DNA from: Desulfarculaceae bacterium
GTDB lineage: Bacteria > Desulfobacterota > Desulfarculia > Desulfarculales > Desulfarculaceae
Direction of reading: 5' to 3'
DNA length: 64,000 nucleotides
Assembly (NCBI GenBank): GCA_020444545.1
Contig: JAHLKT010000004.1
Span: 62,001 to 126,000 of the forward strand
In this document: positions 1-64,000 of the stretch, piece after piece
Position numbering within the stretch: position 1 is the stretch's first letter
How the letters are laid out: the number at the start of each line of letters is the position of its first letter
The notes under the pieces: generated by a model
Told to the model about the DNA's origin: nothing
Databases searched by the model: none
Seen by the model: only the letters and a program-made list of their open reading frames with translations
Translations under genes and position numbers: made by a program

Positions 1-131
1 ACCGCGAGGTTGAGGAAAAACGGCGCCGCGGCCAGAGGCCACAGGCGCTTGTGTCGCCAGATGAAGCCCCAGGCGCGCGGCACGGAGGCGGCGGCGTGGA
101 AAAAGCTCAGAGGGTTGGCCGGGCTGGGCAT
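1..131 (-). CDS. EI24/CysZ-like membrane protein, N-terminal part
   Basis: The frame starts at ATG on the minus strand, 3 bases after the stop of sppA, and runs off the left edge, so only about 43 N-terminal residues are visible. They contain an amphipathic start followed by RAWGFIWRHKRLWPLAAAPF, the way EI24/CysZ-family (old DUF540) inner-membrane proteins begin before their first membrane helix. Known members include a sulfate transporter (CysZ), but most bacterial copies are uncharacterised. The tight spacing implies translational coupling with sppA. The assignment rests on a short N-terminus and the rest of the protein lies outside the window. Confidence 0.6.
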   Translation of the reverse strand, partial: MPSPANPLSFFHAAASVPRAWGFIWRHKRLWPLAAAPFFLNLA

Positions 132-134
132 ATC

Positions 135-1022
135 CTAACGGGCGGGCTGCCAGAGGAACTGGAGCCCCGGAGCGGCCCCGCCTTGGGCCATCATATCCTT
201 GACGAACAGGCTCACCTGCTCGCGCACCAGGCTGGCCAGCCAGGAGCGCTTCTCCTCGGGCCAGACCAACGTGGGCTCTCCCTTGATGCCGCCCAGGCGC
301 GCGGCCAGGAGCACCGCGTCCTCGAAGTTGCCCATCACGTCCACCAGGCCCAGCTGCTTGGCCCGGGCCCCGGTGTAGATGCCGCCGTTGGCCAGCTTGG
401 CCACGTCGTCGTATTTCATGTGGCGGCCCCGGGCCACGTCGGCGATGAACTGGCGGTGGGTCTGGTCGATCATCTCTTGCAGGTTGGCCCGCTCGGCCTC
501 GCTCAGCGGCCGCGAGATCATGCCCGCGCCCTTCAGGTTGCCCGCGCGCACCGTCTGCATGTTCACCCCGATCTTCTCCATGAGCTTGTGGGCGTCGGGG
601 ATATTGATGATCACCCCGATGGAGCCGGTGAGGGTGGCGGGCGAGGCCACGATCTTGGTGCAAGGGGCCAGCAGATAATAGGCGCCGCTGGCGGCCACCC
701 CGCCCATGGAGCCGATCACCGGCTTGTACTTGGCGGTGCGGGCCACCTCGCGGTAGATCTCCTGGCTGGCCGCGGCGCTGCCGCCGCCGGACTCGGCCCG
801 TATGATGATGGCCTTGATGGAGCTGTCGCGCCTCAGGCGCATCAGAAGCTCGTTGGTGGGGCGCGACTGGGTGATGATGCCGCTGATGGGCACCACGGCC
901 ACCTTGCCGCCAAAAATGGCCGTGGGGCGGAGCCCCGGTTTGATCACAAACAGGGCTCCGCCGAACACGGCCACGATCAGGGCGCATACCCCGATGGCCA
1001 GGGCCAGGGGGTGCTTTTTCAT
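135..1022 (-). CDS. sppA: Signal peptide peptidase SppA (36K type)
   Basis: A 295-residue membrane-anchored serine protease that degrades signal peptides left in the inner membrane after protein export. A hydrophobic anchor lies at residues 7-27. The ClpP-like fold shows the catalytic serine in VAASGAYY (Ser112) and the general-base lysine in AGNLKGAG (Lys164). The 52-residue spacing is that of the short, single-domain SppA enzymes. A GSIGV motif precedes the lysine. It lies 24 bases after rpsA on the same strand and just before the EI24-like gene, so it is probably read from the hisC-cmk-rpsA transcript. Confidence 0.93.
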   Translation of the reverse strand: MKKHPLALAIGVCALIVAVFGGALFVIKPGLRPTAIFGGKVAVVPISGIITQSRPTNELLMRLRRDSSIKAIIIRAESGGGSAAASQEIYREVARTAKYKPVIGSMGGVAASGAYYLLAPCTKIVASPATLTGSIGVIINIPDAHKLMEKIGVNMQTVRAGNLKGAGMISRPLSEAERANLQEMIDQTHRQFIADVARGRHMKYDDVAKLANGGIYTGARAKQLGLVDVMGNFEDAVLLAARLGGIKGEPTLVWPEEKRSWLASLVREQVSLFVKDMMAQGGAAPGLQFLWQPAR

Positions 1023-1046
1023 TGGCTCAACCGTTTAGGGTTGTTC

Positions 1047-2894
<1,848 letters not shown>

Positions 2895-2930
2895 GGTAAT
2901 TCGCTTTAGCTCCCAATAGTTTGCCCACGC

Positions 2931-2967
2931 GGTAGCCTGGGCGCACTACGCCCCCAGGCCCGCTACC
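2931..2967 (-). promoter_or_regulatory. Hairpin in the rpsA leader
   Basis: On the minus strand GGTAG and CCTGGG pair with CCCAGG and CTACC around a short loop; one side has a 4-base bulge. It lies between the cmk stop and the rpsA start and is not followed by a U-run, so it is not a standard terminator. Ribosomal protein S1 represses its own leader in gammaproteobacteria; an analogous role here is inference. Confidence 0.45.
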
Positions 2968-3021
2968 TGTGAAATAAGTCTTCCTACCAGAAAGTACTGG
3001 GGTTTACAAGGATTCATTGGG

Positions 3022-3696
3022 TCAGGCGGGGATAGTTTTCCGTCGGCTTTTCACCCGTTCCACCAACAGATCGATCACCTGCTCGCGGGTGTAAGGAGTG
3101 GTGTCCACCTGCTCCGCGTCCGCCGCGGGCACGCAGGGGCTAAGGGCCCGCTCCTCGTCGCGCTGGTCTCGTTGACGCAGATCGGCCAAAACCCCGGCCT
3201 CGTCGGCCGCCTGGCCCTGCTCCTTCAGCTGCAACCAGCGGCGGTGGGCCCGGGCCTCGGGCGTGGCGGTTAGGAAGAACTTGGCCTCCGCGTCCGGGAA
3301 GACCACGGTGCCCATGTCGCGGCCCTCGGCCACCAGGTCTCCGGCCGCCCCGGCTGCCCTTTGCAGCTCCAGCAAACGGGCGCGCACCGGGGCCAGGGCC
3401 GATAGCTTGCTGGCCAGCTGGCTGATGGCCTCGTTGCGGATGAAGGGCTCCACGTCCTGGCCGTCCAGGAGCACGGTGAAGCTCGTGCCCTCCAGGCGGG
3501 CCTCCACGGCCACGCCCGGAGCCCAGGCGGCCACGGCCTCCCGGTCGTCCGGGTCCATGCCCTGGCGCTGGGCGGCCAGGGCCAGGGCGCGGTAGAGCGC
3601 GCCGGTGTCCAAAAAGGCGAAGCCCAGGCGGGCGGCCGCCTCTTTGCTCACCGAGCTCTTGCCCGAGCCCGCCGGGCCGTCAACCGTAACCACCAT
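3022..3696 (-). CDS. cmk: Cytidylate kinase
   Basis: A 224-residue enzyme that phosphorylates CMP and dCMP with ATP. The P-loop GPAGSGKSS is at residues 7-15, followed by LDTGALYRA, the family's substrate-side motif, and the NMP-binding/LID elements EGRDMGTVVFPDA and HRRW. Length matches bacterial Cmk (220-230 residues). It begins 4 bases after the stop of hisC and is followed by rpsA, a gene order common in many proteobacteria. Confidence 0.96.
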   Translation of the reverse strand: MVVTVDGPAGSGKSSVSKEAAARLGFAFLDTGALYRALALAAQRQGMDPDDREAVAAWAPGVAVEARLEGTSFTVLLDGQDVEPFIRNEAISQLASKLSALAPVRARLLELQRAAGAAGDLVAEGRDMGTVVFPDAEAKFFLTATPEARAHRRWLQLKEQGQAADEAGVLADLRQRDQRDEERALSPCVPAADAEQVDTTPYTREQVIDLLVERVKSRRKTIPA

Positions 3697-3700
3697 ATTG

Positions 3701-4807
3701 CTAGTTGCCTCCCAGGATGGCGTCCAGCTCCTTGGTGAAGCGCTGGTTCTCCTCGGGCAGGCCCACGCTGATGCGCAAATGCTCGGGCAGGCCGTAGGAG
3801 ACCATCTTGCGCACGATCACCCCGCGCTTGAGCAGCTCATCGGCCACGGCCGGGGCGTTGGCCCCGATCTTGACCAGCACGAAGTTGGCCTGGCTCGGCA
3901 CGTACTCTAGGCCCAGCGCCTCGAAGCAGGCGTAAAAGTCCTTGAGCCCCTGCCAGGTGATCTCCAGGGTGCGCTGCAAAAACTCCTCGTCCGCCAAGGC
4001 GGCGGTGCCCGCCACCTGGGCCAGGATGGAGCTGTTGAAAGGCTGGCGCACCCGGTGCAGAATCTGCATCACCTCCACCGGCCCCAGGCCGAAGCCCACC
4101 CGGAGCCCGGCCAGGCCGTAGGCCTTGGAAAAGGTGCGCATCACCACCACCGGAACTCGGTGGTTCAGGAAGTCGGTGCCCTGAGCCACCTCGGGGTCGG
4201 AGGCGAAGTCGATGTAGGCTTCGTCCAGAACCACCAGCACGCCCTCGGGCACCCGGTCCAGAAACGCGCTGAACTCGGCCTTGCTGAAGGCGGTGCCCGC
4301 CGGGTTGTCCGGGTTGTTCACGAACACGATGCGGGTGCGCGGCTCTATGGCCGCGGCCAGGGCAGTGAGGTCCAAACGGAAGTCCTTGAGCGGCACTTCC
4401 TTGAGCTTGCCGCCGGCCACCTGCACCAGCTTGGAGTACATGAGAAAGCTGGGCGCGGCGGCCAGGGCCAGGTCGCCGGGGCGCAGGAAAGCGCGGCTCA
4501 AAAACTCGATGATCTCGTTGGAGCCGTTGCCCAACACGATCTGCTCCTGGGCCAGGCCGTAGCGCGCGGCCAGGGCGGAGCGCAGCTCAAAGCCCGCGCC
4601 GTCGGGGTAGCGATGCAACCCCCCCAGCGCGTCGGCCATGGCCTGCACGGCCTTGGGCGAGGGGCCCAGGGGGTTTTCGTTGGAGGCCAGCTTGATGGCC
4701 CCGCTGATGCCCAGCTCCCGTTCCAGCTCCTCGATGGGCTTGCCCGGCTTGTAGGGCACCAGGGCCTCGATCTCCGGGGCCACGGGCGGCAGTTTTCTGC
4801 GGTTCAC
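3701..4807 (-). CDS. hisC: Histidinol-phosphate aminotransferase
   Basis: A 368-residue class I/II PLP aminotransferase that converts imidazole-acetol phosphate and glutamate to histidinol phosphate. Visible family features are KLASNENPLGPSPKA near residue 39, GNGSNEII, the NPDNPAGT loop (usually NPNNPTGT), LDEAYIDF, and the PLP-binding lysine in RTFSKAYGLAGLR (Lys228), with RISVGLPEEN near the C-terminus. The start is GTG with AAAGAGAG upstream. It heads a minus-strand operon with cmk, rpsA and sppA rather than other his genes, so overlap with the related aromatic aminotransferase function (AroJ type) cannot be excluded. Confidence 0.9.
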   Translation of the reverse strand: MNRRKLPPVAPEIEALVPYKPGKPIEELERELGISGAIKLASNENPLGPSPKAVQAMADALGGLHRYPDGAGFELRSALAARYGLAQEQIVLGNGSNEIIEFLSRAFLRPGDLALAAAPSFLMYSKLVQVAGGKLKEVPLKDFRLDLTALAAAIEPRTRIVFVNNPDNPAGTAFSKAEFSAFLDRVPEGVLVVLDEAYIDFASDPEVAQGTDFLNHRVPVVVMRTFSKAYGLAGLRVGFGLGPVEVMQILHRVRQPFNSSILAQVAGTAALADEEFLQRTLEITWQGLKDFYACFEALGLEYVPSQANFVLVKIGANAPAVADELLKRGVIVRKMVSYGLPEHLRISVGLPEENQRFTKELDAILGGN

Positions 4808-4827
4808 TTGGATGCTCTCTTTCCCCT

Positions 4828-4866
4828 AATGGCCAGACCGGGCCGCGCCTCCCCGGGGAGGCCATT
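4828..4866 (-). promoter_or_regulatory. Leader hairpin upstream of hisC
   Basis: AATGGCC and GGCCATT form a perfect 7-bp outer stem enclosing a GC-rich interior that includes the palindrome CTCCCCGGGGAG. It lies between the promoter at 4899-4928 and the hisC GTG start, so it would be in the 5' UTR. It has no U-run and is not a terminator. No histidine-rich leader peptide was seen. Confidence 0.4.
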
Positions 4867-4898
4867 TAAGCCCATGGCCTGGTTGCAAAACGAGGTGA

Positions 4899-4928
4899 AA
4901 TCTACCCACGGGCGGCGCGGCCTGTCAA
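4899..4928 (-). promoter_or_regulatory. Sigma70-type promoter for the hisC operon
   Basis: On the minus strand TTGACA (4928-4923) is separated by 18 bases from TAGATT (4904-4899). The -35 is perfect and the -10 matches 4 of 6. It sits upstream of hisC and would drive hisC-cmk-rpsA-sppA. Confidence 0.65.
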
Positions 4929-4938
4929 GGCAAGCGGC

Positions 4939-5367
4939 CTAGGCCAGCTCCAGGCGGGTGGCCTCGGTGGGGCCGTCCAGCACCAGCAGGGTCTTGGCCC
5001 TGACCGCCACCACCCTGGCGCGGGGGTCGTTGGCCAGTTCGGCCAGGTGGGGCAGCTCCTTGGCAAAGCGCTGTTTTAGCGCCGCCTCGCGGGCCGGGTC
5101 GTCCAGCAGCCCGGCCTCGCCTTCCACCGAGAGGGCCTTGACCCCGCCCAGACCTTGCGCATCGGCGCGGTCGTCGATGAGCAGGCTCACCAAGGGGCGC
5201 TCCATGAGGTTCACGAACTTGCGCGAGTCCTCGCGGCTTATCAAATAGAGCGTCTTGCCCTCGTCATCCCAGAGATAGCTCATCAACGAGGCTCGCGGCG
5301 CGCCCTCGCCCTGGGTGGCCAACACGGCCAGGTTCTGGGAGCGGATCAGGGAGAGCATCTTTTCCAT
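4939..5367 (-). CDS. Pyridoxamine 5'-phosphate oxidase-like FMN-binding protein
   Basis: A 142-residue split-barrel protein of the PNPOx-like superfamily (FMN or F420 binding). The sequence LATQGEGAPRASLMSYLWDD near the N-terminus followed by LYLISREDSRKFVNL and VSLLIDDRAD is the usual pattern of small general-stress FMN proteins. ATG at 5367 is preferred over the upstream TTG at 5373, because GGAGG lies 7 bases before the ATG. It is the last gene of the minus-strand group that starts with the SPOR protein. The physiological substrate cannot be told from sequence. Confidence 0.82.
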   Translation of the reverse strand: MEKMLSLIRSQNLAVLATQGEGAPRASLMSYLWDDEGKTLYLISREDSRKFVNLMERPLVSLLIDDRADAQGLGGVKALSVEGEAGLLDDPAREAALKQRFAKELPHLAELANDPRARVVAVRAKTLLVLDGPTEATRLELA

Positions 5368-5369
5368 GC

Positions 5370-5798
5370 TCAATCCTCCGGCCAGGGGGCGGGCAGGTCG
5401 TCATCGGCCTGATAGGCCCGGTCGCTCATCTCCACGAAGGTCACGGTCTCCTCGGCCAAAAAACGATGGGCCACGCCGGGCGCGATGTGCAAACGGTCGC
5501 CGGCCTTCACGTCCAGCTCCAGGCGCTCGCCGCTGAGCGGGCAATAAAACTGGGCCCTGCCCTTGCCCCCGGCGATGTAAATGTACTCGCCTTTGCGGCG
5601 GTGCACATGCCCGCCCCGCCAGCCCGCGCCGGGCTCCAGGGTGAACAGCCCCACCCGCCGCACCGTGGCGTCGTTGAGGATCAGGTGCCCCTCGCCCCGC
5701 GCGTCCACAAAGCGCTTCTCCGTGGCGAACTCTTGGCTCACCGGCAGATGCACCAGCTCCACCCGCGCGGCCAGGGGCGGCGGGGACGGCTCAGGCAT
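5370..5798 (-). CDS. Cupin-domain protein
   Basis: A 142-residue single-domain cupin. The motif-1 region reads GAGWRGGHVHRRKGEYIYI and motif 2 reads KAGDRLHIAPGVAHRF, giving the usual metal-ligand histidines and glutamate. Such proteins include sugar isomerases and small-molecule dioxygenases; nothing specific points to a reaction. The start is the ATG at 5798, which overlaps the upstream gene by 8 bases. A longer frame upstream is rejected because its extra residues are Pro/Arg-rich antisense-type sequence lying inside the neighbouring gene. Confidence 0.8.
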   Translation of the reverse strand: MPEPSPPPLAARVELVHLPVSQEFATEKRFVDARGEGHLILNDATVRRVGLFTLEPGAGWRGGHVHRRKGEYIYIAGGKGRAQFYCPLSGERLELDVKAGDRLHIAPGVAHRFLAEETVTFVEMSDRAYQADDDLPAPWPED

Positions 5799-6201
5799 CG
5801 CGCTTCTCCGGGGCGGCCTCGCCCTCGGCGGGCGGCTCCTCCGCCTCGGCGGCTTCGGGCTCGTTTGGCTCGCCGGGCTCGGGCTCATTCGCCTCGGCGG
5901 CCTGGTCTTCGGCCACCGCTTCGCCGGTCTCGGGCGGGGCATCCTCCTCGGCGGGCGGGCCGTGGGCCGGGTCGGGCAGAGTGGCCAGCTCATCCAGGGC
6001 CTGCTCCAACAGGTCGATGCGCTCGGCCGGGGGCTTGTAGCGGTCCACGAACAAGTAGTACTTGCCCTTGAACCAGCACAGGCCGCTCTTCAGGCGCAGT
6101 CCGCCGAACTGCAATTTCTCATAGGAGAGCTTGACCCCTTGCTGCCGGATGTTCTGCTCCAGCTCGGCCAAATACTCCTTGCCCCGCTTGCGCGCGCTCA
6201 C
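5791..6201 (-). CDS. Small conserved protein with SGLC motif and acidic tail
   Basis: A 136-residue protein not assigned to a known family. Residues 1-75 form a compact domain with the core SGLCWFKGKYYLFVDRY; the rest is a low-complexity Glu/Ala/Pro tail. The core resembles that of the gene immediately upstream (SGLCRLRGQLVIFVERR), so the two look like diverged tandem duplicates. The start is GTG with AAGGAG 6 bases upstream, and it overlaps the following cupin gene. Function unknown; cytoplasmic by lack of a signal. Confidence 0.7.
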   Translation of the reverse strand: MSARKRGKEYLAELEQNIRQQGVKLSYEKLQFGGLRLKSGLCWFKGKYYLFVDRYKPPAERIDLLEQALDELATLPDPAHGPPAEEDAPPETGEAVAEDQAAEANEPEPGEPNEPEAAEAEEPPAEGEAAPEKRDA

Positions 6202-6212
6202 TCAGACTCCTT

Positions 6213-6515
6213 TTATGCTTCCCGGCTCTCCGGGGGCTCGTTCTCCCCGGGGCCCAGGCTGTCCAGATAATCCCGCACCGCGGGCCGCAGATACACGCCC
6301 TCCAGGTCCAGGCCCTTGAGGGCCAGGCCCAGGCGTCGGCAGCGCCGGGCCAGGTCTTGGCGGCGCTCCACGAAAATGACCAGCTGCCCCCGCAAACGGC
6401 ACAGGCCGCTGTTCGCGGGCAGATCCTCGGCCCCGCCCAGGTCCTCCAAGCGCACCTCGGCTCCCAGGGCTTGGGCGACCTCGCCGAGCAAAAACCACAG
6501 CCGCTTATCATCCAT
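6213..6515 (-). CDS. Small protein, SGLC-motif paralogue
   Basis: A 100-residue protein starting at the ATG at 6515. It carries SGLCRLRGQLVIFVERR at about residues 36-52, matching the neighbouring 136-residue protein over the same region, then a basic helix and a C-terminal segment YLRPAVRDYLDSLG. A longer frame upstream runs through the SPOR gene in another frame and is rejected. It lies 11 bases after the SPOR gene and 11 bases before its paralogue. Function unknown. Confidence 0.65.
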   Translation of the reverse strand: MDDKRLWFLLGEVAQALGAEVRLEDLGGAEDLPANSGLCRLRGQLVIFVERRQDLARRCRRLGLALKGLDLEGVYLRPAVRDYLDSLGPGENEPPESREA

Positions 6516-6526
6516 GACCGCGCGCC

Positions 6527-7288
6527 TCAGCGCAAGGGTAGCAGGAAGGCGTCTGAAATCAGGCCCTGTTTCTCCCAATCCTTGTACTGGCGCCGCGCTT
6601 GCTCCAGGCCGGGGAACACCCCCACGCACACCCGGTGCCACACGCCCCGCTGACCCAGGTCCACCCGGTTCACCCGGGCGGGCAGGCCGTCCTTCACCAG
6701 GCGGGCGGCGTAGTCCTCGGCCATGGCCGCCTTGCGGAAGCTGGCCGCGCACACGGTCCAGGAGCCCGGGGCCGGGGCCTTGTCGGCCTGGGCCGGGACG
6801 GCCGCGGCCTGCGTGGTGGTGGTCTCGGTGGTGGAGGTAGTGCTGCTGGTGGCCGCGCTGGTGGTGGTCTCGGTGCTGGTGGTGCTTTCCGTGCCGGTGG
6901 TTTCGGTGCTCGTGGTGTCGGTGGTGCTGGTCGTGCTGGTGGTCTCGATCAGACTGGGCACGATGCCCGACACCATGGACTGGGGCGCGGGCAGGCCGGG
7001 AGCCGGGGCCGCCATGCGCGCGGCCGGGGCGCGGCCGGAGTCAAAGGGATTGGGCACGCCGGGAATGTCGTGGCCCGGCACGGACCACCAGGCAGAGAAC
7101 ACGAAGCCCGCCAGGAGAATGACACCCACCCCGTTCAACCAGGCGGCGCGGCGGCGCAGCTCCTCCCACATCCGGGCCTGGCTGGGGCGGCTGCGCCTGG
7201 CCTGGGTGTAGCGGTAGAGGTAGAACAGGCCGCCGGCCAGGTAGATCACCGACCCCGCCAGCAGAACCACCAAAAGTAAAGACGACAT
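6527..7288 (-). CDS. SPOR-domain membrane protein
   Basis: About 253 residues with two hydrophobic segments (near residues 3-25 and 50-70), a long Thr/Ser-rich linker with many TTSTT-like runs, and a C-terminal SPOR domain beginning GSWTVCAASFRKAAMAEDYA and ending ISDAFLLPLR. SPOR domains bind denuded glycan strands of septal peptidoglycan, so a division-site or wall-related role is likely. The ATG at 7288 is preferred to the TTG at 7303. It heads a five-gene minus-strand group. Confidence 0.8.
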   Translation of the reverse strand: MSSLLLVVLLAGSVIYLAGGLFYLYRYTQARRSRPSQARMWEELRRRAAWLNGVGVILLAGFVFSAWWSVPGHDIPGVPNPFDSGRAPAARMAAPAPGLPAPQSMVSGIVPSLIETTSTTSTTDTTSTETTGTESTTSTETTTSAATSSTTSTTETTTTQAAAVPAQADKAPAPGSWTVCAASFRKAAMAEDYAARLVKDGLPARVNRVDLGQRGVWHRVCVGVFPGLEQARRQYKDWEKQGLISDAFLLPLR

Positions 7289-7374
7289 AAGCCCCCGGAC
7301 CAACTAAGGCAAAAGGTGATTCCACGCTAGCATTTCGCCCCAGGAATCGCAACCCCGGGGCGGCCCATAATGGC

Positions 7375-7404
7375 TTGACAAGCCGAACGCGGCGCGTTCA
7401 ATAT
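7375..7404 (+). promoter_or_regulatory. Promoter upstream of the IclR gene
   Basis: A perfect TTGACA at 7375-7380 is followed after 18 bases by CAATAT (7399-7404, 3 of 6 to consensus). It lies 34 bases upstream of the ATG. The weak -10 would be consistent with a regulated promoter. Confidence 0.45.
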
Positions 7405-7437
7405 AGGGTACATCTTGGGTTCACTCTGGAGAACGAC

Positions 7438-8196
7438 ATGCCATCCAAAACCGGCTACCGGGCGCCTTCGGTGGCCAGGGCCTTGAAAATACTGGAGCTG
7501 GTGGCTCAGAGCAACGACGGCCTGGGCATCAGCGAACTTTCCCGCCGTTTGGAGATCAGCAAGGGCACCGTCTTCGGCCTGTGCAACCAGCTGGAGTCCG
7601 GCGGCGCGCTCAGCCGCGACCCGGAGAGCAAGCGCTACGGCCTGGGCCCCCTGGTGGCCACCCTGGCCCGGCGCGGCTTTGCCCAGGCCAGCCTGCGCGA
7701 CGCTGCCGCCCCGGAGATGACCCGCCTGTGCACCCGCCTGGACGAGTCGGTGTTCCTGGGGGTCATGGGCCGGGGCGAGGTGCTGGTGGTGGAGGCGCGC
7801 CAGCCCCCGGAGAAGATTCGCATCTCCGCCGGGCCGGGCACCCGCCTGCCCCTGTTGGCCGGGGCGGTGGGCAAGGTATTTTTGGCCAGCCAGACCCCGG
7901 ACAAGGTGCGCGAATACCTGGCCGACGGCCTGCCCCGCTTCACCGAGCACACGGTGAGCGACCCGGAGGAGTTCATCGAGCAGCTGGACCAGGTGCGCCG
8001 CCAGGGTTTCGCCCTGGAGCAGGACGAGTTCCTCAGCGGAATCTGGGGGGTGGCCGCGAGCCTGGGCGTGTCCGGGGGGATGCCCGCCGCGCTCTACGTG
8101 GTGGGCTTCACCACCTCACTCTACACCGGCCGCCTCCAGGAAGTGGCTCGGGAGACCCTGGCCGCTGCCAAGCGCATCCAAAGGGCGTTGGACTAA
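7438..8196 (+). CDS. IclR-family transcriptional regulator
   Basis: A 252-residue regulator with an N-terminal winged helix-turn-helix (about residues 8-65: SVARALKILELVAQS, then ISELSRRLEISKGTVFGLCN, and YGLGP) and a C-terminal GAF-like effector domain with PGTRLPLLAGAVGKVFLAS and FALEQDEFLSGIWGVAA. The effector is unknown. The ATG at 7438 has GGAGAA 4-10 bases upstream. Divergently placed to the SPOR gene with a promoter in the shared intergenic space. No obvious target operon adjoins it. Confidence 0.93.
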   Translation: MPSKTGYRAPSVARALKILELVAQSNDGLGISELSRRLEISKGTVFGLCNQLESGGALSRDPESKRYGLGPLVATLARRGFAQASLRDAAAPEMTRLCTRLDESVFLGVMGRGEVLVVEARQPPEKIRISAGPGTRLPLLAGAVGKVFLASQTPDKVREYLADGLPRFTEHTVSDPEEFIEQLDQVRRQGFALEQDEFLSGIWGVAASLGVSGGMPAALYVVGFTTSLYTGRLQEVARETLAAAKRIQRALD

Positions 8197-8502
8197 CGGG
8201 GCTTACCGTCCGCATTTAAGGATAAAGAGTTTCGAAGGGTAAGATTTGGTCCGCCTTGGCGGCTCGGGCGTTGGCCTGCGTCCCGGGGCGCGAGTCAAGC
8301 GGCGTGTCGTGGCGCGAGGCCGGGGCGGGCTTAACCGCTGGTGGCGGCAGCTTGGCGGGCACAGCTCGATTAGCCCGAGGCAGCCAGATAGGCGCGATAA
8401 TGCCGACGCGATTTGTCGGCGACCGAGCGGGCCCCGAAACACGTGGCAGCTCCCTGCCCCCACTTCTTTCTATTCCCAACCTCTTATCTTCTTCCTTTCC
8501 CC
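8197..8502. other. Intergenic region without recognised gene
   Basis: This 306-base gap separates two converging genes. It is GC-rich at the left and has a pyrimidine-rich stretch near 8460-8510. Short open frames are present on both strands but have no start signals or recognisable protein features. No clear terminator, tRNA or repeat was seen. Confidence 0.5.
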
Positions 8503-8808
8503 CTATTCGCCCTTAACCCGAAACCAAGGCCCGTCAATGCGCTGGCCCTTGCACTGGGGGCAGCGCCCCGGCGCGTCCAGGCGGTTGCGCTTTTCAAAGA
8601 CATAGCCGCAGGCGAGGCAGCAGGCGGGCTCGATGACTAGCCGCCGCTTGAGCGAGTGCTGTAGGTGGGTCAGGTGCTCCTCCGCCTCGGGGCGGGTGAG
8701 CAAAAGGGCGGAGGCCAGCTCCTGGGCGGACCAGGGCCCCTGCTCGAGCATTTGCTCCATGTTTTGCCGAATGGTCAGGCGCAAGGAAAAGTGACCCCAG
8801 CCGTGCAT
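8503..8808 (-). CDS. wHTH/zinc-ribbon predicted transcriptional regulator
   Basis: A small protein with an N-terminal winged helix (LTIRQNMEQMLEQGPWSAQE through HLTHLQHSLKRR) and a C-terminal zinc ribbon with CLACGYVF and CPQC. This arrangement is that of COG3357-type predicted regulators (HTH fused to Zn-ribbon). The ATG at 8808 would lie inside the 3' end of the SRP RNA on the same strand, and no good Shine-Dalgarno precedes it. A TTG at 8784 or the ATG at 8760 is an alternative, so the N-terminus is uncertain. Regulon unknown. Confidence 0.78.
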   Translation of the reverse strand: MHGWGHFSLRLTIRQNMEQMLEQGPWSAQELASALLLTRPEAEEHLTHLQHSLKRRLVIEPACCLACGYVFEKRNRLDAPGRCPQCKGQRIDGPWFRVKGE

Positions 8809-9066
8809 CCCGCTTTGAGCCGGCCGCCAAAGAAGCTGTGAAGCGCGGGGTCAAGGACCAGAGCGCTCCGCGACACGCGCCGCATCGCTTACCGCTGCTT
8901 CCTCCCGGATCTGACGGGGTTCACGACCGCACGTCGCGCGGTGTCCGGACTGAACCCCCCGAACACAAGTACTTCCAAGGCGGCGCCGCCCGGGGCGGGC
9001 CTTCGACCCCGCGAAAGCGGATTTCGGGTGCAGGGCACCGCTAGCTCCCCGTCTAGCACGGCCAGG
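8797..9066 (-). ncRNA. ffs: Signal recognition particle RNA, large (Alu-containing) type
   Basis: On the minus strand the universal SRP domain IV is present: GTCAGATCCGGGAGGAAGCA lies at about 8894-8913, flanked by GAACCCC and GCGGTAAG. About 140 bases upstream is GTGCTAGACGGGG, followed by GAGCTAGCGGTGCC, the 5' Alu-domain signature of the long SRP RNAs of Bacillus type (recalled from memory, one mismatch). The 5' GCCGTGC (about 9063-9057) pairs perfectly with GCACGGC near the 3' end (8806-8800), closing the molecule at about 270 nt. Inner pairing of GGGGTTCA-like and TGACCCC segments fits helix 5. The exact ends are estimated. Confidence 0.88.
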
Positions 9067-9093
9067 GTCGAATTCGAATGGTCTAACATTAAC

Positions 9094-9126
9094 AAAAAAA
9101 CGGCCCCGCCGCTCTACGGGCGGGGC
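9094..9126 (-). terminator. Rho-independent terminator after the IHF/HU gene
   Basis: On the minus strand GCCCCGCC pairs with GGCGGGGC around an 8-base loop and is followed by CG and seven Ts. It lies 54 bases beyond the stop codon of the IHF/HU gene and just upstream of the SRP RNA, insulating the two. Confidence 0.9.
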
Positions 9127-9179
9127 AGTTATTCAAATTTCGCGCACGGAACGGCCTCAAGAGCAGGCCGCGCGGGGAC

Positions 9180-9461
9180 TTAGTCCACGCTGTCCACGCG
9201 TTCCTTCAGCTCTTTACCGACCTTGAAGAAGGGAAGCTTCTTTTGGCCAACGTCGATGATCTCGCCCGTCTTTGGGTTGCGTCCTTGGTAGCCGTCGTAG
9301 TCCTTGACCTTGAAGCTGCCAAATCCGCGTATTTCCACCCGATCACCGATAATGAGGGCGTCTTCCACCGAGCCGAACATGGTGTTTACCACCATCTCCG
9401 CTTTTTTGATGGTCAGGCCCTCGGCCTTGGCCAACGCCTCTATGAGCTGTGACTTGTTCAT
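9180..9461 (-). CDS. IHF/HU-family DNA-binding protein
   Basis: A 93-residue nucleoid protein. The N-terminal helices (MNKSQLIEALAKAEGLTIKK) are followed by VEIRGFGSFKVKDY and the DNA-contacting arm GRNPKTGEII, with the intercalating proline in NPKTG; PFFKVGKELKERV closes the body. The GRNPKTGE arm is common to HU and both IHF subunits, so which subunit it is cannot be settled. AAGGAG is 8 bases before the ATG. It has its own promoter (9509-9537) and terminator (9094-9126), so it is monocistronic. Confidence 0.94.
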   Translation of the reverse strand: MNKSQLIEALAKAEGLTIKKAEMVVNTMFGSVEDALIIGDRVEIRGFGSFKVKDYDGYQGRNPKTGEIIDVGQKKLPFFKVGKELKERVDSVD

Positions 9462-9842
9462 AGACGGGCACTCCTTGCCACTATGGAAACTGCAAGCTTT
9501 AGCTAACGATTGTATGCAGTTGGAGGCGTCCTGTCAAGCGGCTTGACCTCTCAGGCGGACCAGGCCCGGCCATGCCGCCAACCATCGCCTTATCATGCGT
9601 AGTTGAGCAAGGGGGGGACTGTCAAGCATTTTTTACATTTTCCCTTGCGAATTTGGCCCCTTGCCTATGACCGCCCCTCGCCGGAAGCGACCCCGCCCCG
9701 GAGAGGCGATCGCCGTTTCGCCCTGTATGCATGGGGCCTTTGGGCATTCGGCCTCCCGCCAAAAATTAGAGCCCGGCCCGACGGCTCTTTATAGCCCCGC
9801 CCGGTGTATGCTACAAGCTAATTAGTCAGTTGAAGGAGCAAC
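9462..9842. other. Divergent intergenic region
   Basis: A 381-base non-coding stretch between the IHF/HU gene and the exported-protein gene. It holds the IHF/HU promoter (9509-9537) and a second minus-strand TTGACA at 9625-9620 with only a weak -10 (TACGCA). Near 9768-9788 AGAGCC pairs with GGCTCT, with five Ts shortly beyond on the minus strand. A 63-codon frame on the plus strand has no coding features. Confidence 0.5.
9509..9537 (-). promoter_or_regulatory. Sigma70-type promoter of the IHF/HU gene
   Basis: TTGACA (9537-9532), a 17-base spacer, then TACAAT (9514-9509) on the minus strand. This is one of the best consensus promoters in the window and lies 48 bases upstream of the ATG. Confidence 0.82.
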
Positions 9843-10853
9843 ATGCCCATGCGCCGATTCATCGCCCTGGGGGCGGCCCTCTTGACAGCCTTGTTCCTGG
9901 CCGGGTCTTCGGCGGCCCAGACGCCGGAGCAATTCATGGAGCAGGCCGTGTATCGCCACTCCTTTGGCGAACACACCTTCCGCCTGCCCCCCAAGGAGTT
10001 CGCCTTTTTGGTGGACAACCTGGTGGGCGTGCTCACCATGGCCAGCCAGCCCGGCTTCCGGCGCCGGCACCCGGAGGTGCAAAACCTTTACCTGGAACGC
10101 CTCACCGGCAGCCCCCGCGACTTCACCCTGGGCATGGCCGGCCAACAGGCCCGGGTGCGCATGCAGTGGCTGGACGACAAGAAAATCCTCTACCTGGCCG
10201 AGGTGAACCTGAACAAGCTGGGCCTGAGCATCACCGGCCAGTTCATGGCCCTGGTGGAACTTGCCTATGCCTCGCCCGAGGCCCCCGGTGTGCGGGCCAA
10301 GATCACCGTGGCCTTCAAGCCTTCCTCCTCGGTGGTGGGCATGGCCCTCAAGCCGGTGATGGGCGCCTTTGACAAGGAAGTGGACCGCATCGGCCAGCGG
10401 GCTCTGGGCCTGGCCGATCAGTTCATCGCGGTGTACGCCTCCGAGCAAGGCGGCGCCTTCAGCCGGGCGGGCCTGCTCAGCGAAGTGGCCGCGCTCAACC
10501 AGCAGCGGCAGGAACTGGCCTCCCGGGCGGGCGCCAAGCCCGCGTCCCCGGCCTCGGCCCAACACCCCGTGGCGTGGCTGGCGGCCCTGGCCGGCGGGGT
10601 GATGCTCTTAATCATCGGCCTGTTCTTGGGCCGCTGGTGGGCGGGCCGCCGCCCCGAGGCCCGCCGGGCCGGTCAGCTAAAAATTCTGCGCCGGGCCCAG
10701 CGTGAGCAGGAGTCCCAGGATCGCGGCCTGGTCCGGGTGCTCAAACGCCGGGGCCTTAGCACCGCCGAGGCCGAGGCCGCCCTGGCCGAGCACCGCCGCC
10801 TGAGCGCCGAGCTGAAACAGCGGGTCGAGCGGGCCGCCGCTCCCCAGGCCTGA
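9843..10853 (+). CDS. Exported membrane-anchored protein of unknown function
   Basis: A 336-residue protein. Residues 1-26 are a signal peptide (RRFIALGAALLTALFLAG, cleavage near SSAAQ). A periplasmic region of about 220 residues follows, then one membrane helix near residues 245-267 (WLAALAGGVMLLIIGLFLG) and a basic cytoplasmic tail with a helix-turn-helix-like, Glu/Arg-rich end. No family was recognised. AAGGAG precedes the ATG. It is 20 bases upstream of the methyltransferase-glycosyltransferase fusion and may be co-transcribed with it. Confidence 0.75.
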   Translation: MPMRRFIALGAALLTALFLAGSSAAQTPEQFMEQAVYRHSFGEHTFRLPPKEFAFLVDNLVGVLTMASQPGFRRRHPEVQNLYLERLTGSPRDFTLGMAGQQARVRMQWLDDKKILYLAEVNLNKLGLSITGQFMALVELAYASPEAPGVRAKITVAFKPSSSVVGMALKPVMGAFDKEVDRIGQRALGLADQFIAVYASEQGGAFSRAGLLSEVAALNQQRQELASRAGAKPASPASAQHPVAWLAALAGGVMLLIIGLFLGRWWAGRRPEARRAGQLKILRRAQREQESQDRGLVRVLKRRGLSTAEAEAALAEHRRLSAELKQRVERAAAPQA

Positions 10854-10873
10854 CCCTCAACCGGAGACAACGC

Positions 10874-12337
10874 ATGTCCATGGAGCCCAACCAGACCTCC
10901 GGCCCGGAAGACCAGGCCCGGCTGAAATACAACCAGGAGCGCCGCGAGTTCTGGAGCCGCGTGGCCGCCCAGCCCGGCGAAGGCCCGGCGGGCCACCGCT
11001 TGTACGCCGGGCACCTGGCCCGCGCCTACGGCCAGCTCATCAGCCCCGGCCAGAAGGTGCTGGAGATAGGCTGCGCCCAAGGCGACCTCTTGGCCGCGCT
11101 CAAACCCTCGGTGGGGGTGGGCATCGACTTCTGCCCGGAGATGATCGCCCAGGCGCGCCAGCGCCACCCGGAGCACACCTTCCTCTGCGCCGACGCCCAC
11201 TCCCTGGAGCTGGACGGGGTTAGCTTCGACTACATCATCCTCTCGGACCTGGTCAACGAGCTATGGGACGTGCAGGAGGTGCTGGAGGCGCTGAGGCCCC
11301 TGTGCACCCCGCGCACCCGGCTGATCATGAACTTCTACTCGCGGCTCTGGGCCGCTCCCCTGGCCCTCGCCCGCGCCCTGGGCCTGGCCCGGCCCAGCCT
11401 GCCGCAAAACTGGTTCACCACCCCCGACGCGGAGAACCTGTTGGCCCTGGCTGGTTTCGAATCCTTCCGCTCCTGGCGGGCCATCCTGTGGCCCCTGCCC
11501 GGCTCGCTGCCCCACTGGCTGTTCAACCGGGTCCTGGCCCGGATCTGGCCCTTCAAGCACCTGGACCTGGCCAACTTCATCCTGGCCCGGCCCGCCCCGG
11601 AGGGCCCGCCCGCCGAAGAGCCGGTGGTCTCGGTGATCATCCCGGCGCGCAACGAGTCGGGCAACATCGAGGCGCTCATGCGCCGCACCCCGGAGATGGG
11701 CGCGGGCACGGAGATCATCTTCGTGGAGGGCAACAGCACCGACGACACCTGGGAGGTGATCCAGCGGGTGGTTGCCGAGCATCCGGAGCGCAACGCCAAA
11801 GCCATGCAGCAGACCGGCAAGGGCAAGGGCGACGCGGTGCGCCTGGGCTTCGAGCAGGCCAGCGGCGGGGTGCTGATGATCCTGGACGCGGACATCTCGG
11901 TGCCCCCGGAGTCGCTCACCCGCTTCTACGAAGCGCTGATCAGCGGCAAGGGCGAGTACATCAACGGGGTGCGCCTGGTCTATCCCATGGAGGATCAGGC
12001 CATGCGGCCCTTGAACTTCCTGGGCAACAAGTTCTTCAGCCTGGCCTTCTCCTGGTGCCTGGAGCAGCCCATCAAGGACACCCTGTGCGGCACCAAGGTG
12101 ATGACCAAGCGCGACTACGAGGTCATCGCGGCCAACCGGGCCTACTTCGGGGAGTTCGACCCCTTCGGCGACTTCGACCTGATCTTCGGGGCGGCCAAGC
12201 AAAACATGAAGATGGTGGATCTGCCCATCCGCTACCGCGAGCGCACCTACGGCAGCACCAACATCTCCCGCTGGAGCCATGGCTGGCTGCTGCTGAAGAT
12301 GCTCTGGGTGGGCCTCAAGAAACTCAAGTTCACCTAA
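10874..12337 (+). CDS. Methyltransferase-glycosyltransferase (GT2) fusion
   Basis: A 487-residue two-domain protein. Residues 40-215 form a class I SAM methyltransferase domain with motif I VLEIGCAQGDLL and an acidic motif II region (GVGIDFCPEM). Residues 250-487 form a GT-A fold, family 2 domain like dolichol-phosphate mannosyltransferases: VVSVIIPARNESGNI, EIIFVEGNSTDDT, the GKGDAVRLGF loop and the DAD metal motif in LMILDADISV. It probably transfers a sugar to a polyprenyl carrier or glycan. The C-terminal region has no strong membrane helices. It sits in an operon with a GT-C-like protein that could use a polyprenyl-phosphate sugar. Confidence 0.88.
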   Translation: MSMEPNQTSGPEDQARLKYNQERREFWSRVAAQPGEGPAGHRLYAGHLARAYGQLISPGQKVLEIGCAQGDLLAALKPSVGVGIDFCPEMIAQARQRHPEHTFLCADAHSLELDGVSFDYIILSDLVNELWDVQEVLEALRPLCTPRTRLIMNFYSRLWAAPLALARALGLARPSLPQNWFTTPDAENLLALAGFESFRSWRAILWPLPGSLPHWLFNRVLARIWPFKHLDLANFILARPAPEGPPAEEPVVSVIIPARNESGNIEALMRRTPEMGAGTEIIFVEGNSTDDTWEVIQRVVAEHPERNAKAMQQTGKGKGDAVRLGFEQASGGVLMILDADISVPPESLTRFYEALISGKGEYINGVRLVYPMEDQAMRPLNFLGNKFFSLAFSWCLEQPIKDTLCGTKVMTKRDYEVIAANRAYFGEFDPFGDFDLIFGAAKQNMKMVDLPIRYRERTYGSTNISRWSHGWLLLKMLWVGLKKLKFT

Positions 12338-12352
12338 AGGCACGGAAGCGCG

Positions 12353-14491
12353 ATGGACTATCCGGAGAGGCGCGGCCTTAGCGAGGCCCTGGGTGCGGGG
12401 GTGATCGCCGCCGCCCTGGTCCTGGCCTACTGGTTCCTGTCCGTGGCCTATCCCTATTACTACATCTGGGACATGGACCTGATCTGCGCCCAGGACACCC
12501 TCTTGATCAACAGCGGCCTGCTGCCCGACCACGTACACCACACCGGTTTCGGCATGTACCTGATCCTGGCCTGGGCCACCCGCCTAGGCGCGGCCTTGGG
12601 CCTGGTCTCGGCCATGGACCTGCCCCAGCTCATCGCCTCGCTCAACCCCCTGGCCCCCCTGGCCGAACTCACCGACTATCTGCGCCGCCTCAGCCCCCTG
12701 GCCGGGCTGGGCCTGGTGCTCCTGCTCTGGAGCGCCCTGCGGAACATGCTCAGGCCCGGCGCCCTGGGTTCACTCATCGCCCTGGCCGCCCTGGGGCTCA
12801 TGCCCGGGCTCATGTACCAGGTGGCCATCGTGCGCACCGAGGCCTATTCCATGTTCTTCTGGTCCGGGGCGGTGCTGGCCCTGGTCCTGGCCGCGCGGGC
12901 CGGGGCCTGGGGCCGGGCCCTGGGGGTGGGCCTGGCCGGGGTTCTCTTGGGCCTGTGCCTGCTCACCAAGATGCAGGCCGGGCTCTACGTGGCCGCGGCT
13001 CCCCTGTTCTACGTGATGAGCGCGGCGCTAAAGCCGGGCGGCCCCAAGCCCTCGTTGCGCCCCGGCGGCGGCCCGCTGTTGGCCCTGGGTCTGGCCCTGG
13101 CCGCCCTGGCGGCCACCATCCTGCTGGTGGCGCTGGCCCTTCCCTTGCCGGTTGCGCCGGGGGTGGGGGCCTTCATGAGCCACTACCAGGTGGCGGTCTC
13201 GGGCCGGGTCATCCTGCTCATGGCCGGCATGGCCCTCCTGGCCGGGGCGTTGCTCTGGTCCCTGGTCCGCCGCCGCCAGGCCGCCTGGCTGGACGCAGCC
13301 GCCCTGCTCTCCTGGCTGGCCTTCGGCTTCGTGGCCGGCCTGGGCCTGCACTTCGCGCTCTACGCCGACCCGGCCACGGCCTGGCACTACCTGCTCTTGG
13401 ATTTCAAGATGGCCTTCTTGCGGGTGGGCTTCGGCTTCGAGGGCCTCTGGCCCCGCTTGCAGCTCCTGGCCTTTTGCTGGCCCACGGTCTTCGCGCAGCT
13501 GGCCTCCCTGGCCCTGCTGGCCTGGGCCGCCCGGCGGCGGCTCTACCCCTCGCTGAGCTTTTTTGCCCTGGCCCTGGGCGCGGCCGCGCTCTTGGCCTAT
13601 GCCAGCATCCTGACCACCGACCGCTTCATCCTGCGCGACCTCTTGTGGGCCGAGCTCTTGCTGGGCCTGCTGGCCCTGGCCGCGCTGTTGGCCCTGGCCC
13701 GCTTCCAGGCCTTCAGCCTTCCCTGGCGCTGGGGGGCCCTGGCCCTGGCCGGGCTTTTGGCCCTGGCCAACCTGGGCGGCGCCCTGCACACCACCGCCCG
13801 CCTGGACGCCAACTACAACCTCTACGGCTGGTCCACCCAGCGTTTCTTCCACGGGGTCTACAGCCACAACCAGCGGCGCTTCTACGATATCTTCCGCGCG
13901 GCCTACCCGGGCCAAAGCGAGGCCCAGGTGGCGGACGGCCCCCTGGGGGCCCAGGCCCTGAACCACGCCCGCATCAGCCGCGAGCTGGCCTTTGTCTTCC
14001 CCACCCTGCCGCTCAACCTGCGCTCGGCCGGAGCGGCCCTGCCCGGCCGCCCCCTGTGGATCGCGCGGCCGAAGTGGCACTTGGCCTCGGTTTCACCGCA
14101 GCTCTGCGGGGCGCTGTTGGTGGACGCCTCGGCCGCGCCGCCCTCGTCCAAGGGTTTTTTGCAGCCCGCCCTGGTGCGCGATCACTCCGAGGAGCTGGAC
14201 AAGAGCGCCCCCGCCCCGCCCATCGCCTCCCTGGCCGTGCTGCCCCGCCCCGGCCTGGAGGTCTATCTCTTCCTGCCCCGGGACCGCTGGCGCCGCCTGG
14301 ACGGCACGGGCCTGGACCGCCTGCCGCCCGATTCAGCCCCCCGCCTGACGGCGCAAGGGCCCCACGGCAGCCTCACCCTGCTGGGCGTGAAGATCTTCGC
14401 CTACCAGGAGTTCCCCCTGGCCGACCTGGGCCGCGACTACGTTTTCCTGATTAAAAAGCCGGCTTCCCGGCCGAGCTGCCGGAAGGACTAG
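12353..14491 (+). CDS. Polytopic membrane protein, probable GT-C-type glycosyltransferase
   Basis: A 712-residue protein with about eleven hydrophobic helices in residues 15-480 and a soluble C-terminal region of about 220 residues. After the first helix comes YYYIWDMDLICAQDT, acidic residues in the first external loop as expected for GT-C enzymes that use polyprenyl-phosphate sugars, although no family-specific signature is certain. Placed 15 bases after the GT2 fusion, it may accept the lipid-linked sugar that the fusion makes. Its end overlaps the converging flippase gene by 4 bases. The exact function remains a prediction. Confidence 0.7.
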   Translation: MDYPERRGLSEALGAGVIAAALVLAYWFLSVAYPYYYIWDMDLICAQDTLLINSGLLPDHVHHTGFGMYLILAWATRLGAALGLVSAMDLPQLIASLNPLAPLAELTDYLRRLSPLAGLGLVLLLWSALRNMLRPGALGSLIALAALGLMPGLMYQVAIVRTEAYSMFFWSGAVLALVLAARAGAWGRALGVGLAGVLLGLCLLTKMQAGLYVAAAPLFYVMSAALKPGGPKPSLRPGGGPLLALGLALAALAATILLVALALPLPVAPGVGAFMSHYQVAVSGRVILLMAGMALLAGALLWSLVRRRQAAWLDAAALLSWLAFGFVAGLGLHFALYADPATAWHYLLLDFKMAFLRVGFGFEGLWPRLQLLAFCWPTVFAQLASLALLAWAARRRLYPSLSFFALALGAAALLAYASILTTDRFILRDLLWAELLLGLLALAALLALARFQAFSLPWRWGALALAGLLALANLGGALHTTARLDANYNLYGWSTQRFFHGVYSHNQRRFYDIFRAAYPGQSEAQVADGPLGAQALNHARISRELAFVFPTLPLNLRSAGAALPGRPLWIARPKWHLASVSPQLCGALLVDASAAPPSSKGFLQPALVRDHSEELDKSAPAPPIASLAVLPRPGLEVYLFLPRDRWRRLDGTGLDRLPPDSAPRLTAQGPHGSLTLLGVKIFAYQEFPLADLGRDYVFLIKKPASRPSCRKD

Positions 14492-15993
14492 AGCCGCTCC
14501 GCCTCTTTTTCGGCGGGGCTCTCGTCGCCGGCGGACATGGGCAGGCGGCGCATGATCCGCTTGACCCGGTCGTGGATCTCCCGGTCGCGCCAGTAGAGCA
14601 GGGCCGTGTAGGCCAACGCCCCCAGCACGCACAGGCCGATGGGTATCCAGCGCCAATGGGTCGTATAGTAAACCACCGTGGCCGGGGCCAGGGTGGCCAG
14701 GGCGAAGATCAGCTCCTTTACCACGGCCCACAGGTTGGCGGTGATCTGGGCCTTGCCCGCCCGCAGGGTCTTTATCAGCATGAACAGATAGACCAGCCCG
14801 GTGCCGCCCGAGAACAGGGCCAGGGCCAGGCGCGGGCTGCCCAGGTAGCCGCCCAGGAGCAGGGCGATCACCGTCACCGCCAGCTGGGCGATGGAGAAGA
14901 ACAGCAGTACCCCGGCCTCCTTGCGGATGAGGAACAGGGGCATGATGGGCGTGGTCAGGAAGTTCATGAACATCCAGAAGGAGATTATCTGGCACATCAC
15001 GCCCGCCTCGCGCCAGCGCCAGCCGAAGACCACCTCGAAGAACAGCGGGGCCAACAGGGCCAGGGCGGTGAGGGGGAACACCCCCACCGTGGCCTGGAAC
15101 TTCACCGCGAAGTGCAGGGCCCGCTTTACCGCGCCCTCTTCCTCCCACTCCCGCGCCGCCTCGGGGTAGAACACCTGGGACACCGAGGTGCCCAGGATGC
15201 GCAGGGGCATGGACACGATGGACGAGGCGAAGGTGAAGAACCCCACCGTGGCCGGATCGAAGTAGGCGGCCAAGACGAACACCGGGGCCCGCGAGGTGCT
15301 CACCCGGAGCACCCCGTTCCACAGGTTGATCTTGGGGAACTGGATGTGATCCTTGATCACCTTGGCGTAGCTCACCAGGGCGCGGTCGTCGTTTTCGCGC
15401 TTTTCCCACAGGGCCTTGGCCACCACCACCAGGGAGATCACCACCCCCACCATGGTGCCCATGAGGTTGCCCATGAACAGGCCCATGACCCCGGCGCCCA
15501 AGAAGACCGCCCAGAGGATGGTGAGCAAGCGGGCCAGGTTCATGTTCAAAAAGCTGACCACCGACACCGTGCCGAAGCGGCCCTCGCGGGCCAGGCCGCC
15601 GTCGGCCGTGGATTGCAGGCTGTCCACCAAAAACAGGGCGGGAACGAACCACATGAAGGGCGCGGCCACCGGCTCGTTGAGCATCTCGGCCACCCAGCGG
15701 CCGCCCACCCCGAAGATGCCCACCGCGATCAGGGTGAGCACGGTGGTGATGATCAGGCACAGGCGGGTGAGGGTGCGGGCCTCGCCCCGGCTGGTGGCCA
15801 GGGGGATGGCCTGGTAATAGCCCAGGGCGATGAAGGCCGAGATCCAGGTGGCCACCGAGGAGACCAGGCCGTAGACCCCGAAGAACTCGGGGGCGTAGAG
15901 CCGGGCCACGATGGGCGTGGCGGCCAGGCCCAATCCGATGGACAGGCCCTTGCTCAGGGTCAGCTTGCTGATGTTGCTAAAAAAGGTCCCCAT
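14488..15993 (-). CDS. Wzx-type oligosaccharide flippase (MOP superfamily)
   Basis: A 501-residue membrane protein with 12-14 predicted helices. The N-terminus (SNISKLTLSKGLSIGLGLAA followed by TPIVARLYAPEFFGVYGLVS) has the shape and sequence of polysaccharide biosynthesis/Wzx flippases, which move undecaprenyl-linked oligosaccharides across the inner membrane. The last 20 residues are charged and cytoplasmic. It converges on the GT-C-like gene and lies 72 bases downstream of the spermidine-synthase-like gene, so it may be co-transcribed with that gene. Confidence 0.88.
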   Translation of the reverse strand: MGTFFSNISKLTLSKGLSIGLGLAATPIVARLYAPEFFGVYGLVSSVATWISAFIALGYYQAIPLATSRGEARTLTRLCLIITTVLTLIAVGIFGVGGRWVAEMLNEPVAAPFMWFVPALFLVDSLQSTADGGLAREGRFGTVSVVSFLNMNLARLLTILWAVFLGAGVMGLFMGNLMGTMVGVVISLVVVAKALWEKRENDDRALVSYAKVIKDHIQFPKINLWNGVLRVSTSRAPVFVLAAYFDPATVGFFTFASSIVSMPLRILGTSVSQVFYPEAAREWEEEGAVKRALHFAVKFQATVGVFPLTALALLAPLFFEVVFGWRWREAGVMCQIISFWMFMNFLTTPIMPLFLIRKEAGVLLFFSIAQLAVTVIALLLGGYLGSPRLALALFSGGTGLVYLFMLIKTLRAGKAQITANLWAVVKELIFALATLAPATVVYYTTHWRWIPIGLCVLGALAYTALLYWRDREIHDRVKRIMRRLPMSAGDESPAEKEAERL

Positions 15994-16065
15994 GCCTCAC
16001 GCCCGTGAGAGATCACCCATTCTAGACGAGGCCCCGCGGCTTGACAATGCGCTTGACGCCCGGCC

Positions 16066-18357
16066 CTAGGCCCGAGCCGCTTCCGCCTGCCCCTGCCCGG
16101 CCCGAAGGCGAGTGAAATAGGCCAGCAAGTAGAAGGCCAGGATCACCAGCATGAGGGTCTTGAAGCCGGTGAGGAAGGACATCCATTGCACCAGGGCGCC
16201 ACACATGGCCCCCAGCAGGTTGGAACCCAGGGCCTCGTTCTTCAGCTCGGCCTTGGCGAATGACTGGATGAAGATGATGCCCGAGCAGAACAGGGGCAGA
16301 CAGGTGAGCCCGCCCACCGCGATGGCCCGAAGCCAAATCGGCAGCCCGGCGAACACGGTGAGGTCCATGAAGTAGAGCCCGATGCAGATGACGAAAAGGG
16401 CCGCGAACACGCCGCTCAGGTTCATGGCCGGCCAGCGCAGGGCGATGAGGTTGGCCAACAGGATCATGCCCAGCACGCCGGAGATGATCACCGAGTTGAC
16501 CCACCAGGTGTTGCCCAGGACCACCGCCGCCCGGCTGATGTTTAGCACCTCCAAGAGCAAAAACGCCGCGCCCAGGAAGAAGAAGTGCCAGTGGGAGCGC
16601 TCCCAGTGGCGCGCGATGCCCTGGCCGCCGAAGCGGCGGTAGGCGTGGAAAAACAGCAGGGTCATGAGCCCGGCCAGCAAATAGAACAGCAGCGGTATGC
16701 CCCGGCCGGGCAGGTACACGAAGGGCCAGTCGTCGGTGGTCACCTCGGTGGTGCCCGGCAGGTGCAATTCGTAGCGCGCCTGGCTGACGGCGATTAGACG
16801 GGCCAGTTCGGGGTGCTTGGCCAGGCCGCCCTGGATGGAGGCCTGGTCCCCGGCCACGAAGAAATAGCCCGAGCCGGCCAGGGGAGTGGGAATGGTCTTG
16901 AAGACCAGGGGCTCCTGGTGAAAGACCTCGCGCAGGGTGCGGGCCAGGCGGTCGGCGATGTAGGGCTTTTCCGCCGCGAAGTACACCACCATCACCCCGC
17001 CCGGGGCCAGGAGGCCCTTGGCCTGCTCAAAGGCCTGCTTGGTGTAGACGAAGTGGTCCAGGCGGTTGTTGGACATGTGGGTGGTGGTGTGGCTGTCCAG
17101 GGCCCCGAAGGACACCACGTCGAACTTTTCCTTGCTGTTGGTGAAGTAGGAGCGCGCGTCGTCGATCACCACCCTGACCCGCTTGTCCGAGTAAGGCTTC
17201 TCCGGGTGCATGCGCCGCCCGATGTCCACGATGGCCGGGTCGATGTCCACCGCCACCACCTGGGACACCCCGCCGCGCAGGGCCCCGGCCGCGTCGTTGC
17301 CCGAGCCCGCCCCCACGATGAGCATCTTCTTGGGGTCCGGGTGCAGCATGGGCGGCACGTCGTAGCTCACCAGGCCGCCGGACTCGGCGGGCAGCAGGTG
17401 CCTGACCTTGGCCACGGTCTCGGGCCGAAGGTCCATGATCTTCTGGTAGCCGCTGTTGTTCACCTTGATGCCGTAGTTGTCGCCAGGCATCTTGGGGTTC
17501 TTGCCCCACTTCTCCAGGCCGCCGTAGTTCACCCCCATCTTGATCAGGGTGTCCACCAGGCCCCGCTTGAAGGAATAGAAGCTGATGTGGTCCGCGTCCT
17601 GCACGGACAGCTTCTGATAGGGCGACCACACCACCTGGTAGGTGCCGGGCGCATAGGAGCTGAGGCCCGAGAAGGCCACGATGGCCGCCAGGAGCACCAG
17701 GGATTTGAGCGGGGTCTTGGGGCGCCAGGGCAAGAAGAACAGGCACAGCCCGGCCAGCAGGGCGAACCAGGCGATGGGCGGCATGAACAGGGCGGACATG
17801 GCCACCAGCACCCAGGTGCCCACCAGGCTGCCGGCCACGTTGGAGGAGTAGGCGGTCACGATGCGGGGATGGCCGTCCATGAGCCGGCCCAGGATGCGCC
17901 CCACCGGCACGAAGGGCTTGAGCACCAGGTACATCAGGGCATAGGTGGCGGCCAGGCCCACGGCCAGGTAGCCCACCGCCCACACCGGGCTGCGGGTCAC
18001 CACCCGGTCCCAGACCAGGAAGTCCTCCAGCACGCTCATGAACAGGGGGATGCGCCCCACCAGGGTGCGCACCATGGGCACGGAGAGCAAAAACACCAGG
18101 ATGACCAGGGGCCACAGGAAGTCGCCCGCCTTAATGGGCTTGGAGGCCGAGAACAGCCCCAGGCTGAGCCCCAGGAAGCAGACCAAAAGAATGGTGTTTT
18201 GCAGATAGGCGAAGATGCGGACCTCGGTGGAGACCCAACGGATCATCACGATCTCCAGAAAGAGCCCCAGCACGCTGATCAGGAAGATGGCCGCGGTTTG
18301 GTTGTCCGGCCCCAGGCTGAAACTGTCCTGGGGCGAGGGCTGGTCGTGGGGGATCAT
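16066..18357 (-). CDS. Polytopic spermidine-synthase-like protein
   Basis: A 763-residue protein that joins membrane helices (about eight before residue 240 and six after residue 540) to an internal Rossmann domain (about 320-520) with the SAM/decarboxy-SAM motif MLIVGAGSGNDAAGA, the acidic VVAVDIDPAIVDIGR, and VVIDDARSYF. This is the architecture of fused polytopic spermidine-synthase-like proteins found near envelope genes. Polyamine synthesis has not been shown for these; a methyl or aminopropyl transfer to a membrane or glycan substrate is possible. It is upstream of the flippase and divergent from uppP. Confidence 0.82.
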   Translation of the reverse strand: MIPHDQPSPQDSFSLGPDNQTAAIFLISVLGLFLEIVMIRWVSTEVRIFAYLQNTILLVCFLGLSLGLFSASKPIKAGDFLWPLVILVFLLSVPMVRTLVGRIPLFMSVLEDFLVWDRVVTRSPVWAVGYLAVGLAATYALMYLVLKPFVPVGRILGRLMDGHPRIVTAYSSNVAGSLVGTWVLVAMSALFMPPIAWFALLAGLCLFFLPWRPKTPLKSLVLLAAIVAFSGLSSYAPGTYQVVWSPYQKLSVQDADHISFYSFKRGLVDTLIKMGVNYGGLEKWGKNPKMPGDNYGIKVNNSGYQKIMDLRPETVAKVRHLLPAESGGLVSYDVPPMLHPDPKKMLIVGAGSGNDAAGALRGGVSQVVAVDIDPAIVDIGRRMHPEKPYSDKRVRVVIDDARSYFTNSKEKFDVVSFGALDSHTTTHMSNNRLDHFVYTKQAFEQAKGLLAPGGVMVVYFAAEKPYIADRLARTLREVFHQEPLVFKTIPTPLAGSGYFFVAGDQASIQGGLAKHPELARLIAVSQARYELHLPGTTEVTTDDWPFVYLPGRGIPLLFYLLAGLMTLLFFHAYRRFGGQGIARHWERSHWHFFFLGAAFLLLEVLNISRAAVVLGNTWWVNSVIISGVLGMILLANLIALRWPAMNLSGVFAALFVICIGLYFMDLTVFAGLPIWLRAIAVGGLTCLPLFCSGIIFIQSFAKAELKNEALGSNLLGAMCGALVQWMSFLTGFKTLMLVILAFYLLAYFTRLRAGQGQAEAARA

Positions 18358-18573
18358 ATGCGGGACCGCCTTTGTCGAAAAAACAAACCGCGCGGCGGGG
18401 CCGGCTGGTTTTGGTTGAATGCCTAGAATTGCGCCTTGCGCCGGGGCAGCCTGGCTCGGCCCCCTTGGATGCGCGGGGCCACGCGGCTATTGCGAAATGG
18501 TAGCCACGCTTCCCGCATGGCGTCAAGTTATTCATCCAGCGGGCTCTTTGGGGCTGTGCCACCGAAAAGCCCC

Positions 18574-18602
18574 TCGACTTGGGTCCATGCACGGGCTATA
18601 TT
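18574..18602 (+). promoter_or_regulatory. Promoter of the uppP operon
   Basis: TCGACT (18574-18579, 4 of 6), a 17-base spacer and TATATT (18597-18602, 5 of 6). Transcription would begin about 20 bases upstream of the uppP ATG. This supports the start at 18631 and rules out the longer upstream frame. Confidence 0.65.
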
Positions 18603-18630
18603 CCCTAGCAACCGCAAGGGAGGCGGTGGC

Positions 18631-19431
18631 ATGGAGATTTGGCAGGCTGCGGTCTTGGGCGTTGTGCAGGGGCTCACCGAGTTTTTGCCTATCAGCTCCT
18701 CGGGCCATCTGGTCCTGGGGCAGCGCTTGCTGGGCTTCACCGAGCCGGAGCTCATGTTCGACATCGCGGTGCACGTGGGCTCGCTGGCCGCCGTGGTTGC
18801 GGTGTTCTGGCGCGACCTGTGGGGCATCCTGCGCGGCCTGTTGGTGTGGGGCGATGACGAGGGCGCCCGCCGGGGCCGCCGCTTGCTGTTGTTGGTCATC
18901 GCGGGCAGCATCCCCACGGCCATCATGGGCTTTTTGCTCAAGGACCTTTTCGAGTCCATGTTCGCCTCCCTGCTGACCGTCGGCCTGGCCCTGCTGGTCA
19001 CCGGCTGGCTATTGATGGCCACGGCCATGGTCCACAAGCCGGGCCGCGAGATCGGCCGGGTGGGCATCGGACGGGCCCTGATCGTGGGCGTGGCCCAAGG
19101 TCTGGCCATCACCCCGGGCGTCAGCCGCTCGGGCTCCACCATCGCGGTGGCCCTGTTGTTGGGCATTGACCGCCGCCTGGCGGCCCATTACTCTTTCGTG
19201 CTCTCCATCCCGGCCATCCTGGGAGCGCTGGTGTTGCAGGTGCACGAAATGGGGGCGCCCAGTCCCAGCCAGACCGCCCCCATGATCGTCGGGCTGGTTT
19301 GCGCCGCTTTAAGCGGCTACCTGGCCTTGCGCATCCTGCTCCGGGTGGTGCAGGCGGGCCGCTTCCACTGGTTCGCGCCCTACTGCTTCGCGGTGGGCCT
19401 GGCCGCCCTGGCCTGGAACTTCTGGGGATAA
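18631..19431 (+). CDS. uppP: Undecaprenyl-diphosphatase UppP (BacA)
   Basis: A 266-residue membrane enzyme that dephosphorylates undecaprenyl diphosphate at the outer face of the inner membrane, regenerating the lipid carrier for wall and surface polysaccharides. Both active-site signatures are present: GLTEFLPISSSGHL (residues 14-27) and PGVSRSGST. The ATG at 18631 has AGGGAGG upstream. It opens an operon with manC, a VTT-domain protein, manA and a phosphomannomutase, so carrier supply and GDP-mannose supply are linked. Confidence 0.96.
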   Translation: MEIWQAAVLGVVQGLTEFLPISSSGHLVLGQRLLGFTEPELMFDIAVHVGSLAAVVAVFWRDLWGILRGLLVWGDDEGARRGRRLLLLVIAGSIPTAIMGFLLKDLFESMFASLLTVGLALLVTGWLLMATAMVHKPGREIGRVGIGRALIVGVAQGLAITPGVSRSGSTIAVALLLGIDRRLAAHYSFVLSIPAILGALVLQVHEMGAPSPSQTAPMIVGLVCAALSGYLALRILLRVVQAGRFHWFAPYCFAVGLAALAWNFWG

Positions 19432-19434
19432 GAC

Positions 19435-20511
19435 GTGGAACTTTTCGCCGTAATCATGGCCGGCGGCAGCGGCACCCGCTTCTGGCCGGCCAGCCGCCGA
19501 AAGCGGCCCAAACAGCTTCTCTGCCTCACCGGTGAGCGCAGCCTCTTGCAGCAGACCGTGGACCGCCTGGCCCCCCTGGTCCCGCCCGAGCGGGTCTTGG
19601 TGGTCACGGGCCGGGCCCACGCCCCCGCCGTGGCCCAGCAGCTGCCCGAGCTGCCCGCGGCCAACATCCTGGCCGAGCCCATGGGGCGCAACACCGCCGC
19701 GGCCTGCGGCCTGGCCGCCGCCTGGGCGGCCCGGCGCGACCCCGAGGCGGTGTGCCTGGTGCTCCCGGCCGATCATCTCATCACCGGCGAGGGCCTGTTC
19801 CTGGACACCCTGCGCCGGGCTGCCACCCTGGCCGCCAACCAACCGGTGCTGGTCACCCTGGGGCTCAACCCCAGCTTCCCGGCCACCGGCTTCGGCTACA
19901 TCGAGACCGGCGAGATGCTGGACTCCACTCCCCCGGCCATCAGCCGGGTGGCCGCTTTCCACGAAAAGCCGGACCTGGCCACGGCGCGCGAATACCTGGC
20001 CGGAGGGCGGCATTTGTGGAACTCGGGCATGTTCGCCTGGCGGGCGGGCGTGTTCCTTAGCGAGCTGGAGCGCCATTTGCCCGCGCTGGCCGAGGGCCTG
20101 GCCGGGCTGGCCCCGGAGCTGGACGGCCCCGGCCTGGAAGAGGCCCTGGCCCGGGTCTATCCCGAACTGCCGGCCATCAGCGTGGACCACGGCGTGCTGG
20201 AGCACTCCGGCGAGCTGCGCGTGGTCAAGGCCGACTTCGGCTGGTCGGACGTAGGCTCCTGGGAGGCCATGGGCGATCTCTGGCAGGCCGACGCCCTGGG
20301 CAATGCCAGCCAACACGGCGAGCTGGTGGCCCTGGACGCCAGCGGCAACCTGGTTTCGGCCGGGGGGCGGCTGGCCGCTCTAATGGGCGTGAAAGATTTG
20401 GTTGCCGTGGTCACCGACGACGTGCTGCTCATCCTGCCCCGGGAACGCAGCCAGGAGGTGGGCCGCCTGCTGGACGAGCTCAAGGCCCGGGGCCGCGAGG
20501 ACTACCTATGA
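19435..20511 (+). CDS. manC: Mannose-1-phosphate guanylyltransferase
   Basis: A 358-residue nucleotidyltransferase that makes GDP-mannose from mannose 1-phosphate and GTP. The N-terminal GGSGTRFWPASRRKRPKQLL motif binds the nucleotide; FHEKPD, HLWNSGMFAWR and WSDVGSWEAM follow in the expected order. It lacks the C-terminal cupin isomerase domain of bifunctional ManC/AlgA; instead a separate manA lies two genes on. The start is GTG, 3 bases after the uppP stop. Supplies GDP-mannose to surface polysaccharide synthesis. Confidence 0.95.
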   Translation: MELFAVIMAGGSGTRFWPASRRKRPKQLLCLTGERSLLQQTVDRLAPLVPPERVLVVTGRAHAPAVAQQLPELPAANILAEPMGRNTAAACGLAAAWAARRDPEAVCLVLPADHLITGEGLFLDTLRRAATLAANQPVLVTLGLNPSFPATGFGYIETGEMLDSTPPAISRVAAFHEKPDLATAREYLAGGRHLWNSGMFAWRAGVFLSELERHLPALAEGLAGLAPELDGPGLEEALARVYPELPAISVDHGVLEHSGELRVVKADFGWSDVGSWEAMGDLWQADALGNASQHGELVALDASGNLVSAGGRLAALMGVKDLVAVVTDDVLLILPRERSQEVGRLLDELKARGREDYL

Positions 20512-20534
20512 TTCCGGCAGTGGCGGGCTAAGCC

Positions 20535-21140
20535 ATGGAGTGGATGAAGGACCTGGTGGCCTGGGTGGCCCATTTCGCCTACACCCCTTATGGGGTATGG
20601 GCCCTGTTCGCCCTGGCCTTTGCGGAAAGCTCCTTTTTCCCCATCCCGCCCGACGTGCTGCTCATGGCCCTGTGCGCCGCCGACCCGGCCAGCAGCCTGT
20701 GGTTCGCCACCATCTGCACCGTGGCCTCGGTGGTGGGGGGCATGTTCGGCTATTTCATCGGCATCAAGGGCGGCCGCCCCCTCATGTTCCGCTGGTTCTC
20801 CGAAGACAAGATCAAGCTGGTGGAGGACTACTACCGCCGCTACGACGTGTGGGCCGTGGGCGCGGCGGGGCTCACGCCTTTGCCCTACAAGCTCTTCACC
20901 ATCACCGCCGGGGTCTTCGCCCTCAACTTCCCCCGCTTCGTGCTGGCTTCCATCCTCAGCCGGGGGGCGCGCTTCTACGCCCTGGGTCTTATCTTCTATT
21001 TCTTCGGCCCGGCCATCCAGGTCTGGGTCAAGGAGTACTTCACCTGGATCGCGGTGGCCTTCTTCGTGCTCCTGGTGGGCGGCTTCTGGATCGTCAAGCA
21101 CCTGGGCGGCAGGGCGGCCAAGCAGGAGGGCCCGCGTTGA
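20535..21140 (+). CDS. YqaA/DedA-like VTT-domain membrane protein
   Basis: A 201-residue protein with about five hydrophobic segments. Residues 28-40 (AFAESSFFPIPPD) and the GLTPLPYKLFTITAG segment are the re-entrant loop signatures of the VTT (SNARE-associated/DedA) superfamily, YqaA subfamily. DedA proteins such as UptA have been reported to return undecaprenyl phosphate across the membrane. Its place inside the uppP operon makes lipid-carrier recycling a reasonable idea, but the YqaA branch itself is not characterised. It overlaps the next gene by 4 bases. Confidence 0.85.
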   Translation: MEWMKDLVAWVAHFAYTPYGVWALFALAFAESSFFPIPPDVLLMALCAADPASSLWFATICTVASVVGGMFGYFIGIKGGRPLMFRWFSEDKIKLVEDYYRRYDVWAVGAAGLTPLPYKLFTITAGVFALNFPRFVLASILSRGARFYALGLIFYFFGPAIQVWVKEYFTWIAVAFFVLLVGGFWIVKHLGGRAAKQEGPR

Positions 21141-22129
21141 GAGCCCCCTGCGGAGCCCTGCGCCTGGAGCCGGTGTTTTTGCCCAAGGTCTGGGCGCCCG
21201 CCCAATTCCCCGCCGCCTGGCAAAAGCTCTACGCCCCCCCGCCCATGACCGGCGAGGTGTGGCTGGCCTCGGACCGCTTGCACGTAACCCCCGTGGCCGT
21301 GGGGCCCCTGGCCGGCCAGGGCCTGGACAAGCTGGTGGCCCGCTGGCCCGAGTACATCCTGGGCCCCGGGGTTTCGGGCGGCTTCCCCCTGCTGCTAAAG
21401 CTTTTGAACGTGGACCAGTGGCTCTCGGTGCAGGTGCACCCGAACGACGCCCTGGCCGCCCGCCTGGAGAGCGAGCCCTGGGGCAAGAGCGAGGCCTGGC
21501 ACATCCTGGCCGCCCGACCAGGGGCCGAGCTGGTGCACGGGCTGAGGCGCGGGGTCAAGCGGGCCGACGTGGCCCGCGCCCTGGAGCAGGGCGGCTTGCA
21601 GGAACTGGTGGCCCACGTGCCCGCCGGCGCGGGCGACACCTTCACCGTGCCCGGAGGCACGCTGCACACCGCCGGGCCGGGGGTGTTCTTCCTGGAGGTG
21701 CAGCAGGCCTCGGACGTGACCTACCGCCTCTACGACTGGGACCGCGCCCAGGACCCGGCCAATCCCCGCCCCCTGCACCACGCCAAGGGCATGGAGGCGC
21801 TCAAGCTGACCCACCCCGGCCGCCCCCTGGCCCCCCGGCCCCTTCCCGCCGAAAAAGGCCGCCGCGAGTTGCTGGTGCAAAACAGCTCCTTCGGGCTGCT
21901 AGAATATGAACTCAACGGCTCGGCGCCCCTGGCCCGGGACGGGCAAGGGCCCGGCCTACTGCTGGTGGCGCGGGGGTCGGCCCGCCTGAGCTTCCCGGGC
22001 GGCGAGCACCCGGACCAGGCCCTGAGGCCCGGCCAGTGCTGGCTGTTGCCCGCCGGCCTGGCCCCGGCCCGCCTTAGCGCCGCGCGACAACTGAAGATCT
22101 ATCAGGCCTGGGCTCCGGCGGCTGCCTGA
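21137..22129 (+). CDS. manA: Type I mannose-6-phosphate isomerase
   Basis: A 330-residue zinc enzyme that interconverts fructose 6-phosphate and mannose 6-phosphate. LSVQVHPND carries zinc-binding histidine and GGTLHTAGPGVFFLEVQQ the second metal histidine and family motif; SDVTYRLYDWDR follows. The start is TTG overlapping the stop of the preceding gene (TTGA), with AGGAGG 7 bases upstream; the much longer open frame that begins inside manC is not used. It provides the first step toward GDP-mannose in this operon. Confidence 0.92.
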   Translation: MRAPCGALRLEPVFLPKVWAPAQFPAAWQKLYAPPPMTGEVWLASDRLHVTPVAVGPLAGQGLDKLVARWPEYILGPGVSGGFPLLLKLLNVDQWLSVQVHPNDALAARLESEPWGKSEAWHILAARPGAELVHGLRRGVKRADVARALEQGGLQELVAHVPAGAGDTFTVPGGTLHTAGPGVFFLEVQQASDVTYRLYDWDRAQDPANPRPLHHAKGMEALKLTHPGRPLAPRPLPAEKGRRELLVQNSSFGLLEYELNGSAPLARDGQGPGLLLVARGSARLSFPGGEHPDQALRPGQCWLLPAGLAPARLSAARQLKIYQAWAPAAA

Positions 22130-22168
22130 CGCCGTCGCGCCCGCCCCGGCCAAAAGGACGAGGCAAGC

Positions 22169-23521
22169 ATGAATCCCAACATTTTCCGCGAATACGACAT
22201 CCGGGGCGTGGTGGACAAAGAGATCGTCGACGCCGACGTGGTGCTCCTGGGCAAGGCCATCGGCACCTACATGGAGGGCAAGGGGGTCAAGCGCATCTGC
22301 CTGGGCCGCGACTGCCGCCTGAGCGCCGACCGCTACCGCGACCTCCTGATGGAGGGTCTATTGTCCACCGGCCGCCTGGTCATGGACATCGGCGTGGTCA
22401 CCACCCCGGTGCTCTACTACTCGGTGTTCCACTTCGAGACCGACGGTGGAGTGATGATCACCGCCAGCCACAACCCGGGCGAGTACAACGGCTTCAAGGT
22501 GATGATCGGCAAGAGCACCATCCACGGCGAGGAGATCCGGAAGCTCTACGACATCGCCGAGGCGGGCCAGTTCACCACAGGCGAAGGCTCCCGCGAGGAA
22601 GTCGACGCGGTGACCCCCTACAGCGACTACCTGGTGGAGCACATCAACATCTCGCGGCCGCTCAAGATCGCCATAGACAGCGGCAACGGCACCGCCGGGC
22701 CCATCGTGCTGCCCATCATGAAGCGCCTGGGCATCGAGGTGATCCCGCTCTATTGCGATATGGACGGCACCTTCCCCAACCACGGGGCCGACCCCACGGT
22801 GCCCAAAAACCTGGTGGACCTCATCGCCGCGGTGCGCGAGCACAAGCTGGAGGCCGGGGTGGCCTTTGACGGCGACTGCGACCGGGTGGGCGTGGTGGAT
22901 GAAAAGGGCCAGATCATCTTCGGCGACATGCTCCTGGCCATCTTCGCCCGCAGCATCCTCAAGGAGCACCCCGGCGCCCTGTTCATCGGCGAGGTCAAGT
23001 GCTCCAAAAACCTCTACGACGACATCGAGAAGCACGGCGGCCAGGCCCTGATGTGGCGCACCGGCCACAGCCTGATCAAGCAGAAGATGGCCGAGACCGG
23101 GGCCCTGTTGGCCGGCGAGATGAGCGGCCACATGTTCTTCAAGCACCGCTGGTTCGGCTTTGACGACGGCATCTACGCGGCCTTGCGCTTCTGCGAGCTC
23201 CTGGCCGACAGCAAGGAGCCGCTCTCCGCCTGGCTGGCCGACATGCCGCCGGTGGTCTCCACCCCGGAGATTCGGGTGGAGTGCCCGGACGACATTAAGT
23301 TCAAGGTGGTGGAGGAAGTCAAGGCAAAGCTCTCGCCGGATTACGAGGTCATCGACGTGGACGGGGTCAGGGTCAACTTCCCGGACGGCTGGGGCCTGGT
23401 GCGCGCCTCCAACACCCAGCCCGCCCTGGTGCTCAGGTTCGAGGCCCAGAGCGAGGCCCGCTTGGAAGAAATTCGCGCCTTGGTGGAAGGCGCGGTGAAA
23501 GAGGCCAGCGAAAAGCTTTAG
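22169..23521 (+). CDS. Phosphomannomutase/phosphoglucomutase
   Basis: A 450-residue alpha-D-phosphohexomutase of the ManB/AlgC type that interconverts hexose 6-phosphate and hexose 1-phosphate. The phosphoserine is Ser100 in TASHNPGEYNG, the metal loop is DGDCDRVGVVD, the sugar loop is GEMSGHMFF and the C-terminal phosphate loop is VRASNTQPALVLRFE. Bifunctional use of glucose and mannose is typical for the AlgC-like group. It ends the uppP-manC-yqaA-manA operon and is followed by a terminator. Confidence 0.95.
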   Translation: MNPNIFREYDIRGVVDKEIVDADVVLLGKAIGTYMEGKGVKRICLGRDCRLSADRYRDLLMEGLLSTGRLVMDIGVVTTPVLYYSVFHFETDGGVMITASHNPGEYNGFKVMIGKSTIHGEEIRKLYDIAEAGQFTTGEGSREEVDAVTPYSDYLVEHINISRPLKIAIDSGNGTAGPIVLPIMKRLGIEVIPLYCDMDGTFPNHGADPTVPKNLVDLIAAVREHKLEAGVAFDGDCDRVGVVDEKGQIIFGDMLLAIFARSILKEHPGALFIGEVKCSKNLYDDIEKHGGQALMWRTGHSLIKQKMAETGALLAGEMSGHMFFKHRWFGFDDGIYAALRFCELLADSKEPLSAWLADMPPVVSTPEIRVECPDDIKFKVVEEVKAKLSPDYEVIDVDGVRVNFPDGWGLVRASNTQPALVLRFEAQSEARLEEIRALVEGAVKEASEKL

Positions 23522-23550
23522 CCTCCCGGCCCGATTTCGGCAAAGAACAA

Positions 23551-23573
23551 GGCCCTCCCTCGGGAGGGCCTTT
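23551..23573 (+). terminator. Terminator after the phosphomannomutase gene
   Basis: GGCCCTCC and GGAGGGCC form an 8-bp stem with a 4-base loop, followed by TTTC. It lies between converging genes; on the other strand it is preceded by A-rich bases and followed by TTGTTCTTT, so it may act in both directions. Confidence 0.8.
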
Positions 23574-23607
23574 CATATTGTATAGGGGCGTCCGGCGGCC
23601 GCAATAT

Positions 23608-23949
23608 CTAGCGGTCGTACTCCAGGTTCACCTGGTCGCCGAAGGCCTCGGCCAGCTCCCGCTCCAGGTCCACCAACTGCTCGGCGCCCTCGCATTCCAC
23701 CACCAGCTCACGCTCGTCCAGCAGCTTGAGCCGGCCGTGTTTTGCAAAGATTTCATTAGCTTTGGCCACGTCAACCGTGACCCAGCCCTTCATGCGGGCC
23801 AGCAGTTCGGGGCCTTTCAAGGGCCTTTCGATCACCAGGTCCACCTGTCTCCGTTGGGCCTCCCAACCGATGCGGCAGGGCTCCACCAGCACCGGCGACA
23901 CCGGGTCCAACATGGCCGCGCAGGTGAGCCACACCCGGGCTCGCAGCAT
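23608..23949 (-). CDS. Small conserved-looking protein, unknown
   Basis: A 113-residue soluble protein with no recognised family. Hydrophobic/charged alternation in the middle (RQVDLVIERPLKGPELLARM) and a Glu-rich C-terminal helix suggest a small alpha/beta fold. GGAGGT lies 6 bases before the ATG, which supports its being a real gene. It stands alone between a convergent and a divergent neighbour. Confidence 0.6.
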   Translation of the reverse strand: MLRARVWLTCAAMLDPVSPVLVEPCRIGWEAQRRQVDLVIERPLKGPELLARMKGWVTVDVAKANEIFAKHGRLKLLDERELVVECEGAEQLVDLERELAEAFGDQVNLEYDR

Positions 23950-24038
23950 GATTTCACCTCCTGATTTGATCTCTTTCGCCTGTAGATAATACGGCGCTTA
24001 CGGGGCCCAGTCAACCTCGGCCCGAACGCATTTAATTC

Positions 24039-24068
24039 TTGAAATCAATAAACAAAAACAGGTATAAA
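24039..24068 (+). promoter_or_regulatory. Promoter of the exopolysaccharide/exosortase operon
   Basis: TTGAAA (24039-24044), an 18-base spacer and TATAAA (24063-24068), both 5 of 6. An in-frame TTG at 24039 lies within this promoter, so translation must start later, at the ATG at 24126. Confidence 0.75.
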
Positions 24069-24125
24069 GACGTAGCGGCGTTTCCCAAAAAGGGGCCCGG
24101 CATTGGCCCCGGCGAGGCTGTTGCC

Positions 24126-24752
24126 ATGAGTTTGATCACAGGTCGAAGCTTCTTCAGGTCGAGCATCCTGGCCCTGGTGGTTTTGGTGGCTCTGGCGGCG
24201 GCCTGGTCCGCCCCGGCCCTGGCCGCCAAACCGGCGGTGCAAAAGGAGCCGGTGGCCCAAAAAGAACCCATCTACCGTATAGGACCCAGCGACCTTTTGG
24301 AAATCATCACCTGGCGGGAGGACATGCTCACCCGCAAGGACGTGTTGGTGCGCCCGGACGGCCGCATCTCCATGCCGCTCACCGACGACATCATGGCCGC
24401 CGGCCTCACCCTCATGCAGCTCAAGTACCGCATCACCAAGGCGCTCAGCCACTTCCTGGAGGCCCCCCAGGTCTACGTGGTGCTCACCAACCCCCGCCAC
24501 TACGAGTTCAGCCTGGTGGGCAACGTGGAAAAGCAGGGCACCTACCAGATGCTAAAGCCCACCGATGTGTTGCAGGCCCTGGCCATGGCCGGCGGCTTCA
24601 ACGAGTGGGCCGACAAGGACGACACCTTCATCCTGCGGGGTGTGGGCCCCCGTCAGATACGCTTCCCCTTCGAGTACTCCGAGGTGATCGAGGGGGAGAA
24701 ACGGGAGCAGAACATAATCCTGCAACCGGGCGACATCATAGTCGTCCCTTAA
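24126..24752 (+). CDS. Polysaccharide export protein (Wza/XrtA-type)
   Basis: A 208-residue protein starting at ATG 24126 with a signal peptide (ILALVVLVALAAAWSAPALA). The mature part has a Poly_export domain (YRIGPSDLLEIITWREDML, then VRPDGRISMPL) and a SLBB-like segment (FSLVGNVEKQGTYQML) ending QPGDIIVVP. No lipobox cysteine is seen. It would form the periplasmic/outer-membrane export channel component for the polymer. First gene of the long exopolysaccharide operon. Confidence 0.92.
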   Translation: MSLITGRSFFRSSILALVVLVALAAAWSAPALAAKPAVQKEPVAQKEPIYRIGPSDLLEIITWREDMLTRKDVLVRPDGRISMPLTDDIMAAGLTLMQLKYRITKALSHFLEAPQVYVVLTNPRHYEFSLVGNVEKQGTYQMLKPTDVLQALAMAGGFNEWADKDDTFILRGVGPRQIRFPFEYSEVIEGEKREQNIILQPGDIIVVP

Positions 24753-24792
24753 GGCGGGCCGCCCCGAGGCCCGCCAGCCATGGTCCGGCTTA

Positions 24793-26148
24793 ATGCAAAT
24801 TAACCCCCGCCCAGCCAAACGAGCGCCTTACAAGGCGCTTTTGTTTTTTATCGCGGCGGGGTTGTGCCTGGTTTCGCTCTTGCTGGCCCTGCCCGGCCCC
24901 CCGGCCCGGGCGGCGATCATCACCCCCTCGGTCAACGTGACCTTCGGCTACAGCGACAACGTGCGCCTGACCCAGGTGCCGCGCAGCGACTTTTACCTCA
25001 AGGCCGGACCCGGCCTCCGGGGGCAGTGGAAATGGCACGAGCAGGAGCTGACCCTGTTCGGAAACGTCATGTACGCCCACTACCTGGAACTGGAAGACCT
25101 GAACGGATTCGACAGCGCGGCGGCGGGGGTCATCTACAAGTACCAGGACTCCCCCCGCTGGACGATCGAGGTCAACGACCTGTTCAACACCACCTTTGAC
25201 AAGGCCGAGCTGGGGGACAACGGCGAGCTGGTCACGGTGCGCAACGACACCGGGCGCATCGACCGCAACAGCCTCACCGTCCGGGTGATCCACAAGTACG
25301 CGCAGCTCGACTCCATCGAGCTGGCCTACACCAACACCTACACCAAGGGCGAGGACAACAACTCCCAGACCTCCCTGTTCAACCGGCTCTACGGCTCCTG
25401 GAACACCCGCCTGAACCCCCATTGGGAGCTCCGGACCGGAGGCAGCGTGGTGCGCACCGACTACAACGACGCCCCGGACGAGGACCGGGGGCGCGCCTTC
25501 ACCCGCCTCACCCGGCTCATGGGGCCCACCCAGCGCGTCTGGGGCGAGCTGAGCTACACCATCAACCAGGCGGTCACCGAGACCAACCAGGTGGGCAACT
25601 CGCGCAATTACCAGATCACGGCCCTCAGCGTGGGCACCTCCCACTCGGTCAGCCCCCGCCTGGACTACACCTTCAGCACCGGCTGGTCATACGTAAACGG
25701 CGACGAGCAGTCCAACAACGCCTCCAACCAGGGATTTCCCACCCTCAACGCGGACGTCAACTACCGGGGCAAGCGCTGGCGCCTGAGGGGCTATGCCAGC
25801 GCCGACCTGGGACAGTTCGACTATCTCGGCGACAACAGCGGTTTGACGGTCAGCCACCGGGCCGGGCTGTCTTTCAACTACGACGTCACCCGCCTGCAAA
25901 GCCTTTTGCTTTCGGCGGAATACGCCCGTAACGACTACCAGGAAGACCCTTTGCAAGCCGACACCGCCAACCAGGGGGTGGTCAATTCCTATCGTTTTAC
26001 CGCCCGCTATTCCTGGCAAGTTTACAAGCATTGGCGGTTATCTCTCGAATATTCCTACCTAAATCGTGACGCAGAGGTCGACGCTGACGACAGGCAACAA
26101 AATCAGGTATTGTTAGTGGTGTACACGGATTATCCTTTTAGATGGTAA
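24793..26148 (+). CDS. Outer-membrane beta-barrel protein of the exosortase/EPS type
   Basis: A 451-residue protein with an N-terminal signal peptide (FFIAAGLCLVSLLLALP, cleavage near ARA) and a long series of alternating aromatic/polar strands (SVNVTFGYSDNVRL, WRLRGYASADLGQF and others). It ends in FRW, the aromatic terminal residue that outer-membrane barrels use for insertion. The pattern fits the TIGR03016-like barrel proteins associated with PEP-CTERM/XrtA loci. Likely role: outer-membrane passage of the polysaccharide. It lies between the export gene and the chain-length gene. Confidence 0.85.
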   Translation: MQINPRPAKRAPYKALLFFIAAGLCLVSLLLALPGPPARAAIITPSVNVTFGYSDNVRLTQVPRSDFYLKAGPGLRGQWKWHEQELTLFGNVMYAHYLELEDLNGFDSAAAGVIYKYQDSPRWTIEVNDLFNTTFDKAELGDNGELVTVRNDTGRIDRNSLTVRVIHKYAQLDSIELAYTNTYTKGEDNNSQTSLFNRLYGSWNTRLNPHWELRTGGSVVRTDYNDAPDEDRGRAFTRLTRLMGPTQRVWGELSYTINQAVTETNQVGNSRNYQITALSVGTSHSVSPRLDYTFSTGWSYVNGDEQSNNASNQGFPTLNADVNYRGKRWRLRGYASADLGQFDYLGDNSGLTVSHRAGLSFNYDVTRLQSLLLSAEYARNDYQEDPLQADTANQGVVNSYRFTARYSWQVYKHWRLSLEYSYLNRDAEVDADDRQQNQVLLVVYTDYPFRW

Positions 26149-26152
26149 GGAT

Positions 26153-27796
26153 ATGGAAGCTGCCGGCATTGACATAAAAAGTTATCTATTCCTGCTCAAG
26201 CGCAGGTGGGTAATGATCGTGCCCATCTTCCTGGTGGTGTTGGCCGGCGGGTTGGCCTATTGCCTTTTCTGGCCCCCCATTTACGAGGCCTCCTGCCTGG
26301 TGGTGGTGCAGCCCCAGAAGGTGCCGGGCGACATCATCCGCCCCACCGTGACCACTAAAATCGAGGAACGCCTCCAGATCATCACCCAGCAGGTGCTCTC
26401 GCGCACCCGGCTCACCGAGATCATCGAGCGCTTCGACCTGTATCCCAAGATGCGCGACAAGGTCACGCCCGACGAGCTGGCCGAGCGAATGCGCAAGGAC
26501 ATCACCATCAAGATCAGCCGGAAGAACTACTTCACCATCACCTTCCTCTACACCAGCCCCCCCACGGTGGCCGCGGTGACCAACGCCCTGGCCGCGTTCT
26601 ACGTGGACAGCAACCTGCGGCTCAGGGAGCAGGACGCGGTGGGCACGGCCCGCTTCTTGGAGCGCGAGCTCAAGCGGATGCGCGGCCAGCTCACCGAGTG
26701 GGAAAAGAAGATATCCACCTTCAAGCAGGAGCACATCCAGGAGCTACCCGAGAGCCGCAACTTGAACATCCGCCTGATGGACCAGGCGCGCCAGGACGCC
26801 AACATCATGGACGGCAAGGTGCAGGCGCTCCGGGTGCGCATCCACGGCTATGAGCAGAACATCGGCCAGTGGCAGCGCTGGATCGAGGGCCTGGAGCTGC
26901 AAAAGGCCGAGCAGCGGCGCAAGGGCGGCACCGGCGGCGCGGCCGACAGCCAGCAGATGGACTCCAGCCCCGACGGCATCAAAAAGCGCATCGAGAGCCT
27001 GAGGGTCTTCTACACCGACGACCACCCGGACATTCAGCGGCTGCTCCGGCACCTGAAAAAGGCCGAGGCCCTGGAGGCCGAGAAGAAGGCCCGCGAGGCG
27101 GCCGCGGCCAAGGCCGCCGGGCTCACCGAGAACCAGGCCGAACGCCAGAAGATGGACGAGCAGCTGGCCAAGGGCAAGGCCAGCATCGAAAAGCTCCAGC
27201 AGCGCATCGAGCAGATCAACACCGAGATCCGCGAGACCGAGCTGCGCAAGAACAAGATGCTGGAGCAGATGGACATAATCCAGAAGCGCATCGACAACGC
27301 CCCCCTGGTGGCCGAGAAGCTCCAGGACATGATGCGCGGCTACGACGAGCTCAACACCGCCTATCAGAAGCTGCACACCAAATGGCTGGAAGCGCGCATG
27401 TCCGCCAACATGGAGCGCACCCAGCGCGGCGAGCAGTTCGAGGTGGTGGACCCCGCCCAGGTGCCGGACGCGCCCTTCCGGCCCCAGGTCAAGCGGGCCA
27501 TACCGGTGTCCATACTGGTGGCCCTGGGCCTTTCGGTGGGCCTGGCCTTCGGCCTCAGCTACATCGACGTTTCCTACACCTCGGTGGGCCAGCTTGAGCG
27601 CCAGACCGGCCTGCCGGTGTTGTTGGTGGTGCCCGCCTTGGAGACCCCGGAGGAGCGCTCGTCCATGACTCGGCGAAACCTCATATTCGGGGCCATCTTC
27701 GGCGTGCTGTTCATGTTCCTCATGGGCATAGTGGGTATTCTGATCACGGGACGCGGGGCCGCCCTTAAACGCATGGTAGTCGGCTTCTTCTCCTAA
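26153..27796 (+). CDS. Wzz/GumC-like polysaccharide chain-length protein
   Basis: A 547-residue inner-membrane protein with a membrane helix at residues 20-38, a periplasmic Wzz domain, a long coiled-coil-rich region (about 170-430, many Glu/Lys/Ala) and a second helix near 448-466, with a third hydrophobic segment near 505-530. The PxxP-like motif RPQVKRAIPVSILVALGLSV precedes the C-terminal helix. Polymer length control is the family's role. It carries no kinase domain; a separate, degenerate BY-kinase is encoded two genes on. Confidence 0.9.
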   Translation: MEAAGIDIKSYLFLLKRRWVMIVPIFLVVLAGGLAYCLFWPPIYEASCLVVVQPQKVPGDIIRPTVTTKIEERLQIITQQVLSRTRLTEIIERFDLYPKMRDKVTPDELAERMRKDITIKISRKNYFTITFLYTSPPTVAAVTNALAAFYVDSNLRLREQDAVGTARFLERELKRMRGQLTEWEKKISTFKQEHIQELPESRNLNIRLMDQARQDANIMDGKVQALRVRIHGYEQNIGQWQRWIEGLELQKAEQRRKGGTGGAADSQQMDSSPDGIKKRIESLRVFYTDDHPDIQRLLRHLKKAEALEAEKKAREAAAAKAAGLTENQAERQKMDEQLAKGKASIEKLQQRIEQINTEIRETELRKNKMLEQMDIIQKRIDNAPLVAEKLQDMMRGYDELNTAYQKLHTKWLEARMSANMERTQRGEQFEVVDPAQVPDAPFRPQVKRAIPVSILVALGLSVGLAFGLSYIDVSYTSVGQLERQTGLPVLLVVPALETPEERSSMTRRNLIFGAIFGVLFMFLMGIVGILITGRGAALKRMVVGFFS

Positions 27797-27804
27797 AAGG
27801 CGTT

Positions 27805-29364
27805 ATGTACGAGGAATTTTTCCATTTCCGCGAGAAGCCCTTCGCACTGGAGCCCAGCGCGCGCTTCATCGTGCTCAGCCGCGACCACCGCGAGGCGCTG
27901 GCCACCCTGGTCTACGCCATCGACGAGCAGGAGGGCTGGGCCATGCTCCTGGGCCAGCCCGGGGTGGGCAAGACCACCCTGTGCATAGCGCTCTTGAGGG
28001 AGCTGGGCGAGCGGGTCATCCCGGCGGTGATCACCAACCCCCGGGTGGAGCCCCTGGACTTCATGAACATGATGGCCCTGGAGCTGGGCCTGCCAGGCCC
28101 CTATCGCAGCAAGGGCCAGTTCCTGGTGGCGCTCAACGACCTGATGAAGCAATGCCGCCGCCAGGGCAAGGCCATCCTGTTGGTCATCGACGAGGCCCAC
28201 AGCCTGTTGCCCGAAATGGTGGAAGAGCTTCGCCTGCTGGGCAACCTGGACGACTCCACCCCCCGGGTGCTCAACATCTTCCTGGTGGGCCAGCCCGAGC
28301 TCCTGAAGCTCATCAAGGACAGCGGGGGCGCCTCCCTGCTCCAGCGCCTGAGGCGCTACCACCTGCTCAAGCCCCTGGGCGACGACGAAACCGCCCGCTA
28401 CATCAAGCACCGCCTCCAGGTGGCCGGGGGCAACCCCGACACCTTTGACGAAGAGGCCCTGAGCGCCATCAGCCGCATCACCCGGGGCGTGCCTCGGTTG
28501 ATCAATTCGGTGTGCGACGACTCCCTTTTGCTGGCCTACACCCAGGACCAGGGTAAGGTGGGCCTGGCCCAGGTGGTGGCCGCGGCCAAGGAAGACCCCA
28601 GCCTGCGCTGGACCTTCGGCGACGCGGACCTGCTGCCCCCCGAGCCGGAGCCCGAGCCCGCCCCGGCCCCGGACGAGGCCTATGCCCCGGAAGAGGCCCA
28701 GGCGGCCGCCCCGACCACCACCGCGGACGCCCCTGCGGCACCCGCCGCTCCGGAGGCCCCTCCGGCCAAGGCCGGGCGCTTCAACCCGGCAGGGCTCATG
28801 CAAGGCTGGTCCTCCCGCCGGGTCGAGAAAAAGGCCCTGCGCCAGGAGGAAAAAGAGCATAAGCTGGCCGAAAAGGCCAAGATGGCCGAAGCCAAGGCCT
28901 TGGCCAAGGCCCAAGCCGCGGCCAACACCCAGGCCGAGGCCGAAGCGGCGGCCCAGGCCGAGGCCCGGGAAGCCGCCCGCGTCGCGGCGGCCCAAGCCGC
29001 ACCGCCCCAGGAGGCAGCCCCCTCCGGCGCGCCGCAAAAAAAGCGCGGCCTGCTCTCGCGCATGGCGGCCAGCATGTCCAAGGAGGCGCCGGGCAGCTTC
29101 TGGAGGCGCCTGGCCTTTTTGGCGGTGCTTTTCCTGCTGGTGGCCGGCGGCTACGTGGGCTATCAGAAATGGGGCCGCGACCTGGCCGTCCGGCTGGGTC
29201 TGGCCAAGCCCCGCCTGATGATGCCCACGGACCTGACCTCGCCCCTCCCGGGTTCCGAACGCGGGAACCAGCAGGAAGGCCCCCCGGATTGGGGCCCCCT
29301 GTATCGTCCGGGCGGACCGGCCAAACCCGGCGTGACGGCCCCCATGGGAAGCAAAAATGGTTAA
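27805..29364 (+). CDS. ExeA-like AAA ATPase with C-terminal membrane anchor
   Basis: A 519-residue protein. The AAA domain (residues 1-270) has Walker A GQPGVGKTT, Walker B LLVIDEAH and the typical start MYEEFFHFREKPFAL of the ATPases found in XrtA loci and in ExeA-type secretion. A Pro/Ala-rich linker follows, then Ala/Lys/Glu coiled coil (about 340-410), one membrane helix (LAFLAVLFLLVAGGYVGY) and a short periplasmic end. It overlaps the next gene by 8 bases. Both nucleotide motifs are intact, unlike in the neighbouring BY-kinase. Confidence 0.88.
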   Translation: MYEEFFHFREKPFALEPSARFIVLSRDHREALATLVYAIDEQEGWAMLLGQPGVGKTTLCIALLRELGERVIPAVITNPRVEPLDFMNMMALELGLPGPYRSKGQFLVALNDLMKQCRRQGKAILLVIDEAHSLLPEMVEELRLLGNLDDSTPRVLNIFLVGQPELLKLIKDSGGASLLQRLRRYHLLKPLGDDETARYIKHRLQVAGGNPDTFDEEALSAISRITRGVPRLINSVCDDSLLLAYTQDQGKVGLAQVVAAAKEDPSLRWTFGDADLLPPEPEPEPAPAPDEAYAPEEAQAAAPTTTADAPAAPAAPEAPPAKAGRFNPAGLMQGWSSRRVEKKALRQEEKEHKLAEKAKMAEAKALAKAQAAANTQAEAEAAAQAEAREAARVAAAQAAPPQEAAPSGAPQKKRGLLSRMAASMSKEAPGSFWRRLAFLAVLFLLVAGGYVGYQKWGRDLAVRLGLAKPRLMMPTDLTSPLPGSERGNQQEGPPDWGPLYRPGGPAKPGVTAPMGSKNG

Positions 29365-30346
29365 GCTAAGCGACGTTCTGGACAAAAAGGGCCGCAGCCT
29401 CAAGGAGGCCGACCTGGAGGAACACGATCGCCAGGCGGCGGTCGAGGAAAAGCCCCTTGCTCCTCCCAAGGCGTCTCCCGCCGCTACCCCGGCCGCCCCG
29501 GCGCCGCCCGCTCCCCCGGACAAGGCCCCGCGCAAGGGCGCGGCCCACATGCCCATAGCGCCAAAGCCGCAGGGCGACATCCCCTTGACCCCTCCCCCGG
29601 TCAAGCCCATGGGCGCGGAGGAGGCTGCCCGGCTGGTCAGCTATTACTCGCCCAACAGCCCCGAGGCCAAGCGCATCGACATGCTGCGCTCCCAGTTGCT
29701 CTACCCCTTCCACGGCGAGCCGCCGCGCACCATCATGATCACCAGCGCGGCCCCCCGGGAAGGGCGCAGCCTGCTCACGGCCAACCTGGCCATCTCCTTT
29801 GCCCGCGGGCTCCAGCAATACGTGATGGTGATGGACTGTCACCTCAACGAACCGGCCCAGCACCGCCTGCTGGGGGTGCCCCGGGTGCCGGGGCTCACCG
29901 ACTTTTTGCTCTGGGACCGGCCGGTTCCCGAGATCATGCACTGGTCCGAACTGGGCAAGAGCTCGGAGGTGGGCACGCATGCGGAGGAGGATCAGCGTTC
30001 CAGGCTTTCGGTGATCCCGGCCGGCAGCCCATCCAACCGCTCGGCCGAGATCCTGGCCACGGACAAGATGCTCGGCCTGCTCAAGGAATTGCGCTCCCGC
30101 TACAAGGACCGCTACATCCTCCTGGACACCCCGCCGGTGCAGGCTTTCGACGACCCCGCCGTGTTGGCCCGCATGGTGGAGGGCATCGTGGTAGTGGTCC
30201 TGGGTGGGGTCACCGACCGGGAGCTGGTGCTCCGCAGCATCCGCTCCTTGCCCGAGGAAAAGATCGTGGGCCTGGTGCTCAACGACATGAAATCCGCCGT
30301 GATGGATGCTCCCGCCCTGGGCACTTTGCAGGGAGAGAACACCTAA
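29357..30346 (+). CDS. Degenerate BY-kinase/CpsD-like ATPase
   Basis: A 329-residue cytoplasmic protein with a Pro/Ala-rich N-terminal tail and a BY-kinase/ParA-like domain (about 95-310). The P-loop reads TSAAPREGRSLLTANLA: the invariant lysine of the GK[ST] motif is arginine (codon CGC). The Walker A' motif reads VMDCHLNEP, where DAD is usual. Walker B YILLDTPP is normal. The C-terminal tail has no tyrosine at all, so the usual autophosphorylation cluster is absent. It probably keeps the fold and the Wzz partner but may lack kinase activity. Confidence 0.85.
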   Translation: MVKLSDVLDKKGRSLKEADLEEHDRQAAVEEKPLAPPKASPAATPAAPAPPAPPDKAPRKGAAHMPIAPKPQGDIPLTPPPVKPMGAEEAARLVSYYSPNSPEAKRIDMLRSQLLYPFHGEPPRTIMITSAAPREGRSLLTANLAISFARGLQQYVMVMDCHLNEPAQHRLLGVPRVPGLTDFLLWDRPVPEIMHWSELGKSSEVGTHAEEDQRSRLSVIPAGSPSNRSAEILATDKMLGLLKELRSRYKDRYILLDTPPVQAFDDPAVLARMVEGIVVVVLGGVTDRELVLRSIRSLPEEKIVGLVLNDMKSAVMDAPALGTLQGENT

Positions 30347-30347
30347 C

Positions 30348-31784
30348 ATGCTGATCCTTTCCGGCAGGCCTTCCCCTTACATCATCGCCTTTGTCCTGGG
30401 TGAGTCCCTGCTAATGGTGATCGGCGCGGTGTTGGCGGTGTACTTCCGGCTGGGCACCACCGCCGAGCTCCTCACCTTCCGCTACTCCTGGTACCGCCTG
30501 CTGTTGGTGCCGTTCGTATTGCAGGTCGCCTTCTACTACTCGGACCTGCACAACTTCCGCATCAGCCGCCCCTTCATCTGGACGGTGGCCCGGGTCACCC
30601 AGGCCATGGCCGTGGGCACCCTGGGCCTGGCGGTGATCTACTACTTCCTGCCCCGCCTGCTCCTGGGCCGCGGCATTCTTTTCCTGAGCTTTTTCATCAC
30701 CACCCTGTTGGTGCTCATCTGGCGCGGGCTCTACGGCTGGGCCCTCAGGCAGCGCTTCCTGGCCTCGCGGGTGCTCATCCTGGGCGGCGGCTCTTTGTCC
30801 GACTCCATCGTCGAGGAGCTCCTGGGCCGCTCGGACAACGTGTACAACGTGGTGGGCATCATGAACATTTTGGGCGAGGGGGGCCGCCGGGCCGGGGACG
30901 ACGACGAACCGGACGTGGACCTGATGCCCCAGTGGGCCTCGCTGCTCCGGGCCGAGCTCCGCCACGACCCCACCGAGCTGGTTGGCCTGGTCAACTACCT
31001 GGAGGTGGACCTGGTGGTGGTGGCCATGGACGAAAAGCGCGGCCGCATGCCCATGAAGGAGCTCCTGGAGTGCCGCATGCTGGGGGTGCCCATCATCACC
31101 GGCGAGGATTTTTACGAGACCATCGCCGGGCGCATCCTGGCCCAGCGCATCCGGCCCTCCTGGCTGGTATTCTCCTCGGGCTTCACCACCAGCCGCCTGC
31201 GCACCTTCACCAAGCGGGCCATGGACCTGGGCCTGTCCTCACTGGGCCTGATCCTCACCGCGCCCTTCACCGCCCTGGTGGCCCTGGCCATCAAGCTGGA
31301 GAGCAGGGGCCCGCTGATCTACAGCCAGCAGCGGGTGGGCCAGAACGGCAAGCTGTTCTACGCCCACAAGTTCCGCTCCATGGTGGCCGACGCCGAAAAG
31401 GTCTCCGGTCCGGTCTGGGCCGAGGAGAACGACCCGCGCATAACCAAGGTGGGCCGCTTCATCCGCAAGGTACGCCTGGACGAGATTCCCCAGATGTACA
31501 ACGTGATCAAAGGGGAGATGAGCTTCGTGGGGCCCCGGCCGGAGCGGCCCCATTTCGTGGAGCAGCTGACCGAGGAGCTTCCCTTTTACAACGAGCGCCA
31601 CAAGGTGAAGCCGGGCATCACCGGCTGGGCCCAGGTCTGCTATCCCTATGGCTCCACCGTGGCCGCGGCCCTGGAGAAGCTCAACTACGACCTGTACTAC
31701 ATCAAGCACTCCAGCCTTAGCATGGATGTGATGATCATCCTGCAAACCGTCAAGATCATTCTGTTCGGAGGGGGGGGACGATGA
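30348..31784 (+). CDS. EpsB-like polyprenyl glycosylphosphotransferase
   Basis: A 478-residue membrane enzyme that would start EPS synthesis by loading a sugar phosphate on undecaprenyl phosphate. Four N-terminal helices and a CoA-binding-like domain are followed by the bacterial sugar-transferase domain: KRAMDLGLSSLGLI, LIYSQQRVGQNGKLFYAHKF, RKVRLDEIPQMYNVIKGEMS and GPRPERPHF. The order matches TIGR03013-type PEP-CTERM system transferases. ATG 30348 follows GGGAGAG, one base after the BY-kinase stop. It overlaps the exosortase start by 4 bases. Confidence 0.92.
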   Translation: MLILSGRPSPYIIAFVLGESLLMVIGAVLAVYFRLGTTAELLTFRYSWYRLLLVPFVLQVAFYYSDLHNFRISRPFIWTVARVTQAMAVGTLGLAVIYYFLPRLLLGRGILFLSFFITTLLVLIWRGLYGWALRQRFLASRVLILGGGSLSDSIVEELLGRSDNVYNVVGIMNILGEGGRRAGDDDEPDVDLMPQWASLLRAELRHDPTELVGLVNYLEVDLVVVAMDEKRGRMPMKELLECRMLGVPIITGEDFYETIAGRILAQRIRPSWLVFSSGFTTSRLRTFTKRAMDLGLSSLGLILTAPFTALVALAIKLESRGPLIYSQQRVGQNGKLFYAHKFRSMVADAEKVSGPVWAEENDPRITKVGRFIRKVRLDEIPQMYNVIKGEMSFVGPRPERPHFVEQLTEELPFYNERHKVKPGITGWAQVCYPYGSTVAAALEKLNYDLYYIKHSSLSMDVMIILQTVKIILFGGGGR

Positions 31785-32659
31785 GCGGTCAACCGGACGA
31801 GGCCAGGCACGGCGGCCCGCCGCGCCCCTTGACCATCCTGGCCTGGGCCGTGGTGCTCAGCCTGCTGGCCTGGATCTACGCTCCGCATGTGGCGGGCATG
31901 GTGGCCAACTGGTGGGACGACCCCAACTACTCCCACGGCTTTTTGGTCCCCTTGATCTCGGCCTATCTTCTCTGGCGCCAGCGCGACCAGCTGGCCAAGG
32001 CGGCGGCCGGGCCCAACTACCTGGGCCTGGCGGTCATCGGCGCCGGACTCCTCATGCTGGTGGCGGGCCAGCTGGCTCATGAATTCTATCTGCGGCGCAT
32101 CAGCCTCATCCCGGTGATGTGGGGCCTGGTGTTCCTGGCCTGGGGCTGGGGGGTGGCCCGGCGAAGCATCTTCGCCTTCGCCTACCTCATCCTCATGGTG
32201 CCCCTGCCCTACCTGCTCTACGACGCGGTGGCCTTTCCCCTCCGGCTCATCGCCGCCGAGGTGGCCGCCTGGGGCATCCGCCTGTTCGGCATCCCGGTGT
32301 ACCTGGAGGGCAACGTCATCCACCTGCCCAACTTGGTGATGAACGTGGTGGACGCCTGCTCGGGCATCCGCAGCCTCATCTCCCTGCTGGCGGTGGGGGT
32401 CATCCTGGCCTACCTTATCCTGCCCAACCGCTGGATAAAGGTGGTGGTGGTGCTCCTGGTGCCGCCGGTGGCGGTGTTCACCAACGCCCTGCGGGTCACC
32501 GCCGCAGGCATCCTGGCGGTCTACTGGGGCCGCGAGACCCTGGAAGGGGTGATGCACGACTTCGTGGGCTGGGTGGTGTTCATGGCCGGTTTCGTGATCC
32601 TGCTGTTCATCACCCTGGGCCTCAAGAAGCTTTTCCCCGAAGGGAGGCGTCAGGCATGA
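31781..32659 (+). CDS. Exosortase (XrtA/EpsH-type)
   Basis: A 292-residue polytopic membrane protease/transpeptidase with about eight helices. The catalytic triad is visible: Cys193 in NVVDACSGIRSLISLLAV, Arg238 in TNALRVTAAG and His259 in MHDFVGW. Exosortases cleave PEP-CTERM sorting signals and probably attach the protein to a surface glycan. ATGA overlaps link it to the glycosyltransferase before it and to epsI after it. Which exosortase subclass applies was not determined. Confidence 0.95.
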   Translation: MSGQPDEARHGGPPRPLTILAWAVVLSLLAWIYAPHVAGMVANWWDDPNYSHGFLVPLISAYLLWRQRDQLAKAAAGPNYLGLAVIGAGLLMLVAGQLAHEFYLRRISLIPVMWGLVFLAWGWGVARRSIFAFAYLILMVPLPYLLYDAVAFPLRLIAAEVAAWGIRLFGIPVYLEGNVIHLPNLVMNVVDACSGIRSLISLLAVGVILAYLILPNRWIKVVVVLLVPPVAVFTNALRVTAAGILAVYWGRETLEGVMHDFVGWVVFMAGFVILLFITLGLKKLFPEGRRQA

Positions 32660-33303
32660 GCAAGCGCCGAACCAAAGGGCTGTTCATCGCGGCCGCTCTC
32701 CTGTTGCTGGCCGCCCTGCTCATCTCGGTGGGCCAGGAGGTCACTCCCCAGAAGCTGCAAGCTCCCCTGGACCAGCTCCCCTTGGCCCTGGGCAAGTGGC
32801 GGGGCATCGGGGCCGACATGCCCCTGGACCAGGACACCATCGCCCTATTAAGGCCCACCGACTATCTGCTACGCAACTACGCCAACCCGGGCGGAGGCAT
32901 CTGCGCGGTGTTCGTGGCCTTTTTTGCCTTGCAGCAGGAGGGGCAGATCATCCACTCGCCCCGCCACTGCCTGCCGGGCAACGGCTGGCAGATATCCTCG
33001 CGCCAGGCGGTGGAGGTAGAAGGCCCGGACGGCCCCTGCACGGTCAACCACCTGATCCTCAGCCGCAACCTGGACAAGCTCAGCGTGCTCTATTGGTATC
33101 AGGGGCGCGGCCGGGTGGAGGCGGACGAATACATGGACCGGGCCCGCCTGGTGCTGGACGGCATCCTGGACAACCGCTCCGACGGAGCCTTGGTGCGCCT
33201 GACCATGGACACTCCCCGGGGCGTGGCCCATTCCCTGGCCCTGCAAAAGGAGCTGGCCTCCCGGCTCATCCCGGCCCTGTGGAAAATCTTGCCGCCCCAG
33301 TAG
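32656..33303 (+). CDS. epsI: EpsI, exosortase-associated protein
   Basis: A 215-residue protein with an N-terminal membrane anchor (LFIAAALLLLAALLISVG) and an extracytoplasmic domain bearing HSPRHCLPGNGW with its conserved cysteine/histidine, plus LILSRNLDKLSVLYWYQ. EpsI domains occur either fused to exosortase or, as here, directly downstream. Its biochemical role is not established. The ATG overlaps the exosortase stop (ATGA). Confidence 0.92.
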   Translation: MSKRRTKGLFIAAALLLLAALLISVGQEVTPQKLQAPLDQLPLALGKWRGIGADMPLDQDTIALLRPTDYLLRNYANPGGGICAVFVAFFALQQEGQIIHSPRHCLPGNGWQISSRQAVEVEGPDGPCTVNHLILSRNLDKLSVLYWYQGRGRVEADEYMDRARLVLDGILDNRSDGALVRLTMDTPRGVAHSLALQKELASRLIPALWKILPPQ

Positions 33304-33467
33304 CCCAGGCGGCGCGGGGCGGGCATTATCGGGCAACTTTGCATGAATCAAAGGGTTTTGTTGAACACCAAGCCGAATCGGCCGGGACGCCCCGCGCGCC
33401 CGGCCCCGGCGCGGCCTTGACCACCAAAACGGGCCGGGCCGGACACCCGCCGGCAGCGAGCTGAAAC

Positions 33468-34742
33468 TTGAGCTTTTTCTTCACACTCCTGTTCGTGGTC
33501 ATCCTCTACGTCAGGCCCCAGGAGTTTTGGGACCTCATCCAGGGCTGGCCCATCATGGACTACGTGGCCGGCGGGGCCATTCTGTTCGTGTTTTTGAGCG
33601 GCGAGTTCCAGAAGTCCAAGCTGGTCGATTCGCCCATCCCCAAGATGCTGGCCATGTTCTGGGTGTGGCTGGCCCTCACCCAGGTGGGTCACGGCTGGCT
33701 GGGCGGCTTCCCCTACACCATCCAGAAGTTCGGCCGCGTGGCGATCCTGTTCTATTTGATCGTGCTCACCGTGGACAGCATCCGCAAGGTGCGCATCCTC
33801 ATCTGGACCATGATCATCCTCTCCACCTTCCTGTCCATCGAAGCCATCGTGCAGTTCTACACCGGCATAAGCTTGGGCGGGGCCTCGGCTCTGGCCCGCC
33901 GCGTGGGCGAAGACGTGGTCATGCAGGCGCGGGGCATCGGCATATTCAGCGACCCCAACGACCTGGCCCTGCACGTGGTGCCCATGCTGGCTTTTCTGGT
34001 GCCGCCGTTCCACAAGAAATCCATATCCAACACCTTCATCACCGGCGTCATCTTCATGATCCCCCTGGTCACCGGCGTGGTCTACACCCGCTCTCGCGGC
34101 GGCATCCTGGCCATGGCCTTCGTGGCCTGGATCTACATGCGCCACCGGGTGGGCATGACCTTCTCGGTGGTGGGGCTGGTCATGCTCTTCGGCCTGTTGA
34201 TGGCCGTGCCCCGCTTCGACGACGTGAGCGCCTCCTCGGGCTCGGCCCAGACCCGTCTGGACCACTGGGCCTACGGCCTGTCCGAGTTCCGGGCCAACCC
34301 CTTGTTCGGCATGGGGTACGACAACTTCACCACCCAGGGCTACCGCCACACGGCACACAACTCCTTCGTGCTGGTGCTGGCCGAAAGCGGCCTCATCGGC
34401 ACCATCCTGTGGCTGTCTTTCTTCTACTCCGCCGGGCGGCACATCTTCGCCATGGAGCGGATCACGCGGGGGCCTCCCTGGGTGGCGCCCATGTCCAAGG
34501 CCTTGGAGGCCGCGCTGGGCGGCTGGATGGTGGGAGCCTTCTTCCTCAGCCAGTCCTACGGCTTCCTGCTATACATCCTGCTGGCCATCATCGTGGCCAT
34601 CGTGAACATCTTGAACAAGCAGGGCATAGACATAGGCTTCCAGTGGAAAGGACGCCAGACCCGCAACGTGTTCTTCATCACCGTGGGCATGGTGGTGGGC
34701 ATCCACATTCTGGTGCGAACCCTGTTCGTGGTCTCCTTCTGA
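33468..34742 (+). CDS. O-antigen ligase/Wzy-like membrane protein
   Basis: A 424-residue protein with 10-12 helices and a large loop. The signature LDHWAYGLSEFRANPLFGMG followed by THNSFV-like HTAHNSFVLVLAESGLIG is that of the O-antigen ligase/Wzy family, which polymerises or attaches glycans at the periplasmic face. The start is a TTG with poor Shine-Dalgarno, so the N-terminus is tentative. In exosortase loci such proteins are thought to polymerise the EPS or act as an O-glycosylation ligase. Confidence 0.88.
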   Translation: MSFFFTLLFVVILYVRPQEFWDLIQGWPIMDYVAGGAILFVFLSGEFQKSKLVDSPIPKMLAMFWVWLALTQVGHGWLGGFPYTIQKFGRVAILFYLIVLTVDSIRKVRILIWTMIILSTFLSIEAIVQFYTGISLGGASALARRVGEDVVMQARGIGIFSDPNDLALHVVPMLAFLVPPFHKKSISNTFITGVIFMIPLVTGVVYTRSRGGILAMAFVAWIYMRHRVGMTFSVVGLVMLFGLLMAVPRFDDVSASSGSAQTRLDHWAYGLSEFRANPLFGMGYDNFTTQGYRHTAHNSFVLVLAESGLIGTILWLSFFYSAGRHIFAMERITRGPPWVAPMSKALEAALGGWMVGAFFLSQSYGFLLYILLAIIVAIVNILNKQGIDIGFQWKGRQTRNVFFITVGMVVGIHILVRTLFVVSF

Positions 34743-34751
34743 GTTGGGTCA

Positions 34752-35804
34752 ATGATCAAAGCGATGGACATATGGCTCCCCGCCTACCTCAAACAGGCGC
34801 GCCACCCCCGGCAAAGCGGCCGGGGGCCGGTGCACCTGTGCCTGGCCATCACCGACCACTGGGAGCCCTATTGGGCCGGGGCCGACGAGGCCCGCGCCAG
34901 GGCCCGTCTGGAGGCCTGGGAAGAGGGCTGGCCCCGCATGACCGCCGGCCTAGCCGACTGCCGGGGCCGGGCGCCCCAACACGACTTCTACTACCCCCTG
35001 GAGGACTATCGGCCGGAGATGCTATCGCGCCTGGCCGAGGTCTGCGCCCAGGGGGTGGGTTCGGTGGAGGTGCATTTGCACCACCACGGCGAAACCAGCG
35101 GGGAGCTGGAGGACAAGCTGGCCGGCTACGCCCAGATCCTGCGCCAGGAGCACGGCCTGCTGGGGGTGGACCCGGAGACCGGCCAAGTGACCTACGGCTT
35201 CATCCACGGCAACTGGGCCCTGGACAACTCCCGGCCCGACGGCCAGTGGTGCGGCCGCAACGACGAAATCGGCATCCTGGCCCGGAGCGGCTGCTATGCG
35301 GACTTCACCATGCCCTCTGGACCCAGCCCCACCCAGACCCGGATCATCAACTCCATCTACTACGCCACCGACGACCCCCGGCTCCCCAAGAGCCACGACC
35401 GGGGCGATCCGGCCGAAGTGGGTAAGCCGCCCCGGGGAGATCTGTTGATGGTGCAGGGGGTTCTGGCCCTGGACTGGGGACGGCGCAAATGGGGGCTTTT
35501 GCCCCGCCTGGAAATCAGCGAACTGTCCTGGCACAACCCGCCGGACCTCAGGCGGATGCCCCTGTGGCTGGAGCGGGCCCCGGTGGTCAAGGGCGCGGAG
35601 CAGGTGCGCTTCATCAAGCTCACCTGCCACGGCGCGCCCGAGCAGGAACACCCGGTTCTCTTGGGCAAGGCCATGAGGACTTTCCTTGAAGGCCTGTGCA
35701 ACGTATATAATGACGGTCAAAGGTTTTGTCTTTGGTTCATGACCAGCCGGGAGATGGCCCAGACCATTCACCGGCTGGAAAGGGGAGAAGTCCTGGAGTG
35801 TTAA
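34752..35804 (+). CDS. Polysaccharide-deacetylase-like protein
   Basis: A 350-residue soluble protein with residues of a NodB-like fold: AITDHWEPYW at the N-terminus, VEVHLHHHGETSG in the middle, then FIHGNWALDNSRPDGQWCG and CYADFTMPSGPSPTQTR. Related proteins are usually annotated as hypothetical or polysaccharide deacetylase and recur in EPS clusters. No signal peptide is seen. The precise reaction is unverified. It overlaps the next gene by 7 bases. Confidence 0.75.
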   Translation: MIKAMDIWLPAYLKQARHPRQSGRGPVHLCLAITDHWEPYWAGADEARARARLEAWEEGWPRMTAGLADCRGRAPQHDFYYPLEDYRPEMLSRLAEVCAQGVGSVEVHLHHHGETSGELEDKLAGYAQILRQEHGLLGVDPETGQVTYGFIHGNWALDNSRPDGQWCGRNDEIGILARSGCYADFTMPSGPSPTQTRIINSIYYATDDPRLPKSHDRGDPAEVGKPPRGDLLMVQGVLALDWGRRKWGLLPRLEISELSWHNPPDLRRMPLWLERAPVVKGAEQVRFIKLTCHGAPEQEHPVLLGKAMRTFLEGLCNVYNDGQRFCLWFMTSREMAQTIHRLERGEVLEC

Positions 35805-38482
35805 AACGGGCCGTCATCATAGGCGCTATTCTGCTGCTGGCCGCCGTCCCCTGCCTGGCCCAGCAAACAGCCGCGCCCGCACCCGCGTCCGCCGCGCCGG
35901 CGGGCGCTGCCGCCGCGGCCAAACCGGCCCAGGTCGCGGGCCTCACCGTGAGCACGGCCCATCCCCGCCTGTTGCTCACCCCCAACGACCTTCCCCGTTT
36001 GCGCGAAATGGCCCAGGCCCGGGCCCTGCGCTGGCGCCGCTTGCTCTCCTGGGCCCTGGAGCCCGCCCGGAGCGGCGCCGCCCCGGCCGACGGGCCCGGC
36101 CTGGCCCTGGCCTCGCTGATCCTCTCCTCCAGCGATCAGGAGCTGTCCCGAAAGCTGGGCAAGCTGGCCGTGGCCTGCGTCCTCAAGGGCGCCCTGTTCG
36201 GCACGGTGCAGACCTACTCCAAAGGCACCTTGCTCGGCCAAACCGCCAACCGCGAGCCGTTGGCCCTGTTGGGCCAGGGCTACAAGGTTCTGCGGCCCAG
36301 CTTCACGGCCAAACAGTTCCTGCCCGTGTCGCGCTACACCGCCTCCGAGGTGACGGTGCGCTCCGAGGGCGAAGGCGGCCTGGGCAAGGCCAACACCGGC
36401 GACACCTACCTGCTCCTGCAAGACGACATTCTGCCCGCCGTCCGCCTGGGCCGCCAGATGGCCCTCACCCTGGACTGGGCCTGGGAGCACTTCGACCAGG
36501 CGCAGCGCCGGGGCGTGTGCCGCTGGCTCTTGTCCCAGGCCGAATATTTCGTCGGCCGGGGCCAGGGCTGCTTTGACACCGAATCGGCCGCGGTGCTCAA
36601 CCTGAGCGCCATGGCCGCCCTGGTGGCCCACGGCACCGAACCCTCGGCGGACAAGCTCTTGGTCCAGGCCTGGGAGCAGCGTTATCTGAGCCAGATCCGC
36701 CCCTGCCTGGCCAACCTGGGCGCGGGCGGCGGCTGGTACGAGGGCGACACCCCCGGCGCCCGGGCCGGCCTGGAACTGGTGCTGTTCGCCCTGGCGGTGC
36801 GCAGCGCCACCGGCGAGCGCGGCCCCGGCCTGTTGCCCTGGTTCGAGGACCGGCTTTCCTATCTGCTTTTCCGCCTGTTGCCCGGCCTGGCCGAGGCCCC
36901 CGCCGGCAAATACCGCCAGGTGGCCCCGGGCGGCGACGAGGTGCTGGCCCCCCTGCAAGCGGCCGAGATGACCCGCATGCAGATGATGGCCCTGTTGGCC
37001 CTCCGGCCCGGCGACCCCGCGGCCGGGGCGGTGCGCGCCCTGCTCCTGGACGGCCAGACCCCCACTATGCTGGCTCACAACCGGGTCTTCTGGGACTTCC
37101 TGTGGCTGGACCCCACCGCGCCCACCGAGGCCCTGGCCACGGTGGCCCTGAGCAACCTGGCCCCGGCCACGGGCCAGGCGGTGCTGCGCTCGGACTGGTC
37201 GGATCGCTCCACCTGGCTGGGCTTCAACTGCGGGCCCCACTTCGCCCTGCGCCAGCACCTGGCCGCAGGCAGCCTGATTTTGTTCCGCCGGGGCATGCTT
37301 TTGAGCCAGGAAGGGGGCTACGACGGCCCCACCTCGGCCCACGCCCTGAACTACGGCATCCGCTCGGTGGCCCACAACACCCTGTTGGTCTACGACCCCC
37401 AGGAGTATTCCTGGTACGACATGCGGGCGGGCAAGCAGCCCAAGGGCACCTACAGCAACGACGGCGGGCAGCGGGCCTGGTCCCTGTTCAACAACAAGGG
37501 ACGCCCCACCACAAGCGCCCCCTGGACCGCCAGCGGCTACCAGACCGGCGCGGCCCCCTGGGACAAGCTGGGCGACATCTATCAGGTGGCCCAGATCGAG
37601 GCCCTGGAGGACGAACCCCGCTACGCCTATGTGCGCGGCCGGGCCACCGAGGCCTACGACGGCTCCACCCACAAGCTCAAGCGCTTCCTGCGTCACGTGT
37701 TCCTCCTCCGGGCCAACGGCCCGGACGACGCCGAGGCGGTGGAGGTGGTGGTGGTGGCCGATGACGTGGAGCTGGCCCGCAAAGGCTTGAGCGTGCACTT
37801 CGCCCTGCACTTCGCCGACCGGCCCAAGGCGGCCAGCCCCCTGAAGCAGCTGGCCCCCGGCCGCTGGCGCGGCCCGGCCACGCCCTTTACGGTTATGGCC
37901 GGCGAGAGCCGCCTGGAGGTGGTGCCGGTGTGGCCCGCCGGGGCCCGCCTGGACATCACCGGCGGGGCGGGCACCGCCGGCTCCTGGGTGGGCAACCGCA
38001 ACTACCCGCCCCGGCCGCCCACGGTGAACCCGGCCCCCTGGCGGGCGGAGTACGTGGTGGCCGACGCGGCGGTGATGAGCCAGCCCATGCTGCACGCCCT
38101 GCTGCCGGCCGACCAGAAGAGCCTGGAAGTGCCGATGATCAAGGCGGTGAAGACCGGCGACAGCCGCACCATAGGCCTGGAGATCAAAGACCCCACCTGG
38201 CCCCGGGTGGTGGTGGTGCGCCTGGGCGAACCGGGGGCCGAGCCGCCGGTGAGCTATCGCTATCCCACGGGCCTCAGCCGCCATCTGGTGGCCGGGCTCA
38301 GGCCCGAGACCAGCTACACCGTGAAGGTGGATTCGCTGCAAGTCACCATTTCACCCGGCGAGGGTCTCAAAAGCTCCAAGGCAGGGCTGTTGGCCTTCCG
38401 GGTGGCCCCTGCCCTTACCCGAGGCGAAGACCAGAAATCGGCGGCCCAGGAGCCGCCCCGAGTGACCCCGGCCCTGCGCTGA
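35798..38482 (+). CDS. Heparinase II/III-like exported protein
   Basis: A large exported protein of 894 residues. GTG at 35798 gives the signal peptide LKRAVIIGAILLLAAVPCLA, with GGGGAG upstream. The N-terminal half is an alpha/alpha toroid like alginate lyases; the C-terminal half contains the heparinase II/III motif region GGYDGPTSAHALNYGIRS then VAHNTLLVYDP, with a catalytic-type histidine. Polysaccharide lyases of this type act on uronic-acid polymers. Beside EPS genes, a role in trimming, turnover or release of the polymer is likely. Confidence 0.85.
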   Translation: MLKRAVIIGAILLLAAVPCLAQQTAAPAPASAAPAGAAAAAKPAQVAGLTVSTAHPRLLLTPNDLPRLREMAQARALRWRRLLSWALEPARSGAAPADGPGLALASLILSSSDQELSRKLGKLAVACVLKGALFGTVQTYSKGTLLGQTANREPLALLGQGYKVLRPSFTAKQFLPVSRYTASEVTVRSEGEGGLGKANTGDTYLLLQDDILPAVRLGRQMALTLDWAWEHFDQAQRRGVCRWLLSQAEYFVGRGQGCFDTESAAVLNLSAMAALVAHGTEPSADKLLVQAWEQRYLSQIRPCLANLGAGGGWYEGDTPGARAGLELVLFALAVRSATGERGPGLLPWFEDRLSYLLFRLLPGLAEAPAGKYRQVAPGGDEVLAPLQAAEMTRMQMMALLALRPGDPAAGAVRALLLDGQTPTMLAHNRVFWDFLWLDPTAPTEALATVALSNLAPATGQAVLRSDWSDRSTWLGFNCGPHFALRQHLAAGSLILFRRGMLLSQEGGYDGPTSAHALNYGIRSVAHNTLLVYDPQEYSWYDMRAGKQPKGTYSNDGGQRAWSLFNNKGRPTTSAPWTASGYQTGAAPWDKLGDIYQVAQIEALEDEPRYAYVRGRATEAYDGSTHKLKRFLRHVFLLRANGPDDAEAVEVVVVADDVELARKGLSVHFALHFADRPKAASPLKQLAPGRWRGPATPFTVMAGESRLEVVPVWPAGARLDITGGAGTAGSWVGNRNYPPRPPTVNPAPWRAEYVVADAAVMSQPMLHALLPADQKSLEVPMIKAVKTGDSRTIGLEIKDPTWPRVVVVRLGEPGAEPPVSYRYPTGLSRHLVAGLRPETSYTVKVDSLQVTISPGEGLKSSKAGLLAFRVAPALTRGEDQKSAAQEPPRVTPALR

Positions 38483-38659
38483 TTTGGCTGCCCCCTTTTC
38501 AGTCAGGGGTGAAAATGTGCTAGTTTTATATATTGATGTACTGGACATCCGGTGCATCGGTCCGCGGCGCGAGCCACGCGGCGCCCGGAAACCGCCAATC
38601 GGCCGGTTTCCCCTATGGGCCACGGCAAGGAACGCGCGCAAACATGGTGGGAGAAAAGC

Positions 38660-41059
38660 ATGAAACCCATGGCAAACGCATTGGGCAGGCTGGGGCTGGT
38701 TGCGCTGGTCGCGCTGGCCCTTTGTTTGGGGGGCGCTTCGGCTTGGGCCCAGACCAAGGAAGAGTTCCTCAAAAAGGGGCAGCAGTATTACGACCAGGGC
38801 AAGTTCCGCGAGGCGGCCTTGGAGTTCCGCAACGCGGTGCAAAAAGACCCGCAGTATGCCGATGCCCATTACAAGCTGGCCCTTACCTATCTCAAGCTGG
38901 GAGACCTGGGCCAGGCCTACCGCATGTTGTTCAACGTGGTGACCCTGGACCCGGAGAACCTGGACGCACAGGTGCGCCTGGGGCAGATCGCTCTGCTGGC
39001 CGGACGGGTCAACGAGGCCATGGAGCGCGCCGAGATAGCGCTCAAGGAAAAGCCCGAGGACGTTGATGCCCTGGTGCTCAAGGGGCAGGCCTTCAGCCAG
39101 CTCCAGGAGACCGCCAAGGCGGTGGTCACCCTGGAGGCCGCCCTCAAGCTGGCGCCCCAGCGCCCCGACATTCGGGTGCTCCTGGGCCAGCTGCACGTGG
39201 AGGAAGGCCGTCCGGACTTGGCCGAGAAGGAGTTCCGCGAGGCCATCAAGCTGGCTCCCAATTTGCTCACCCCGCGCCTTTTGCTGGTGCGCCTGTTCCT
39301 GAACCAGAAGCAGGACCAAAAGGCCCTGGAAGCCCTCAGGGCGACGGTCAAGGCCCATCCCCAGGAGGCCCGCCTCCAGCTCATGCTGGTGGAGCTGTTG
39401 ATGCGCATGCAGCAGCCCGGCGAGGCTGAGCAGGCCCTGCAAAAGCTGGTGGCCACCAACCCCGGCGAGGAGCGTCCCCGCCTGGCCCTGGCCCGGCTTT
39501 ATGCAGTCAACGGCCAGTTCGACAAGGCCCAACAGACCTACCTGGCCACGGTGCGCCAGTTCCCCAACTCCATGTGGCCCTCCCTGATGACCGCCCGCTT
39601 CTTCGCCTCGCGCGGAGAGATCAGAAAGGCCCTGGCCTATCTGAACCAGGCGGCCAAGGTGGCCCCGGACTCGCCGGTGCCCTTGAACGCCCTGGCCGAG
39701 CTGGACCTGGAGCGCGGCCTGTTGGACGAGGCCGAAAAGCGCGTCAAGACCATCCTGACCAAGTTCCCGGGCAACGCGGCGGCCGAGATTCTGCAAGGCC
39801 GGTTGCTGGCCGCCCGGGGAGACCTGGACAAGGCGGTGGCCACCCTCACCGCGGTCATCCGCCAGCGGCCCAACGACCCCGAGGCCCTGTTCCGCCGGGC
39901 CCAGGCCTTTGCCGCCCAGCGCAAGCCCCAGCTGGCCCGCGCCGACCTGATCAAGGCGGTGCAGGCCGACTCGGCCGACACCCGGGCCCGCTTCCTCCTG
40001 GCCGCCATCTACGCCCGCTCCGGCGAGCTCTTGCAGGCCATCAACGAGATGAACCAGATCCTGGCCCTGGAGCCCAAGAACCTGGCCGCCCTGGAGATGC
40101 GCGGCCGCCTCTATCTGGCTCAGGGAACCTACAACAAGGCCCGCGAGGACTTCACGGCCCTGATCAAGCGGGCGCCGGACTCGGCGGCGGGCTACTACCG
40201 CATGGGCATGTTGGCCCAGGCCCAGAAACAGCCCGCCGAGGCCAAGAAGTATTATGAAGAGGCGCTCAAGCGCAATCCCGGCAACATCGACGCCCTGATG
40301 CGCATCGCCTTCATCTACATGTCCGAGCAGAAGCAGGCCCAGGCCGTCAAGCGGGTCGAAGCCCAGATGGACAAGGTGGAGCGCAAGGACCTGATCTACA
40401 ACCTGCTGGGCGACCTGTACATGATCCAGGCCCAGCCGGCCAAGGCGGTGCCCCAGTTCAAGAAGGCCCTGGAGCTCAATCCCCGCCTGATCACCGCCCT
40501 GATGGGCCTGGCGGCCACGGCGCGCAGCACGGGCAACCTCAAGGAGTCCGAGAGCTACCTGCAAAAGGCGCTCAAGCTCAACCCCAACAACCCCACCGCC
40601 CTGGTGGCCCTGGGCGACGTTCGCGAGCTGATGGGCAACATCGACCTGGCCATCGAGGACTACCGCAAGGCGCTTAGCCTCAACCGGGACTTCGTGCCCG
40701 CCCTGAACAACCTGGCCTATCTGCTGGGCCAAAAGGGCGGCGACAAGAACCTCAACGAGGCCCTGCCCCTGATCCAGCGGGCCAAGCGCCTGGCTCCCGG
40801 CGACCCCCGGGTGCTCGACACCCTGGGCTGGGTGCTCAGCCAGCGCGGGGCGCACACCAGCGCCCTGGCCGAGCTGAACGACGCGCGCAAGCTCAACCCC
40901 AACAACGCCACGGTGTACTACCACCTGGGGGCCACTTACATGGCCATGAACAAGCTGGAGGAAGCCAAGACCAACTTGCAGAAGGCCATCTCCCTGGGCA
41001 ACTTCCGCGAGAAAGACGCGGCGGTCCGCCTGCTCAAGACCCTGCAAGGCAAGGGCTAG
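38660..41059 (+). CDS. TPR-repeat protein of the PEP-CTERM/EPS type (PrsT-like)
   Basis: A 799-residue exported protein. ATG 38660 gives a signal peptide (RLGLVALVALALCLGGASAWA); an upstream open frame is ignored because GGGAGA lies just before this ATG. About 20 tetratricopeptide repeats fill the mature chain (for example YYDQGKFREAALEFRNAVQK). No cysteine follows the signal peptide, so it is not an obvious lipoprotein, unlike classic PrsT. It likely organises periplasmic EPS assembly. Followed by a strong terminator. Confidence 0.88.
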   Translation: MKPMANALGRLGLVALVALALCLGGASAWAQTKEEFLKKGQQYYDQGKFREAALEFRNAVQKDPQYADAHYKLALTYLKLGDLGQAYRMLFNVVTLDPENLDAQVRLGQIALLAGRVNEAMERAEIALKEKPEDVDALVLKGQAFSQLQETAKAVVTLEAALKLAPQRPDIRVLLGQLHVEEGRPDLAEKEFREAIKLAPNLLTPRLLLVRLFLNQKQDQKALEALRATVKAHPQEARLQLMLVELLMRMQQPGEAEQALQKLVATNPGEERPRLALARLYAVNGQFDKAQQTYLATVRQFPNSMWPSLMTARFFASRGEIRKALAYLNQAAKVAPDSPVPLNALAELDLERGLLDEAEKRVKTILTKFPGNAAAEILQGRLLAARGDLDKAVATLTAVIRQRPNDPEALFRRAQAFAAQRKPQLARADLIKAVQADSADTRARFLLAAIYARSGELLQAINEMNQILALEPKNLAALEMRGRLYLAQGTYNKAREDFTALIKRAPDSAAGYYRMGMLAQAQKQPAEAKKYYEEALKRNPGNIDALMRIAFIYMSEQKQAQAVKRVEAQMDKVERKDLIYNLLGDLYMIQAQPAKAVPQFKKALELNPRLITALMGLAATARSTGNLKESESYLQKALKLNPNNPTALVALGDVRELMGNIDLAIEDYRKALSLNRDFVPALNNLAYLLGQKGGDKNLNEALPLIQRAKRLAPGDPRVLDTLGWVLSQRGAHTSALAELNDARKLNPNNATVYYHLGATYMAMNKLEEAKTNLQKAISLGNFREKDAAVRLLKTLQGKG

Positions 41060-41079
41060 ACCCAGCCGAGAAACGACCA

Positions 41080-41110
41080 AGCGCCGCCCTCCGGGGCGGC
41101 GCTTTTTTTT
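41080..41110 (+). terminator. Rho-independent terminator after the TPR gene
   Basis: AGCGCCGCCC pairs with GGGGCGGCGCT around a short loop and is followed by eight Ts. It ends the plus-strand EPS operon that begins at 24126; the next gene is convergent. Confidence 0.93.
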
Positions 41111-41122
41111 ATGGGTGCTGGC

Positions 41123-41869
41123 CTAGGAAGAGCAGTCGCGCTTGACCAGCAGCAGGTGCATCCAGATAGGCCGGGGAGAGCTCAGGCGCTGCTCAAGGCT
41201 CAGCAAGCGGGCCCCCAACTTGCCGGCCAGGCGGCGCCAGCCCGTGGGCGGGGCCGGACGCTTGAGGCGCGCGCCGCAGTGCACGCAGGGCTCCTGCTGG
41301 TCGTAGGAGCCGTAGGGATAACCGGCCAGGGCCATCAGCCGGTCGCTGAGCCAGTTGGTGCGCTCCGAGGCCCGGCCCACCAGGCCGCTCCGGGCCACCC
41401 GGCAGGCGGGAAACAGCTCGGCGATGCGATGCTCATCAAAGCGGTTGAGGTGGCCGTAGGGCGGGTTGACTTTGCCGCAGGTGAGGCACACCAGGCGGCC
41501 GAAGCGCAGGTCCTGCTCATAGGGCACGCCCAGCACCAGCTCGCAGCGGGCCACCCGCTCCAGCTCGGCGGCGGCCCGCTCCACTCCGGGGATATGCTCC
41601 AGCACCTCGGTGCACAGCACGACGTCGAAGCTCTCGTCCGGGAATTGCAGCTTGGTGGCGTCGCCTTGCACCGTGGTCACGCCCGGCAAGTCGATCTCCG
41701 GCTCCTCCAGGTCCAGGGCGGTGATGCGATCGAAGCGCTCCCGCAGGAGACCGGTGAAGTAGCCGTCGCGGGCCCCGATCTCCAACAGGCTTTCACGGCC
41801 CGAGGGCAAAAGGCCCATCAGGTCGGTGATGCGCTCCTGTTCCTTGGGGCTGTACTTGCTCAGATCCAT
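41123..41869 (-). CDS. Class I SAM-dependent methyltransferase
   Basis: A 248-residue methyltransferase with motif I LLEIGARDGYF, ALDLEEPEID, and FDVVLCTEVLEHIPG, the Methyltransf_11 pattern. The C-terminal part has paired cysteines CLTCG and CVHCG that could bind zinc. It lies in the middle of surface-glycan genes but on the opposite strand. Its substrate may be a sugar or lipid; none can be named. Confidence 0.88.
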   Translation of the reverse strand: MDLSKYSPKEQERITDLMGLLPSGRESLLEIGARDGYFTGLLRERFDRITALDLEEPEIDLPGVTTVQGDATKLQFPDESFDVVLCTEVLEHIPGVERAAAELERVARCELVLGVPYEQDLRFGRLVCLTCGKVNPPYGHLNRFDEHRIAELFPACRVARSGLVGRASERTNWLSDRLMALAGYPYGSYDQQEPCVHCGARLKRPAPPTGWRRLAGKLGARLLSLEQRLSSPRPIWMHLLLVKRDCSS

Positions 41870-41959
41870 GGGCTGTCCCTTCGGCGCGGGGCGAATAAGG
41901 TTGTTTGGGCCCGCGAATGTTGCCTATTCTAGAGTATGTCTCAGCCCAAAGGTAGCCCC

Positions 41960-43660
41960 ATGAAAACCGGCCTTTGCTCCGTCATCCCGCCGCGCCTGGC
42001 CGCCCTGCTCCTGGCGGCCCTTGTTTTGCTCCTGGCCGCCCCGGCCCTGGCCGCCGCCCCGGCCAATCCCGACGCGCGGGCCTATGTCGGCTTCTTCCCC
42101 ATCGCCCGGCCCTCGGGCACCCTGCCCGTGACCCTGGTGCCCCACCCCAGCGCGGTGGCCCGGGTGGTGCCGGTGAGCTTCGGGGTGCCTTTCCCGCCGG
42201 GCTGCCTGCGCGACCCCAATAACCTGGCTCTGTTCGACAACAGCGGCGGCGAGATGCCCATCCACGTCACCGTCTTGGCCCGCTGGCAGCCCCCGGTCCC
42301 CGGCGCGCCCAGCATCCGCGCGGTGCTGGTGCAATACCTGGACCTCATGGCCACGGCGATGCCCCGCACCTACACCCTGCGCTGGGGCAAGCCCCGCCGC
42401 GAGAACCGCGAGCGAGGCTTTCCGCCGGACCAAGGATGGTTTCCGGTGGCCGACGGCTCCTACCCCGCCTTTAGGGTCAAGGATCCGGTGGCCTGGGCCA
42501 TGTTCCCCGCTTCATGGCTGGGGCAATCCCTGGTCAAGAGCCGCCTGGCCCCGGCCGGCGCGTACCCGAGCTTCCACTGGCTGGAGCGGGCCCGGGCCGG
42601 CTTTTTCAAGCAGGCCATCAACAAGCCCATCCTCATCAAACGTCAGGCAGTGCAAAAGAACGCCAAGAAGCGCTACGGGGTGGACTATGTCAACGACTAC
42701 AAGGCCTGGCTCTTCGACCGCACCACCACCATCTTTTTGAATTACCTGACCACCGGCAAGCTGGAGCCCTTGGCCTACGCCCTGCGCGACGTGCAGTATT
42801 ACGCCAGCAAGATTAAGCCCGACGGCAATTTCGCCATGCGCAACGCCAGCCCCGGGGCCAACGTGGAGTACGGCAACCAGGAGGCCCTGGCCATCGGCTG
42901 GTTCCTCACCGGCCTTCCCCGGCTCAAGCAAGCGGCCCTGCGCCTTACCAAGCTCCTGGATGCCTGGAACCCGGAGTACAGCCCCAGCCGCAGCTTCTGG
43001 ACCGAGCGCCACCTCTCCTTCCACATCATGATCGCCACGGCCGGCTACGAGATCACCGGCGACCCGGCCCTGTTGGCCCGGGCCCGCCGGGGCTTCGAGA
43101 TCGGCTACAACATGCAGACCAACCCGCCGCCGGGCGCGCCCCGGGACGGCTGCCTGATCCACACCGGCAAGCAACACAGCGCCCCGGTGAAGGGCTGGAC
43201 ATGCAGCCCCTGGATGTCGGTGCTCTTCGTGGACGCGGCCCTGCGCTACTACATCGTCAGCGCCGACCCCCGCGTGCCCCAGAGCATCCTCATGCTGGCT
43301 GACTACATGGTCAAGCAGGGCACCTACCGCTACAAGGCCAAGAACGCCAAGCGCGTGGAGACCCTGCCCTACTATCTGGCCAGCTCGGCCGAGCAGTCGG
43401 AAAAGGCGGTGAGCACCGACCGCATGCACTGCCTGGACACCAGCAAGATCATGGCCGCGGCCATCTACTTCGCCCGCAAACAGGGCAAGCCATACGCGCA
43501 CTACCAGAAGCTTCTTAACGAGCTGTTCGTCTCGGCCAAGATGATGCTGCCCCCGGTGCGCCCGGGGCGCAAGACTCCCTACACCCTCAACCCCAGCCGC
43601 AAGTTCTCCTGGTGGTTCCGTCCCACCGCGGACCTGCCCTGGCTGCTGAATCAGAAATAA
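41960..43660 (+). CDS. Exported PcRGLX/YetA-like putative polysaccharide lyase
   Basis: A 566-residue exported protein with signal peptide PRLAALLLAALVLLLAAPALA. The first mature domain begins with VPVSFGVPFPPGCLRDPNNL, the opening seen in RIFT-barrel proteins of the PcRGLX/YetA type (exo-rhamnogalacturonan lyase-like). An alpha-barrel region follows. ATG 41960 is chosen because AAAGGTAG precedes it and a possible -10 (TATTCT at 41925) lies too near the earlier ATG at 41936. The substrate is unknown, but it sits close to a heparinase-like gene. Confidence 0.68.
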   Translation: MKTGLCSVIPPRLAALLLAALVLLLAAPALAAAPANPDARAYVGFFPIARPSGTLPVTLVPHPSAVARVVPVSFGVPFPPGCLRDPNNLALFDNSGGEMPIHVTVLARWQPPVPGAPSIRAVLVQYLDLMATAMPRTYTLRWGKPRRENRERGFPPDQGWFPVADGSYPAFRVKDPVAWAMFPASWLGQSLVKSRLAPAGAYPSFHWLERARAGFFKQAINKPILIKRQAVQKNAKKRYGVDYVNDYKAWLFDRTTTIFLNYLTTGKLEPLAYALRDVQYYASKIKPDGNFAMRNASPGANVEYGNQEALAIGWFLTGLPRLKQAALRLTKLLDAWNPEYSPSRSFWTERHLSFHIMIATAGYEITGDPALLARARRGFEIGYNMQTNPPPGAPRDGCLIHTGKQHSAPVKGWTCSPWMSVLFVDAALRYYIVSADPRVPQSILMLADYMVKQGTYRYKAKNAKRVETLPYYLASSAEQSEKAVSTDRMHCLDTSKIMAAAIYFARKQGKPYAHYQKLLNELFVSAKMMLPPVRPGRKTPYTLNPSRKFSWWFRPTADLPWLLNQK

Positions 43661-43670
43661 ACGGGATTTT

Positions 43671-44581
43671 TCAGACCGGCTTGAGCACCATCACCGCCAT
43701 GCGGGCGCCCAGCTCGCGCGGGGTGTAGCGCCCCCGGAAGCGGGGGGCCAGGGGCAGGCGTGAGAGCAGCTCCAGGTCCGCCGGGCTGGGCCACTGCACC
43801 TCCTGGTGCACCACCCGGAGCCCGGCCTCGCGGAAGATGGCTAGATAGTCCGGCAGGCGCAGGCGGTTCTGATAGTGCAGGCCGCTGTTGATCAGGCCCC
43901 AGGCCCCATCGCCCAAGCTCAGGAAGTTGTACACGCTCAGGCTGGGGTCGAATCCGGCGTAATGGTCCTGCATGTTCCACAGATGACAGACCACCCCGCC
44001 CGGGCTCACCAGGCGGCGGCACTCGGCCATGATGGGCAGAAGCATGTCTTCGGGGATGTGCTCCAACACGTGGCTGGAGCTAACCAGATCGAAGCCGCCG
44101 CCAGGCAGGCCGGTTGAGCGGGCGTCCATGGGCGCGCGGTAGTCGATGCCCAGGCGGGTCTTTAGCTGGGCCGCGCTGGCCAGCGGTTCGCTTGGCAAGG
44201 GCCTGAGGGGCCGCCCGGCCAGGGCCTCCAAGCGGGGCCAGCGCTCGCGCAGGCGCTCCACCGCGTGGTTGATGAGATACCAGTCGGCGATAGGCTTGAG
44301 GTCGGCCAGAATCTGGCTATCCACCCCCAGAGCGTATAGCGCCAGGGGCACGGCCAGGTCCTGGCCCGCGCCGAACTCATAGGTGTTGGCCGGCCCCTCG
44401 GGCAGCGGCCCCAGGGTGCGCGCCGCGTGGACGTACTCCACCGCCATCTTGAAGCGGCGCACCATCTTTTCCGGCGAATGGGGCAGGCCGTGATAAACGT
44501 GGCGGGCCAGGAGATAGTTGATCCGCTCCCCCTTGGGGGTGGCGGAGAGAATTTTTTGCACGGCGGCCTTGGCCAGCCACC

Positions 44582-44585
<4 letters not shown>
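43671..44585 (-). CDS. SAM-dependent methyltransferase
   Basis: A 304-residue protein with a weakly conserved N-terminal Rossmann region (TYEFGAGQDLAVPLALYALG) and the motif FDLVSSSHVLEHIPED. GTG at 44585 overlaps the preceding glycosyltransferase stop by 4 bases, with GGGAGAAG upstream; a longer upstream frame would lie in that gene. It may modify the same glycan as the coupled GT2 protein. Confidence 0.82.
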
Positions 44586-45478
<893 letters not shown>

Positions 45479-45556
45479 TGCGGACTCTCCAGCGTAAGTA
45501 CCCTTGATAATCAGGATAACCGCCTGGTTAGCATGATACAAGCCCTTGAGATAAGG

Positions 45557-45586
45557 TTGACACCCCCAATGCCGGGGGCCTAGATT
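45557..45586 (+). promoter_or_regulatory. Promoter of the glycosyltransferase trio
   Basis: TTGACA (45557-45562) with an 18-base spacer and TAGATT (45581-45586), the same elements as the hisC promoter. The spacer holds an inverted repeat, CCCCC and GGGGG around AATGCC, which could be an operator-like site. Confidence 0.6.
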
Positions 45587-45613
45587 GCATGATATGAAGA
45601 GTTGTTCTCAATT

Positions 45614-46834
45614 ATGGCGCACAGCGGCGAGGTGCGGGTGATTCCCAACAGCGGTCGAAACCTGGGCACGGGAGGTGGGGAGCAGTCCCCCCGGGTGCTG
45701 GCCCTCAGCGACCAATACCCCAACCTGCTCAGGCCGGGCTGGGCCGCCTTCAACCGCCAGCAGCTGGCCGCCCTGGCCGAGCTGTGCCCCCTGGCCCTGG
45801 TGGCTCCGGTGCCCTGGCCCTTGGTGGTTCGGGCGGGGCGGCTGTCCTTGCCCTCGCAAGACAAGCCCTTTACCGTGGATTGGCCGGTGTTCTGGTACCT
45901 TCCCCGCCTGCTGCGCCGCCGCCATGGCCGGGCCTTCCTGCGTTCCGCCTGGCCCTGCCTGCGCAAGCGGGCCCGCGATCTGGGGCCCAATGTATTCCTG
46001 GCCACCTGGCTCTTCCCGGCCGGATGGGCCGGCCTGGGGGCCGCCCGCCGCCTGGGGCTGCCCCTGGTCATCAAGCTGCACGGCAGCGACCTGATGCTGC
46101 TCAAAGAAGACCCCGCCCGCTTGCCCTATCTACGCGAGGCCCTGAGCGGAGCCAGCGAGGTGGTGGCGGTGAGCCCCGCTTTGGCCCAGGAGGCCAGCGC
46201 CCTGGGTGCCAAGCGGGTGAGCGTGGTGCCCAACGGACTGAATCGCGAGCTGTTCACCCCGGCCGACCAGCGCGCCGCCCGCGAGGAGCTGGGCCTGCCC
46301 AAGACCGACAAGCTGCTGGTCTACGTGGGGCGGTTGCATCCGATCAAGGGCCCGGACTTGGCGGTGCAAGCCCTGACCCGGCTGCCCCAGGTCCGCTTGG
46401 TCATGGTGGGCGGCGGTGCCGAGGAGCCGCGCTTGAGAGACCTGGCCGCCCAGCTAAAGGTGGCCCCCCAGATCATCTGGGCCGGGCCCCAGGAGCACCG
46501 CAAGGTGCCGCGCTATCTGGCCGCGGCCGACGCCCTGGTCTTGCCCAGCCGCTCCGAGGGCGACCCCAACGCGGTGCTGGAGGCCCTGGGCTGCGGCCGC
46601 CCGGTGGTGGCCGCCCGGGTGGGCGGGGTGCCCGAGGTGGTGGCCGAAGGCCGCACCGGGGCCATGTTCCCGCCGGGAGACCCCGGGGCCATGGCCGAGG
46701 CGGCAACCCGGGTGCTGGAGCGGGATTGGGATGCCGACACGCTGGCCCAGGCCGTGGCCGGGCGCTCCTGGCGCGACAGCGCGGCCCAACTCTATCAAGT
46801 ATTGGCCCGTGCCGCCGGGGAGGCCGCCGCATGA
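45614..46834 (+). CDS. Family 4 (GT-B) glycosyltransferase
   Basis: A 406-residue GT-B glycosyltransferase. The C-terminal domain has VYVGRLHPIKGPDLAVQAL, VMVGGGAEEP and LPSRSEGDPNAVLEALGCG, the E-x7-E type nucleotide-sugar motif of GT4. The N-terminal domain contains VIKLHGSDL. ATG 45614 is used; a TTG at 45602 is an alternative. It overlaps the next gene by 4 bases (ATGA), forming a three-gene glycosyltransferase operon. Confidence 0.92.
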   Translation: MAHSGEVRVIPNSGRNLGTGGGEQSPRVLALSDQYPNLLRPGWAAFNRQQLAALAELCPLALVAPVPWPLVVRAGRLSLPSQDKPFTVDWPVFWYLPRLLRRRHGRAFLRSAWPCLRKRARDLGPNVFLATWLFPAGWAGLGAARRLGLPLVIKLHGSDLMLLKEDPARLPYLREALSGASEVVAVSPALAQEASALGAKRVSVVPNGLNRELFTPADQRAAREELGLPKTDKLLVYVGRLHPIKGPDLAVQALTRLPQVRLVMVGGGAEEPRLRDLAAQLKVAPQIIWAGPQEHRKVPRYLAAADALVLPSRSEGDPNAVLEALGCGRPVVAARVGGVPEVVAEGRTGAMFPPGDPGAMAEAATRVLERDWDADTLAQAVAGRSWRDSAAQLYQVLARAAGEAAA

Positions 46835-48072
46835 AGCGGGCCGCCCTGGTCACCTATCTCTGGCCGCCCGCCTCCGGGGCCGGGGTGCACCGTCCCCTGA
46901 AGTTCGCCCGCTATCTGCGCGATTTCGGCTGGGACCCCCTGGTGCTCACCGCCCAGCGCCCCGCCGCCCTGGCCCACGACCCGGCCCTGGCCAACGAGCT
47001 GCCCCCGGATTTGGAGGTGGTGCGCCTGTTCAACCTGGAGGCCGGGGGAGGCGGCGGCAAGGCCTCGGCCGGGGACGCCTCCTCCTGGAAGCGCTGGCTG
47101 GCCGGGCTGGTCTTCCCGGACCGCCACGTGCTCTGGCTGGCCACCGGGCTGCCCAAGGCCCTGGCCGCCTGCCGACGGGCGCGGCCGGAGGTGGTGCTGG
47201 CCACGGCCCCGCCCTTTACCAGCCTGGTGCTGGGTTGGCTCCTGGCCCGCCGTTTGGGCCTGCCCTTGGTGCTGGACTTCCGCGACGTGTGGAGCGGCTT
47301 TTACAGCCGGGGCTTCGAACCAGGCCAGGCCAGCCCCCTGCGCCTGAATCTCATCCGCCGCCTGGAGGGCCGCCTGGTGCAGGGCGCCTCGGCGGTGATC
47401 ACGGCCAGCGCCTCCCACTCCCGCGAGCTGGCCCGCTTCTACGGCCAGCCGGAGAGCAAGTTCACCTGGCTGCCCAACGGCTATGACCCGGCTGATTTCC
47501 CCCCCGCGCCGGAGCCGCCGCGCGGGGACAAGTTCTCTCTGCTGTTCACCGGCACCCTGTTCGGCGTGACCAGCCTCAAGCACCTGTGGGCGGGCCTGGA
47601 GCTGCTGAGCCCCGAGGAACGGGCCAATTCCCGGGTGCAAGTGGTGGGCCGGGTGGCGGGTGGCGAAATCGCCGATCCCGGCCTGCAAGGCCTGGAGGTG
47701 GAGGTCAGCGGGCATCTGCCCCACGCCGAGGTGGTGCGCCTGCAACAGGAGGCCTCGGCCCTGCTGCTCACCCTGGAGGACTTGCCGGGCAGCGCGGGGG
47801 TGATCCCCAGCAAGCTCTACGAGTATCTGGCCGCGCGGCGGCCCATCCTGGCCCTCACCGCCCGGGGCGAGGCCAGCGCCATCGTGGAGGCCTGCCAGGC
47901 GGGCGCGGTGGTGCCTCCCGGCGACGCGGCGGCCGTGGCCCGGGTGCTGCGCGCCTGGCTGGACGAGCCGCCCGCCGCGCCTCCCGCGCCCCCGGCCATC
48001 TTCAGCCGGGTGGAGCAGACCCGCCGTTTGGCCCGCATCCTGGACCGTGCTTCCCAAGGAGGCGCGCCATGA
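46831..48072 (+). CDS. GT-B glycosyltransferase
   Basis: A 413-residue protein with an N-terminal motif WPPASGAGVHRPLKFARYL, typical of GT4-like proteins beginning with YPP-x-GG or PP-x-S, then LDFRDVWSG and the C-terminal LLFTGTLFG and SKLYEYLAARRPILAL (KxxEYLA motif). The second half of the usual E-x7-E is replaced by KLYEYLA. It overlaps both neighbours by 4 bases. Confidence 0.9.
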   Translation: MKRAALVTYLWPPASGAGVHRPLKFARYLRDFGWDPLVLTAQRPAALAHDPALANELPPDLEVVRLFNLEAGGGGGKASAGDASSWKRWLAGLVFPDRHVLWLATGLPKALAACRRARPEVVLATAPPFTSLVLGWLLARRLGLPLVLDFRDVWSGFYSRGFEPGQASPLRLNLIRRLEGRLVQGASAVITASASHSRELARFYGQPESKFTWLPNGYDPADFPPAPEPPRGDKFSLLFTGTLFGVTSLKHLWAGLELLSPEERANSRVQVVGRVAGGEIADPGLQGLEVEVSGHLPHAEVVRLQQEASALLLTLEDLPGSAGVIPSKLYEYLAARRPILALTARGEASAIVEACQAGAVVPPGDAAAVARVLRAWLDEPPAAPPAPPAIFSRVEQTRRLARILDRASQGGAP

Positions 48073-49343
48073 GCCTGCCTGGCCTGCCCCTTGATCAAGG
48101 CCCCCTGGTGCTGGCGGTGTCCTTCCACTACCCGCCCGCGCCCGAGCCCCGCGCGGTGCAGGTGCACCGCCTCTTGGCCGCGGCCCGGCTGCCGGTGATG
48201 CTCCTGCGCGGCCATGACGTTATCACCGATCCCGACGCCAGCGTGGCCGTGGGACGCGGTTTCACTCCCCTGGCCGAGGTCTTGCTACGCTACGACCGGG
48301 GCCGTGGCCTGCTGCGCCGCCAGAACCGCTGGCTGCGCCGGGGCCTGCCGGTGTGGGGCCGCACGCCCGACGCTTGGCGCTCCTGGGCCCGCCCGGCCAC
48401 TCAGGCCGCCCTGCGTCACCTGCGCCTCAGCGGCATACAGCCCGAGGTGGTGGTGAGCTTCGCCTTCCCCTGGAGCGACCATCTGGTGGGCCAGGCCCTG
48501 GCCCGCGAGCTTAACCTGCCCTGGGTGGCCCATTTCAGCGACCTGTGGAGCGACTGGCCCTTCCGGGGCGACGACCGCTGGAGCGCCCAGTATAACCGCC
48601 GCCTGGAGGAGCGCATCGTCGCGGGCGCGGACCTGTGCCTGTTCCCCACGGGCGGCATGGCCGAGGTGTTCATGCGCAAGTACCCGGAGGCCTGGCGGGG
48701 CAAGGCGCGGGTGCTGCCCCATCTTTACGATCCCGAGGCCTTCGGCCCGGGCGAGTTTGCGCCCGGCGGGGAGCGGATCATCCGCTATCTGGGCAGCCTC
48801 TACGGCTCGCGCTCGCCCAAGCCTCTGTTCCAGGCTTTGGGCCTGCTCCTGCGCGAAAGCCCCACTCTGCTGGAGGGGGTGCGCCTGGAGATTGTAGGCG
48901 AGCCGCCTCTGAACCTGGAGGCGGACCAGGACCTGGCCGCCCTGCCCCCGGGCCTGGTGGAGTTCACGGGCCGCGTTTCCTACCAGCGCAGCCTGGAGTT
49001 GATGCAGAGCGCCGAGGCCCTGATGCTCCTGGAGTTCCCGGCCGAGGAGAGCGTGTGGCTGCCTTCCAAGCTGGTGGACTACCTGGGAGCGGGCCGTCCC
49101 ATTCTGGGCATCGCCCCGCCCGGCGAGGCAGCGGATTTCATCCTGCGGGCCGGAGGCGCGGTGGCTCCGCCCGGCGACCCCGTGGCCGTGGCGGTCATGC
49201 TCACCGACTATCTGCAAAGGCCGCCCGCGCCCACGCCCTGGGGTGATGCGGCCATGCGGCAAGAATACGAAGCCACCCGGGTGGCTGGTTTGTTCAAGGA
49301 TTATCTGAGAGAAGTTTTGAATAAAAAGAAAAGCGGCCTGTAG
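48069..49343 (+). CDS. GT-B glycosyltransferase-like protein
   Basis: A 424-residue protein related to the preceding gene product: VSFHYPPAPEPRAVQVHRLL at the N-terminus, FSDLWSDWPF, YLGSLYGSRSPKPLF and SKLVDYLGAGRPILGI. A strong AAGGAGG lies 7 bases before the ATG. Possibly arisen by duplication from its neighbour. Last gene of the glycosyltransferase operon. Confidence 0.88.
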   Translation: MSLPGLPLDQGPLVLAVSFHYPPAPEPRAVQVHRLLAAARLPVMLLRGHDVITDPDASVAVGRGFTPLAEVLLRYDRGRGLLRRQNRWLRRGLPVWGRTPDAWRSWARPATQAALRHLRLSGIQPEVVVSFAFPWSDHLVGQALARELNLPWVAHFSDLWSDWPFRGDDRWSAQYNRRLEERIVAGADLCLFPTGGMAEVFMRKYPEAWRGKARVLPHLYDPEAFGPGEFAPGGERIIRYLGSLYGSRSPKPLFQALGLLLRESPTLLEGVRLEIVGEPPLNLEADQDLAALPPGLVEFTGRVSYQRSLELMQSAEALMLLEFPAEESVWLPSKLVDYLGAGRPILGIAPPGEAADFILRAGGAVAPPGDPVAVAVMLTDYLQRPPAPTPWGDAAMRQEYEATRVAGLFKDYLREVLNKKKSGL

Positions 49344-49435
49344 GCAGGCTCGCCCTTAATTTCCCATCTTTCTTTCCGCCGCACAGCTATCCCCGGCACA
49401 GCCAGGCGGCGGCAGGCAAGGCGTCCGGCAAGCGA

Positions 49436-49470
49436 CAGCCGGAGCTGTAGCGCGGCCTACAGCGAGGCTG
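49436..49470. repeat. Structured intergenic hairpin, possible dispersed repeat
   Basis: GCTGTAG-CGCGGC-CTACAGC is a perfect 7-bp stem, continued beyond a small internal loop (GGA/GA) by CAGCC and GGCTG. Flanks repeat CCGGCAA-like words (49424-49432 and about 49479-49486). It fills the 177-base gap between two converging genes and has no U-run. The layout resembles REP-like mobile hairpins; copy number elsewhere is unknown. Confidence 0.5.
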
Positions 49471-49520
49471 GAGCGCCGCCGGCAACGCAGCATCCCGCTG
49501 TCTGGCGAAGCCGGCCGGCG

Positions 49521-51953
49521 CTAATCCAAGGCGTCTTCCGCCTCATGCGCCAGATCCAGCAACTCTTCCAAGCGCTCATTGTCCGGCCAGCGCTCCACCG
49601 CGTCCTCCAACAGCTCCGAGGCCTCCTGGGCCTGGCCCAGGGCCAGCATGGCCCGGGCCACCACCCCCACGTGGCGGGGCTCGTCCGGCTCCTGCTGCTG
49701 GGCCCGCTTGGCCAGGGACAGGGCGATCTCGCTGTTGGCCCCCCGGTCCAAATAGAGCACGGCCAGCCCGCCCAGGGCGGCGATGTCGCGGGGATTGTGC
49801 TTCACCGCCTCCTTGAAGGCGGCCTCAGCCGGTCCGGTCTCCCCGGCGGCGGCCAGCATCTGGCCAAGGCGGCAGTGCACCGCCGGGCGGCACTCGGGCC
49901 GGGCCGCGGCGCGGCGGAAGTAGTCCAGGGCCTCGTTGGTGTGGCCCTGCTTCTGGGCCAGGGCCCCCAGCTGGAACAAGGTGTCCGCGTGCTGGGGCTC
50001 CAACTCCAGGCTGCGGGCCAGGCAAGGCCCGGCCTCCTCCACCCGCTCCAGGTTCAATAGGGCCAGGCCCAGGTTGTAGTGGGCCATGAAGTCCTGGGCC
50101 GAAACCTCCACCGCGCGGCCGAAGTACTCCGCCGCCCGCTCCATGTTGCCCAAACGGCCGTGGCACACCCCCAGGCTGTTAATCACATTGGGCTCGTCGG
50201 CCTGGAGCAATAGCGCCTTCTCGTACTCGGCCACCGCCTCGCTCAGGCGGCCCGCGTTGTACAGGGTGTCGCCGGAGACGTTGAGGCTCACCGCGTCGCA
50301 GGCCACCGCCGAGTAAGGCTCCAGATAGCCTGCATGCACCAGGGCCTTGGCCGCGTGGTCCATGGCCTCGCCCTTGGCGAATCCCTCGCGGGGATGGGCC
50401 GCTACCCCGGCCCGCACCGGCCGCCCGCCCGAGCTGCGCATGGCCTCCAAGGCCTCGCCGGCGGCAGCCAGGGCCGCCTCCGCGTCCAGGCCCGGAGCCA
50501 GCACGGCCAGGGCCTCGGGGGAGTAGCGCCCCACCACGGCCTCGGGCCCGAAGCTCTGGCGCGCCGCCGAGGTTAGGGCGGCCATGAGCGTTTCCGCCCC
50601 TACCCGGCCCACCACCTCGGCCATGCCCTCCAGGCCCTCCACGCCCAACACGGCCACGGCCAAGGGTTCCTCGCCCGTGCACAGGGCCGAGTAGGCGGCC
50701 ATGAGAGAGCGCCGCTCCAAGGCCCCGCTGGCCTGCTCCAGGGTTACGGCCACCTCGCCGCCCCCCAGGGCCAGGGTCTGGCGGCGGCCCGGCTCCTCGG
50801 AGGGCGCCTCCTGGGGAGCCAGGCGGTGCAAAACGTCGCCTGGCCGGAGCAGGCTGGCCGGGGAGTTCAGCTCCACCACCTCGGCCAAGGATTCTTCGGA
50901 GCCCAGCTTGCTCACCGCCACCGAGGCCTTGGCCTGCTCCGGGCCCTTGTCCGGGTCGCTCACCGCGAAGCGCTCGCCCTCGGTGAGGCCGTGGGCCCGG
51001 CCCAGGTTGATCAGCACCCGGTCCAGGGGCATCACCTCCTGCACCCGTCCGGCCCGCGCCGCGATCTGGTAGAAAAAGAGCAATTCCTCCAGCCCGGCCC
51101 GCTCCGCCGCCTGGCGGGCGCGCTGCACCCGCAGCTTTAAAAGCGCCCCGGTCTCCACCGCCGGGCGGTTGCCCCGGTGCTCCAGACGCGCCGCGCCCAT
51201 GGCCAGGCTCACCGGCCACACCGGCCCGCCGTTGCCCTCGGGGCTAAGCTGGGCCGCGCGCCCGGCGATGCTCTCGGCCGCTTCCTGGGCGCGTTCCTCG
51301 CCGCCGGGCAGGAGCACGTAGAACACCTCGCCCACCCGGGCGCGCAGGGCCGCCCCGGGCGCCGCCTCCTTGGCCAGGGCGGCCAGGCCCCGGAGCACCT
51401 GCTCGCTGAAGCGGCGGCCGTGGCGCTCCTGCCAGGAGGCCAGGCCCCGGGGCGAAAAGGCCAACAGGGTCAGCCCCCCGCCCTCGTCGTCATCCAGGGT
51501 CAGGCGGCCTTGGGCGGACGCGGCGGGCAGGCGGGCCACCTCGGTGCTGAGCGCCGCGTCCAGGGCGGCCTCGTTGCCCAGGCCGGTGAGCCCGTCGGTC
51601 TCGGCGGCCAGGCGGTAGCGCACCAGGGACAAAGCGGTGTCCACCAGCGAGGCCAGGAAGGGATGCACCTGGCTGGGCAGCTGCTCCAGGCTCACCCCGT
51701 TGACGGCCAACAGGCCCAGGGGGCGGCTGCCGTCCAGCAAGGGGATGAGCAAACGGCGGTTGCCGCTGTCGAATACGGCGCGGCCTTTGCCCAGGGCCTC
51801 GCTGAGCACCTGGTGATTGGGGTCTTGGGGGCCGGGCGGAGGCAAAAGGTCGATGCGCGCGCTGCCCAGGGCCTTGCGGAAGGGGGGCTTGAGAATCTCC
51901 TCGCAACGGGAAAGGTCGCCGAAGCTCAGCTCGGCGGATGGCGCTGGGGGCAA
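49521..51953 (-). CDS. Protein with two degenerate GGDEF-like domains and TPRs
   Basis: An 810-residue soluble protein. Residues 1-115 look GAF-like. A GGDEF-type domain starts with ETDGLTGLGNEAAL, but its active site reads VGEVF. After a linker, a second one reads GRYSPEALAVLAPG where GGDEF is expected, then RAGVAAHPREGFAKGEAMDH as in the family. Both lack the catalytic residues, so c-di-GMP synthesis is unlikely. About seven TPRs fill residues 565-790. It lies 12 bases after selA. The role is probably regulatory or scaffolding. Confidence 0.78.
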   Translation of the reverse strand: MPPAPSAELSFGDLSRCEEILKPPFRKALGSARIDLLPPPGPQDPNHQVLSEALGKGRAVFDSGNRRLLIPLLDGSRPLGLLAVNGVSLEQLPSQVHPFLASLVDTALSLVRYRLAAETDGLTGLGNEAALDAALSTEVARLPAASAQGRLTLDDDEGGGLTLLAFSPRGLASWQERHGRRFSEQVLRGLAALAKEAAPGAALRARVGEVFYVLLPGGEERAQEAAESIAGRAAQLSPEGNGGPVWPVSLAMGAARLEHRGNRPAVETGALLKLRVQRARQAAERAGLEELLFFYQIAARAGRVQEVMPLDRVLINLGRAHGLTEGERFAVSDPDKGPEQAKASVAVSKLGSEESLAEVVELNSPASLLRPGDVLHRLAPQEAPSEEPGRRQTLALGGGEVAVTLEQASGALERRSLMAAYSALCTGEEPLAVAVLGVEGLEGMAEVVGRVGAETLMAALTSAARQSFGPEAVVGRYSPEALAVLAPGLDAEAALAAAGEALEAMRSSGGRPVRAGVAAHPREGFAKGEAMDHAAKALVHAGYLEPYSAVACDAVSLNVSGDTLYNAGRLSEAVAEYEKALLLQADEPNVINSLGVCHGRLGNMERAAEYFGRAVEVSAQDFMAHYNLGLALLNLERVEEAGPCLARSLELEPQHADTLFQLGALAQKQGHTNEALDYFRRAAARPECRPAVHCRLGQMLAAAGETGPAEAAFKEAVKHNPRDIAALGGLAVLYLDRGANSEIALSLAKRAQQQEPDEPRHVGVVARAMLALGQAQEASELLEDAVERWPDNERLEELLDLAHEAEDALD

Positions 51954-51964
51954 GGGCTTCCTCC

Positions 51965-53365
51965 TCAGGCGGCCAGGGCGGCCAGGGCGCGGGCAATGGC
52001 CGCGGCGTCGCCGTCCTGAAGGGTGCGGGGATCGATGAGCAGGTGTCCGTCTTCCAGGCGGCAGATTATGGGCGGGTCGCCCCCGCGCAGGGCCTGTTCC
52101 AGGCGAGTGGGGCTCATGCCCTCCACCTCCACCTGCACCAGACGGGTGCGCGGCGCGGACAGGGGCATGGCGCCTCCGCCCACCCGGCTCACCCCCTCGC
52201 GGGTGCTCACCTTGAGCCGCTCCAGGCCCAGGCCCTTGAGCCGCCGGGCCAGGCGCGCGGCCCGGCCCGAGAGGCGCTCATAGGGCGCGGTGATCATGGC
52301 CAGGGTGGGTATCTCGGCCAGGGCCTTCTCGGGCTCGCGGTAGAGCTCCAGGGTGGCCTCCAGGGCGGCCAGGGTCAGCTTGTCCACCCGGAGGGCGCGG
52401 TTGGTGGGGTTCTTGCGGCAGCGCTCCACGTACTCGGCCTTGCCCAGGATCACCCCGGCCTGGGGACCGCCCAGGAGCTTGTCGCCGCTGAAGGTGACCA
52501 GGTCCACGCCCTCGGCCAGGGCCTGCTGCACCGTGGGCTCCTTGGGCAACCCATAGGGCGAGAAGTCAACCAGGCTGCCCGATCCCAGGTCCTCCATCAC
52601 CGGCAAATGGTAGCGGTCTCCCAGGGCCTTGAGCTCGCTCAGGGAAACTTCCTTGTGAAAACCCACCACCGCGAAGTTGGAGGTGTGCACCTTGAGCAGC
52701 AGCGCGGTGTTGGAGGTGATGGCGTTCTCGTAGTCGTGCAGATGGGTCTTGTTGGTGGCCCCGACCTCGCGCAGGATGGCCCCGGAGCGGGCCATCACGT
52801 CCGGGATGCGGAAGGAGCCGCCGATCTCCACCAGTTGGCCCCGGCTCACCACCACCTCGCGCCCCGCGGCCAGGGTTTGCAGGCTGAGCAGCACCGCGGC
52901 CGCGTTGTTGTTCACCACCAGAGAGGCCTCGGCTCCGGTGAGCTCGCAGAGCAGCCGGTCCACATGTACGTAGCGGCTGCCCCGGGCGCCCTGGGCCAGG
53001 TCGTACTCCAGGTTGCTGTAGCCCTGGTTCAGCTCCAGGAGGCGCTCCAAGGCCCGCTTGGTCAGCAAGGAGCGCCCCAGGTTGGTGTGCACCACCACCC
53101 CAGTGGCATTGACCACCCCCCGCAGGCTGGGCGCGGCCAGGCACAGGGCCAGCTCGGCCGCAGCCGAGGCCGTGGCCTCCAGCTCCAGCTCGGCCGGAGT
53201 CACCTCTTCATCGGCCAGCAGGCGGCCCCGCAGGCCGTCCAGATATTGGCGCACCGCCGAAAGCACCACCGGGCGGGGCACCTGGCCCTCCAGGGATGCA
53301 ATGCGGGGGTGGACCAAGAGGGTGTCCACCTTAGGCAGACGCGCCAACTGCTGCTGATCCGGCAT
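51965..53365 (-). CDS. selA: L-seryl-tRNA(Sec) selenium transferase
   Basis: A 466-residue PLP enzyme converting seryl-tRNA(Sec) to selenocysteinyl-tRNA(Sec). Signatures are NATGVVVHTNLGRS, NNNAAAVLL and the PLP lysine in TFSGDKLLGGPQAG (Lys296, position as in E. coli SelA). LEDGHLLIDPRTL ends the protein. selB, selD and tRNA(Sec) are not in this window. The presence of selA implies that the genome encodes selenoproteins. Upstream lie NUDIX and YggT genes on the same strand. Confidence 0.96.
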   Translation of the reverse strand: MPDQQQLARLPKVDTLLVHPRIASLEGQVPRPVVLSAVRQYLDGLRGRLLADEEVTPAELELEATASAAAELALCLAAPSLRGVVNATGVVVHTNLGRSLLTKRALERLLELNQGYSNLEYDLAQGARGSRYVHVDRLLCELTGAEASLVVNNNAAAVLLSLQTLAAGREVVVSRGQLVEIGGSFRIPDVMARSGAILREVGATNKTHLHDYENAITSNTALLLKVHTSNFAVVGFHKEVSLSELKALGDRYHLPVMEDLGSGSLVDFSPYGLPKEPTVQQALAEGVDLVTFSGDKLLGGPQAGVILGKAEYVERCRKNPTNRALRVDKLTLAALEATLELYREPEKALAEIPTLAMITAPYERLSGRAARLARRLKGLGLERLKVSTREGVSRVGGGAMPLSAPRTRLVQVEVEGMSPTRLEQALRGGDPPIICRLEDGHLLIDPRTLQDGDAAAIARALAALAA

Positions 53366-53398
53366 GGGGCCTCCTAGCCTCCTAAGGGTGCCTTACTA

Positions 53399-53959
53399 CT
53401 ACAACAAAGGCTTGTTTTGAGCAAGAACTTGTCCCTGGCGAAGCCAATAAAAGCTCAGCGCGGCGATGACGATGCAGTGGTCTATCTCGCCCGAGGCCAC
53501 CATGTCCGGCAAGCGGCCGGACTCCACCTGGAACACCTCGATGCTCTCGCCGGGGTCCAGGTCCGGCTCGCCGGCCAGCTGGGCGTTCAGGCCCAAATAG
53601 GTGTGGCAGGCATTGTCGAAAAGGGCCGGGTTAGGGTTCACCTTGCCCAGGAACTCGAGGTTTTCGACCACATAGCCGGTTTCCTCGCGCAGCTCGCGGA
53701 CCGCGGCCTGGGCCGGGTCTTCGCCCGGGTCCACCAGGCCGCCGGGTATCTCCACAGCCCAGTCCTCGCTGCCGTGGCGCCACTGCTTGATGAGCACCAC
53801 GTTGCCTTCCGGGGTGAGGGCCACGATGTTGACCCAATCGCTGGAGTGCAAGGTCACGAAGTCAGCCGTATGGCTGCCCAAACGGCGGCGGCTGCGGGTG
53901 ACGCTTAGCACCGGATGATCTAGAATCTTGTCGGAATCGAGGATTTCCCATCCTGACAT
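53399..53959 (-). CDS. NUDIX hydrolase, ADP-ribose pyrophosphatase-like
   Basis: A 186-residue hydrolase. The NUDIX box (G-x5-E-x7-REL-REETG) is complete in residues about 94-117, starting EIPGGLVDPGED. VLIKQWRHGSEDWAVE upstream is like that of ADP-ribose/ADP-sugar pyrophosphatases. Substrate not determined. Confidence 0.9.
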   Translation of the reverse strand: MSGWEILDSDKILDHPVLSVTRSRRRLGSHTADFVTLHSSDWVNIVALTPEGNVVLIKQWRHGSEDWAVEIPGGLVDPGEDPAQAAVRELREETGYVVENLEFLGKVNPNPALFDNACHTYLGLNAQLAGEPDLDPGESIEVFQVESGRLPDMVASGEIDHCIVIAALSFYWLRQGQVLAQNKPLL

Positions 53960-54007
53960 GAACAGGGCTGCCTTTCGGGGGCGATGCGGGGGTGGCGTGG
54001 GCCGTCC

Positions 54008-54307
54008 CTACTGCATGGTCATGGCGTTGCCGATGATCACGCTCATCAGGCCGGAGATGACCACGTTTTGGATGAAGATGATGGCCAGGATCAGGACGAC
54101 CGGGGCCACGTCGAAGCCGCCGAAGCTGGTGGGAATCCAGCGCCGGATGCGCCAGAGCACCGGCTCGGTGACCGCGAACAAAAAGCGCACGATGGGGTTG
54201 TTGGGGTCCGGGCGCACCCAGGTTATCACCGCGGCCGCGATGATGATCCACATGTAGGCTCCCAACAGCCAGCTGATGAATTGCAGGATTTTGACCATAA
54301 AAACCAT
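54008..54307 (-). CDS. YggT-family membrane protein
   Basis: A 99-residue protein with two hydrophobic segments and the central motif AVITWVRPDPNNPIVRFLFA followed by TEPVLWRIRRWIP, the YggT-family signature. Such proteins occur near division genes in many bacteria and their role is unclear. GGGGAC precedes the ATG. It is the first of a minus-strand group with NUDIX and selA. Confidence 0.9.
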   Translation of the reverse strand: MVFMVKILQFISWLLGAYMWIIIAAAVITWVRPDPNNPIVRFLFAVTEPVLWRIRRWIPTSFGGFDVAPVVLILAIIFIQNVVISGLMSVIIGNAMTMQ

Positions 54308-54447
54308 GGCGATGTCCCCAAAGTTGTTGTCAGGGCCGCAGAGGCCGTATCATAACGGTGATCCTGGCCCACGGCCGGGAACTGAGCGGGCGGACTATGC
54401 TCTGATAGATACTAGGGATAGTTGCATATTTCAACGACTCCGCCCTA

Positions 54448-54476
54448 TTGAGTTTGTAAATCTAACTTGTTATACT
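54448..54476 (+). promoter_or_regulatory. Sigma70-type promoter for the small TPR-protein gene
   Basis: TTGAGT (54448-54453), a 17-base spacer and TATACT (54471-54476, 5 of 6), in an A/T-rich patch that stands out from the surrounding GC-rich sequence. Confidence 0.75.
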
Positions 54477-54564
54477 GTTTTCCATTAAACCGAGCAACAC
54501 ATTCCCGCCCCGCCACCCGCCTGTGGAGAGGGGTTTGTGCGCGGCGGGAGGGAGTAATCAACCC

Positions 54565-54987
54565 ATGAAATACAAGAGACTGGCCCTGGTGCTTGGATTG
54601 GTTGCCGCCCTGGCTCTGGGGCTTGCCCTGGCCGTACCCGCCGAGATGACCAAACCCGCCGACTGTCAGAACCCGACTCTTTGCGCCGAAAAGATGCGCT
54701 TCGGGGAGCAGGCTTTTGCCCGCGGCGACTACGCCTCTGCTAAAACATACTTCAAGCAGGCGGTCCAGGCGGACCCCAAATCGGCTCGAGCCTGGGCCTT
54801 CTACGATCTTTCCATCATGTACGACGTGGCCCTGCAAGTGCAGAAGGCCGGCCAGGTGAAGGTCTCCGGCGCTCCGGTGCCCGGCACCGCTCCGGCCGCT
54901 TCCGGGGCTCCCGCGGCCGCCGCGCCCCCGGCCCCCAAGCCCTCATCTCCCCAGCCGGTGCTGCAGATTCAGGACGAGGGATGTTAG
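54565..54987 (+). CDS. Exported small TPR-like protein
   Basis: A 140-residue protein with a signal peptide (RLALVLGLVAALALGLALAV), one tetratricopeptide-like unit (FGEQAFARGDYASAKTYFKQ), and an Ala/Pro-rich tail ending in a cysteine. GGAGGGAG precedes the ATG at 54565; the longer frame upstream is not used. The role is unknown. It precedes the rhodanese gene, with which it may share transcription. Confidence 0.7.
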   Translation: MKYKRLALVLGLVAALALGLALAVPAEMTKPADCQNPTLCAEKMRFGEQAFARGDYASAKTYFKQAVQADPKSARAWAFYDLSIMYDVALQVQKAGQVKVSGAPVPGTAPAASGAPAAAAPPAPKPSSPQPVLQIQDEGC

Positions 54988-55101
54988 CCTCTGTCCCAAG
55001 CTGATAACCGTCGAGTAATAGTGACGGCCCGGGCCGTTCCCCGGGCCGCCGTCATGCCCAACTAACTTAACCCACTAGATATCCAGACGGAGGTAGGCGA
55101 A

Positions 55102-55710
55102 ATGAAGAAATTGGTAGTCATCCTTATGGCCGTGGCTTTTGTGGCCACCATGGCCAGCATGGCCCTGGCCGGCAGCAACCCCCTGAAGGCCAATGAGAAG
55201 GCTTTCCACAAAGAGGTGACCAGCTGGATTCCCAAGGACATGTACCGCACCACCGCTCAGCTGCACGCCAAGTGGCTGGAGGTTCTGGCCGGCAAGTCCA
55301 AGGCGTACCTGCTGGACGTGCGCACCCATCCCGAGTTCGCGGCCTTCCATATCGAGGGCTCCAGCCACATCCACGCTGGCCACATGTACACCATCCCCAA
55401 GAAGATCAAAGATCCCAACGCGGAGATCTGGGTCTACTGCCGCACCCAGCACCGGGCCGGCTACGTGGCGGGCATGCTGTACAAGTACGGCTATAAGAAC
55501 GTCTACTACGTTTCCAAGGACGGCAAGGTCCCCGGTGGCGTCGTGGGTTGGGCCGCCATGGGCTACCCCTTCGTGAACTACTTCGCCGGTCAGTTCAAGA
55601 TCACCCAGTACATGAAGCAGGGCTCCTGGTCCGAGCGCAACTGCGGCAACTACATCCGTGAGTTCGCCGGCCAGCGCGGCGAGATCTGCGGCAAGAAGAC
55701 CATGAAGTAA
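55102..55710 (+). CDS. Periplasmic rhodanese-domain protein
   Basis: A 202-residue protein with a signal peptide (KKLVVILMAVAFVATMASMALA) and a rhodanese domain: LLDVRTHPEFAAFHIEGSSH, then the active-site loop VYCRTQHRAGYVAGML (Cys at the persulfide position). Two more cysteines lie near the C-terminus (RNCGN and EICGKK). Rhodaneses of sulfur-metabolising bacteria carry sulfane sulfur; which reaction it serves here is unknown. GGAGGT precedes the ATG and a terminator follows. Confidence 0.88.
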   Translation: MKKLVVILMAVAFVATMASMALAGSNPLKANEKAFHKEVTSWIPKDMYRTTAQLHAKWLEVLAGKSKAYLLDVRTHPEFAAFHIEGSSHIHAGHMYTIPKKIKDPNAEIWVYCRTQHRAGYVAGMLYKYGYKNVYYVSKDGKVPGGVVGWAAMGYPFVNYFAGQFKITQYMKQGSWSERNCGNYIREFAGQRGEICGKKTMK

Positions 55711-55734
55711 GCATCGGCTGAAATTCAGCTCCCT

Positions 55735-55770
55735 GGGGGGGCCGCGGCAACGCGGCTCCCCCTTGTTTTG
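55735..55770 (+). terminator. Rho-independent terminator after the rhodanese gene
   Basis: A GGGGGGG-CCGCG stem pairs with CGCGG-CTCCCCC around GCAA and is followed by TTGTTTTG. Confidence 0.82.
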
Positions 55771-55832
55771 TTCAATCCCCGGCTGCCTTGTGGTAGCCTG
55801 TCGATAAATTGCAACCCCTGGAGAATCGCCTC

Positions 55833-57173
55833 ATGCCCTCCCCTCAGCTTAGAAAAGACGCCCAAGACATAATCGACACGGCCCTGGCCGCGGTGGACCC
55901 CTTCCGCGCGGTCAGCCAGGCCCTCAGGCTCGAGGGAGACACCCTCCAAGTGGGCGGCGAGGCCCTGGATCTCAAGCAATACGCCCGCATCATCGTGGTG
56001 GGGGCGGGCAAGGCCGGGGCGCCCATGGCCCAGGCGGTGGAGACGGTCCTGGGAGAGCGCATCGGCGACGGCCGGGTGGTGGTCAAGGACGGCCACGGCG
56101 GGGAGACCAAGATCATCAATATCGACGAGGCCAGCCACCCGGTGCCCGACGCCCGGGGGGTGGAGGCGGGCCGCTCCATCGCCGATCTGGTGACCGAGCA
56201 CGCCGCGCCCGACACCCTGTTCCTGTGCCTCCTCTCGGGCGGAGGCAGCGCCCTGTTGGTGGCCCCGGCCGACGGCATCGCCCTGGCCGACAAGCAGGAG
56301 ACCACCCGCCTGCTCTTGGCCTCGGGCGCGGACATCGGCGAGATCAACGCCATCCGCAAGCACCTGAGCGAGCTCAAGGGCGGCAACCTGGCCCGCCGGG
56401 CCGCGCCGGGCAAGGTGATCAGCCTGATCATCAGCGACGTGGTGGGCGACCGCCTGGACGTGATCGCCTCGGGCCCCACGGTTCCCGACCTGAGCACCTG
56501 GGGCGAGTGCCGCGACATCCTGACGCGCTACGGCATCTGGGACCAGGTTCCCAACCCGGTGCGCCAGCGCATTGAGCAAGGCCTGGCCGGCGAGCTGCCC
56601 GACACCCTCAAACCCGGCGACGCCGAGCTGGCCGGGGTGACGAACCTCATCGTGTCCAGCAACCGGGGCGCGGTGGAGCAGGCGGCGGCCAAGGCCCGCG
56701 AGCTGGGCTATGCCTCCCTGGTGTTGGGCACCACCATCGAGGGCGAGACCGCGCCCGTGGCCCGGATGCACGCCGCCATGGCCCGCGAGTGCCTGGCCTC
56801 CGGGCAACCCGCCACCCCGCCCTGCTGCCTGTTGAGCGGCGGCGAAACCACCGTCACCCTGGGCGACAGCCCGGGCAAGGGCGGGCGCAACATGGAGTTC
56901 TCCCTGGCCGCGGCCATCGACCTGGCCGGGGAGGACGGCGTCTTGGCCGTCAGCCTAGGCACCGACGGCACCGACGGCCCCACCGACGCGGCCGGGGCTT
57001 GGGCCGACGGCGAAAGCGTTGCCCGGGGCGCGGAACAGGGCCTCAAGGCGCGGGACTTCCTCACCCGCCACGACGCTTACAATTTCTTCCAGCCCCTGGA
57101 CGATCTGATCATCACCGGCCCCACCCGCACCAACGTCATGGACCTCCGGCTCATGCTGGTGGCGGGCAAATAA
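55833..57173 (+). CDS. Glycerate 2-kinase (GckA/MOFRL type)
   Basis: A 446-residue enzyme of the DUF4147/MOFRL type that makes 2-phosphoglycerate from glycerate. VVGAGKAGAPMAQAVE, LCLLSGGGSALL, NAIRKHLSELKGG, LIISDVVGDRLDVIASGPT and LLSGGETTVTL, then GTDGTDGPTDAAGA are in family order. ATG 55833 with GGAGA is preferred over the TTG at 55809. Two ABC-transporter ATPase genes follow, so the operon may handle an imported compound metabolised to glycerate. Confidence 0.9.
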   Translation: MPSPQLRKDAQDIIDTALAAVDPFRAVSQALRLEGDTLQVGGEALDLKQYARIIVVGAGKAGAPMAQAVETVLGERIGDGRVVVKDGHGGETKIINIDEASHPVPDARGVEAGRSIADLVTEHAAPDTLFLCLLSGGGSALLVAPADGIALADKQETTRLLLASGADIGEINAIRKHLSELKGGNLARRAAPGKVISLIISDVVGDRLDVIASGPTVPDLSTWGECRDILTRYGIWDQVPNPVRQRIEQGLAGELPDTLKPGDAELAGVTNLIVSSNRGAVEQAAAKARELGYASLVLGTTIEGETAPVARMHAAMARECLASGQPATPPCCLLSGGETTVTLGDSPGKGGRNMEFSLAAAIDLAGEDGVLAVSLGTDGTDGPTDAAGAWADGESVARGAEQGLKARDFLTRHDAYNFFQPLDDLIITGPTRTNVMDLRLMLVAGK

Positions 57174-57183
57174 GAGGGCGGCC

Positions 57184-58185
57184 TTGAACGAAGCCCTCCT
57201 GAGCATTGACGACCTGAGCACCGTCTTCGACACGGAGGACGGCCCCATCGTGGCCGTGGACGGCCTCAGCCTGTCCGTGGCCCCGGGGGAGATCGCCGGG
57301 CTGGTGGGCGAAAGCGGCTGCGGCAAATCGCTCACCGCGCTCAGCGTCATGGGCCTTTTGCCCCCGCCGGGGCGGGTGGCCGCAGGCCGCATCCTCTTCG
57401 AGGACACGGACCTCCTCACCCTGCCCCCCCGCCGAATGCGCGAGCTCAGGGGCGAGGAGATCTCCATGATCTTCCAGGAGCCCATGACCTCGCTCAACCC
57501 GGTGTTCACCGTGGGCCGCCAGATCGCCGAGGAGATAACCACCCACCGCGAGGGCTCCTCCGCCGAGGCCTGGCAGCGGGCCATCGCCATGCTGGACAAG
57601 GTGGGCATTTCCGAGCCCGAGGCCCGGGCCAAGGCCTACCCCCACCAGCTCAGCGGTGGGATGCGCCAGCGGGTGATGATCGCCATGGCCCTGGCCCTGG
57701 ACCCCAAGCTCTTGATCGCCGACGAGCCCACCACCGCCCTGGACGTGACCATTCAGGCCCAGATTCTGGAACTGATGCGCCATCTGCAATCCGAGACCGG
57801 GGCGGCGGTGCTCCTGATCACCCACAACCTGGCCGTGGTGGCCCAGACCTGCTCGCGGGTCATGGTCATGTACACCGGCCGCCTGGTGGAGGACGCGTCG
57901 GTGGACGAACTCTTCGACCACCCCCTCCACCCCTACACCGAGGGGCTCCTGGCCTGCCTGCCCGCCCGCGCTCCCCGGCCGGGCCAGAAGCTGCCCACCA
58001 TCGGGGGCATCGTGCCCGCCCTGGGCAACCTGCCCCAAGGCTGCGCCTTCAGTGACCGTTGCCCCCGCGCCTTCGAGCCCTGCCGCCAAGCCGAACCCGC
58101 TCTGGTGGAGGTGGCCCCTGGCCATTCGGTGCGCTGCTATTTGCACCATGACCAGGCCCGGCGGGAGCGGAGGATCGCGGCATGA
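57184..58185 (+). CDS. Oligopeptide-type ABC transporter ATPase (DppD/OppD-like)
   Basis: A 333-residue ATPase with Walker A GESGCGKS, signature LSGGMRQRV, Walker [13 protein letters not shown] and the C-terminal oligopeptide-transporter extension with cysteines ([15 protein letters not shown]) that can bind an Fe-S cluster. TTG start. Its partner ATPase overlaps by 4 bases. Permease and binding-protein genes are absent nearby, so they are encoded elsewhere or this pair is an orphan. Confidence 0.93.
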
Positions 58186-59150
58186 GCCAGGGCAGCGGCC
58201 TGCTGGCCCTGGAAGGCCTCACCAAGCACTTCCGGGTGGGGGCCGGCTTCATGGGCACCAAGCGTCAGACGGTGCACGCGGTGGACCAGGTTAGCCTGGA
58301 AGTGCATGAGCACGAGGTGCTGGGCCTGGTGGGCGAGAGCGGCTGCGGCAAGTCCACCCTGGGCCGCCTGGCCCTGGGGCTGATCAAGCCCACCACCGGC
58401 CGGGTGCTCTTCGAGGGCCGCGACGTGACCTCCCTGGACCGGGCCGGGTGGAAGGAACTGCGCCGCCAGATGCAGGTGGTGTTCCAGGACCCGGCCACCT
58501 CGCTCAACCCGCGCCTCAACGTGGGCTCCATCCTGGCCGAGCCCTTGGTGATCCACGGCATGGCCAAGCCCGAGGCCCGGGCCCGGGTGGGCGAGCTGTT
58601 GGCCGAGGTGGGCCTTAGGCCCGAGCACGCCCGGCGTTATCCCCACCAGTTCAGCGGCGGCCAGCGCCAGCGCATCGGCATTGCGCGGGCCCTGGCCCTC
58701 CGGCCCCGCCTGGTGGTGGCCGACGAGCCGGTGAGTGCCCTGGACGTGTCCATCCAGGCCCAGGTCTTGAACCTGCTCATGGAGCTAAAGAAAAGCTTCG
58801 GCTTAACTTACATCTTCGTGGCCCACGACCTCTCCGTGGTGCGCCACGTGTCCGACCGGGTGGCGGTGATGTATCTGGGCAAGGTGGTGGAGCTGGCCCC
58901 GGCCGAGGTCTTTGACGCCCCGCCGCGCCACCCCTACACCGAGGCCCTGTTGGCCGCCGCGCCGGTGGCCGACCCCCACCGGGCCATGCAGCCCCCGCCG
59001 GTCAAGGGCGACGTGGCCAGCCCGGTGAACCCGCCCTCGGGCTGCCGTTTCCGCACCCGCTGCCCAGAGGCCCAGGACATCTGCGCCGTCGAGGAGCCGC
59101 CCCTCAAAGAGATTGGCCCGAGGCACCGCTGCGCCTGCCACTTCCGCTAG
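58182..59150 (+). CDS. Oligopeptide-type ABC transporter ATPase (DppF/OppF-like)
   Basis: A 322-residue ATPase, partner of the preceding gene. Walker A is GESGCGKST, the signature FSGGQRQRIGIARALAL, Walker B VVADEPVSALDVS and the C-terminal cysteine motif GCRFRTRCPEAQDIC. Its end is followed by a bidirectional terminator. Confidence 0.94.
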   Translation: MSQGSGLLALEGLTKHFRVGAGFMGTKRQTVHAVDQVSLEVHEHEVLGLVGESGCGKSTLGRLALGLIKPTTGRVLFEGRDVTSLDRAGWKELRRQMQVVFQDPATSLNPRLNVGSILAEPLVIHGMAKPEARARVGELLAEVGLRPEHARRYPHQFSGGQRQRIGIARALALRPRLVVADEPVSALDVSIQAQVLNLLMELKKSFGLTYIFVAHDLSVVRHVSDRVAVMYLGKVVELAPAEVFDAPPRHPYTEALLAAAPVADPHRAMQPPPVKGDVASPVNPPSGCRFRTRCPEAQDICAVEEPPLKEIGPRHRCACHFR

Positions 59151-59176
59151 GCACCGGCTTGGCCAGTCACCCGCAC

Positions 59177-59216
59177 AAAAAAAGCGCCGGCCCGAAGGCC
59201 GGCGCTGCTTGTTTTT
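59177..59216. terminator. Bidirectional rho-independent terminator
   Basis: AGCGCCGGCC and GGCCGGCGCT form a 10-bp stem with loop CGAA. It has seven As before it and GCTTGTTTTT after it on the plus strand, so it ends the ABC operon in one direction and panE in the other. Confidence 0.92.
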
Positions 59217-59229
59217 GGATTAATGTCTA

Positions 59230-60153
59230 CTACTGGTCCAGATAGCCGGCTTCCCGCGCCTGCACCAACTGAGTGAGCGTCTGGTTGACCGGGGTGGGCA
59301 GGCCCACCTGCTCGCCTTGGCGCACCACCGCGCCATTGATGTAGGACACCTCGGTACGGCGGGACTTGCGCACGTCCTGGAGCATGGAGCTGATGTTGGC
59401 CGCGGTGCGGTGGGCCACCTCCTGCACCGCCCGGAGCATGTCCTGGTGCAGGAACTTGACCCCAATGGCCTGACCCACGCTCACCGCCTCGGCCACGGCC
59501 GCGGCCATGACCTTGCCCGCGGGGGGCAGCTCCAAAAGGCGGCCGTTGGGCACCTCCAGGATGGCGGTCAGGGAGTTGATGCCCACGTTGATCACCAGCT
59601 TGGTCCAGATGAGGTTCTGCACCCCCTCCACGCCCTTGGTGTCGAAGCCCGCCGCGTTGAGTAGCTGCACCACCTGCTGGCAGTAGGCGTCCACCGGCCC
59701 CTGGGCGGGTCCGATGTGGGTCTGGCCCCGTCCGGCGTGGCGCACCCGGCCCAGGCCCAGGAGCGTAGCGCCCTCGCTGGTGATGCCGCCCAACACCCTG
59801 GCCGGCCCCAAGGCCTCCACTAGGGTCTCCACGTTCTCGGCCCCGTTTTGCAGGGTCAGGACGCGGGCTTCGGGGGCCAGGTTGGCCCTGAGCACCCGGG
59901 CCACACCCTGGGTGTGGTAGGCCTTGGTGCACACCACGGCCAGGTCCACGGAGCCCAGGACCGTTGGGTCGGCGGTGGCCTCCACGGCCAGGCGCTCGCT
60001 GCCCTCGGGATGCTCCAGGGACACCTGTTGCTCATTGATCTTGGCGGCCCGTTCCGGCCGGTAGTCCAACAGGACCACCTCGGCCCCGGCCTTCTTCAGG
60101 CGCGCGGCCAGCATGAGGCCCATGGCCCCGGGCCCTATAACGGCTACTTTCAT
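59230..60153 (-). CDS. panE: 2-dehydropantoate 2-reductase
   Basis: A 307-residue NADPH-dependent reductase of ketopantoate in pantothenate synthesis. The N-terminal VIGPGAMGLMLAARL dinucleotide motif, LVVCTKAYHT-like AVVCTKAYHT, LQNGAENVE and WTKLVINVGINSLTAI (with the catalytic lysine) are in family order. It lies 9 bases after panB, giving a two-gene pantothenate operon. Confidence 0.92.
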   Translation of the reverse strand: MKVAVIGPGAMGLMLAARLKKAGAEVVLLDYRPERAAKINEQQVSLEHPEGSERLAVEATADPTVLGSVDLAVVCTKAYHTQGVARVLRANLAPEARVLTLQNGAENVETLVEALGPARVLGGITSEGATLLGLGRVRHAGRGQTHIGPAQGPVDAYCQQVVQLLNAAGFDTKGVEGVQNLIWTKLVINVGINSLTAILEVPNGRLLELPPAGKVMAAAVAEAVSVGQAIGVKFLHQDMLRAVQEVAHRTAANISSMLQDVRKSRRTEVSYINGAVVRQGEQVGLPTPVNQTLTQLVQAREAGYLDQ

Positions 60154-60162
60154 CTCGTCCCT

Positions 60163-61002
60163 CTACAGCTTGAGCTGATCCACCACCGCCTGGTCGATGG
60201 CAAAGCCATGCTCCTCGGCGGGGAAGGCGCCGGAGGCCACTTCCTCCACGTAAGAGGATACCGCCTTTTCCAGCTGGGGGAAGAGGTTTACGTACTGCTT
60301 GGCCATCTTGGGGGGCTTGCGCTCGGCCAGACCGATGAGGTCGTGCACCACCAGCACCTGGCCGTCGCAGTCCGGCCCGGCCCCGATGCCGATGGTCACC
60401 AGGGGAGTGTTGGCGGTAATGGCCGCAGCCAGGGCCGAGGGGATGCACTCGAACACGATGAGGCTGGCCCCGGCTTCGGCCAGGGCGCCGGTGTCGTCGA
60501 TGAGCTTCTGAGCGCCGGCCAGGTCCTTGCCCTGCACCTTGTAGCCGCCTAACTGGGCCACGCTCTGGGGGGTCAGGCCGATATGGGCGCAGACCGGTAT
60601 GCCCGCGTCCACGATGGCCTTGACCGTGGGGGCCATCTCGGTGCCGCCCTCCAGCTTCACGCAGTCCACCCCGCCCTCTTTCATGAAGCGCCCGGCGTTT
60701 TTAACCGCCTGCTTGCGGCTCACCTGATAGCTCATGAAGGGCAGATCGCCGATGAGCAGGGGATAGGTGAGACCCCGGCGCACCGCCTTGATGTGGTGCA
60801 GCATCTCGTCCATGGTCACCGGCACGGTGGACTCATAGCCCAGCACCACGTTGCCCAGGCTGTCGCCCACCAGCACCGAGTCCACCCCCATCCGGTCCAT
60901 GGCCCGGGCGGTGGGGTAGTCGTAGGCGGTGAGCATGGTCACCTTTTGGCCGTTTTTCTTTTTGGCGATGAGGTCAGGGATGTTGATCTTCTTGCGGTCC
61001 AT
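60163..61002 (-). CDS. panB: 3-methyl-2-oxobutanoate hydroxymethyltransferase
   Basis: A 279-residue enzyme that makes ketopantoate from 2-oxoisovalerate and methylene-tetrahydrofolate. MLTAYDYPTARAMDRMGVD, LVGDSLGNVVLGYEST (metal site), KLEGGTEMAPTV, and HIGLTPQSVAQLGGYKVQG are diagnostic. It uses the folate pool that folD (divergent neighbour) interconverts. Confidence 0.96.
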   Translation of the reverse strand: MDRKKINIPDLIAKKKNGQKVTMLTAYDYPTARAMDRMGVDSVLVGDSLGNVVLGYESTVPVTMDEMLHHIKAVRRGLTYPLLIGDLPFMSYQVSRKQAVKNAGRFMKEGGVDCVKLEGGTEMAPTVKAIVDAGIPVCAHIGLTPQSVAQLGGYKVQGKDLAGAQKLIDDTGALAEAGASLIVFECIPSALAAAITANTPLVTIGIGAGPDCDGQVLVVHDLIGLAERKPPKMAKQYVNLFPQLEKAVSSYVEEVASGAFPAEEHGFAIDQAVVDQLKL

Positions 61003-61129
61003 AGTCCTCTCCTAACAGTTGGTAGAAGCCGTGGATAAAGGCCCAACCCTCGCCCGGCGTCAGCGGCCGTCCAGGTCCTCCTCCAGATCCCAGCAGCCTG
61101 GCCACGCGGGGGCCGGTATGTGCCCTCAT

Positions 61130-61158
61130 TAGGTATAGGACCGGCCTCCCCCTGTCAA
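61130..61158 (-). promoter_or_regulatory. Candidate promoter of panB-panE
   Basis: TTGACA (61158-61153) is followed by either TATACC with a 15-base spacer or TACCTA with a 17-base spacer. The -35 is perfect; the -10 is uncertain. Confidence 0.5.
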
Positions 61159-61191
61159 GCATTGGCCGGCCCTCCCAGGTCCAGAAAAATA

Positions 61192-61220
61192 TTGACAGCT
61201 TTGGCCCTCTATGGTGTGTT
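61192..61220 (+). promoter_or_regulatory. Candidate promoter of folD-fchA
   Basis: TTGACA (61192-61197), a 17-base spacer and TGTGTT (61215-61220, 3 of 6). It lies about 95 bases upstream of folD; the weak -10 makes it tentative. Confidence 0.4.
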
Positions 61221-61314
61221 GGGGGGCGCCGGCCCCGTCCGGCATCACCACAAAATCAGACCAGTCTCGACGACTTAAACAGGATCAATACCGTTTGTAT
61301 GAAAGGAGTGGGCC

Positions 61315-62190
61315 ATGGCGGCTGAGTTGATTAAAGGCTTGCCCATCGCCAAAGCAATCCGTGAAGAGATCACGGCCGAAGTGGACGGACTCAAGGCCAA
61401 GGGCGTGGAGCCCACCCTAGCCGTGCTGTTGGTCGGCGACGACCCGGGCAGCGTGTGGTACGCCAAGTCCAAGGTGGGCGTGGGCGAAAAGCTCGGCATC
61501 AAGGTGGACCTGCACACCATGGCCGCCGACACCAGCCAGGAGACGGTGCTGGAGCAGATCAAGGGCTGGAACATGGACCCCAAGGTGCACGGCATCCTGG
61601 TGGAGCTGCCCTTGCCCAAGCACCTGGCCAAGGAAGAGATCATGGAGTCCATCGACCCCAAGAAGGACGTGGACGGGGTGCACCCGGTCAACCGCGGCTA
61701 CCTTCTGGGCGGCCAGGAGCACCTGGCCCTGGTGCCGGCCACTCCGCTTAGCTGCATCGCCCTGGCCGAGCGCGCGGGCATCGACTTCAAAGGCAAGAAG
61801 GTCACCCTGGTCGGCCGTGGCGACACCGTGGGCCGCCCCCTGGCCAGCCTGCTGATCAAGCGCGATGCCACCATCACCGTCTGCCACACCAAGACCGTGG
61901 ACCTGGCCGGCGAGTGCAAGAACGGCGAGATCGTGGTGGCCGCGGCCGGCTTCGCCGGCCTGGTCAAGAAAGACATGATCTCCCCGGGCACCGTGGTCAT
62001 CGACGCGGGCGTCAACGAGGTCAAGGACGAGGCCACCGGCGAGAGCAAGTACGTGGGCGACTGCGAGCCCGACGTGGCCGATGTGGCCAAGGCCCTGAGC
62101 CCGGTGCCGGGCGGCGTGGGCAGCCTCACCACCACCATCATCATGGGCAACGTGCTCAAGGCCCTGAAGCTTCAGGGCGCCGACAAGTAG
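61315..62190 (+). CDS. folD: Methylene-THF dehydrogenase/methenyl-THF cyclohydrolase
   Basis: A 291-residue bifunctional enzyme that interconverts methylene-, methenyl- and formyl-tetrahydrofolate. SVWYAKSK carries the Tyr49/Lys53 active-site pair, VELPLPKHL and DVDGVHPVN follow, and VTLVGRGDTVGRPLA is the NADP-binding region (usually VGRSxxVGxP; here GRGDTVGRP). AAAGGAG precedes the ATG. fchA follows after 12 bases. In acetogenic or sulfate-reducing anaerobes the pair serves the methyl branch of the Wood-Ljungdahl pathway (inference). Confidence 0.95.
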   Translation: MAAELIKGLPIAKAIREEITAEVDGLKAKGVEPTLAVLLVGDDPGSVWYAKSKVGVGEKLGIKVDLHTMAADTSQETVLEQIKGWNMDPKVHGILVELPLPKHLAKEEIMESIDPKKDVDGVHPVNRGYLLGGQEHLALVPATPLSCIALAERAGIDFKGKKVTLVGRGDTVGRPLASLLIKRDATITVCHTKTVDLAGECKNGEIVVAAAGFAGLVKKDMISPGTVVIDAGVNEVKDEATGESKYVGDCEPDVADVAKALSPVPGGVGSLTTTIIMGNVLKALKLQGADK

Positions 62191-62202
62191 GGAGGACGGA
62201 CC

Positions 62203-62841
62203 ATGGCGCAGCAAGTTTATGAAATGACCCTGAACGATTTCATCGAAATCGCGGCCTCCAAAAGCCACACCCCCGGCGGCGGCAACGTGTCGGCGGTGGT
62301 GGCCACCCTGGGCGCTTCCATGGTGGCCATGGTGGGCAACCTCACCCTGAGCAACAAGAAGTACGAGGAGCACAAGGACCAGGCCCAGGGCTGCGTGGAC
62401 CGGGTGATGGGCCTCATCGAGAAGCTCAAGGAGCTCACCATCAAAGACATGGAGGCCTTCGACGCCTACATGGGCGTTTTCAAGATGCCCAAGGAGACCG
62501 ACGCGGACAAGGCCGCCCGCAAGGAGGCCATGGAAAAGGCCGCCAAGCAGGCCACCCTGGTGCCCCTGGAGATCTGCCAGACCTGCCTGAGCATCGTCGA
62601 AGAGGCCGAGGAGCTTTCCAAGTACGGCAACCTCATGGCCATCAGCGACGTGGGCGTGGGCGCCATGGTGGCCGAGACCGCCATGCGCTCCTGCATGCTC
62701 AGCGTGGACATCAACGTGCCTTCCATCAAGGACCAGGACTTCGTCAAGGACGTGCTGGCCGAGAAGGCCCGTTTGTTCACCCAGGCCGAGAAGCTCAAGA
62801 TGCTGGCCATGGCCCGCGTCACCGAGAAGATGGGCGGCTAA
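62203..62841 (+). CDS. fchA: Cyclodeaminase/cyclohydrolase (FchA-like)
   Basis: A 212-residue all-helical protein of the FTCD_C/cyclodeaminase family: SKSHTPGGGNVSAVVATLGA, SNKKYEEHKD and KYGNLMAISDVGVGAMVAET are conserved features. Members include the methenyl-THF cyclohydrolase FchA and formimino-THF cyclodeaminase. Next to folD, cyclohydrolase activity is likely. Confidence 0.9.
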   Translation: MAQQVYEMTLNDFIEIAASKSHTPGGGNVSAVVATLGASMVAMVGNLTLSNKKYEEHKDQAQGCVDRVMGLIEKLKELTIKDMEAFDAYMGVFKMPKETDADKAARKEAMEKAAKQATLVPLEICQTCLSIVEEAEELSKYGNLMAISDVGVGAMVAETAMRSCMLSVDINVPSIKDQDFVKDVLAEKARLFTQAEKLKMLAMARVTEKMGG

Positions 62842-62867
62842 ATCCCGCTCGCTCTTTTGCGTTTCGC

Positions 62868-62901
62868 GGCGGGGGCCCTTCGGGGCTCCCGCCTCTTTTT
62901 T
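62868..62901 (+). terminator. Rho-independent terminator after fchA
   Basis: GGCGGG-GG-CCC pairs with GGG-CT-CCCGCC around TTCG and is followed by TCTTTTTTT. Confidence 0.88.
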
Positions 62902-62952
62902 GGGGGCCCGGCGTCGCTTGCGGGGTCCAAGGCCCCATGATAAGGTTCAGCC

Positions 62953-63360
62953 ATGCGTAAGGGATTCTTATTTCGCTGGGTGGTCAGCGCTCTGGGCCTG
63001 CTGTTCGTATCCTGGTTGTTCGATGGCATCCGGGTGGACGGCGTGGGTTGGGCTTTCGTGGCCGCCCTCTTCTTGGGGGTGTTCAACGCCCTCATCCGGC
63101 CCATTCTCATCCTGCTCACCCTGCCCATCACCGTCTTGACCATGGGCCTGTTTATCCTGGTGATCAACGCCCTGATGCTCAAGCTGACCGGCTGGCTCTT
63201 GGCCGGTTTCCACGTGCAGGGATTCTGGACCGCCCTGGGCGGGGCCGTGGTCTTGGGGCTGATCAGCCTGGCGGCCAACAGCCTGGTGAACGACCGGGGC
63301 AGCTTCGAGGTGATCGAGATGAACCGGGGCCAGGGCGGCCGCTGGGAACGGAGAGGCTAG
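62953..63360 (+). CDS. Phage-holin-IV-like (DUF/YvlD-type) membrane protein
   Basis: A 135-residue protein with four hydrophobic segments and the motif FLGVFNALIRPILILLTLPI followed by TVLTMGLFILVINALML, typical of the phage-holin superfamily IV / YvlD family, which is widespread in chromosomes and not evidence for a prophage. The function is unknown. It is followed after 4 bases by a small ORF. Confidence 0.85.
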   Translation: MRKGFLFRWVVSALGLLFVSWLFDGIRVDGVGWAFVAALFLGVFNALIRPILILLTLPITVLTMGLFILVINALMLKLTGWLLAGFHVQGFWTALGGAVVLGLISLAANSLVNDRGSFEVIEMNRGQGGRWERRG

Positions 63361-63364
63361 AGCC

Positions 63365-63634
63365 GTGGAACACAGCTCCCTGCAACTTAGGGTGGACTCC
63401 TGCCAGGAGGTAATCGACGACATCTCCCGCCGCCTCTCGGCCGAGGAGGTGAACCCCCGCATCGTGGAGCAGCTGGAGCGCTTGCGCGAACTTCTGACTA
63501 TGCTGGACCATCATTTGGTCAGCGAGACCGACCTGTACCGCATCGAGGTCTCCACCAACCAGCTCCTGCGCGAGCTGGGGGTGCTTTTCTCCCAGAAAGA
63601 ATTCGGCTCGCTCTACGACCACACCTTGCAGTAG
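63365..63634 (+). CDS. Small helical protein, unknown
   Basis: An 89-residue protein starting at GTG with GGAGAG upstream. It is charged and helical (VDDISRR-like VIDDISRRLSAEE, EQLERLRELL). No family recognised. It is 4 bases downstream of the holin-like gene, which argues for a shared transcript. Confidence 0.6.
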   Translation: MEHSSLQLRVDSCQEVIDDISRRLSAEEVNPRIVEQLERLRELLTMLDHHLVSETDLYRIEVSTNQLLRELGVLFSQKEFGSLYDHTLQ

Positions 63635-63643
63635 CGAGCCGCC

Positions 63644-63757
63644 ATGCCGCTTCGCCTGCTTTCCCTGGCCGCCAACGCAACCATCCTGGCCCTGAACCTG
63701 ATCGTGTCCGGCCTGGTCATCGGCCTGCTGGTCCTGGGGCGTGCCCCCCGCGCCTGA
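63644..63757 (+). CDS. Very small membrane peptide
   Basis: A 37-codon frame (MPLRLLSLAANATILALNLI and on to RAPRA) made of one long hydrophobic helix with basic ends, 9 bases after the 89-residue ORF. There is only a weak ribosome-binding site, so expression is uncertain. Confidence 0.35.
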   Translation: MPLRLLSLAANATILALNLIVSGLVIGLLVLGRAPRA

Positions 63758-63794
63758 TCTTCCGCTAAAATTTGAGTGAGTATGCCTTGGCGGC

Positions 63795-64000
63795 TCAGGC
63801 CAGAGCCTGGCGGTATAGCTCGGCGTAGGCCCGGCACATGGCCTCCAGGGAGAAGCGCTCCTGAACCCGCGCGGCTCCGGCTCGGCCCATGGCTTGGGCT
63901 TGGGTTGGGTCGTCCAGAATTTGGGCCAACCCCCGGGCCAGGGCCTGGGGATCAGCCGGGGGCACCAGTAGGCCGGTGTCTCCCGGCAGCACCACCTCGG
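63795..64000 (-). CDS. Glycosyltransferase, C-terminal part
   Basis: The last 67 or so residues of a GT4-type protein that runs off the right edge. VVLPGDTGLLVPPADPQALA and the helical end (FSLEAMCRAYAELYRQ) match the C-terminus of such enzymes. The N-terminal end is outside the window. Confidence 0.75.
   Translation of the reverse strand, partial: EVVLPGDTGLLVPPADPQALARGLAQILDDPTQAQAMGRAGAARVQERFSLEAMCRAYAELYRQALA

Follow-up and report, generated by a model that had tools for sequence, protein, structure and literature searches.

A probable bacterial-tyrosine pseudokinase, conserved in Desulfarculaceae, as the proposed scaffold for a two-part PCP-2 co-polymerase of an exosortase-associated EPS pathway

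The 64,000-nucleotide stretch of Desulfarculaceae DNA that we analysed, referred to here as the window, contains a tight operon in which the genes for an OPX protein, a beta-barrel-like protein, a Wzz-like co-polymerase, an ExeA-like ATPase, a kinase-like protein, EpsB_2 and an exosortase follow one another in this order (Table 1). The end of the ATPase gene overlaps the start of the kinase-like gene by 8 nt. The listed reading frame of EpsB_2 opens at 30306; its start is most likely the ATG at 30348, which suits the operon better. A PrsT-like TPR protein is encoded further downstream, with other genes between it and the O-antigen-ligase-like protein. The co-polymerase matches TIGR03007 (1e-78) with 264.8 bits, under the cut-off of 278.85. 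The Walker motifs of the ATPase read GQPGVGKTT and LLVIDEAH and are intact; a preliminary description of this DNA was thus right that the kinase-like gene is kept in an EPS operon beside an ATPase with intact motifs. Elsewhere in the window, on the minus strand at 51965-53365, lies an open reading frame that appears to resemble L-seryl-tRNA(Sec) selenium transferase (SelA).

Table 1. Positions in the window of the operon's genes and of the motifs discussed in the text
Feature	Position	Strand	Remarks
OPX polysaccharide export protein	24039..24752	+	PF02563 7e-22; TIGR03027 3e-33
Beta-barrel-like protein	from 24793		between OPX gene and co-polymerase gene
Wzz-like co-polymerase, 547 aa, without kinase domain, proposed partner	26153..27796	+	TIGR03007-like
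Basic cytoplasmic C-tail TGRGAALKRMVVGFFS of co-polymerase, proposed docking peptide	27746..27793	+	
ExeA-like ATPase, 519 aa	27805..29364	+	TIGR03015-like, 1.4e-66
Probable BY-pseudokinase gene	29357..30346	+	ATG start, TAA stop, 329 aa
K105-x2-D108-x2-R111, charge-reversed ExxRxxR of helix alpha2	29669..29689	+	17/17 in family
Walker A PREGRS, residues 133-138, R137 (codon CGC) at catalytic-lysine position	29753..29770	+	
Walker A' D160-C161-H162, H162 replacing second aspartate of DxD	29834..29842	+	
C-terminal region, Tyr-free after Y253, without Tyr-rich tail	30116..30343	+	
Walker B LLDTPP (from residue 255), intact	30119..30136	+	D257 in 17/17
EpsB_2 sugar-phosphate transferase	30348..31784	+	TIGR03013 484.5 bits, above cut-off
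Exosortase, same operon	31781..32659	+	PF09721 1.6e-73
O-antigen-ligase-like protein	from 33468		downstream of exosortase

In the kinase-like protein a short conserved N-terminal helix and a Pro/Ala-rich linker (residues 1-90) precede a kinase-like domain that extends over residues 92 to 318 or thereabouts. Its nearest family is TIGR03018 (NCBIfam, XrtA-associated tyrosine autokinase), which it matches with 148.8 bits (E 1.3e-43). This score lies below the family cut-off of 230.65, a weak criterion, since just 6 genomes out of 297 in the phylum attain it. A phmmer search returned chains of VpsO, CapB, Wzc and Etk, BceF was also among the solved structures that the protein matched, and a Pfam search gave no match. 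AlphaFold models built with 11 close homologues were of low confidence, the mean pLDDT being 44 for the full-length protein and 47 for the domain only.

Among the features of an active bacterial-tyrosine (BY) kinase, the Walker B aspartate is present, and the Walker A lysine, the DxD of Walker A', the tyrosine-rich tail and the ExxRxxR motif are absent. We do not count the leading arginine of PREGRS as a loss, since that position is also variable in members with intact motifs, and the middle cysteine of DCH is common among canonical members. Tyrosine occurs only at residues 96, 97, 116, 155, 249 and 253, and the last 76 of the 329 residues are therefore free of it. The degenerate Walker A and A' motifs and a final 50 residues devoid of tyrosine had been recorded in the preliminary description and are as it gave them, the tyrosine-free stretch being longer than noted; the reversal of the interface motif, to which we return below, was not mentioned there. 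A 15-residue in-frame insertion, SSEVGTHAEEDQRSR, at residues 202-216 (29960-30004) is particular to the protein of the window and occurs in 0 of 16 orthologues.

These orthologues come from 16 other Desulfarculaceae genomes, so that with the window's own protein the family comprises 17 proteins. In the genomes sampled, every member shares 69% or more identity with the domain of the window's protein; in 395 genomes of the phylum, no other match lies above 44%. Walker A' reads DCH in 17 of 17, and in none of the 17 do the last 30 residues contain a tyrosine. The position of the P-loop lysine is occupied by arginine in 15 proteins (14 of the 16 orthologues when the window is set aside) and by lysine in two, the sisters L039 and L074. 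Since these two keep it, lysine loss alone does not define the family; no member, however, has every motif intact. The comparison set consisted of 79 homologues that belong to other families in the phylum and were drawn from the better-scoring TIGR03018 matches, among which rarer degenerate forms may be under-sampled. All 79 have the P-loop lysine, and replacement of this residue was found, among the 17 family and 79 outside proteins, in the Desulfarculaceae family only. The position of the second Walker A' aspartate is D in 69 of the outside proteins, N in 6 and H in 4, and the tyrosine tail is weak or absent (at most one tyrosine in 30 residues) in 19 of 79. Loss of the tail is in fact recurrent across these loci, with at least 10 changes on the tree, and loss of the second A' aspartate required 4 changes. 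The alignment of homologues that the preliminary description had called for thus shows the losses to be family-wide in Desulfarculaceae. That description had also allowed for homologues with intact motifs combined with a sequencing error at this site; intact homologues do exist, outside the family and not within it, and there is no sign of an error. An error or a lone mutation is ruled out by the 16 orthologues, which have the same state in separate genomes.

The Desulfarculaceae proteins are monophyletic (SH-aLRT 100), with a long stem of 1.4 changes per column and short inner branches, and their nearest outside relatives, at about 40-44% identity, have the canonical state of each of the four features. 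In the kinase domain dN/dS is approximately 0.1-0.3 (NG86, members of the window's genus), and the gene is therefore under purifying selection; 84 of 209 domain columns are invariant over the 17 genomes. Because the nearest outsiders are canonical, the stem is long, dN/dS is low and so many columns are invariant, the most economical history would start from a canonical protein that changed in a burst before the family diversified and was strongly conserved thereafter. Parsimony places two changes at position 137. Parallel K-to-R changes would be about as likely as a reversal, because L039 and L074 encode their lysine by AAG, at a distance of three steps from CGC, and the codon of L041 is AGA. 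The same measurements bear on the notion that the gene is decaying and is kept solely by its position in the operon, as one might suspect from the missing tail and the several catalytic residues that are gone. The low dN/dS and the invariant columns rule this out, leaving it next to no probability; there are also no stops, and wherever the contig extends far enough the gene is found in the operon.

Further degenerate forms occur in two other families. In family f47 of the phylum the loci L101, L121 and L136 each encode a pair of BY-kinase-like proteins. The first has DAN and lacks a tyrosine tail; the second is short, keeps the lysine and reads DCH or DNH. They form another apparent pseudokinase pair, independent of the Desulfarculaceae. 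Stand-alone proteins of family f39 (L099, L112 and L123) have DVN or DVH, 0-1 tail tyrosines and a retained lysine, and are a candidate pseudokinase clade. At L151 (G021, 8142-10485), a locus of the same class, two BY-kinase-like genes lie in tandem, both with an intact P-loop and DxD and with 1 tyrosine in the last 30 residues.

Stem lengths were determined by one method for all loci and should be read with caution, because in an unrooted tree they vary with which nearest outsiders the sample contains. The values were 1.18 for the pseudokinase (median depth within the family 0.58) and 1.05 for the co-polymerase (0.68), compared with 0.74 for the ATPase (0.76), 0.57 for the sugar transferase/glycosyltransferase (0.63) and 0.59 for OPX (0.95). 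The two longest stems of the operon are those of the pseudokinase and the co-polymerase, an indication that it was the co-polymerase which changed together with the pseudokinase. The co-polymerase ends about 16 residues past its last hydrophobic stretch, and its short basic tail carries a motif, [TSM]G[RK][GA]xx[LF][KR], that is present at 11 of 12 family loci, in most as TGRGxALKR, and at 0 of 71 others. The sole family exception is L037, with a shortened reading frame. A precedent is provided by the pseudokinase EcpK of Myxococcus xanthus and its partner EpsV, as described in the published study (PMC12004946). EcpK binds EpsV according to two-hybrid and proteomic evidence, and in the model presented there the EpsV C-terminus lies in a groove of the pseudokinase and is anchored by two arginines. 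The likeness of the family C-tail to the C-terminus of EpsV is suggestive.

The preliminary description had proposed both that the pseudokinase partners with the Wzz-like protein and that the ExeA-like ATPase supplies the turnover of ATP. The first part, a prediction, is supported by the family-wide loss, the kinase-less Wzz-like protein, the shared operon, the long stems and the EcpK precedent (PMC12004946). The second part, in which the three proteins would constitute one machine, fares poorly and we consider it extremely unlikely. It is true that the ATPase and pseudokinase genes adjoin with a stop/start overlap, that the ATPase motifs are intact and that the two genes are jointly absent from two genomes (G006 and G012). 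These are, however, high-quality Desulfarculaceae genomes, one of them a single contig from the window's own genus, with neither the pseudokinase nor the XrtA-type ATPase nor an exosortase of any kind; this is loss or replacement of the whole locus, and joint absence is what any operon member would show. Moreover, a TIGR03015-like ATPase occurs in 53 of 75 sampled outside loci, mostly beside intact kinases, and is therefore a standard part of these loci rather than a replacement. Its stem shows no acceleration to match the loss.

The second kind of change concerns the contacts between subunits. In the S. aureus kinase, ExxRxxR provides one half of the octamer interface through salt bridges to loops of the neighbour, a contact that is essential for autophosphorylation and for polysaccharide synthesis; the other half of the BY-kinase ring interface is the tyrosine tail (PMC3795738). 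Both halves are altered in the pseudokinase, in which the tail is missing and the charges of ExxRxxR are reversed. The motif helix precedes the P-loop, and KxxDxxR is in register with the P-loop in all 17 proteins; the alignment of the pseudokinase with CapB, SPISEKFRGIRSN, is ungapped across the motif. Outside the family (n=79, three rows being gapped there) 73 proteins have E or D at the first position and 71 have K or R at the second. Charge changes at R296 (10/17) and E300 (17/17) are possible compensations for the reversed motif. The Wzc-like kinase encoded in the same genome (C3:670167) has EPLRIVR, an intact P-loop, DAD and a tyrosine-rich tail, and the KxxDxxR motif suggests that the pseudokinase makes ring contacts unlike those of active BY-kinases, of which this is an example.

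Eukaryotic pseudokinases regulate active kinases, and one may ask whether the Desulfarculaceae protein mixes with, or allosterically regulates, the Wzc-like kinase of its own genome. The latter is intact in its P-loop, DxD and tail, and CapB1/CapB2 of S. aureus have been discussed in terms of hetero-oligomeric regulation (PMC3795738). The charge-reversed motif, set against EPLRIVR, argues against a common ring, and in the case of EcpK the authors of the study reason against its depending on active kinases (PMC12004946). We therefore regard a hetero-oligomeric regulator as very unlikely.

The explanation that we favor, and consider probable, is that the protein is a BY pseudokinase, a stand-alone scaffold with the BY-kinase fold, which together with the kinase-less co-polymerase would make up a bipartite PCP-2 co-polymerase of the exosortase-associated EPS pathway. 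This proposal starts from what is established directly, namely homology, losses fixed throughout the family, purifying selection, linkage within the operon and a co-polymerase that lacks a kinase domain and ends in a family-specific basic C-tail. The pseudokinase would not phosphorylate tyrosine and would serve as the cytoplasmic scaffold of the co-polymerase, a role also put forward for EcpK and HfsB (PMC12004946). Its kinase-like domain would dock on the C-tail and form a ring under the co-polymerase, and assembly would be regulated by binding and unbinding, perhaps through nucleotide occupancy, and not by phosphorylation of a tail. The Wzc mutant K540M is kinase-dead yet forms stable octamers (PMC8285477), and thus a dead kinase can hold a ring. 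What counts against a pseudokinase is that L039 and L074 keep the lysine and that tyrosines other than those of a tail (Y96/97, Y249 and Y253) could in principle be phosphorylated.

The pocket itself has not been abandoned. S138, D160, H162, D257, D265 and D266 are invariant in the family, and residue 137 is always basic; H162 and D265 are rare or absent outside. Since residue 137 stays basic and both Walker B and the greater part of the P-loop survive, we think that a nucleotide or other phosphate ligand may still be bound, with slow turnover or none. RecA with a K-to-R replacement in Walker A binds ATP and hydrolyses it slowly (PMC5663514); by analogy, a nucleotide-bound state that is slow or locked would be plausible. 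A stronger version would make the protein a nucleotide clamp with a private ring, in which R137 and H162 hold the nucleotide without turnover, the KxxDxxR homo-oligomer cannot mix with the cell's own active ExxRxxR kinase, and ligand occupancy together with docking on the basic tail, rather than tyrosine phosphorylation, controls assembly of the co-polymerase. We put this forward only tentatively and think it somewhat unlikely. The state of the pocket could also be read as that of an active but unusual kinase or ATPase, with a site re-wired around R137, H162 and the extra acid D265 and with another protein as substrate. The strong conservation of the pocket residues, which show no erosion, the restriction of D265 and H162 mostly or wholly to the family, and the exchange of K and R at 137 while the remaining pocket stays, would all fit such an enzyme. 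Nevertheless, Wzc K540M is kinase-dead (PMC8285477, PMC11986026), the protein has no tyrosine tail and the vicinity of the locus is free of LMW-PTP phosphatases; of the two that this genome encodes, one lies on C1 and the other on C4, at a distance of about 210 kb. An active enzyme is in our judgment distinctly unlikely.

BY pseudokinases paired with co-polymerases are already known, although they have been described experimentally only recently. The following comparisons with EcpK/EpsV and HfsB/HfsA draw on PMC12004946. Like the Desulfarculaceae protein, whose fold is judged from sequence homology, EcpK is a stand-alone BY-kinase fold without catalytic residues or tyrosine tail, and EpsV is a PCP-2 protein without a kinase domain, with a short cytoplasmic C-terminus that contains arginines. 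All three Walker motifs are gone from EcpK, and its C-terminal helix is basic, whereas the Desulfarculaceae protein keeps Walker B and the EGxS of the P-loop, has exchanged K for R and ends in an acidic or neutral C-terminus; its operon, unlike that of EcpK and EpsV, is exosortase-associated. We found no mention of a reversed interface motif in the passages of the EcpK paper on which these comparisons draw. HfsB of Caulobacter crescentus is likewise described there as a stand-alone pseudokinase, required together with its PCP-2 partner HfsA, which it stabilises; it belongs to the holdfast pathway, and its likeness to the present protein is drawn from that description. For further pairs, for example in Syntrophus, the EcpK authors cite a sequence-based survey (PMC12004946). 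The Desulfarculaceae protein may thus be regarded, by its features, as a variant of the EcpK/HfsB type. With the TIGR03018 autokinase it shares the position in the exosortase EPS operon and an N-terminal MxKxxDxL helix, and it differs in scoring below the cut-off and in lacking the P-loop lysine, the second A' aspartate, the tyrosine tail and ExxRxxR. S. aureus CapB1 is also a BY-kinase that is reported to be inactive in vitro and has been discussed as a pseudokinase, although by that account it keeps its nucleotide site and tyrosine cluster (PMC3795738).

In the literature searched, which took in few subscription journals, no report joins XrtA/exosortase loci with a pseudokinase of this kind. 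What is new is a separate family-wide case, with an exosortase-associated operon, a retained pocket and a reversed interface. EcpK, in which the whole active site is lost, says little on the role of the pocket or of the ring interface. The Desulfarculaceae protein appears to represent a fixed halfway state, in which the chemistry of phosphorylation is gone, the pocket is kept and re-specialised, and the charges of the interface are reversed. Together with the canonical relatives to which they are about 40-44% identical, these proteins would constitute a natural mutant series that bears on what the PCP-2 assembly cycle depends on, be it phosphorylation, the binding of nucleotide or the ring alone.
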